In this document: positions 1 to 21,051 of the stretch, in pieces | How positions within the stretch are numbered: the stretch's first letter is position 1 | Layout of the letters: each line of letters starts with the position of its first letter | Virus record (IMG/VR): IMGVR_UViG_3300048930_000097 | Coordinates: 1 to 21,051 of that record | Source of the DNA: a virus | Reading direction: 5' to 3' (one strand) | Length of the DNA: 21,051 nucleotides | Program-made: the position numbers and the translations under genes | Notes under the pieces: generated by a model | Told to the model about the DNA's origin: nothing | Seen by the model: only the letters and a program-made list of their open reading frames with translations | Databases searched by the model: none

Positions 1-1491
1 GCCGCCGGGGCGTTCTACGACGCGGGTGTCGCATCGCCAACGATCACTGACGTCGACACCGACGAGATCGTGCTCGACGGTCAGACGAGTGTAGCCGTCA
101 CCGGTACGGCGATGGGCACCACGAACGCGGATCGCGCGTTCACACTGCGACAAGCCAGCACGTCGGTCCCGCAGACCGAGACCGGCACCGGCACCGCGAC
201 CGCTGCGACGCTGACGATTGTCACGGAACAGAGTGGCGCGGACATCAAGTTCGGCGCGGCGACGCTACGAGCGACGCGCACGAGCGACAGCGCCTTCGGC
301 GAGTTGGCCATCACGGTCAACCCGCCGAGCGGCCATCTCTACGTTGACGTCGGCACGCCGGACACGACAGCGGCGAATCGCATCACAGCGGTCGCGGATA
401 TCGCTAGCGGCGATCAGTTGCAGGCGCGCGGCGTCGGTGGTGGCGCGGCGCCGACCGGGCTGACGATCAACACCGATGCGACGTGGCAGTTCAGCGCCGG
501 CAACGATCCGGCCGCATTCGACGTGCGGGTGTGGGATGCGTCTGATTCCACTTGGGGCGCTTGGGCGACGCAGAGTATCGACGCTGGCGGCGTAGCGCTG
601 ACTGGTGCTGCTATCACTGGCGCGACCGGGGCGCTGGGTGCGGCGCATGCGAACGCTATCAGCGGACAATTCGCCACGGCCGCAGCCGGCACCATCACCC
701 CGGCACGCACCAGTGCGATAACGGGACAATCAGTTGCTGCGGCGACGGGCGCTCTCGAGAGCGCTCGCACGGTCAGCCTGACCGGCCAGTCGATCACGAC
801 CAGCGCCGGCAGCCTCGGCAAAGCGATCTCGCGCGTGCTGGCCGGCGCGCAGTTTGCGGCTAGCCAGGGCAATGTCTCGGCGGGCAGCGATGTCATCGCA
901 GTGCTGACCGGTCAGTCGATCACGGCCAGCGCCGGAAGCGTGCTGGCGTCGCTGGCCAAGGCGTTAAACGGTCAGAGCGCTACGGCGGCACAAGGCAGCG
1001 TATCCGCTGGCAGCGATGTCATGGCTGCACTCACGGGGCTCGTCATCGCGTCGGCGTCGGGGGCGCTCGGGCCGCAACTGGCCAAGGCGCTTGCTGGCGC
1101 GTCGATCACGAGCGCTCACGGCAACGTAGCGGCCGGCAACGACGTGATCCGCGCGATCACGGGTCAGGCGATCGCAGCGTCGATTGGGACGATGGGACCG
1201 GCGCTGACGAAGGCGCTTGCGGGCGCGGCCATGGCCAGCGCGCAGGGCACGGTCACTCCGGAAAGCGGGATCACGGTCGCACTCACGGGTCAGGTCGCCA
1301 CGTTCGCGATGGGTGCGTTCGGAGTGTCTGCCAGCGTCGCAATCGCCGGGTTGTCTGCGGTAGCGAGCGGCGGGAATCTGTCGGTCAGCGCGCCATCGGG
1401 CGGACTGCCGTCGCAACGTATTGTTCGCGTATCGGCGCGCAACAGCACGGTCATCGTGCCGGCGCGCAACAGCCGCATCACGATTCACTGA
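1..1491 (+). CDS. Ig-like repeat virion/tail-fibre protein (5' end outside window)
   Basis: The frame is open from base 1 and the first in-frame ATG (base 70) lies inside a domain that already reads as Ig/IPT-like (ITDVDTDEIVLDGQTSVAVTG), so the true start is upstream. About 200 residues of beta-rich sequence, with a WDASDSTWGAWATQSI segment near its end, lead into about 13 tandem 20-22-residue repeats and a basic tail (VRVSARNSTVIVPARNSRI). Composition is Ala/Gly/Thr/Ser-rich, with no signal peptide or membrane segment in the visible part. It is followed after 8 bases by a small gene with its own GAGAGG ribosome site, and its neighbours also look like fibre proteins. A fibre or surface decoration role is inferred from Ig-like domains plus phage context; no catalytic motif is seen. 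It could instead be a capsid-surface decoration protein. Confidence 0.72.
   Translation, partial: AAGAFYDAGVASPTITDVDTDEIVLDGQTSVAVTGTAMGTTNADRAFTLRQASTSVPQTETGTGTATAATLTIVTEQSGADIKFGAATLRATRTSDSAFGELAITVNPPSGHLYVDVGTPDTTAANRITAVADIASGDQLQARGVGGGAAPTGLTINTDATWQFSAGNDPAAFDVRVWDASDSTWGAWATQSIDAGGVALTGAAITGATGALGAAHANAISGQFATAAAGTITPARTSAITGQSVAAATGALESARTVSLTGQSITTSAGSLGKAISRVLAGAQFAASQGNVSAGSDVIAVLTGQSITASAGSVLASLAKALNGQSATAAQGSVSAGSDVMAALTGLVIASASGALGPQLAKALAGASITSAHGNVAAGNDVIRAITGQAIAASIGTMGPALTKALAGAAMASAQGTVTPESGITVALTGQVATFAMGAFGVSASVAIAGLSAVASGGNLSVSAPSGGLPSQRIVRVSARNSTVIVPARNSRITIH
598..1404 (+). repeat. Thirteen tandem ~20-residue protein repeats (diverged at DNA level)
   Basis: Within the partial fibre-like gene, units begin with a hydrophobic residue and follow L-[TAN]-G-[QA]-x-x-[AT]-x-[AS]-x-G-x-[VLI], for example LTGQSITASAGSV and LAGASITSAHGNV. 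The early units are 20-21 residues. From the fourth onward, 20- and 22-residue units alternate (the longer ones carry SAGSDVI-type ends), giving a ~42-residue higher-order period of ~126 bases. The DNA copies are diverged, so this is an old protein repeat and not a recent microsatellite. Confidence 0.8.
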
Positions 1492-1499
1492 GAGGTCAC

Positions 1500-1688
1500 A
1501 TGCTGGTTCACACCACTGCCGGACTGGTTCCGGTCGAGCGCCTCACCGTCGAGGACATCACCGAGTGGCACGACAACGCGCGCGTCACGGCGACCGAATG
1601 GCGCATGGACGGCGAGATCGTGCGTCGGGACGTGCACGTCAATATCTTGTGCGGCCAGTCGCTCGACGGCGAGCAGGCCATAATCTGA
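1500..1688 (+). CDS. Small hypothetical phage protein (62 aa)
   Basis: Not recognised as a named family. The ATG lies 8 bases after the stop of the repeat protein and is preceded by GAGAGG at good spacing; the next gene begins 14 bases after its stop. The product is small and acidic, without signal peptide or membrane segment, and reads as a compact globular domain (a VPVERLTVEDITEWHD segment, then a Val/His-rich strand). Its tight packing between two virion-type genes suggests that it is made with them, perhaps as an assembly partner or small structural piece, but the sequence gives no functional motif. Confidence 0.6.
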   Translation: MLVHTTAGLVPVERLTVEDITEWHDNARVTATEWRMDGEIVRRDVHVNILCGQSLDGEQAII

Positions 1689-1702
1689 ACGGAGAAGCCT
1701 AG

Positions 1703-2158
1703 ATGGCCAACACGCAGGCAATTGCCACCAGTTTCAAGACCGAGCTGCTCACCGGTCATCACGCTCTTGGCACGACCGTGACTCGTGGCGCGACCACGGC
1801 CGATGTGATCAGAGCCGCGCTGTTCCTGGCATCTGCCACGATCAACGCGGCAACCACGACCTACAGCACGACCGGCGAGGTGACGGGCAGCGGCTATACC
1901 GCTGGCGGCGTGACGGTCACGAACGCCAATGCCCCCGCCGCCACGGGCACGACAGCCTTCTGGACGCCGTCTGCCTCGCTGAGCTGGACCACGGTCACGC
2001 TCTCGACGGCGTTCGACTGCGTGCTGCTCTACAACAGCACGCAGGGCAATCGCGCCATCGCGGCCTACACGTTCGGCAGCCAGACGGTAACGGCCGGCAA
2101 CTTCACGCTGACCATGCCGACCAACGACGCGACCACCGGACTGCTGCGGCTGGCGTGA
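1703..2158 (+). CDS. Phage virion-associated protein of the MANTQA-type (151 aa)
   Basis: The start ATG is preceded by GGAGAAG at good spacing. The N-terminus (MANTQAIATSFKTELLTG) and a central STTGEVTGSGYTAGGVTVTN segment resemble a protein often found among structural or fibre genes of tailed phages and usually annotated only as hypothetical; this comparison is from memory. The sequence is Thr/Ala-rich, predicted to be beta-rich, with no signal peptide, membrane span or catalytic motif. It is the third of four consecutive same-strand genes in the fibre-like block, and its stop lies one base before the next ATG. A role as a small virion or fibre-associated protein is an inference from context. 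Confidence 0.68.
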   Translation: MANTQAIATSFKTELLTGHHALGTTVTRGATTADVIRAALFLASATINAATTTYSTTGEVTGSGYTAGGVTVTNANAPAATGTTAFWTPSASLSWTTVTLSTAFDCVLLYNSTQGNRAIAAYTFGSQTVTAGNFTLTMPTNDATTGLLRLA

Positions 2159-2159
2159 G

Positions 2160-2663
2160 ATGAGCTGGTGTGAGGAAGACAGCGCGGGCGGCCCTCGAAT
2201 CGTCGTCGATCCAAAGCGCAGCTTCGACGAGATACCGATCCGGTTCGATTGGCACGACTATCTCGCGAACTTGCCGGAACGCGGCAATGCCTACGCGCTG
2301 AATGCGCGAGTGCGGCCGCGCCGGGCCAATGCAACTGGCCTCGAGTATCAGGCCACGACGGCCGGGACGACGGGCCGACGCGAGCCGCGCTGGCCAACGG
2401 CACTAGGCGGCACAGTGCCGGATGGGTCAGTGGTGTGGACCGCTGTCGCACTTTCGACGGCCAGCCTGCGCACGACGATCAGTAGTCAATCGGCCCCGGC
2501 AGTGACCGGGGTGACTGTCGGCGCGCCGACGCTGGACGATCTGGCGTACACCGTGCTCGTTTCAGGCGGCACGAGCGGCCAGACGTACGAGATCAAGCAT
2601 CAGGTCACGCTGGCCAACGGCGAAGAGAAAGAGGCTGTGGCCGTATTGCTGGTGCAGGACTGA
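2160..2663 (+). CDS. Putative tail-fibre/tip-associated protein (167 aa)
   Basis: The ATG begins one base after the previous stop, so translation is probably coupled. Residues 1-50 include an acidic/aromatic FDEIPIRFDWHDYLAN segment. Residues 60-100 hold a module (REPRWPTALGGTVPDGSVVW) of a kind that recurs in phage fibre and tip proteins. The last ~60 residues look like an Ig/FN3-type beta-sandwich ending in a strand pattern typical of fibre attachment domains (YEIKHQVTLANGEEKEAV). No signal peptide or membrane span is present. Together with its upstream neighbours it forms a cassette of virion surface genes lying before the packaging genes. The exact role is unknown; attachment of the repeat fibre to the particle is one possibility. 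Confidence 0.65.
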   Translation: MSWCEEDSAGGPRIVVDPKRSFDEIPIRFDWHDYLANLPERGNAYALNARVRPRRANATGLEYQATTAGTTGRREPRWPTALGGTVPDGSVVWTAVALSTASLRTTISSQSAPAVTGVTVGAPTLDDLAYTVLVSGGTSGQTYEIKHQVTLANGEEKEAVAVLLVQD

Positions 2664-2685
2664 GATGATCCCGCGCGTGACGGCT

Positions 2686-2901
2686 CTAAGCGCTTTCCTT
2701 GCACTTGGCACACCTCACCTCTGTTCTCGAGGTCTGCAACGCGATGAGCAGACCCAAAGCTATGAGCGTGAGGCAGCCGACAACCCCAAGAGGGGCCACG
2801 GCAATGCCGGCCACGATGACGATAGCGCCGATCACGGTGTTGGCTGATGCGACCTTGCGGACTGGTAAGGCGACGTACTGATGGTTGCAGGGTGTATCCA
2901 T
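2686..2901 (-). CDS. Small antisense membrane protein with terminal Cys/His pairs (71 aa)
   Basis: This is the only minus-strand frame in the window that reads as a real protein. It starts MDTPCNHQYV, has one long hydrophobic stretch (about residues 21-55) broken by an APLGVVG turn that could form a two-helix hairpin, and ends SRTEVRCAKCKES. C5/H7 and C64/C67 could bind one metal ion if both ends face the cytoplasm, which the flanking Arg/Lys residues favour. It fills a 272-base gap that has no convincing plus-strand gene. No good ribosome binding site or promoter is visible upstream, and an in-frame ATG 14 codons further upstream is an alternative start. An independently expressed accessory gene (for example superinfection exclusion) is speculation; I do not recognise the family. 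Confidence 0.52.
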   Translation of the reverse strand: MDTPCNHQYVALPVRKVASANTVIGAIVIVAGIAVAPLGVVGCLTLIALGLLIALQTSRTEVRCAKCKESA

Positions 2902-2935
2902 GAGGCGACGGTAACAAGGGCGAGGGACTGAGGCA

Positions 2936-3490
2936 ATGGTCATGGAGGTCAGCGTCAAGGGTGACGTGGATGCTGTTCTCAAGGACCTGGGTAGCCTAAG
3001 CCTGCGAGTAGATATTGCCATTGCCCAAGCGCTGAACCGCACGGCTGCGCGGGCAAAGACCCAAGCTGTACGCACCATTGCGAAGGAAAGCGGGATTCAG
3101 CAGAAGGCTGTCCGAGACAGGATCGCCATACGCAAGGCCTCGAGCTATGCGCTGCACGCGATCATCAGTGCCGAGCCCTATGCGCCGAACCTGATTCGCT
3201 ACAGCGCACGACAGACCAAGCGAGGCGTGAGCGCCAACGCATGGCGCAAACGCAGGATCTACCCCCGCACGTTCATCGCCAACCAAGGCAGGACGGTATT
3301 CAAGCGTATAGGCAAGGCGCGGCTGCCCATCCGGCCGGTGTATGGACCCAGCATTCCGCGCACGTTCATGCAGCGCGTGACGAACGAGGCCATGACACAG
3401 GCGGTCAGAGAGAGATTCCCTGTCGAGTTCACTCGTGCGCTGAACCTGCAACTGCGCCGTCGTGGGCTGATGTTGATATCGCTGGAATGA
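2936..3490 (+). CDS. Minor tail protein Z-like (gpZ family)
   Basis: This 184-residue basic protein matches the size and layout of lambda gpZ (about 192 residues), a tail-completion protein needed for a functional tail end at the head joint. Visible family features are an N-terminal VKGDVDAVLKDL helix region, ALNRTAARAKTQAVRTIAKESGI followed by a short basic domain (VRDRIAIRKAS), a central YPRTFIANQGR.TVFKR segment, and the C-terminal VYGPSIPRTFM motif with a helical tail. ATG 2936 has GAGGGA eight bases upstream; ATG 2942 has GAGG at the same distance, so either could be used. In lambda, Z lies between FII and U; here it precedes the terminase genes and U follows FII directly. Confidence 0.82.
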   Translation: MVMEVSVKGDVDAVLKDLGSLSLRVDIAIAQALNRTAARAKTQAVRTIAKESGIQQKAVRDRIAIRKASSYALHAIISAEPYAPNLIRYSARQTKRGVSANAWRKRRIYPRTFIANQGRTVFKRIGKARLPIRPVYGPSIPRTFMQRVTNEAMTQAVRERFPVEFTRALNLQLRRRGLMLISLE

Positions 3491-3605
3491 CGTGGTGCAC
3501 AGGAATTTTCACGGGTCCTTCCCGGAAGGGTCGCCATGCGGGTCTCGCCGCCGCGGAATTCTTGGATGCACGAAAACAAAACTTGCTGAATTTTGAAGGA
3601 CTTGC
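3491..3605 (+). other. Intergenic gap upstream of small terminase: candidate cos region
   Basis: These 115 bases carry no gene. They contain an inverted repeat (CCTTC at 3517-3521 and GAAGG at 3525-3529, extendable with wobble pairs), a GC-rich patch at 3538-3556 (CGGGTCTCGCCGCCGCGG) and an AT-richer stretch at 3556-3596 that stands out from the GC-rich surroundings. No T-tract follows the hairpin, so it is not a terminator, and I see no convincing -35/-10 pair. In lambda the cos site and small-terminase binding sites lie just before nu1, so this is where a cos site would be expected. Calling it cos is inference from position only. Confidence 0.35.
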
Positions 3606-4190
3606 GTGCAGTTTCCCACGCTGAACGGCCGCCAATTCGCCGAATTGATAGGGATGTCGCAGGCGTCCGTGTCGGGATTTATACGCGATGGAATGCCGAG
3701 CGAGAACGGCGGGCGCAATGGGCGCGGCGTTCAGATCGATCCGGCTGCCGCCATCCCGTGGGTAATCAACCACCGCGAGCCGGCGGGTTCGCAGCGCGAG
3801 CGGCTGGCGAAAGAGCAGGCCGACAAGGTTGCTATGGAGAACGAGACGCGGCGCGGCCGGCTGATCGATATCGCCATTGTCGAGGAGGTACTGATGGTGA
3901 AAGCCGCATATCTCGCGCAGGCACACGACGCGGTCTCAGGGCGGCTCGCACATGAACTTGCAGGTATCACCGATCCCGGACTCATCCGCACGAGACTTCT
4001 TGCCGAAATGCGAGAGATTCGAGCAGGGGTCGCGGAGCACACTCTGCGCACTGCCGACGCTATCGATCGCATTGCGCAAGACGTCGAGCATCGAGACGCC
4101 GCCGCCGAACCGGACGGCGAGCCAGTGGGCGGATCAGACGCGGCGCCTGCCGGAAGGAAGCGCCGAGCCCGGAAGGTGGCGAAGCAGTAG
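3606..4190 (+). CDS. terS: Terminase small subunit, Nu1-like
   Basis: The small terminase recognises the packaging site and loads the large subunit. The N-terminal ~50 residues form a winged-helix/HTH (LNGRQFAELIGMSQASVSGFIRDGMP, then a glycine-rich wing) as in lambda Nu1. Residues 60-95 (RERLAKEQADKVAMENETRRG) are the helical segment typical of Nu1, followed by helices ending in THTLRT-like sequence near residue 147. The Arg/Lys-rich tail (RKRRARKVAKQ) has unusual composition because it overlaps the start of the large subunit in another frame. The GTG start is supported by GAAGGA five bases upstream. At 194 residues it is close to Nu1 (181). It is followed in overlap by the large terminase. 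Confidence 0.87.
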   Translation: MQFPTLNGRQFAELIGMSQASVSGFIRDGMPSENGGRNGRGVQIDPAAAIPWVINHREPAGSQRERLAKEQADKVAMENETRRGRLIDIAIVEEVLMVKAAYLAQAHDAVSGRLAHELAGITDPGLIRTRLLAEMREIRAGVAEHTLRTADAIDRIAQDVEHRDAAAEPDGEPVGGSDAAPAGRKRRARKVAKQ

Positions 4191-6009
4191 GACGCCGTAC
4201 TGCATTCCGATTGTCGAGGCGTGTTCGGACCCGAAATATCGACGGGTCACTGCGATCATGGGATCGCAGATGGGCAAGACCGAGGCGTTGTTCAACGTCA
4301 TCGGTCACAAGCTCGATGACGATCCGGCGCCGATTCTGTACTTCGGGCCGACGAAGTCGAACATCGACGGCGTGATCGAGCCGCGTGTGGCGCAGATGTT
4401 GAGGTCTGCGCCGTCACTCTGGGCAAAGACCCTGCAAGGCCGGCGCGCGCAGAAGCTCGTTAAACGCGTAGCGGGCGTCACGTTGCGCCTGGCGTGGGCG
4501 GGTTCTCCAACAGAGCTCGCCTCGCAGCCGGCTCATACGGTGCTCGCGGATGAGGTGGATCGCATGGAGCCGATCCCCGGGGAAGGCGACCCGCTCACGC
4601 TCGCCGAGGCGCGCATTGCGACGTATCCCGACGGCCGGCTGATCGTCACGTCGACGCCCACGGAAGGGAACGTCGAGACCTACATTCACCCGGACACGGG
4701 GATCGAGCACTGGAAGGTGGCGAAACCCGAGGACATTGCGAGCCCGTCCTGGAAGCTATGGCAGGAGGGCACGCGGTTCGAGTGGGCGGTGCCATGCCCG
4801 GAGTGCGACGAATACTTCGTCCCGCGCTTCAAGCTGCTGTGGTGGCCGAAAGGCGCCACGGCGCGTCAGGCGCTTCGAGAGTCACGATTGACGTGCGCGC
4901 GCTGCGGCACGCAGATCGAGGATCACAAGAAGACCTGGATGAACGAGCGCGGGCACTACCTAGCGCCCGGGCAGAAGGTCGAGAACGGCGTGGTGGTCGG
5001 CGAGCCGCCGGAAGCGTCGGATGCGTCGTTCTGGGCGTCTGCACTGATGTCGCCTTGGGTGACGTTCGGCAAGCGGGCATCCGACTGGATCAAGGCGGTT
5101 GCCAGCGGCGATCCGGATCGTATCCGGGGCGTGCTGAACACTGCGTTTGGCGAACTGTACCGCGTGGGCGGCGAAGCGCCCCCGTGGCAACGAATCCGGG
5201 ATCTGTGCGGCGAGTACACGAGCGGCGATGTGCCGCCCGGTGTTGAGTCGATCACTGCGTTCATCGACGTACAAAAGGATCGGCTGATCTACGCCATTCG
5301 CGGCTGGGGCGCCGGCATGCAGTCCTGGCTAATCGAGGCGGGCGAGCTGTGGGGCGACACCGAGCTCGATGACGTATGGCAGCAGCTCGGAGAGTTTCGG
5401 GACCGCAAGTTCGGCGAACGCGAAATTCGGATCAAGCGCATCGGCATCGATTCGGGGTATCGGCCGGGAGACGTGAAGCGCACGCCGGACAACCGGATCT
5501 ACGAGTTCTGCCGCCGATACAAGGGCTGGGCGCTGCCGACGAAAGGCCGCGATCGGATGGCGAAGCCGCTCAGCCCGTCGCTGATCGACGTGACGGTGCG
5601 CGGCAAGGTCGTGAAGAACGGCCTGCAGCTCTGGCACATGGACACCGACTTCTTCAAGTCGTGGGTCTACGCGAGATTCGAGTGGCCGAAAGATCAGCCT
5701 GGGGGCTGGTCCGTGCCGCAGGACGTGACCGACGACTACTGCCAGCAAGTCACGGCTGAAGCGCGCGTGCTGAAGCCCTCCGGCCATGCCGTGTGGCTGA
5801 AGGTCCGCAAGGACAACCACTACCTCGACTGCGAAGCCGGGGCGGTGGCGATGGCGTACTCGCTCGGATTGCATACGCGAGTAAAGCCGAGACGGGAAGC
5901 CGCTTCGCAGGCAGCGGCGGCACAAGTGATTCACGCTGCGCCACCACCAGCGCAAGCCGTGCAACGGTCAACGGGTCGCTTTGTTCGCAGAGGGAATTTC
6001 CGCCGATGA
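3952..6009 (+). CDS. terL: Terminase large subunit, GpA family
   Basis: This is the ATP-driven packaging motor and nuclease that cuts concatemeric DNA. Numbering from ATG 3952: adenine/entry motif around 55-80 (QWADQTRRLPEGSAEPGRW), Walker A-like GSQMGKT at 104-110, Walker B VLADE at 197-201, paired Cys motifs C282/C285 and C315/C318 (a zinc-ribbon-like insertion), and nuclease-domain acidic residues D439 (FIDVQ), D500 (IGIDSG) and D626 (YLDCEAG). The Ala-rich C-terminal tail probably contacts the portal. The first ~45 residues lie out of frame over nu1 and do not look conserved; TTG 4072 is an alternative start, as homology-like sequence begins near 4105. No strong ribosome site is seen, suggesting coupling to nu1. 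The stop overlaps the gpW-like start (ATGA). Confidence 0.93.
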   Translation: MNLQVSPIPDSSARDFLPKCERFEQGSRSTLCALPTLSIALRKTSSIETPPPNRTASQWADQTRRLPEGSAEPGRWRSSRTPYCIPIVEACSDPKYRRVTAIMGSQMGKTEALFNVIGHKLDDDPAPILYFGPTKSNIDGVIEPRVAQMLRSAPSLWAKTLQGRRAQKLVKRVAGVTLRLAWAGSPTELASQPAHTVLADEVDRMEPIPGEGDPLTLAEARIATYPDGRLIVTSTPTEGNVETYIHPDTGIEHWKVAKPEDIASPSWKLWQEGTRFEWAVPCPECDEYFVPRFKLLWWPKGATARQALRESRLTCARCGTQIEDHKKTWMNERGHYLAPGQKVENGVVVGEPPEASDASFWASALMSPWVTFGKRASDWIKAVASGDPDRIRGVLNTAFGELYRVGGEAPPWQRIRDLCGEYTSGDVPPGVESITAFIDVQKDRLIYAIRGWGAGMQSWLIEAGELWGDTELDDVWQQLGEFRDRKFGEREIRIKRIGIDSGYRPGDVKRTPDNRIYEFCRRYKGWALPTKGRDRMAKPLSPSLIDVTVRGKVVKNGLQLWHMDTDFFKSWVYARFEWPKDQPGGWSVPQDVTDDYCQQVTAEARVLKPSGHAVWLKVRKDNHYLDCEAGAVAMAYSLGLHTRVKPRREAASQAAAAQVIHAAPPPAQAVQRSTGRFVRRGNFRR

Positions 6010-6242
6010 GTGGCATCACGCTCGCACAAGCTCAGCAGATTCTAGACTGGCTCATCGAGCAGAAGATCTGCGATCCAGCGGGGAATATCGGGTCCGTCAG
6101 TATTGCTGGCCGGTCTGTTAGTTACAGGAGCGCCGCCGATCTCGATGAAGAAATATTCCGGTGGCAGGAAATCGTGACCGAGTTGCAGCGTCGAGCCGCC
6201 GGCATGTCCCGCATCGGGATGAAGCTGGCCAAGTTCTCATGA
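6006..6242 (+). CDS. gpW-like head-tail connector protein
   Basis: A 78-residue protein starting in an ATGA overlap with the large terminase stop and ending in an ATGA overlap with the portal start, exactly where lambda W lies. gpW is added to the portal vertex after packaging to retain DNA and allow tail joining. The family pattern is visible: an N-terminal helix (LAQAQQILDWLIEQK), a beta-hairpin (SVSIAGRSVSYRS) and a second helix (AADLDEEIFRWQEIVTELQR), comparable to lambda's [21 protein letters not shown] segment. An upstream in-frame extension inside the terminase gene exists but has no ribosome site, so ATG 6006 is chosen. Confidence 0.86.
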   Translation: MSGITLAQAQQILDWLIEQKICDPAGNIGSVSIAGRSVSYRSAADLDEEIFRWQEIVTELQRRAAGMSRIGMKLAKFS

Positions 6243-7801
6243 GCTGGTTCAATCGATACATCGTCGGCGCCTTCTCGCCGCGTCGCGCACTGATGCGTGA
6301 GCGCTACGCGAAGGGGCTCAGGGCGTACTACGAGGCCGCTGAGCCCTCGCGGATGCGCAAGACGCGCACCGACCGACGTAGTGCCAACGCGCTTAACGAA
6401 CGGGCCATCGTGCCGATCCGTACGACAGCGAGGCACCTAGACGAGAACTACGATATCGCCTCTGGCATCCTCGACGTTCTGGTCGCGAATGTCGTGGGCA
6501 CCGGCATTCAGCCGGAGCCGCAAGTGATGATGGCCGATGGCACGCCGGCCGAGGTCGTCAATCGCCGGCTGCTACAGATCTTCGAGGACTGGCGATTCTT
6601 CCCGGAAGTCACGGGACAGCACGACTATTACGGTCAGCAAAGCGTGACCGCGCGGTCATGGCTGAGGGACGGTGAGTGCTTCACGCAGCGCATTATCGGC
6701 ACGGTCCCGGGCCTCGATCACGGGACGATCGTGCCGTACTCGCTCGAGGCGCTAGAGGCGGACTTCGTGCCGGTCGACTACAGCGACTCGGCACTCGGCA
6801 TCACCCAGGGTGTTGAGCTCTCGGCATGGGGGCGGCCGCGTGCGTATCACGTATTCAAGCATCACCCGGGCGACGGCATCATGGTCACGGCCGAGCGCAA
6901 GCGCGTGCCGAGCGATCGCATGATGCACCTGGCCTTTCGAAAGCGCCTGCACCAGGTGCGCGGCATGTCGGTGTTCGCCACGATCATCAATCGCCTCGAG
7001 GACATCAAAGGAGTCGACGAGGACGAGCGACTGGCGGCGCGCGTGGCAGCCGCGATGGCGGCGGTCATCAAGAAGGGCTCGCCGGATGGATATGAAGCGC
7101 CGGACGAGATCGGCGCCGATGGATTGCCGGTGGCACGTCAGATGCAGTTCGAGGGCGGCATCATCTTCGACGACCTGCGTCCCGGAGAATCCGTCGAGAC
7201 GATCGACACGAAGCGGCCGAACAATGCGCTGATTCCGTTTCGCGACGCTCAGCTCAAGGCAATCGCTGCTGGCGCCGGCTCGTCGTATTCGTCGATCTCG
7301 AAGAACTACGACGGGACCTACTCGGCGCAGCGCCAGGAGCTGGTCGAGCACTACATGCTCTACCAGATGCTGGCGTCGCCGTTCGTCTATCGGTACTGCC
7401 AGCCGGTTTGGGACGGGCTTGTCGACGCTTCGCTTGCGAGTGGCGCACTGATCCTGCCGGCCGGCGTGAACCGGGAAACCCTGTACGACTGCACGCACAC
7501 CGGGCCGGCCATGCCGTGGGTGGATCCGGAGAAGGAAGTCAACGCGCAGATCCTCGCGATGCAGTGGCGGCTTACCTCGCGCTCGAGCGTTATCCGTGCG
7601 CGCGGCGACAACCCGGACCAGGTCAACCGCGAGATCGTGCGAGACGCGGCCGAAATGGAGCGTCTCGGCATCCAGTTCATGGACGGCGCCGCGGCGCTCG
7701 AGCGTGGTGCCGACGAGGGTGCACGGCGGCGCAAGGCCGCCGATGCATTGACGCGCGGCCCCCATCTGCTCAACACCGTCCGCCCCTCACTGCGGGCATA
7801 A
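6239..7801 (+). CDS. Portal protein, lambda gpB family
   Basis: A 520-residue protein close to lambda gpB (533), forming the dodecameric ring through which DNA enters and to which the tail joins. The N-terminus (MSWFNRYIVGAFSPRRAL) and the early RRSANALNERAIVPIRTTARHLDENYDIASGILD block are typical of this family, as are VVGTGIQPEP, the WLRDGECF motif, a QVRGMSVFA segment and the SYSSISKNYDGTYSAQRQELVE region. The start is ATG 6239 in an ATGA overlap with the gpW-like gene; the longer in-frame ORF from 6161 would run through gpW and is unlikely. The C-terminal ~40 residues are charged and poorly structured, usual for this family, where the portal end is trimmed by the head protease. Confidence 0.93.
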   Translation: MSWFNRYIVGAFSPRRALMRERYAKGLRAYYEAAEPSRMRKTRTDRRSANALNERAIVPIRTTARHLDENYDIASGILDVLVANVVGTGIQPEPQVMMADGTPAEVVNRRLLQIFEDWRFFPEVTGQHDYYGQQSVTARSWLRDGECFTQRIIGTVPGLDHGTIVPYSLEALEADFVPVDYSDSALGITQGVELSAWGRPRAYHVFKHHPGDGIMVTAERKRVPSDRMMHLAFRKRLHQVRGMSVFATIINRLEDIKGVDEDERLAARVAAAMAAVIKKGSPDGYEAPDEIGADGLPVARQMQFEGGIIFDDLRPGESVETIDTKRPNNALIPFRDAQLKAIAAGAGSSYSSISKNYDGTYSAQRQELVEHYMLYQMLASPFVYRYCQPVWDGLVDASLASGALILPAGVNRETLYDCTHTGPAMPWVDPEKEVNAQILAMQWRLTSRSSVIRARGDNPDQVNREIVRDAAEMERLGIQFMDGAAALERGADEGARRRKAADALTRGPHLLNTVRPSLRA

Positions 7802-7810
7802 GGAGTCACA

Positions 7811-9901
7811 GTGCCAATTCAAGTACTTGCCCGCGCGGGCGGCCGCGCGGAGATTCTGATCCATGAGCCGATCGGGGAGAACTGGTACGGCGACGGTTTC
7901 ACGTCGAAGCGCTTCGACGCCGATCTCAATGCGCTGGGTGACGTGGCCGAAATTCTCGTTCGCATCAACTCGCCGGGCGGCGCCGTGTGGGATGGGTTGG
8001 CGATCTTCAATGCGCTGAAAGATCACCCGGCGCGCGTCGAGGTCGTCGTGGAAGGCGTTGCCGCTTCCATCGCCTCCGTGATCGCGATGTCCGGCGACAC
8101 GATTCGCATGGGCGAAGGCGCCATGATGATGATTCACAACCCGTGGACCGTCGCGATTGGCGATGCCGATGACATGCGCGGCGTCGCGGAAATGCTCGAC
8201 AAGGTCGGCGAGTCACTGCTCGACGTATATGAGAAGCGCACAGGCCTCGCGCGCGCCGAGATTCGCACCATGCTCGATGCCGAGACCTGGCTGACCGCCA
8301 CCGAGGCGGTCGAGAAGGGTTTTGCGGACGAGGCTGCGGCCGCGGAGACCGAGCAGGACGAAGCAGCGGCCGCGCTGCATACCGAGCATCGCGAGCGCTT
8401 TGCGCGCCTCGCCTCTGATTTCCGTCGCAAGACGGATTCAACTCCGCTGCGGATCGCCGCGGCGGCCTTCCAGTCGGTGAAAGCCGACGCAACTCCCCGT
8501 AAGGAGACGACGATGCCTGACAAGGCAACTGCGTCGGTGGAAAACGCCGACCTCGAGAACGCTCGCCGCGAAGGTGAGCAGACCGCCATCAAGGCGGAAA
8601 CGGAACGCCGCCGGCAGATTCGTGATGCATTCGGAGTGTTCTCCGACGCGCACCGCGAGCTGCTCGACGAGTGCATCGATGATCCGAAGATCTCGGCCGA
8701 TGCTGCACGAGCCCGCCTTCTGGCGAAGCTCGGGGACGGTGTGGAGCCGCTGGCCTCGGTATCGCCGGGCCGCGATGCCTCGGAGGGCTTCATGGAGGGC
8801 GCCGGTAAGGCGCTGGCCATCCGCGCTGGCCTCGAAGCGCGGCCCGATCGCGGCAACGAGTACAGCGGCATGACGCTGTCCGATCTGGCCGCCAAGGCGC
8901 TGAGCATTCGCGGCATCAGCGTCAAGGGGCTCACGCGCGATGGCATTGCGCGACGAGTGCTTGCCTCGCAGACGACGAGCGACTTCCCGTCGCTGCTCGC
9001 GAACACGGCCGGCAAGGTGCTGCGCAATGCGTACAGCAACTATCCGAACACGTGGCAGCAGTGGGCGGCTGCTGGCCAGGTCTCGGACTTCAAGGTCCAC
9101 TCGCGCATCCAGCTCGGCTCGTTCAACAACCTCGACACCATTGTCGAGGGCGGCGAGTACACCTACGGCGGCCTGAAGGAAGAGGCCGAGAGCGCGCAGG
9201 CGGTGACGAAGGGCAAGGCGCTGTTGCTCACTCGTCAGATGGTCGTGAATGACGACCTGGGTGGCTTCACGCGTCGCGCGTTCCTCATGGGCCGCGCGGC
9301 GGCGCGCAGCGTCAACACAGACGCTTATGCGTTCCTGACGGGCGGCACGAGCAATCACGGCCCGACGAGCGGCGATGGCGGCCAGTACTTCAACGCCAAC
9401 GCACCCTCGGCCTCTGGCAGTGGCCACGGGAACCTGACGGACAGCGGGACGGCGATCACGACCGCGTCGATCGCGCTCGGTCGCAAGACCATGCGCGTGC
9501 AGAAGGACAAGAGCGTGCGCGAGACGCTCAACATCCTGCCGAAGGTGCTGCTGTGCTCGGCGACGAAGGAGGACATCGCCTGGGCGGTGCTGAACTCGAC
9601 GTCGGACTTCGGCAGCTCGCAGGCGAATCCGGGCAAAAAGAACTACGCGGCGGATGTCGCGAAGCTCACGCTGGTCACGGATCCGTACCTCGACGGCATC
9701 AACTCGGCGCTGCCCTGGTACCTCTTCGCCGATCCGAACGACATCGCGGCCTTCGAGGTCGTGTTCCTGGACGGCGTGCAGACGCCGTTCCTCGACGAGA
9801 TGGTGGACTTCGACACCGACTCGATGAAGTTCAAGGTGCGCCTCGACTACGGCATCGCCTGCGGCGACTGGCGTGCGGGGTATCTGAACGACGGCGCCTG
9901 A
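7811..9901 (+). CDS. ClpP-like prohead protease fused to scaffold and major capsid protein
   Basis: One 696-residue frame carries three parts. Residues 1-~200 are a ClpP/S49-like protease: INSPGGAVWDG (53-62), nucleophile Ser86 in GVAASIAS, and His109 in MMMIHNP. Residues ~235-385 are charged and helical (for example ENARREGEQ) and probably act as scaffold/delta domain. Residues ~385-696 are the major head protein, resembling the Mu gpT-type fold (NTWQQWAAAGQVSDFK, GEYTYGGLKEEAES, ending GDWRAGYLNDGA). GTG 7811 is preceded by AAGGAG. Inside, a strong ribosome site and ATG (8513) allow the capsid part to be made separately. In lambda C, Nu3 and E are separate genes. A terminator-like hairpin follows the stop. 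Confidence 0.9.
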   Translation: MPIQVLARAGGRAEILIHEPIGENWYGDGFTSKRFDADLNALGDVAEILVRINSPGGAVWDGLAIFNALKDHPARVEVVVEGVAASIASVIAMSGDTIRMGEGAMMMIHNPWTVAIGDADDMRGVAEMLDKVGESLLDVYEKRTGLARAEIRTMLDAETWLTATEAVEKGFADEAAAAETEQDEAAAALHTEHRERFARLASDFRRKTDSTPLRIAAAAFQSVKADATPRKETTMPDKATASVENADLENARREGEQTAIKAETERRRQIRDAFGVFSDAHRELLDECIDDPKISADAARARLLAKLGDGVEPLASVSPGRDASEGFMEGAGKALAIRAGLEARPDRGNEYSGMTLSDLAAKALSIRGISVKGLTRDGIARRVLASQTTSDFPSLLANTAGKVLRNAYSNYPNTWQQWAAAGQVSDFKVHSRIQLGSFNNLDTIVEGGEYTYGGLKEEAESAQAVTKGKALLLTRQMVVNDDLGGFTRRAFLMGRAAARSVNTDAYAFLTGGTSNHGPTSGDGGQYFNANAPSASGSGHGNLTDSGTAITTASIALGRKTMRVQKDKSVRETLNILPKVLLCSATKEDIAWAVLNSTSDFGSSQANPGKKNYAADVAKLTLVTDPYLDGINSALPWYLFADPNDIAAFEVVFLDGVQTPFLDEMVDFDTDSMKFKVRLDYGIACGDWRAGYLNDGA
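8501..8515 (+). promoter_or_regulatory. Internal ribosome binding site and start for separate scaffold-capsid product
   Basis: AAGGAG at 8501-8506 sits six bases before an in-frame ATG at 8513-8515 (Met235 of the fusion), as good a site as any in the operon. It falls exactly at the junction between the protease domain and the charged scaffold-like segment. Initiation here would give a 462-residue scaffold-capsid protein without the protease, parallel to lambda Nu3 starting inside C. Production is inferred. Confidence 0.65.
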
Positions 9902-9933
9902 TAGGCCGTCGATCGAGCGATCTGATGATTCTT

Positions 9934-9960
9934 GGGGCCGCATTCGCGGCCCCCTTTCTT
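9934..9960 (+). terminator. Terminator-like hairpin after the capsid gene
   Basis: GGGGCCGC (9934-9941) pairs perfectly with GCGGCCCC (9946-9953) around an ATTC loop and is followed by CTTTCTT. The stem is 8 bp and fully GC. The run of T is interrupted, so it may be a partial terminator, an attenuator or a 3' stabiliser of the abundant capsid mRNA. Confidence 0.7.
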
Positions 9961-9985
9961 TCCATCTCCCTGAAGGAGAACTTCG

Positions 9986-10357
9986 ATGACTGACAAGTTC
10001 GTCGCCCGTGGCGACGTGATGAACTACGTGGCTGGCGGGACGATTACCTCCGGCCAGGTCGTGGTAACCGGCCACACGCTGGGCGTGGCGCTGAAGGGCG
10101 GCGGCTCTGGCGATACGATCCCGGTGGCGATCGAGGGCGTGTTCGAACTGCCCAAGGTCTCGGCGGCCGTGTTTGCGATCGGCGAGAAGCTGGTCTTCGA
10201 CGTCTCGGCCGCTGCCGGCGCTGGCGAGTTCGATGACTCGGCGGCCTCCCCGGCGACTGGCGACATCACCGGCGGTGCTATCGCGATGCGTGCGGGTCTC
10301 AACACCGAGACCACGTGCCTCGTGAAGCTCACGCCGGGCAACGCGACCAAGACCTGA
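9986..10357 (+). CDS. DUF2190-family capsid decoration/stabilisation protein
   Basis: A 123-residue beta-rich protein in the gpD position, directly after the capsid gene. The DUF2190 pattern is clear: an N-terminal FVARGDVMNYVAGGTITSGQVVV, then VALKGGGSGDTIPVAIEGVFELPK and a TCLVKLTPG end. Members of this family are small phage proteins regularly encoded beside major capsid genes and are generally considered head cement or decoration proteins, which fits here. The ATG has GAAGGAG (9972-9978) seven bases upstream. The gene is bracketed by two GC-rich hairpins, so it may have its own mRNA segment with level or stability different from the flanking genes. Confidence 0.87.
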   Translation: MTDKFVARGDVMNYVAGGTITSGQVVVTGHTLGVALKGGGSGDTIPVAIEGVFELPKVSAAVFAIGEKLVFDVSAAAGAGEFDDSAASPATGDITGGAIAMRAGLNTETTCLVKLTPGNATKT

Positions 10358-10365
10358 TGACAGCG

Positions 10366-10390
10366 GGGCCGGGGAAACCCGGCCCTTTCT
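10366..10390 (+). terminator. Terminator-like hairpin after the decoration gene
   Basis: GGGCCGGG (10366-10373) pairs with CCCGGCCC (10378-10385) around a GAAA tetraloop and is followed by TTTCT. It occupies nearly the whole gap before the FII-like GTG start and matches the form of the hairpin after the capsid gene. Confidence 0.68.
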
Positions 10391-10393
10391 CCC

Positions 10394-10678
10394 GTGCTCA
10401 TCTCCGACGCGACCAATCTTCGCATGCTCAAGTCGTGCGGAGCCGTGCCAGTGCGCCACGACGCCGGCGAGTTCTGGGCGATCTTTGACAACGGCTACCT
10501 CGGCATCGCTGCTGCGGATATCGATGTCGAAGAACGAGGCCCGCGCCTGACGTGCCGGACCAGCGACGTTCAGTCGCTTCGCAAAGACGCCGCGCTCGAC
10601 GTGTGCAACGCGACTTATCGCCTGCTGCGCCACGAGCCGGACGGCACGGGAATGTCGACCCTCATCCTGAAGGAATGA
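10394..10678 (+). CDS. FII-like head-tail joining protein
   Basis: A 94-residue protein in the FII position. Its core aligns by eye with the lambda FII (Phage_attach) pattern: AIFDNGYLGIAAADIDVEERGPRLTCRTSDV, then LRKDAALDVCNATYRLLRHEPDGTGMSTLIL, comparable to lambda RTDEVRQLRRGDTLTIGEE and DRVSPDDGGSCHLWL. FII builds the platform to which the finished tail binds. The only near start is GTG 10394 (an in-frame stop lies at 10358-10360; the next start is ATG 10424). No ribosome binding site is visible and the leader is filled by a hairpin, so translation may depend on reinitiation. It is somewhat shorter than lambda FII (117). The next gene follows after one base. Confidence 0.76.
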   Translation: MLISDATNLRMLKSCGAVPVRHDAGEFWAIFDNGYLGIAAADIDVEERGPRLTCRTSDVQSLRKDAALDVCNATYRLLRHEPDGTGMSTLILKE

Positions 10679-10679
10679 C

Positions 10680-11129
10680 ATGCACCGCGCCTTGCAGGTC
10701 GTCAATGCCGCCAGGAATTTGATTGCGGCCGAGGCCACAACGGCCAGTGTTTACCGACATCGCGTCCTTTCGCTGAACGATGACGAGCAGGAACTGCCGG
10801 CGATCTCGGTGCGTGTCGGCACGGACACGCCCGTCGCAGACGGTGGGCAGGGTTCGATGCAGTTCATCGATTCGCTGCAAGAGATGCTCGTCGACGCCAT
10901 CGCCAAAGGCGACAGCGAAGACGACGTGCTCGAATCGCTGCTTTTGCTACGTGCGCAGATTCATCAGGCACTACAGGCCGACGTGACACTCGGTCTTGCC
11001 TTCGTCACGGACACTGCATACGGCGGCGCCAGCGCGCCGGACCTTGCCGCGGGTGGCGCCCGTCTCGTCGGCAGCCTCTCTACGCGGTGGGTCGTGCGCT
11101 ACCGCATGAACTTCACCGATCCCAATTAG
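10680..11129 (+). CDS. Tail terminator protein, gpU-like
   Basis: A 149-residue protein directly after the FII-like gene. The tail terminator caps the growing tube and joins it to the head. The architecture agrees with gpU: N-terminal helix (LQVVNAARNLIAAEA), a strand ELPAISVRVG, a central helical region with SEDDVLESLLLLRAQIHQAL, and a final WVVRYRMNF strand like the lambda LTYVITYEM end. Similarity is by layout, not strong motifs, so the call is moderate. The start is supported by GAAGGA overlapping the FII stop. The next gene is an HNH insertion; the tube gene follows it, as U-V in lambda. Confidence 0.72.
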   Translation: MHRALQVVNAARNLIAAEATTASVYRHRVLSLNDDEQELPAISVRVGTDTPVADGGQGSMQFIDSLQEMLVDAIAKGDSEDDVLESLLLLRAQIHQALQADVTLGLAFVTDTAYGGASAPDLAAGGARLVGSLSTRWVVRYRMNFTDPN

Positions 11130-11140
11130 GAAAGATTTAG

Positions 11141-11707
11141 ATGACTTATCTGGATTCCGTGGATCTAGAGAAGCGGCGCGAACGTAAGCGAGAAAGTACT
11201 CGCAAATGGCGCATGTTGAATCCAGAGAAATCGCGCGAAAGTGAGATCAGATATCGAGAGGCCAATCGCGAAAAGATACGCGAAAGGAGTCGCGCGTGGC
11301 ACGCGGCCAACGGTGCAGCATGGCGTGCGGCAAATATAGAAAAACTCCGCGAGAGCGCACGCAATTGGTATGCCGCCAACGCAGAGAAGGCCCGTTGGCA
11401 AGCTAGAGCGCACAAGCGAAAGCGCGCCGGCCTACCTGAACCTACGCGTCCGCAGCCGGCTTCTTGCGAGTGCTGCGGCGGTCCGCCACAGGGCATCGGC
11501 AAGCAGCACGGCACTCTGCATCTGGATCACGATCATAAGACCGGCGCATTCCGCGGGTGGCTCTGCAGTAAATGCAATCACGCTCTCGGCTTGTTGGGAG
11601 ATGATATTGCCGGAGTAGACCGCGCGCGTTCATATCTGCTTAAACACGCAGCATGCAACGTGCAGAATGCTTTTGCAGGTTTCCTGCTGGATCAAAATGT
11701 AAACTGA
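11141..11707 (+). CDS. Free-standing HNH endonuclease, endonuclease VII-like fold
   Basis: A 188-residue basic protein. Residues 10-95 are helical and built of imperfect repeats such as REANREKIRERSRAW and AANIEKLRESARNWY, a likely DNA-binding arm. Residues 105-160 hold the nuclease: C109/C112 (CECC), LHLDHDHKTGAFRG (126-139) and LCSKCNHALGLL (141-152), the zinc-bound beta-beta-alpha HNH of the phage T4 endonuclease VII-like group. It has its own AGGA site, and sits between the U- and V-like genes where lambda has none, with base composition less GC-rich than its neighbours. It is probably a mobile homing-type gene; a genome resolution or packaging role is less likely because of its location in the tail block. 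Confidence 0.85.
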   Translation: MTYLDSVDLEKRRERKRESTRKWRMLNPEKSRESEIRYREANREKIRERSRAWHAANGAAWRAANIEKLRESARNWYAANAEKARWQARAHKRKRAGLPEPTRPQPASCECCGGPPQGIGKQHGTLHLDHDHKTGAFRGWLCSKCNHALGLLGDDIAGVDRARSYLLKHAACNVQNAFAGFLLDQNVN

Positions 11708-11717
11708 GGAAACTGAC

Positions 11718-12680
11718 ATGGCTCATGGATTAATCAAGAGGGAGCTGATTCAGGCAAGAATTGAATCGACCTACGGCACCGATCCTGGCGCGTTCGCAGG
11801 CACCGACACGGTGCTCGTGCGCAACATCACGCATCAGCCGGATCGGCTGCGCATGGTGCAGCGTGGTGCGATTCGCACAAGCCTCGGGGAATTGCAGCAT
11901 ATCTACGGCGGAATGCTGCAGGCGATTAGCTTCGAGTGCGAGGTGAAAGGCTCAGGCACGGCCGGAACAGCGCCGGAGATCGACGTGTTCCTTCGCGCCT
12001 GCGGGCTGCAGGTGACGAATGTCCCTGCCACATCCGACACGTATGCGCCGCGATCGTCAGGGCTGGAAAGCTGCACGATCTACTACCATGAAGCGGCAGC
12101 CGGTGCGAATACGCAAGTACGCCACATCCTGCTCGGTTGTCGCGGCAACGTGGAATTCGTGTGGACGACCGGCGACATTCTGCTCGCGCGGTTCACCATG
12201 CTCGGTAAGCGATCGGGCGCACCGACCGATCAGACGCTGCCGACACCGACGTATGACGCGACCGTGCCGCAAGCGGTGAAGGGGCTCGCCACGACCATTG
12301 GTGGGGTGAGCGGACTCGTCGTGCAGAACTACACGCTGAATCTCAACAACGAGATCATCGTGCCGGACAACCTGAACGACAGCGAGGGCTACGGGCAGGT
12401 GATGATTGCCGGTCGCGATCCGACGCTGGAAGTGAACCGTCACACCGAGCTCGTGGCGACGCTCGCGCCGTGGGCCGATCTGGCAGCCGGGACGGCTCGT
12501 GCCTTTGCGTCTGGGACGCTCGGCGGGACAGCTGGCAATCGCATCGCCTTGACAGCCGGGCAGATGCACTATCGCGGTATCACGCAGGCCGATGATTCCG
12601 GTGTGCGTACCAATGCCTTTTCGTTCGGTCTGCACGAGACCAGCACGATCGATACCGAATTCACGCTGGCGTTCACCTGA
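11718..12680 (+). CDS. Tail tube protein (gpV-position, Phage_tube_2-like)
   Basis: A 320-residue protein between the U-like and G-like genes, where the major tail protein belongs. The sequence is beta-rich with the phage tube family pattern: an N-terminal ARIESTYGTDPGAFAGTDTVLV opening, a hydrophobic LLGCRGNVEFVWTTGDI centre, VVQNYTLNLNNEIIVPDN, and an IDTEFTLAFT C-terminus. This size is nearer the long tube proteins of many non-lambda siphoviruses than lambda gpV (246). No sheath gene follows, so a siphovirus is expected. ATG 11718 has GAGGAA eight bases upstream. The stop TGA overlaps the next ATG (TGATG), so the chaperone is translationally coupled. Confidence 0.85.
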   Translation: MAHGLIKRELIQARIESTYGTDPGAFAGTDTVLVRNITHQPDRLRMVQRGAIRTSLGELQHIYGGMLQAISFECEVKGSGTAGTAPEIDVFLRACGLQVTNVPATSDTYAPRSSGLESCTIYYHEAAAGANTQVRHILLGCRGNVEFVWTTGDILLARFTMLGKRSGAPTDQTLPTPTYDATVPQAVKGLATTIGGVSGLVVQNYTLNLNNEIIVPDNLNDSEGYGQVMIAGRDPTLEVNRHTELVATLAPWADLAAGTARAFASGTLGGTAGNRIALTAGQMHYRGITQADDSGVRTNAFSFGLHETSTIDTEFTLAFT

Positions 12681-12997
12681 TGGAACTCGCGAAAAAACTC
12701 GAACCGGCGTGGTTCGATTACGAGGATGCAGGTTTTCTGTGCAAGCCTCTCACGGCCGCGCAGAAACTCAGCGCGTATTCGGCCATCGAGTCCGAGGACT
12801 ACGGCGATGCTTATGCACGCATGGTGCGATCGGCCGTCACTGACTGGCGCGGCATCACGGTTGACGGTGCGTCGGTAGCGTTCAGTCTCGCGGCGCTCGA
12901 CGACCTGTTCAGTGACGAGCGCAACGCTACGCTGCTGATGCACCTCGGCACCTTCATCGCCAATCGCGCGCGGGTCAGCGACCCAAAAAAATCATAG
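12680..12997 (+). CDS. Tail assembly chaperone G-like (zero frame)
   Basis: A 105-residue protein located between the tube and tape-measure genes, as lambda G. It starts in a TGATG overlap with the tube gene and has no ribosome site of its own. Sequence is helical with an acidic ESEDYGDAYARM segment and ends DPKKS. The last lysine codons lie in a slippery A AAA AAA run, so most ribosomes should end here and a minority continue in the -1 frame to give the GT form. G and GT coat the tape measure and recruit tube subunits. The family itself diverges quickly; position and the frameshift site are the main support. Confidence 0.85.
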   Translation: MELAKKLEPAWFDYEDAGFLCKPLTAAQKLSAYSAIESEDYGDAYARMVRSAVTDWRGITVDGASVAFSLAALDDLFSDERNATLLMHLGTFIANRARVSDPKKS

Positions 12998-13281
12998 GGG
13001 CGATCGCAGTCGCCCTGATCCCAGACTGGGCACCGTGCGGAAACTGCGACTGTCGCGATGGGGTGAACCCCATTCCCAACAAGTGGGAAGTGAAGGACGT
13101 GTTCAGCACCAATCGTTGCCCGCGTCGCGATCAACCCGATGACTGGCCGCTCATGCTGGATCTGCTGCATCACTACCGCAGCGGTCACTTGTGGGTGTCT
13201 GGCGGGCTATCCGATCAGCCGGCGGCCTATATCGAAACCATGTCTCTCATCGAAACCTGGGTGAACAAGCTCCGTGCCTAA
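12680..13281 (+). CDS. Tail assembly chaperone GT fusion by -1 frameshift
   Basis: At A AAA AAA (12985-12991) a -1 slip joins 104 G residues to 96 residues read from 12991 to 13278, giving a 200-residue protein with stop TAA at 13279. The T part opens IIGAIAVALIPDWAPCGNCDC and ends IETWVNKLRA; it contains four cysteines (CGNCDC and NRCP), which could bind a metal. No independent ribosome site or start codon is needed for T; the only internal start (GTG 13063) lacks one. The arrangement equals lambda G/GT: T recruits the tube protein while G holds the tape measure. The tape-measure GTG at 13274 overlaps its stop by 8 bases. Confidence 0.85.
12985..13015 (+). promoter_or_regulatory. Programmed -1 frameshift element (slippery A AAA AAA plus hairpin)
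   Basis: The heptamer 12985-12991 is in the correct frame (CCA AAA AAA TCA TAG). After a six-base spacer that contains the zero-frame stop, GGGCGA (12998-13003) pairs with TCGCCC (13010-13015) around a TCGCAG loop. The spacer length and 6-bp stem suit frameshift stimulation. Confidence 0.85.
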
Positions 13282-14602
13282 CGCCACCGCCCGCTATGTC
13301 ATCACCGCCGACGACAAGACGAAGGGCGCTATTGCGTCGGTCAAGCGCGGTTTCGATGACATCGACAAGGGTGCGCGCAAGCTCTCGAAAGGCTTGAAAG
13401 CGATTGGCGTCGGCGCGCTCGCGCTGAAGGCTTGGGGCATCGCGGCCCGCTTCGCCGACGCGTCGATCCAGAATCTGGCGAAAAGCAACGCGGACTTCGC
13501 GAAAACACTCGCCGAAACGAACGCTGCATTCGCGGACATGAAGCGCGCGGGACCGTTGACGGTTGAGGCATTTGAAGCGCTGAACAAAGCTGCGAAGGAC
13601 CCAGCGCTGCGCGACTCGATGCGCCAAGGCGCCGATCTCACGTCTCGTATGGTGACGGAAGTACGCGCGCTCGGGATCGCGTGGGGCATCGTCGCGGCTC
13701 GCGCGCTCACGGCTCTGGGCATCATCGACAAAGCGCCGCAGCTCGACAGTCGCGGGCCGCAAGGGCGCGGGTTCCCAGATTATCGCGACCTCGGCGACGT
13801 GGATGCGGCCCGAAAACTCGGCACGTCGCAGAACAAAGCCTTCGACGATCTCGCGAAAGCGACTGCTTCGGGCGCTGCCGAGGCCCTGAAACGGGACGTG
13901 CAAGCCGCCAAAGACGCCGCCGCGGCGCTGGACGAATACGCCAAGGGCCTTGTACGCGCGCATGAAATCGGTCGCGAGTTGTCCAAGACCGGCCTGCTCA
14001 GCATCGACCCGCAGCAGTTCGAGGACACGCGCTTCGACCAGTTCGGCGACTCGATTCTGGAGTCCACCGAAGGCATTGCCGATCGGATGAGCGAGGCGCT
14101 GAAAGAGCCGTTCACGGAACTGACGCCGTATGCCGAACAGGCTGCCCGCAACATGCAAGACGCTTTCGCGGACTTCTTGTTCGATCCGTTCGATGATGGC
14201 GTCAAGGGTATGGCGAAGTCGTTCCTCGACACGATCCGCCGTGTGCAAGCGGATAAGTGGTCCGCCAAGCTGTTCGACTGGATCGGTACGAAAAAGGGCA
14301 CGGGCGGCATCCTGGGCGGCCTGAGTAGTCTGCTCGGCTTCGCGCAAGGCGGCGATTTCAAGGTCGGGGGCAATGGCGGCACCGACTCGCAGCTCGTCGC
14401 GTTCAAAGCGACGCCGGGTGAGCGGGTGATCGTGCAGACGCCGGCGCAGCAGGGACGCGGTGGCGGCATCACGATCAATCAGAACGTAGACGCTCGCGGG
14501 GCAAGTGTAGAGCTAACGAAGGCTCTGCCCGGCCTGCTACAGAAAGCATCTGATGATGCCGTATCTCGTATCCAAGATATGGTTTCGAGAGGCCGTTTGT
14601 AA
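13274..14602 (+). CDS. Tail tape-measure protein (short, 442 aa)
   Basis: The gene after G/GT in this gene order encodes the tape measure, which fixes tail length and helps eject DNA. Here it starts MPNATARYVITADDKTKGAIASV, a typical opening of short tape measures. It continues with long Ala-rich helical segments, a hydrophobic LGIAWGIVAARALTALGII stretch (about 133-151), and a C-terminal domain with DNA/assembly-like features: FADFLFDPFDDGVKGMAKSF, KLFDWIG, and QGGDFKVGGNGGTDSQLVAF with PGERV, like the gpH tail end. GTG 13274 overlaps the GT stop. At 442 residues it is about half of lambda gpH (853), predicting a shorter tail. The stop lies two bases before the endonuclease ATG. Confidence 0.86.
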   Translation: MPNATARYVITADDKTKGAIASVKRGFDDIDKGARKLSKGLKAIGVGALALKAWGIAARFADASIQNLAKSNADFAKTLAETNAAFADMKRAGPLTVEAFEALNKAAKDPALRDSMRQGADLTSRMVTEVRALGIAWGIVAARALTALGIIDKAPQLDSRGPQGRGFPDYRDLGDVDAARKLGTSQNKAFDDLAKATASGAAEALKRDVQAAKDAAAALDEYAKGLVRAHEIGRELSKTGLLSIDPQQFEDTRFDQFGDSILESTEGIADRMSEALKEPFTELTPYAEQAARNMQDAFADFLFDPFDDGVKGMAKSFLDTIRRVQADKWSAKLFDWIGTKKGTGGILGGLSSLLGFAQGGDFKVGGNGGTDSQLVAFKATPGERVIVQTPAQQGRGGGITINQNVDARGASVELTKALPGLLQKASDDAVSRIQDMVSRGRL

Positions 14603-14603
14603 A

Positions 14604-15227
14604 ATGAAAGCAAGAAACATTACGGGCCAAGTATTCGGCCGGCTTACTGCGATTGAAAGCATTAGAAGCCACGGTAAGCGCACCGCATGGCGCTGTGAAT
14701 GCGCATGCGGCAATTCGGCTGTCGTGTCAACGTGCAATCTAATGTCCGGCCATACTAGGTCGTGCGGCTGTTTGAATATCGAGTCTCTCGTAAGCCGCAG
14801 CGTTACGCACGGCCAGACGGTCGGCGGGTATACGCCGGAATATCGGGCGTGGTTGAAGATGCGAGAGCGGTGCCTTAACCCGAACACTGAAATGTTCCCC
14901 GCCTACGGCGGACGCGGAATCAAAATCTGTGAGCGGTGGAAATCGTTCGAGAACTTCTATCTCGACATGGGTCGCAAGCCCAGCCGTAACTATTCGCTAG
15001 ATCGTGTTGACGTTGATGGCGATTACGAGCCGGGAAATTGCAGGTGGGCGACCGCAAACGATCAGGCAAGGAATAAGCGTAATAACACTCTTACGACGGA
15101 GAAGGCGGACGCGATCCGCAATCTCTATTCCAGCGGCCGTAAAGTGCGGGACATCGCGCGGGAGGTTGGGTGCGGTTATCACAGCGCATGGAAGGTCGCT
15201 CATAACATCCAGTGGACGAGGCTCTGA
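14604..15227 (+). CDS. Free-standing HNH homing-type endonuclease with C-terminal HTH
   Basis: A 207-residue protein that starts at ATG 14604 with GAGAGG 11 bases upstream (a longer start at 14553 overlaps the tape measure and is less likely). An N-terminal zinc-ribbon-like domain carries WRCECACGN (C31/C33/C35) and SCGC (C54/C56). The nuclease core shows YRAWLKMRERC, YGGRGIKIC (101-109), SLDRVDVDGDYEPGNCRWAT (131-150), the signature of the common phage HNH/AP2-linked homing family. Residues 163-207 form a DNA-binding HTH (TEKADAIRNLYSSGRKVRDIA). It lies between tape measure and tip genes where lambda has nothing, so it is probably a mobile gene; its stop overlaps the next ATG, indicating that it is transcribed with the operon. 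Confidence 0.86.
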   Translation: MKARNITGQVFGRLTAIESIRSHGKRTAWRCECACGNSAVVSTCNLMSGHTRSCGCLNIESLVSRSVTHGQTVGGYTPEYRAWLKMRERCLNPNTEMFPAYGGRGIKICERWKSFENFYLDMGRKPSRNYSLDRVDVDGDYEPGNCRWATANDQARNKRNNTLTTEKADAIRNLYSSGRKVRDIAREVGCGYHSAWKVAHNIQWTRL

Positions 15228-16825
15228 TGGCGCGCGAGCTGATATGGCCGCCGGCCTTGCGGATCACGAACATTGAGAGCCGCTTGATCGGCAACGCAGG
15301 CGTGTCGCGCTCGCCGCTGTCCGGCGCCACGACCACGGTAGACCGCTCCGGTGATCGCTGGGCGATCGCGGTCACGGTAGAGAACCTGTCGGATCAGGCC
15401 AGCTACGCCGAGCGCGCGAATGCCACGGCGTTCCTCGCCGCGATCCGAAACCGCAATGCTCGAGTGTGGATTCACGACCCCAGCTATGTGCAGCGCGGAT
15501 CGTTCTCTGCGTCGGAACTGTTCACCAATGCCGATTTTGCGAACGGCACAACGGGCTGGACGGCGCAGAACGCGACACTGGCTGTTCGTGATCGCGTCAT
15601 GCGGGCCACTGCATTGCGCGCGACCGGCTCATCGCCGGGGTTCTCTCAGAATCCCACCGTCACGCAGTACCGGCCTCTGGTCGCGCGCTCGATCTTCGGC
15701 GCACGCAATCGCAGTGGTGTGACGATCGGCATTTACAACGCCGACGCCGGCGGATCTGCGAACTACAGCGCCGACCGCACGGGATACCAGGCTATCTCGT
15801 GGGTTCCCAGGTCCACGTCTGCCGGGTCCACGTATCCGGTGGTCTACGACGGCGCGGGAACAGTCTCAATCAACGGCGACTGGATCGAGTGTCCGTTTAC
15901 CTCGCTCAGCCATTGCGCGCTCGTGGACAACGCCCCGAATGCATTTACGCGATCCGATGAGATCGACCACGCGGACTGGACGAAAGCGAATGTCACGGTC
16001 ACGGCGAATGCAATCAACGGTCCTAGTGGTGTCGCCACGGCGGACCAGCTTATAGAGTCCACGGCGAGCAGCACGCATCACCTGACGCAGACCACGACCA
16101 AGGCGGCGGTCGCGCAAGCTTGGTGTTTTGCGGGCTGGTTCCACGCCGGCACTCTCGCGGATGCCCGGACCAGAATTCTGCTCCGTGTTGGGGATGTGAA
16201 CGGCGCGGATTACGCGCAAGGCTTTTTTGACCTCAACACCGGGGTTGCTGATACGCCCTCCGCAGCGGGAACGGCAGCCAACGCTCGTTCTTTCATGCAT
16301 CTTGCCGGTGGTGGTTGGTACTACTGCGCGATCATTTGCAGGACCAGCACCGGCACCACGGTCGGCGGACGAATCTACATGGTGCAGTCCGGCACGACCA
16401 CGAGTTATGCGGGACTCACGACAGCGGATATCGGTGTAGCGCGGTTGTCGCTGGCGCAGTCTGGTGTCCCGATGCGGCTTGGCCAGACCGTTGCTACGGC
16501 GCTCCCGAGCGGGACAACGCAGACCGGCAGCGGGTTGTATCTCAAGGGGCTGCCTGCCAGCACCAGCGGATTGCTGCTCAGTGGCGACGCGGTACAGGTC
16601 GGCAAACAGTTCTTCGAGGTGCTGGCACCACTGGACAGTGACGCATCGGGCCGTGGCTCCATTCAGGTCTCGCCGAACGTCCGCACACCGTTTGCAGACA
16701 ACGATCCGGTCGTCATCAATCGCCCGATGGGGCGGTACAAGCTCGCCAGCGATGAGGCGGGCTACTCCACGCGCGCCGGCCGCTTCTCCACGTTTACGCT
16801 TGAGCTAGAAGAAGCGCTCGACTGA
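15227..16825 (+). CDS. Tail tip minor protein with inserted carbohydrate-binding-like modules
   Basis: A 532-residue protein just downstream of the tape measure. The ATG overlaps the endonuclease stop and has GAGG five bases upstream. Residues 1-95 (IGNAGVSRSPLSGATTTVDRSG, AATAFLAAI-type helix, WIHDP) and 419-532 (LLSGDAVQVGKQFFEVL, VRTPFADNDPVVINRP, and a LELEEA end) look like the two halves of a minor tail protein. Between them lie about 320 extra residues: one module from ~97 (ELFTNADFANGTTGWTA) and another from ~238 (AFTRSDEIDHADWTKANVTV), both like CBM-type beta-sandwich modules of phage proteins. The module may let the tip bind surface sugars. The lambda equivalent is M; the match is by position only. 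Confidence 0.72.
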   Translation: MARELIWPPALRITNIESRLIGNAGVSRSPLSGATTTVDRSGDRWAIAVTVENLSDQASYAERANATAFLAAIRNRNARVWIHDPSYVQRGSFSASELFTNADFANGTTGWTAQNATLAVRDRVMRATALRATGSSPGFSQNPTVTQYRPLVARSIFGARNRSGVTIGIYNADAGGSANYSADRTGYQAISWVPRSTSAGSTYPVVYDGAGTVSINGDWIECPFTSLSHCALVDNAPNAFTRSDEIDHADWTKANVTVTANAINGPSGVATADQLIESTASSTHHLTQTTTKAAVAQAWCFAGWFHAGTLADARTRILLRVGDVNGADYAQGFFDLNTGVADTPSAAGTAANARSFMHLAGGGWYYCAIICRTSTGTTVGGRIYMVQSGTTTSYAGLTTADIGVARLSLAQSGVPMRLGQTVATALPSGTTQTGSGLYLKGLPASTSGLLLSGDAVQVGKQFFEVLAPLDSDASGRGSIQVSPNVRTPFADNDPVVINRPMGRYKLASDEAGYSTRAGRFSTFTLELEEALD

Positions 16826-16826
16826 C

Positions 16827-17435
16827 ATGGATAGCGTCATCAACGCGGCCGCTGCCGAGAGTGCGCAGCAGTCGCAGGGTTTGCTTTGCCGATTCGCATT
16901 CGATAGCGGCGATCAGTACTACACGACCCGCGCGCATCCGGTGACGTGGGACGGAGACACCTATCTGCCCGTAGGGCCGGTCAGCGTTGAAGCGATCACG
17001 GAGGCGGCAGACAGCAAGCCGAGTGCAATCAGGCTCACGCTCTCCGGAGTCGATGCCAACTTCATCAACCTCGCTCTCGACGGCGAGGAATACATCAATC
17101 GGCGGGTCTACATTTATCGAGGCTGGTTCAGCGAACAAGACGTTCTACTGGACGATCCAGAGGGGCCGATCATCGCGACGATCAGCCATCCGGAAGTGGT
17201 GCTGGGCAACGAGAACGCCATGTCGCTCGTCTGTGAGACGGCCTTTGCCAGATGGGCCAAGGCTAAGCCTCTGGCGTGGACCACGGCAACGCAACAGAGG
17301 TTCTGGTCTGGGGACAAGTTCTTTGATCGCGGCCCGTTGAACAAGGATCGCACGATCATGTGGGGCGGCCAGCGATTAATGACTGGCGGCGGCGGCGGTC
17401 GCGGTGGCCCGGCACCCCGCACGGTGGAACGCTAA
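16827..17435 (+). CDS. Minor tail protein, gpL-position (202 aa)
   Basis: It follows the tip protein with only one base between and is followed by the K-like gene in a TAATG overlap, so its place matches lambda L. The family-like segments are QYYTTRAHPVTWDGDTYLP, SAIRLTLSGVDANFINLAL, NRRVYIYRGWF, and DKFFDRGPL...WGG near the end, a layout found in siphovirus minor tail proteins near the tip. No signal peptide or membrane span is present. The C-terminal tail is Gly/Arg-rich and probably disordered. No visible Fe-S cysteine cluster, unlike lambda gpL. The role is inferred to be a baseplate/tip structural protein; the family assignment is moderate. Confidence 0.75.
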   Translation: MDSVINAAAAESAQQSQGLLCRFAFDSGDQYYTTRAHPVTWDGDTYLPVGPVSVEAITEAADSKPSAIRLTLSGVDANFINLALDGEEYINRRVYIYRGWFSEQDVLLDDPEGPIIATISHPEVVLGNENAMSLVCETAFARWAKAKPLAWTTATQQRFWSGDKFFDRGPLNKDRTIMWGGQRLMTGGGGGRGGPAPRTVER

Positions 17436-17827
17436 TGAAGCTCGACGACTGGCCGCAGAAGCTCGACGACTACCTATTGATCTGTCGCGACGATCCGTTT
17501 GCGTATGGCGTCTCGGATTGTTGCCAGTTCATCGCGGGCGCTATCGAGGCGATTACGGGCGAAGACTTGCGCGAGCTGTTTCCGATCTACGGGAGCGAGG
17601 AAGAGGCGCAGATCATCCTTGACGAGCACGGCGGCCTTGCTGGTCTGCTGACTCATGCACTTGGGGATCCGATCCATGTGTCACAGATGGGCCGGGGCGA
17701 TGTTTGCATCACTGAACCGGACGGAGCTGCGCGGGTTTGCACGGGTCACTTCCTCGTATCGCGAGGGGCTGACGGGCTCGCCTGGGTGAATCGCAGACGC
17801 GCTGTCATGGCGTGGAGGGTAGGTTAG
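17435..17827 (+). CDS. gpK-like tail assembly protein, NlpC/P60-type fold (130 aa)
   Basis: Chosen ATG 17435 overlaps the previous TAA, and the upstream extension from 17360 reads across the L-like gene and is rejected. The N-terminal DPFAYGVSDCCQFIAGAIEAITG (residues 20-42) contains the candidate catalytic Cys29 or Cys30 of the small phage NlpC/P60-like or DUF6950 proteins that sit before the tip gene. The remainder, with GRGDVCITEPDGAARVCTGHFLV and a final VNRRRAVMAWRV, matches the same layout. In lambda K is a tip-associated putative peptidase involved in tail assembly or cell-wall cleavage. No separate lambda I-like gene follows; the next gene is the J-like one, overlapped by TAGTG. Confidence 0.76.
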   Translation: MKLDDWPQKLDDYLLICRDDPFAYGVSDCCQFIAGAIEAITGEDLRELFPIYGSEEEAQIILDEHGGLAGLLTHALGDPIHVSQMGRGDVCITEPDGAARVCTGHFLVSRGADGLAWVNRRRAVMAWRVG

Positions 17828-20370
17828 TGCCACAAGCCTTGCCCGCCCTCGGAGCCGCTTTCGCCAAGTTTTTCACGGCTGCGGCGATCAAGAAATTCGT
17901 CATCACGGCGCTCATACAGGTGGCGCTGAGCTTGGCCGCGCGTGCCCTCTCCGGCCGACCGAAGGGCGTTGGGCAGAGGCCAGAGGAAATCACGACAGAG
18001 TGGTCAGCATCAGCCGGGAACATGGTCTTTGGCCAACGTCGCGTCGCGGGCATGATTGAAGATCGCTTTACCAGTGGAGAGAAGAACAAATTCCTGCACC
18101 TTGTCGTCATGCTGGCGCGCCATCAGGTGGAGGAAATTGGCGATATATGGATCGACGACAACCTGATTTCTAGTGCCTCGATCAACTCGACCACGGGCGC
18201 TGTAACAAGCGGGCGTCTGGCGGGGAAGCTTTACATCTGGAAGCACTTGGGCACGGATGCGCAGACGGCGGACGCGGAACTCATCGACAAGTGCCCTGAC
18301 TACGACTCGAACTACCGCGCACGCGGGAATGCCTATCTGCATATCCGCTGCGAGTTCGATGAAAAGGTGTGGGATTCCGGCGCTCCGCAAGCGTTCTACG
18401 CCATGGTCAAGGGGCAGCGGGTCTACGATCCGCGCAAGGACTCGACCAACGGCGGCAGCGGCTCGCATCGCGTCGCGAGTCCTACGACGTGGGAGTGGTC
18501 AAACAACTGGGCTCTGTGTGTTGCCAGCTACCTTACGGGCGGCTCGCTCGTGTACGACGTGTCCGAGGCGGCCAAGATGGGCCACCTGGGCTACGGCATT
18601 GAGCCGGACTTGATCGACTGGCCCTTAGTCATCACGGCCGCTAACCTCAGCGACGAGTCGGTGTCCGGTGGCTCTGCGCCTCCCAGCGGTGCGCAGGCCC
18701 GATATACGTGTGACGGAATTGCATCGACCGGCAATCAACTAGACGATAACCTTGATCAGATTCGCTCTGCTGGCGCTGGGCAAGTGGTCCCGGTCAATGG
18801 TCGCTTCTGCATCTTCGGTGCTGCCTACGAGACGCCGGCTGTATCGCTGAATGAAGACGACCTTGCGGGCGACCTGTCACTGGTCCCGGTAGCGCCTCGC
18901 GACAAGCGATACAACGCCGTGAGGGGCACGTATTACTCCGCAACGGCCAAGCAAGACATGGAGTTCCGCGCCAGACAGGATGCGAGCTATGTCATTGCGG
19001 ACGGCGACCGTGAAGAGTGGCGGGATATCGAGTTGCCGTTCACGACGGACGAGTACCGCGCGCAGCGGCTTGCGGAAATCGCGCTCAATCAGTCGCGCAA
19101 CCTCGGCACGCTGAGGTTCCCCGGCTCGGCTCGGGCGATGAAGGTCTCCCCGTGGCAGACCGTGAACGTGTCCATTGCAGAACTGGGCTACGTGAACAAG
19201 GTCTTCCGATGCATCGAACGCACAGTCAGCGAAGACGGCTCGATGGTCGATCTTGATCTACGCATGGAATCGTCCGGCTCGTATGCGGACCCCGCCACGG
19301 CGGACTACATCACGCCGGATGCGCTGCCGGGTGCGACCAATCCGGTTGACTCACTGGCTCCCCCGACCGCGTTCACGGCTACCAGTGCGCCGTCTGCAAT
19401 TGTGTTGCAGTGGAATTTGCCGAGTCCTTACCAGCCGGGAACCGTCTTCGATCTGTACGAGTACACAGCGGCTGTCTCGTTCGGCGACGCCACCAAGATT
19501 GCCACGACCACGAGCAACAATTTCACGCTGCCCAAGTCGGACACCACCCAACGCTACTACTGGCTCAAGGCGCGCAACGGGTCAAGGGTCAGTGACAACG
19601 TACCCAGCACAACTGGATTGCCCGGTAAGGCCGCGAGCATTGCGGCGGGTCTGTCGGCTTCGGCTTCTGTCGGTTCGATCCTGCACGAGTACGGTGATAG
19701 CAGTTCTGCGACTTCAACGGATTCGGTCACCATCACGCCAACGGGCGGCACGCCGGGCTACACCTATGCATGGACGCACGTTTCTGGCTCGACCGATATC
19801 ACGGTCACATCTGCCAGCGCTGCGACAACGACGTTCGGTGTAACCGGCCTTGCGGATAACGCCAGCGCATCGGCTATCAAGCGCTGCACGGTGACTGATT
19901 CTGCGGCAGCCACTTACACGGTTGACGTGTCGGTGCAGTTCAGCCGCGACGATGCGGGAGACTATATCGCCGCGCCGTACGTCTCTGTCTTCCGTGAGGC
20001 GGATACGCCGACAGACGCATATGCCAGTTTCAAGCTGGGCAATGATGGCAAGTGGTACGAGGGGTCTTCTGCGGCCACTGAAGTTCGGGGCGATTGGTGC
20101 CTCCCGAATGGCAACGCGGGGCTGTACTCGGCTCGCGTGACTCGCACTGGCGGGTCTGAAACGTCGTTCTACTCCGGTACAAATGGCTCATGGGAATCGC
20201 TCGCAACGTCCCGTACTTGGGTCATTCGAGAGACGACCAACGATTGGTCCGAGAACGATATCGCTTTCACTATCGAAATTGCTCTCACGTCCGACACGTC
20301 AACGGTGCTGTCCGCGACCATGGCTAACGACCTCTCGGCCAAGGTGCGCGGGGCTGGACCGGAACCGTAA
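17827..20370 (+). CDS. Tail tip host-specificity protein, gpJ-like (847 aa)
   Basis: GTG 17827 overlaps the K-like stop (TAGTG) and has GGAG nine bases upstream; GTG 17812 would add five residues. A hydrophobic N-terminus (FFTAAAIKKFVITALIQVALSLAARALSG) leads to a J-type hub (QRPEEITTEWSASAGNMVFGQRRV) and a long central region. An FN3 domain covers ~509-600 (PPTAFTATSAPSAIVLQW) and an Ig/PKD-like one ~630-702 (ITPTGGTPGYTYAWTHVSG). The last ~145 residues (with NDGKWYEGSS and WCLPNGNAGLYSARV) are the most likely receptor-binding part. gpJ binds the host receptor and starts DNA entry. It is shorter than lambda J (1132) and lacks extra fibre repeats. It is the last clear tail gene. Confidence 0.86.
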   Translation: MPQALPALGAAFAKFFTAAAIKKFVITALIQVALSLAARALSGRPKGVGQRPEEITTEWSASAGNMVFGQRRVAGMIEDRFTSGEKNKFLHLVVMLARHQVEEIGDIWIDDNLISSASINSTTGAVTSGRLAGKLYIWKHLGTDAQTADAELIDKCPDYDSNYRARGNAYLHIRCEFDEKVWDSGAPQAFYAMVKGQRVYDPRKDSTNGGSGSHRVASPTTWEWSNNWALCVASYLTGGSLVYDVSEAAKMGHLGYGIEPDLIDWPLVITAANLSDESVSGGSAPPSGAQARYTCDGIASTGNQLDDNLDQIRSAGAGQVVPVNGRFCIFGAAYETPAVSLNEDDLAGDLSLVPVAPRDKRYNAVRGTYYSATAKQDMEFRARQDASYVIADGDREEWRDIELPFTTDEYRAQRLAEIALNQSRNLGTLRFPGSARAMKVSPWQTVNVSIAELGYVNKVFRCIERTVSEDGSMVDLDLRMESSGSYADPATADYITPDALPGATNPVDSLAPPTAFTATSAPSAIVLQWNLPSPYQPGTVFDLYEYTAAVSFGDATKIATTTSNNFTLPKSDTTQRYYWLKARNGSRVSDNVPSTTGLPGKAASIAAGLSASASVGSILHEYGDSSSATSTDSVTITPTGGTPGYTYAWTHVSGSTDITVTSASAATTTFGVTGLADNASASAIKRCTVTDSAAATYTVDVSVQFSRDDAGDYIAAPYVSVFREADTPTDAYASFKLGNDGKWYEGSSAATEVRGDWCLPNGNAGLYSARVTRTGGSETSFYSGTNGSWESLATSRTWVIRETTNDWSENDIAFTIEIALTSDTSTVLSATMANDLSAKVRGAGPEP

Positions 20371-20382
20371 GTTTCAATGCAT

Positions 20383-20397
20383 CAACAACAACAACAA
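20383..20397 (+). repeat. (CAA)5 leader repeat
   Basis: Five CAA units lie in the short gap after the J-like stop, directly before an AAGAAGAGGG ribosome-site-like stretch. CAA runs have little secondary structure, so this may keep a leader open. It is too short to infer more. Confidence 0.55.
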
Positions 20398-20413
20398 GAA
20401 GAGGGTAAATCTC

Positions 20414-20872
20414 ATTCAGTGGACGATCACGGTCGTGTGCGCCGTGGCGCTGGTGTTTACGATCTTCCGACTGTGGGACAAAGACGTTAAGGGCGCATTC
20501 CTGCTTGCGCTGGGCGTGATCTTGATCGCGTTCGCGGCGATCAGTGTGAGCGGCTGCACGGTCTCGCGTGAATACCAGCCGTGGATGGAGGTCGGCTTCG
20601 GCTACGATTTCTCGCACACCGTTGGCAGCGATCCGCAGTGCATCGTGAGATTGCGTCAGCCTATAGGCTTCGGGCCGCTCGAGATCGGCCTCGGCGTCGC
20701 GTTCCTGCAGAACACCGACGTCTACAACGGCAGCCACGGTAATTTCGCCCTGCAGATCGCCTATCGGTTCAAGCGCTGGCCGGTCACGCTCACGGTCCGG
20801 CATTGGAGCAACGCGGGCACCGTGCAGCCGAATCTTGGGCGCGACTTCGCACTCGTGAGCTGGAGGTTCTGA
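20414..20872 (+). CDS. Putative envelope lipoprotein with PagL-like C-terminus (start uncertain)
   Basis: The frame is coding-like from ~20405 to TGA 20870. It has one hydrophobic segment (TITVVCAVALVFTIF), a second (AFLLALGVILIAFAAISVSGC) that ends in a lipobox-like VSGC with Cys48, and a beta-rich tail. Residues 125-152 read VRHWSNAGTVQPNLGRDF and VSWRF: H130, S132 and D144 match the spacing of the H-x-S...E triad of PagL-type lipid A deacylases, with Asp in place of Glu. It also resembles a small lipoprotein-like family common in phage genomes. No ATG/GTG/TTG has a ribosome site: an ATT at 20414 has GAGGG eight bases upstream, and GTG 20435 is the nearest standard start. The next gene overlaps by TGATG. 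LPS modification is a hypothesis. Confidence 0.6.
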   Translation: MQWTITVVCAVALVFTIFRLWDKDVKGAFLLALGVILIAFAAISVSGCTVSREYQPWMEVGFGYDFSHTVGSDPQCIVRLRQPIGFGPLEIGLGVAFLQNTDVYNGSHGNFALQIAYRFKRWPVTLTVRHWSNAGTVQPNLGRDFALVSWRF

Positions 20873-21051
20873 TGCCGACATGGATCCTCGACCTCGTGCG
20901 CCCACCGGACGATTCCGACCCGCTCATCGTGCGCCGGTGGCGCTGGAACGTCGCAGTGCTGCTGCTGTTCGGGTTCTTGTTCGCCGTGTGGACCCGCACG
21001 CCATGGGGCTATGTGCTCGCGTCTGATGCCGAGCAGAAAGTGCAGGCCGCC
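20872..21051 (+). CDS. Small membrane protein (3' end outside window)
   Basis: ATG 20872 overlaps the previous stop (TGATG) and has GGAGG (20862-20866) five bases upstream, the best ribosome site near here. The frame stays open for 60 codons to the window edge: an N-terminal cytosolic-type segment (TWILDLVRPPDDSDPL), then basic RRWRW and a transmembrane helix (VAVLLLFGFLFAVW) followed by TRTPWGYVLASDAEQKVQ, which may lead into a coiled coil. Similar small single-span proteins with coiled-coil tails lie after tail genes in many proteobacterial phages. Holin or spanin-related roles are possible but not shown. Too short for the usual ORF listing because its stop is outside the window. Confidence 0.68.
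   Translation, partial: MPTWILDLVRPPDDSDPLIVRRWRWNVAVLLLFGFLFAVWTRTPWGYVLASDAEQKVQAA

Follow-up and report, generated by a model that had tools for sequence, protein, structure and literature searches.

A conserved candidate nested start in phage protease-scaffold-capsid fusion genes

A single gene in a 21-kb virus record (IMGVR_UViG_3300048930_000097; "the window" is the whole stretch analysed, 21,051 nt) encodes a ClpP-like protease, a helical scaffold region and a major capsid protein in one frame, and carries a Shine-Dalgarno (SD) sequence and in-frame ATG after the protease domain that are under selection in two families of such fusions. We consider that the gene gives rise to two proteins, a polyprotein from GTG 7811 and a scaffold-capsid precursor from ATG 8513, which would co-assemble before cleavage, and we put the probability of this reading at roughly 0.8. 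Tripartite capsid genes, for example that of Gifsy-2, pose a problem of stoichiometry, as a shell built from hundreds of subunits would enclose an equal number of protease domains. A conserved nested start would be a simple answer to how a one-gene fusion yields far more shell than protease, and for many genes recorded as "fusion proteins" a second product has probably gone unannotated.

The fusion gene and its surroundings

The open reading frame (ORF) occupies positions 7811-9901 of the plus strand, which also carries all of the gene's other features described below. It begins with GTG, contains no internal stop, and encodes 696 aa (computed mass of the full-length product, 74.6 kDa). The primary SD, AAGGAG at 7800-7805, lies 5 nt before the GTG with a duplex energy of -8.8 kcal/mol, and overlaps the TAA stop of the portal gene (7799-7801). 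The surrounding genes are lambda-like head genes: small and large terminase, portal, a decoration protein (9986-10357) and head-tail genes.

Several other features of the window are recorded here. The head-tail block contains an endonuclease VII-like gene (11141-11707), and an HNH endonuclease gene (14553-15227) lies between the tape measure and distal tail genes. The tape measure candidate (13274-14602) has only 442 aa, and it aligns with tape measure profiles at their C-terminal end only. Upstream of the terminase genes, rather than downstream of the head genes, is a lambda gpZ-like tail completion gene (2936-3490). The large terminase ORF (3952-6009), if read from ATG 3952, shares 239 bases with the small subunit gene (3606-4190), and translation may in fact begin further downstream.

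An earlier note on this DNA had placed a ClpP-like protease and the major capsid protein in a single frame, without knowing that such fusions had been named as a family, and the domain assignments bear this out. The protein matches NCBIfam NF045540 over residues 13-689 (598 bits; curated cut-off 475), as well as PHROG 133, and both features of that family, a predicted N-terminal ClpP-fold protease and an in-frame C-terminal HK97-fold capsid domain, are present. The match to NF045541 (359.7 bits) is below the cut-off of that family (525 bits), and covers the scaffold-capsid part only.

The putative maturation protease domain comprises approximately residues 4-180 (residues 4-177 at 7820-8341; Pfam CLP_protease, 8e-31, residues 42-175; NF045542). 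In the AlphaFold model, this part superposes on solved ClpP structures with a Z of about 23 and an rmsd of 1.9 over 167 residues. The candidate catalytic residues Ser86, His109 and Asp173 are all present, the first two being at least 90% conserved in our alignment A2, and by analogy with ClpP they would form the catalytic triad. A disordered, poorly conserved linker follows (approximately residues 178-243; 8342-8539), with pLDDT values of 28-48 across most of residues 178-248. The next domain, which is delta-like (residues 244-366; 8540-8908), is modeled as helices at residues 244-277, 282-290, 296-307, 323-338 and 356-366, and its position, together with the proposal made for phage MD8, suggests a scaffolding role. 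The HK97-fold major capsid domain occupies residues 376-696 (8936-9898; Pfam Phage_capsid_4, 7e-48, residues 383-691), and in a sequence-profile comparison the nearest capsid of solved structure is 8rkc, a Mu GpT-type protein (8e-13). The full-length model gave only ClpP matches among the matches listed, and the part from residue 235 onward was folded and searched separately; its fold matches are HK97-fold shells, including the JBD30 procapsid subunit (8rkx).

The nested site within this gene

The nested site consists of AAGGAG at 8501-8506, separated by six bases (8507-8512) from the in-frame ATG 8513 (codon 235), positions that the earlier note gave correctly. The duplex energy is -9.2 kcal/mol, and a counterpart of this SD is kept in relatives. 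The CDS from this ATG (8513-9901) would encode a 462-aa scaffold-capsid product of 49.4 kDa that begins MPDK and lacks the protease; its predicted N-terminal sequence is (M)PDKATASVENADLE. The site had been described as lying exactly at the domain boundary, which is put a little loosely: Met235 lies in the disordered linker, and 9 residues separate it from the first scaffold helix and about 140 from the capsid domain.

The site had also been called a strong nested start. When all 39 in-frame start codons are ranked by SD energy, codon 235 is second, and the annotated GTG has -8.8 kcal/mol; first is ATG 8792-8794 (Met328, -10.0 kcal/mol, with GGAGGG at 8782-8787), which is slightly stronger and was missed by the note. 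We considered whether ATG 8792 could be the nested start instead and rejected it, as it has no counterpart in relatives and gives P 0.35 against the synonymous null; this SD and ATG probably arose by chance. If used, ATG 8792 could yield a capsid product with a truncated scaffold.

When the codons of the gene are shuffled, 4.4% of trials produce an equally good SD and ATG within the linker, and 36% produce one at any position in the gene. Synonymous resampling of the window gene gives P=0.086 for Met235. On its own, the window sequence is thus suggestive, and the motif is modest evidence for a nested start. We regard the site as more than chance because of the comparative evidence, and not because of the window alone. 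The RNA around ATG 8513 shows no unusual openness (-17.8 kcal/mol over 50 nt).

Conservation of the nested site among relatives

Relatives were gathered from viral and genome contigs; all ORFs with the capsid domain were taken, and were then split by protease type. The ClpP-type set contains 70 non-redundant sequences, after dropping those 80% or more alike. SD-bearing ATGs in this set peak at a single place, 130-170 residues before the capsid domain. With an SD threshold of -5.5 kcal/mol and a junction zone, both of which were fixed once about 20 sequences had been inspected, these being included in the larger later sets, 61 of 96 junction ATGs have an SD at least this good, compared with 36.5 expected from synonymous resampling (maximum 47 in 200 draws). 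Counted by gene, 56 of the 70 ORFs have an SD-bearing junction ATG (null 33.6, maximum 42 in 200 draws), although the relatives share phylogeny and such counts are not independent, a dependence that the synonymous null and the within-gene controls reduce but do not abolish. Outside the junction, SD-bearing ATGs are fewer than the null predicts (36 vs 66 in the protease part; 31 vs 49 in the capsid part).

Among the 14 ORFs that miss the strict threshold, two keep the SD at the same place with an alternative start codon, namely GTG after AAGGAG in L146 and TTG after CAGGAG in L206. In most of the others the SD is weaker or the ATG is displaced; two (L132 and L194) have no good nested-start candidate, and overall two or three of the 70 relatives are without a convincing nested start. 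In alignment A2, the Met235 position is methionine in 21 of 25 sequences, and most neighboring positions are conserved in fewer than half. The residue directly after the methionine is Pro or Thr for 59 of 101 junction ATGs, compared with 71 of 1325 elsewhere (Fisher 1e-40). This enrichment tracks the SD (49/61 with an SD; 10/40 without), as is expected of genuine N-termini. Two candidates for split relatives, in which a separate capsid gene would begin at the junction, proved to be artefacts, one a frameshift-like duplication (L120) and the other a masked-base run (L212).

A second set consists of 41 non-redundant fusions with a protease that is not ClpP, and those scanned pass NF045541. Their N-terminal protease gives no ClpP match, and in one (L181) it matches the HK97 prohead protease model TIGR01543. 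Here an SD-bearing junction ATG is found in 37 of the 41 ORFs (null 18.4, maximum 26), with the SD core in all three reading frames (20/8/8). The same translational device would thus have been retained with two different proteases. Openness of the RNA at the nested site exceeds the synonymous null only in this family (P=0.01). In the ClpP set, it is real relative to the rest of the gene, but is accounted for by the protein sequence (synonymous null -8.2, observed -7.9), and we do not use it there as independent support.

The most durable alternative is that only the full-length fusion is made, each capsid subunit bringing a protease that is trimmed by autoproteolysis, with the SD and ATG being a coincidence or the relic of a separate gene start. 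Database annotations do give full-length readings, and the shuffling frequencies for this one gene (about 4% in the linker, 36% anywhere) leave some room for coincidence. A relic would be expected to erode, yet in two protease families, and among relatives that share 30-60% identity, the SD stays above the synonymous null, and the swaps to GTG and TTG keep initiation; we regard this explanation as unlikely.

The site might instead be a feature of the protein, for instance the place at which the protease cuts itself free in the linker, where self-release is expected, with the likeness to an SD arising from Lys and Glu codons in a K/E-rich peptide before the methionine. Many relatives indeed read KE, EE or QE at this point. 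Yet 59 distinct hexapeptides precede the nested methionine among the ClpP fusions, the SD falls in three frames in the non-ClpP family, and synonymous codon choice favors the SD beyond what the protein sequence dictates. In addition, the methionine is replaced by Val (L146) or Leu (L206) with the SD retained, and we consider the odds of this explanation to be poor, slightly below those of the preceding one. Because the SD and start codon, and not the amino acids, are conserved across the two fusion families, a protease-free product starting at Met235, as the earlier note had predicted, is strongly supported by the comparison of sequences.

Two groups of relatives show variants of the site. Sixteen close alphaproteobacterial relatives of the NF045541 type have two successive in-frame nested ATGs, 25 codons apart (residues 208 and 233 in L236), each with a conserved SD. 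The glycine codon GGA, which makes up about 5% of Gly codons there, is retained in 15 of 16 of these SDs, and synonymous diversity in the 12-codon windows before the two ATGs ranks from 7th to 53rd lowest of 688. The two ATGs may perhaps give two short products. In Gifsy-2, Fels-1, MD8, LESphi2, Pmp14, yong2 and the mEp phages, the site takes the form (K/E/Q)E(F/Y)xxMP, 18-22 residues after the ClpP domain, and its SD is GAGGAG, AAGGAG or a shortened form at the long spacing of 9 nt. The argument for a nested start is weaker for these types because the EEF..MP peptide is itself fairly conserved.

Proposed model and comparison with known systems

In the two-protein model, ribosomes starting at GTG 7811 would make the 74.6-kDa protease-scaffold-capsid polyprotein, while independent initiation at ATG 8513 would make the 49.4-kDa scaffold-capsid precursor, equivalent to HK97 gp5 with its delta domain. 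The two would co-assemble into the procapsid through their common scaffold and capsid parts, and the ClpP-like protease would in this way be enclosed as a minority component. It would then cut away the scaffold, as well as itself, with one site probably near residues 370-382. We infer that the nested product supplies the excess of capsid over protease. In lambda, the nested product is the scaffold. That the nested start is used mainly for a transient scaffold or chaperone form, or for a capsid-size regulator, rather than for the bulk subunit has a precedent in Mu, whose nested product is likewise the scaffold (PMC4378225), but is the least probable of the alternatives, a very long shot, as no stop follows the scaffold here and so the nested product always includes the entire capsid domain.

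It seems probable, though with less assurance than for the window gene itself, that all protease-scaffold-capsid fusions, with either protease, depend on a nested start for most of their capsid protein, that two ribosome sites set the protease:capsid ratio, and that the alphaproteobacterial branch has two nested starts in succession. The fusion is already known (NF045540; Gifsy-2; MD8), and a nested start is an established device for scaffold proteins. We found no description of a nested start for a scaffold-capsid product of these fusions in the open-access literature; what appears to be new, within that literature, is the combination of nested start and fusion, together with its conservation across two protease types.

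Isolated phages whose protein is 32-37% identical along almost its entire length include Gifsy-2, Fels-1, F10, MD8, mEp043 and mEp460. The NF045540 types (Gifsy-2, Fels-1, F10, MD8 and mEp460) have the same domain order and length as the window protein. They are named and annotated as a single product, and the nested candidate of the Gifsy-2 and MD8 types is the 9-nt-spacing variant, unlike the 6 nt of the window. The MD8 paper proposes that a single gene combines protease, scaffold and capsid protein, and mentions no second start (PMC8508860). The NF045541 fusions have a homologous scaffold-capsid part and the same nested SD and start at the junction, and differ in that their protease is not ClpP.

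The earlier note had likened the gene to lambda C/Nu3, and the likeness is apt in one respect: lambda C/Nu3 and Mu I/Z also have an in-frame nested start after the protease domain, which gives a protease-free product. It does not extend to the protease, which in lambda C is an S49-family peptidase (according to its record annotation) and here is ClpP-like, or to the product, since lambda and Mu encode their capsid protein in a gene of its own and have a nested product that is only scaffold, whereas the window frame runs on through the capsid domain. When lambda gene C is scanned in the same way, the best internal start is ATG 5342 (-10.8 kcal/mol; next best -6.4), which lies after the protease domain. 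In the lambda record (NC_001416), Nu3 is annotated from 5132, which has a poor SD (-2.7 kcal/mol), and the same-frame ATG 5342 has CAGGAGGG; from these energies, the annotated Nu3 start may be wrong. Purified gpNu3, which we take to be the shorter form, would fit a start at ATG 5342. A start for the scaffold, nested within the protease gene and preceded by a plausible SD, has been described in Mu-like Pseudomonas phages (PMC4378225).

The major capsid protein of HK97 and D3 has the scaffold (delta)-capsid layout of the window's nested product (PMC12749128). Their protease is encoded by a separate upstream gene, whereas in the window it is fused in frame upstream. HK97 proheads contain about 60 protease copies per 415 capsid subunits, and D3 proheads about 90 protease copies (PMC12749128). 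Because these proheads hold far fewer copies of the protease than of the capsid subunit, a supply of capsid protein uncoupled from that of the protease is plausible for the fusion as well.

Follow-up and report, generated by a model that had tools for sequence, protein, structure and literature searches.

A probable programmed -1 ribosomal frameshift joining tail assembly chaperone genes G and T in an uncultured tailed phage and its relatives

Our analysis indicates, with a probability of roughly 95%, that the two overlapping open reading frames between the major tail protein and tape measure genes of an uncultured tailed phage (placed by ORFs, Pfam and PHROG) are a tail assembly chaperone pair expressed by programmed -1 ribosomal frameshifting, as in lambda G/GT. 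The stretch of DNA analysed, called the window below, is an IMG/VR virus record of 21051 bases. The TGA of its tail tube gene shares one base with the ATG of G, and the 3' end of T is overlapped by the GTG of the tape measure gene. The features of the region are as follows.

11718..12680, plus strand: major tail (tube) protein gene (Pfam Phage_tube_2, E 1.2e-11; PHROG 290, tail)
12680..12997, plus strand: gene G, tail assembly chaperone, 105 aa, the zero-frame product (ORF; PHROG 313; predicted fold)
12982..12988, plus strand: second, overlapping in-phase heptamer C CCA AAA (heptamer scan)
12985..12991, plus strand: slippery heptamer A AAA AAA, in phase (sequence; same place in all scanned relatives)
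12985..13281, plus strand: T part, translated in the -1 frame once slippage has occurred, with four invariant cysteines (tblastn relatives across the junction; alignment)
12995..12997, plus strand: zero-frame stop TAG, 3 nt past the heptamer (sequence)
12997..13016, plus strand: GC-rich hairpin of 8 pairs with loop CGCA, role putative (RNA folding, -12.9 kcal/mol, z -3.2)
13274..14602, plus strand: tape measure gene, encoding 442 aa from a GTG start (PHROG 3336, tail length tape measure protein, E 1.2e-9)

The short length of the tape measure protein suggests a short tail. Between the tail terminator-like and tail tube genes lies an Endonuclease VII-like gene (11141-11707; Pfam Endonuclease_7, E 1e-14). 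Three near-identical contigs (L009, L011 and L012) follow the window closely over the parts that they cover, except for a sharp divergence at 15250-17000 that resembles the local exchange of an allele within the tail region.

Direct reading of the 3' end of G gives CC A AAA AAA TCA TAG, with A_AAA_AAA in the zero-frame phase ahead of the stop, as the original prediction had it. Its statement that the -1 frame stays open for another 96 codons up to the tape measure start was likewise borne out: this frame runs without a stop from 12916 until the TAA at 13279-13281, its new codons begin at 12991, and the GT fusion would be 200 aa long. The overlapping heptamer C CCA AAA had been missed; by codon reading, a slip there would yield the same protein as a slip at A AAA AAA. 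A run of seven A is unremarkable in itself, at least one being found in 30 of 100 shuffles of the 21 kb. This one stands out because it is in phase, lies 3 nt ahead of the G stop and involves codons that are scarce in the 16 ORFs counted, where AAA accounts for 45 of 193 Lys codons and CCA for 20 of 253 Pro codons. The 5843 codons of these ORFs hold seven in-phase XXXYYYZ heptamers of any kind, among which A7 is the only one composed of A and T alone. A perfect 5-bp inverted repeat (GGGTC AGC GACCC, 12972-12984), seen by eye, abuts the first A of the heptamer.

Four sources supplied distant relatives: tblastn; IMG/VR, scanned for motifs; GTDB contigs, the scan of which added one locus; and 369 genomes searched with a profile, of which 3 matched, including one known beforehand. 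Over G-T, four near-identical contigs agree with the window at 100% and are therefore uninformative on conservation. The main scan covered 39 loci, with same-contig copies left out (L001-L005, L009-L016 and L040-L051; L064 is likewise the same contig as L056), and reported heptamers whose second triplet is of A or T and which are preceded by 60 or more open codons of G. In each of the 39 loci, the window among them, an XXXYYYZ heptamer stands in phase, preceded by an open G frame and with T in the -1 frame; without the window, the heptamer occupies the same spot in 38 of 38 other loci and, once 13 near-duplicates are removed from the 39 (L054, L031, L032, L027, L019-L025, L039 and L038), in 25 of 25 other non-redundant loci, counts that are not independent since the loci share ancestry. 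Two further loci from bacterial genomes, L065 (A AAA AAC) and L066 (A AAA AAG), also conform. The heptamer of the 26 non-redundant loci is A AAA AAC in 20, A AAA AAA in three (the window, L017 and L053), G GGA AAC in two and A AAA AAG in one, and the zero-frame stop follows 0 or 3 nt after it in 21 of the 26, with T identity to the window going as low as 19%. Eleven of the 25 other non-redundant loci came from pattern sets in which the heptamer-encoded KK was present, a slight bias towards the heptamer. Loci found by motifs without KK were therefore counted separately, and the heptamer is present in all 14 of them (of the 26). We also looked among the relatives for the case that the original prediction had set against itself, a broken heptamer with T translated from another start, and none of the loci found has the T domain with a broken heptamer.

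Isolated phages are among these relatives. Alteromonas phage P24, Agrobacterium phage JP1, the Rhizobium phages L338C, RHph_I4 and RHph_TM16 and the Rhodobacter phages RcTiptonus and RcZahn all have a homologous -1-frame T after an in-phase heptamer, as in the window, but their heptamer is A AAA AAC, G GGA AAC or A AAA AAG rather than A AAA AAA. A search of phage records at the DNA level gave matches lying under tape measure genes where these were annotated (1 of the 13 records was without annotation). RcZahn has been described as having no clear frameshift sequence (PMC8601537). In its record (MW677529.1, 23927-23933; L036:2001-2007), an in-phase A AAA AAC stands 12 nt before the gp27 stop, with a homologous T in the -1 frame, and on this reading of the sequence the published remark looks mistaken. 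A T-frame ATG overlaps the gp27 stop in this phage, and a restart is possible there.

The original prediction had also given the frameshift site a stimulatory hairpin, and this part of it fared less well. The pairing is real: GGGCGA (12998-13003) can pair with TCGCCC (13010-13015) across a 6-base loop, and RNA folding of 29 bases extends the stem to 8 pairs (12997-13004 with 13009-13016), so that the spacer after the heptamer counts 5 bases in the folded form and 6 if only the core stem is considered. Shuffling rarely reproduces the exact 6+6+6 pattern (1 of 100 shuffles). While the heptamer is a supported element, the stem as a stimulator is not supported. Across the related phages that were aligned, the heptamer is conserved in all the loci found and the stem is not. 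RNAalifold predicted 0 pairs on the relatives, the pair counts of the window stem over 16 sequences were like those of shuffles, with no covariation beyond them, and 26 loci compared with synonymous recoding gave no sign of a selected downstream structure (Fisher p 0.29). No conserved or covarying stem was thus found 5-9 nt past the heptamer, and Rfam had no match over 12800-13400. We therefore lean towards the view, which concerns the stem claim only, that the hairpin at 12997-13016 arose by chance or was driven by coding and does not stimulate frameshifting. In addition to its lack of conservation, 563 of the 21023 29-base stretches of the window (2.7%) fold equally well, and synonymous recoding of T equals the stem in 3.6% of 5000 draws with a codon table of 11 genes and in 7.3% of 300 draws with a codon table of long open frames (p 0.036-0.073). 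Within a 69-base context, moreover, the hairpin loses to a different fold (z -0.91). Against this view, the hairpin is placed exactly as a stimulator would be, 5-6 nt past the heptamer, it is strong for its length (z -3.2), L062 and L063 likewise have strong 29-base hairpins there, and a private stem could stand in for the Shine-Dalgarno-like site that many relatives have and the window does not. We also considered the stem as a terminator and rejected this role, which would apply to the minus strand only, with an imperfect tail and seemingly no gene to serve.

In many relatives, Shine-Dalgarno-like signals upstream of the heptamer are striking against background. A conserved stimulator of this kind was nevertheless rejected, their energies being explained by the encoded acidic residues (Fisher p 0.36 vs synonymous recoding). 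The window itself has no such site upstream of its heptamer (-2.4 kcal/mol, with 54% of the background as good), and hence no upstream stimulator of the dnaX type.

Three other explanations for the joining of G to T have to be weighed. The fused message could be produced by RNA polymerase slippage on A7, instead of by slippage of the ribosome. Homopolymer runs are capable of this, and PMC3711429 attributes transcriptional realignment to A runs longer than 7. The run in the window is only 7 A, and 22 of the 26 non-redundant loci have A AAA AAC or G GGA AAC, which keep the codon-phased pattern of a tandem slip and not a long homopolymer. Polymerase slippage is thus very improbable.

Still less probable is the translation of T alone, by internal initiation or by stopping and restarting, with the heptamer incidental. 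Some relatives do have a T-frame start soon after the heptamer, such as the RcZahn ATG that overlaps the G stop and those of the Rhizobium phages. No start codon precedes the conserved CxxC in the T open frame of 19 of the 39 loci scanned; the other 20 have one, and internal initiation is therefore possible for those. In the window, no ATG, GTG or TTG lies ahead of the CxxC, and the first T-frame start, GTG 13063 (a 72-aa ORF), falls after three of the four conserved cysteines. The sequence conservation seen in the alignments, moreover, begins at the heptamer itself, which again speaks against independent translation of T. Finally, a single GT gene split by assembly error or by pseudogene formation is the least probable reading of all, since, common as homopolymer indels are among errors, four other contigs are identical across G-T and the same split is present in all the distant relatives.

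The T frame also bears the marks of a coding sequence. In five P24-like contigs, 22 of the 29 variable columns of T fall at third codon positions of its -1 frame, and there are zero variable columns from -5 to +25 around the heptamer start. These sequences indicate that T is evolving under coding constraint, as a protein read in the -1 frame. Of the original prediction, then, the joining of G and T by a programmed -1 frameshift is what stands, on the heptamer in all relatives, the chaperone fold, the constraint on T and the want of a T start before the conserved domain; the stimulatory hairpin is not supported.

The assignment of G draws on its sequence and on its predicted structure. The sequence matches the tail assembly chaperones of PHROG 313 weakly (E 0.0019), this family being matched by 2 of 9 G proteins, and an alignment of G proteins searched against PDB sequences gave a single weak match (2ldk, E 0.2). 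The predicted model of G (pLDDT 88.6) aligns in VIA-align with 3fgx (rbstp2171; Z 9.1, 85 residues, 3.8 A), with YqbN 3klu (Z 6.0, 87 residues, 4.1 A) and with the HK97 tail assembly chaperone 2ob9 (Z 5.8, 82 residues, 3.5 A), proteins that share the fold of G at a sequence identity of only 5-11%. Plain Foldseek of the model against the PDB gave no match with E <=0.001, and Foldseek also matched it to many models of viral tail assembly chaperones. G is thus predicted to carry a tail assembly chaperone fold.

Taken together, we infer slippage, its rate and the function of GT as follows. Most ribosomes would terminate at the TAG to give gpG of 105 aa. For a minority, a one-base backward slip at A AAA AAA, or at the C CCA AAA that overlaps it, would lead into T and give gpGT of 200 aa. 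By analogy with lambda, G would coat the tape measure protein, the T part would recruit the tail-tube protein and the G:GT ratio would be set by the efficiency of the slip.

The likeness to lambda G/GT lies in the order tail tube - G - T - tape measure, in a slippery heptamer near the end of G and in a T without its own start. Unlike lambda, whose heptamer is G GGA AAG, the window has A AAA AAA with the stop 3 nt after it. Its T has a Cys-containing domain, and the likeness to lambda is one of arrangement. G-T frameshifting is an established arrangement in lambda (PMC5009743). The all-A heptamer, which the original prediction had presented as a distinguishing feature with respect to lambda, proves to be no novelty, since it is already a known shift site (PMC3711429; PMC5009743). 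In PMC3711429, A_AAA_AAA is listed among the sites implicated in programmed frameshifting in GeneTack clusters, where the same heptamer as in the window is found in different genes, and reporter tests are given as 10% for a seven-A site and 7% for a tail assembly chaperone cluster. On annotation, PMC10885494 reports 2397 joined tail assembly chaperone genes found by PRFect among SEA-PHAGES genomes and states that annotation leaves many such genes unjoined. With the pair in the window, the lambda G/GT class gains a new but ordinary member, whose mechanism is already known.

T itself is less familiar. Its four cysteines (13036-13119 in the window) are invariant in 23 of 23 aligned T domains and in 15 of 15 members of a set with isolate phages among them, and a metal site is possible. 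The T of the window matched no family in Pfam, PHROGs or NCBIfam, and the 23 T members gave weak matches at most in Pfam (zf-MYND at E 0.004 and zf-Mss51 at E 0.02 for one member each, ACBP at E 0.07 for two) and in PHROGs (phrog_10675 at E 0.0049 for one); from these searches, the domain appears to be essentially absent from Pfam, PHROGs and NCBIfam. Foldseek of the T model against the PDB gave nothing with E <=0.001, none of 34 PDB chains aligned with the model at Z >=2, and nothing in the PDB sequences matched the T alignment. Among the open-licence PMC texts listed in searches on zinc-binding tail assembly chaperones and on frameshifts in Rhodobacter tail assembly chaperones, none has a title or abstract that describes this T family.

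It is conceivable, and we propose it tentatively, that T represents a largely uncatalogued Cys4, possibly metal-binding, tail assembly chaperone domain family, spread over uncultured phages and phages that infect alpha- and gammaproteobacteria. Frameshifting would be the main or sole route to its synthesis, and the want of a reliable start codon would explain why gene callers and profile libraries have overlooked it; in the lineage of the window, a private GC stem may replace the Shine-Dalgarno-like stimulator of its relatives. In Alteromonas phage P24, T is unannotated, and in the other isolate phages examined it stands as a gene of its own, in most cases shortened or labelled hypothetical. 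For a phage family with mostly uncultured members, the analysis confirms the GT arrangement of genes and shows that the public annotation examined leaves the T ORFs out, shortens them or labels them hypothetical. Its practical value lies in the correct annotation of these genes and in a cysteine-rich T domain that can be put to the test.
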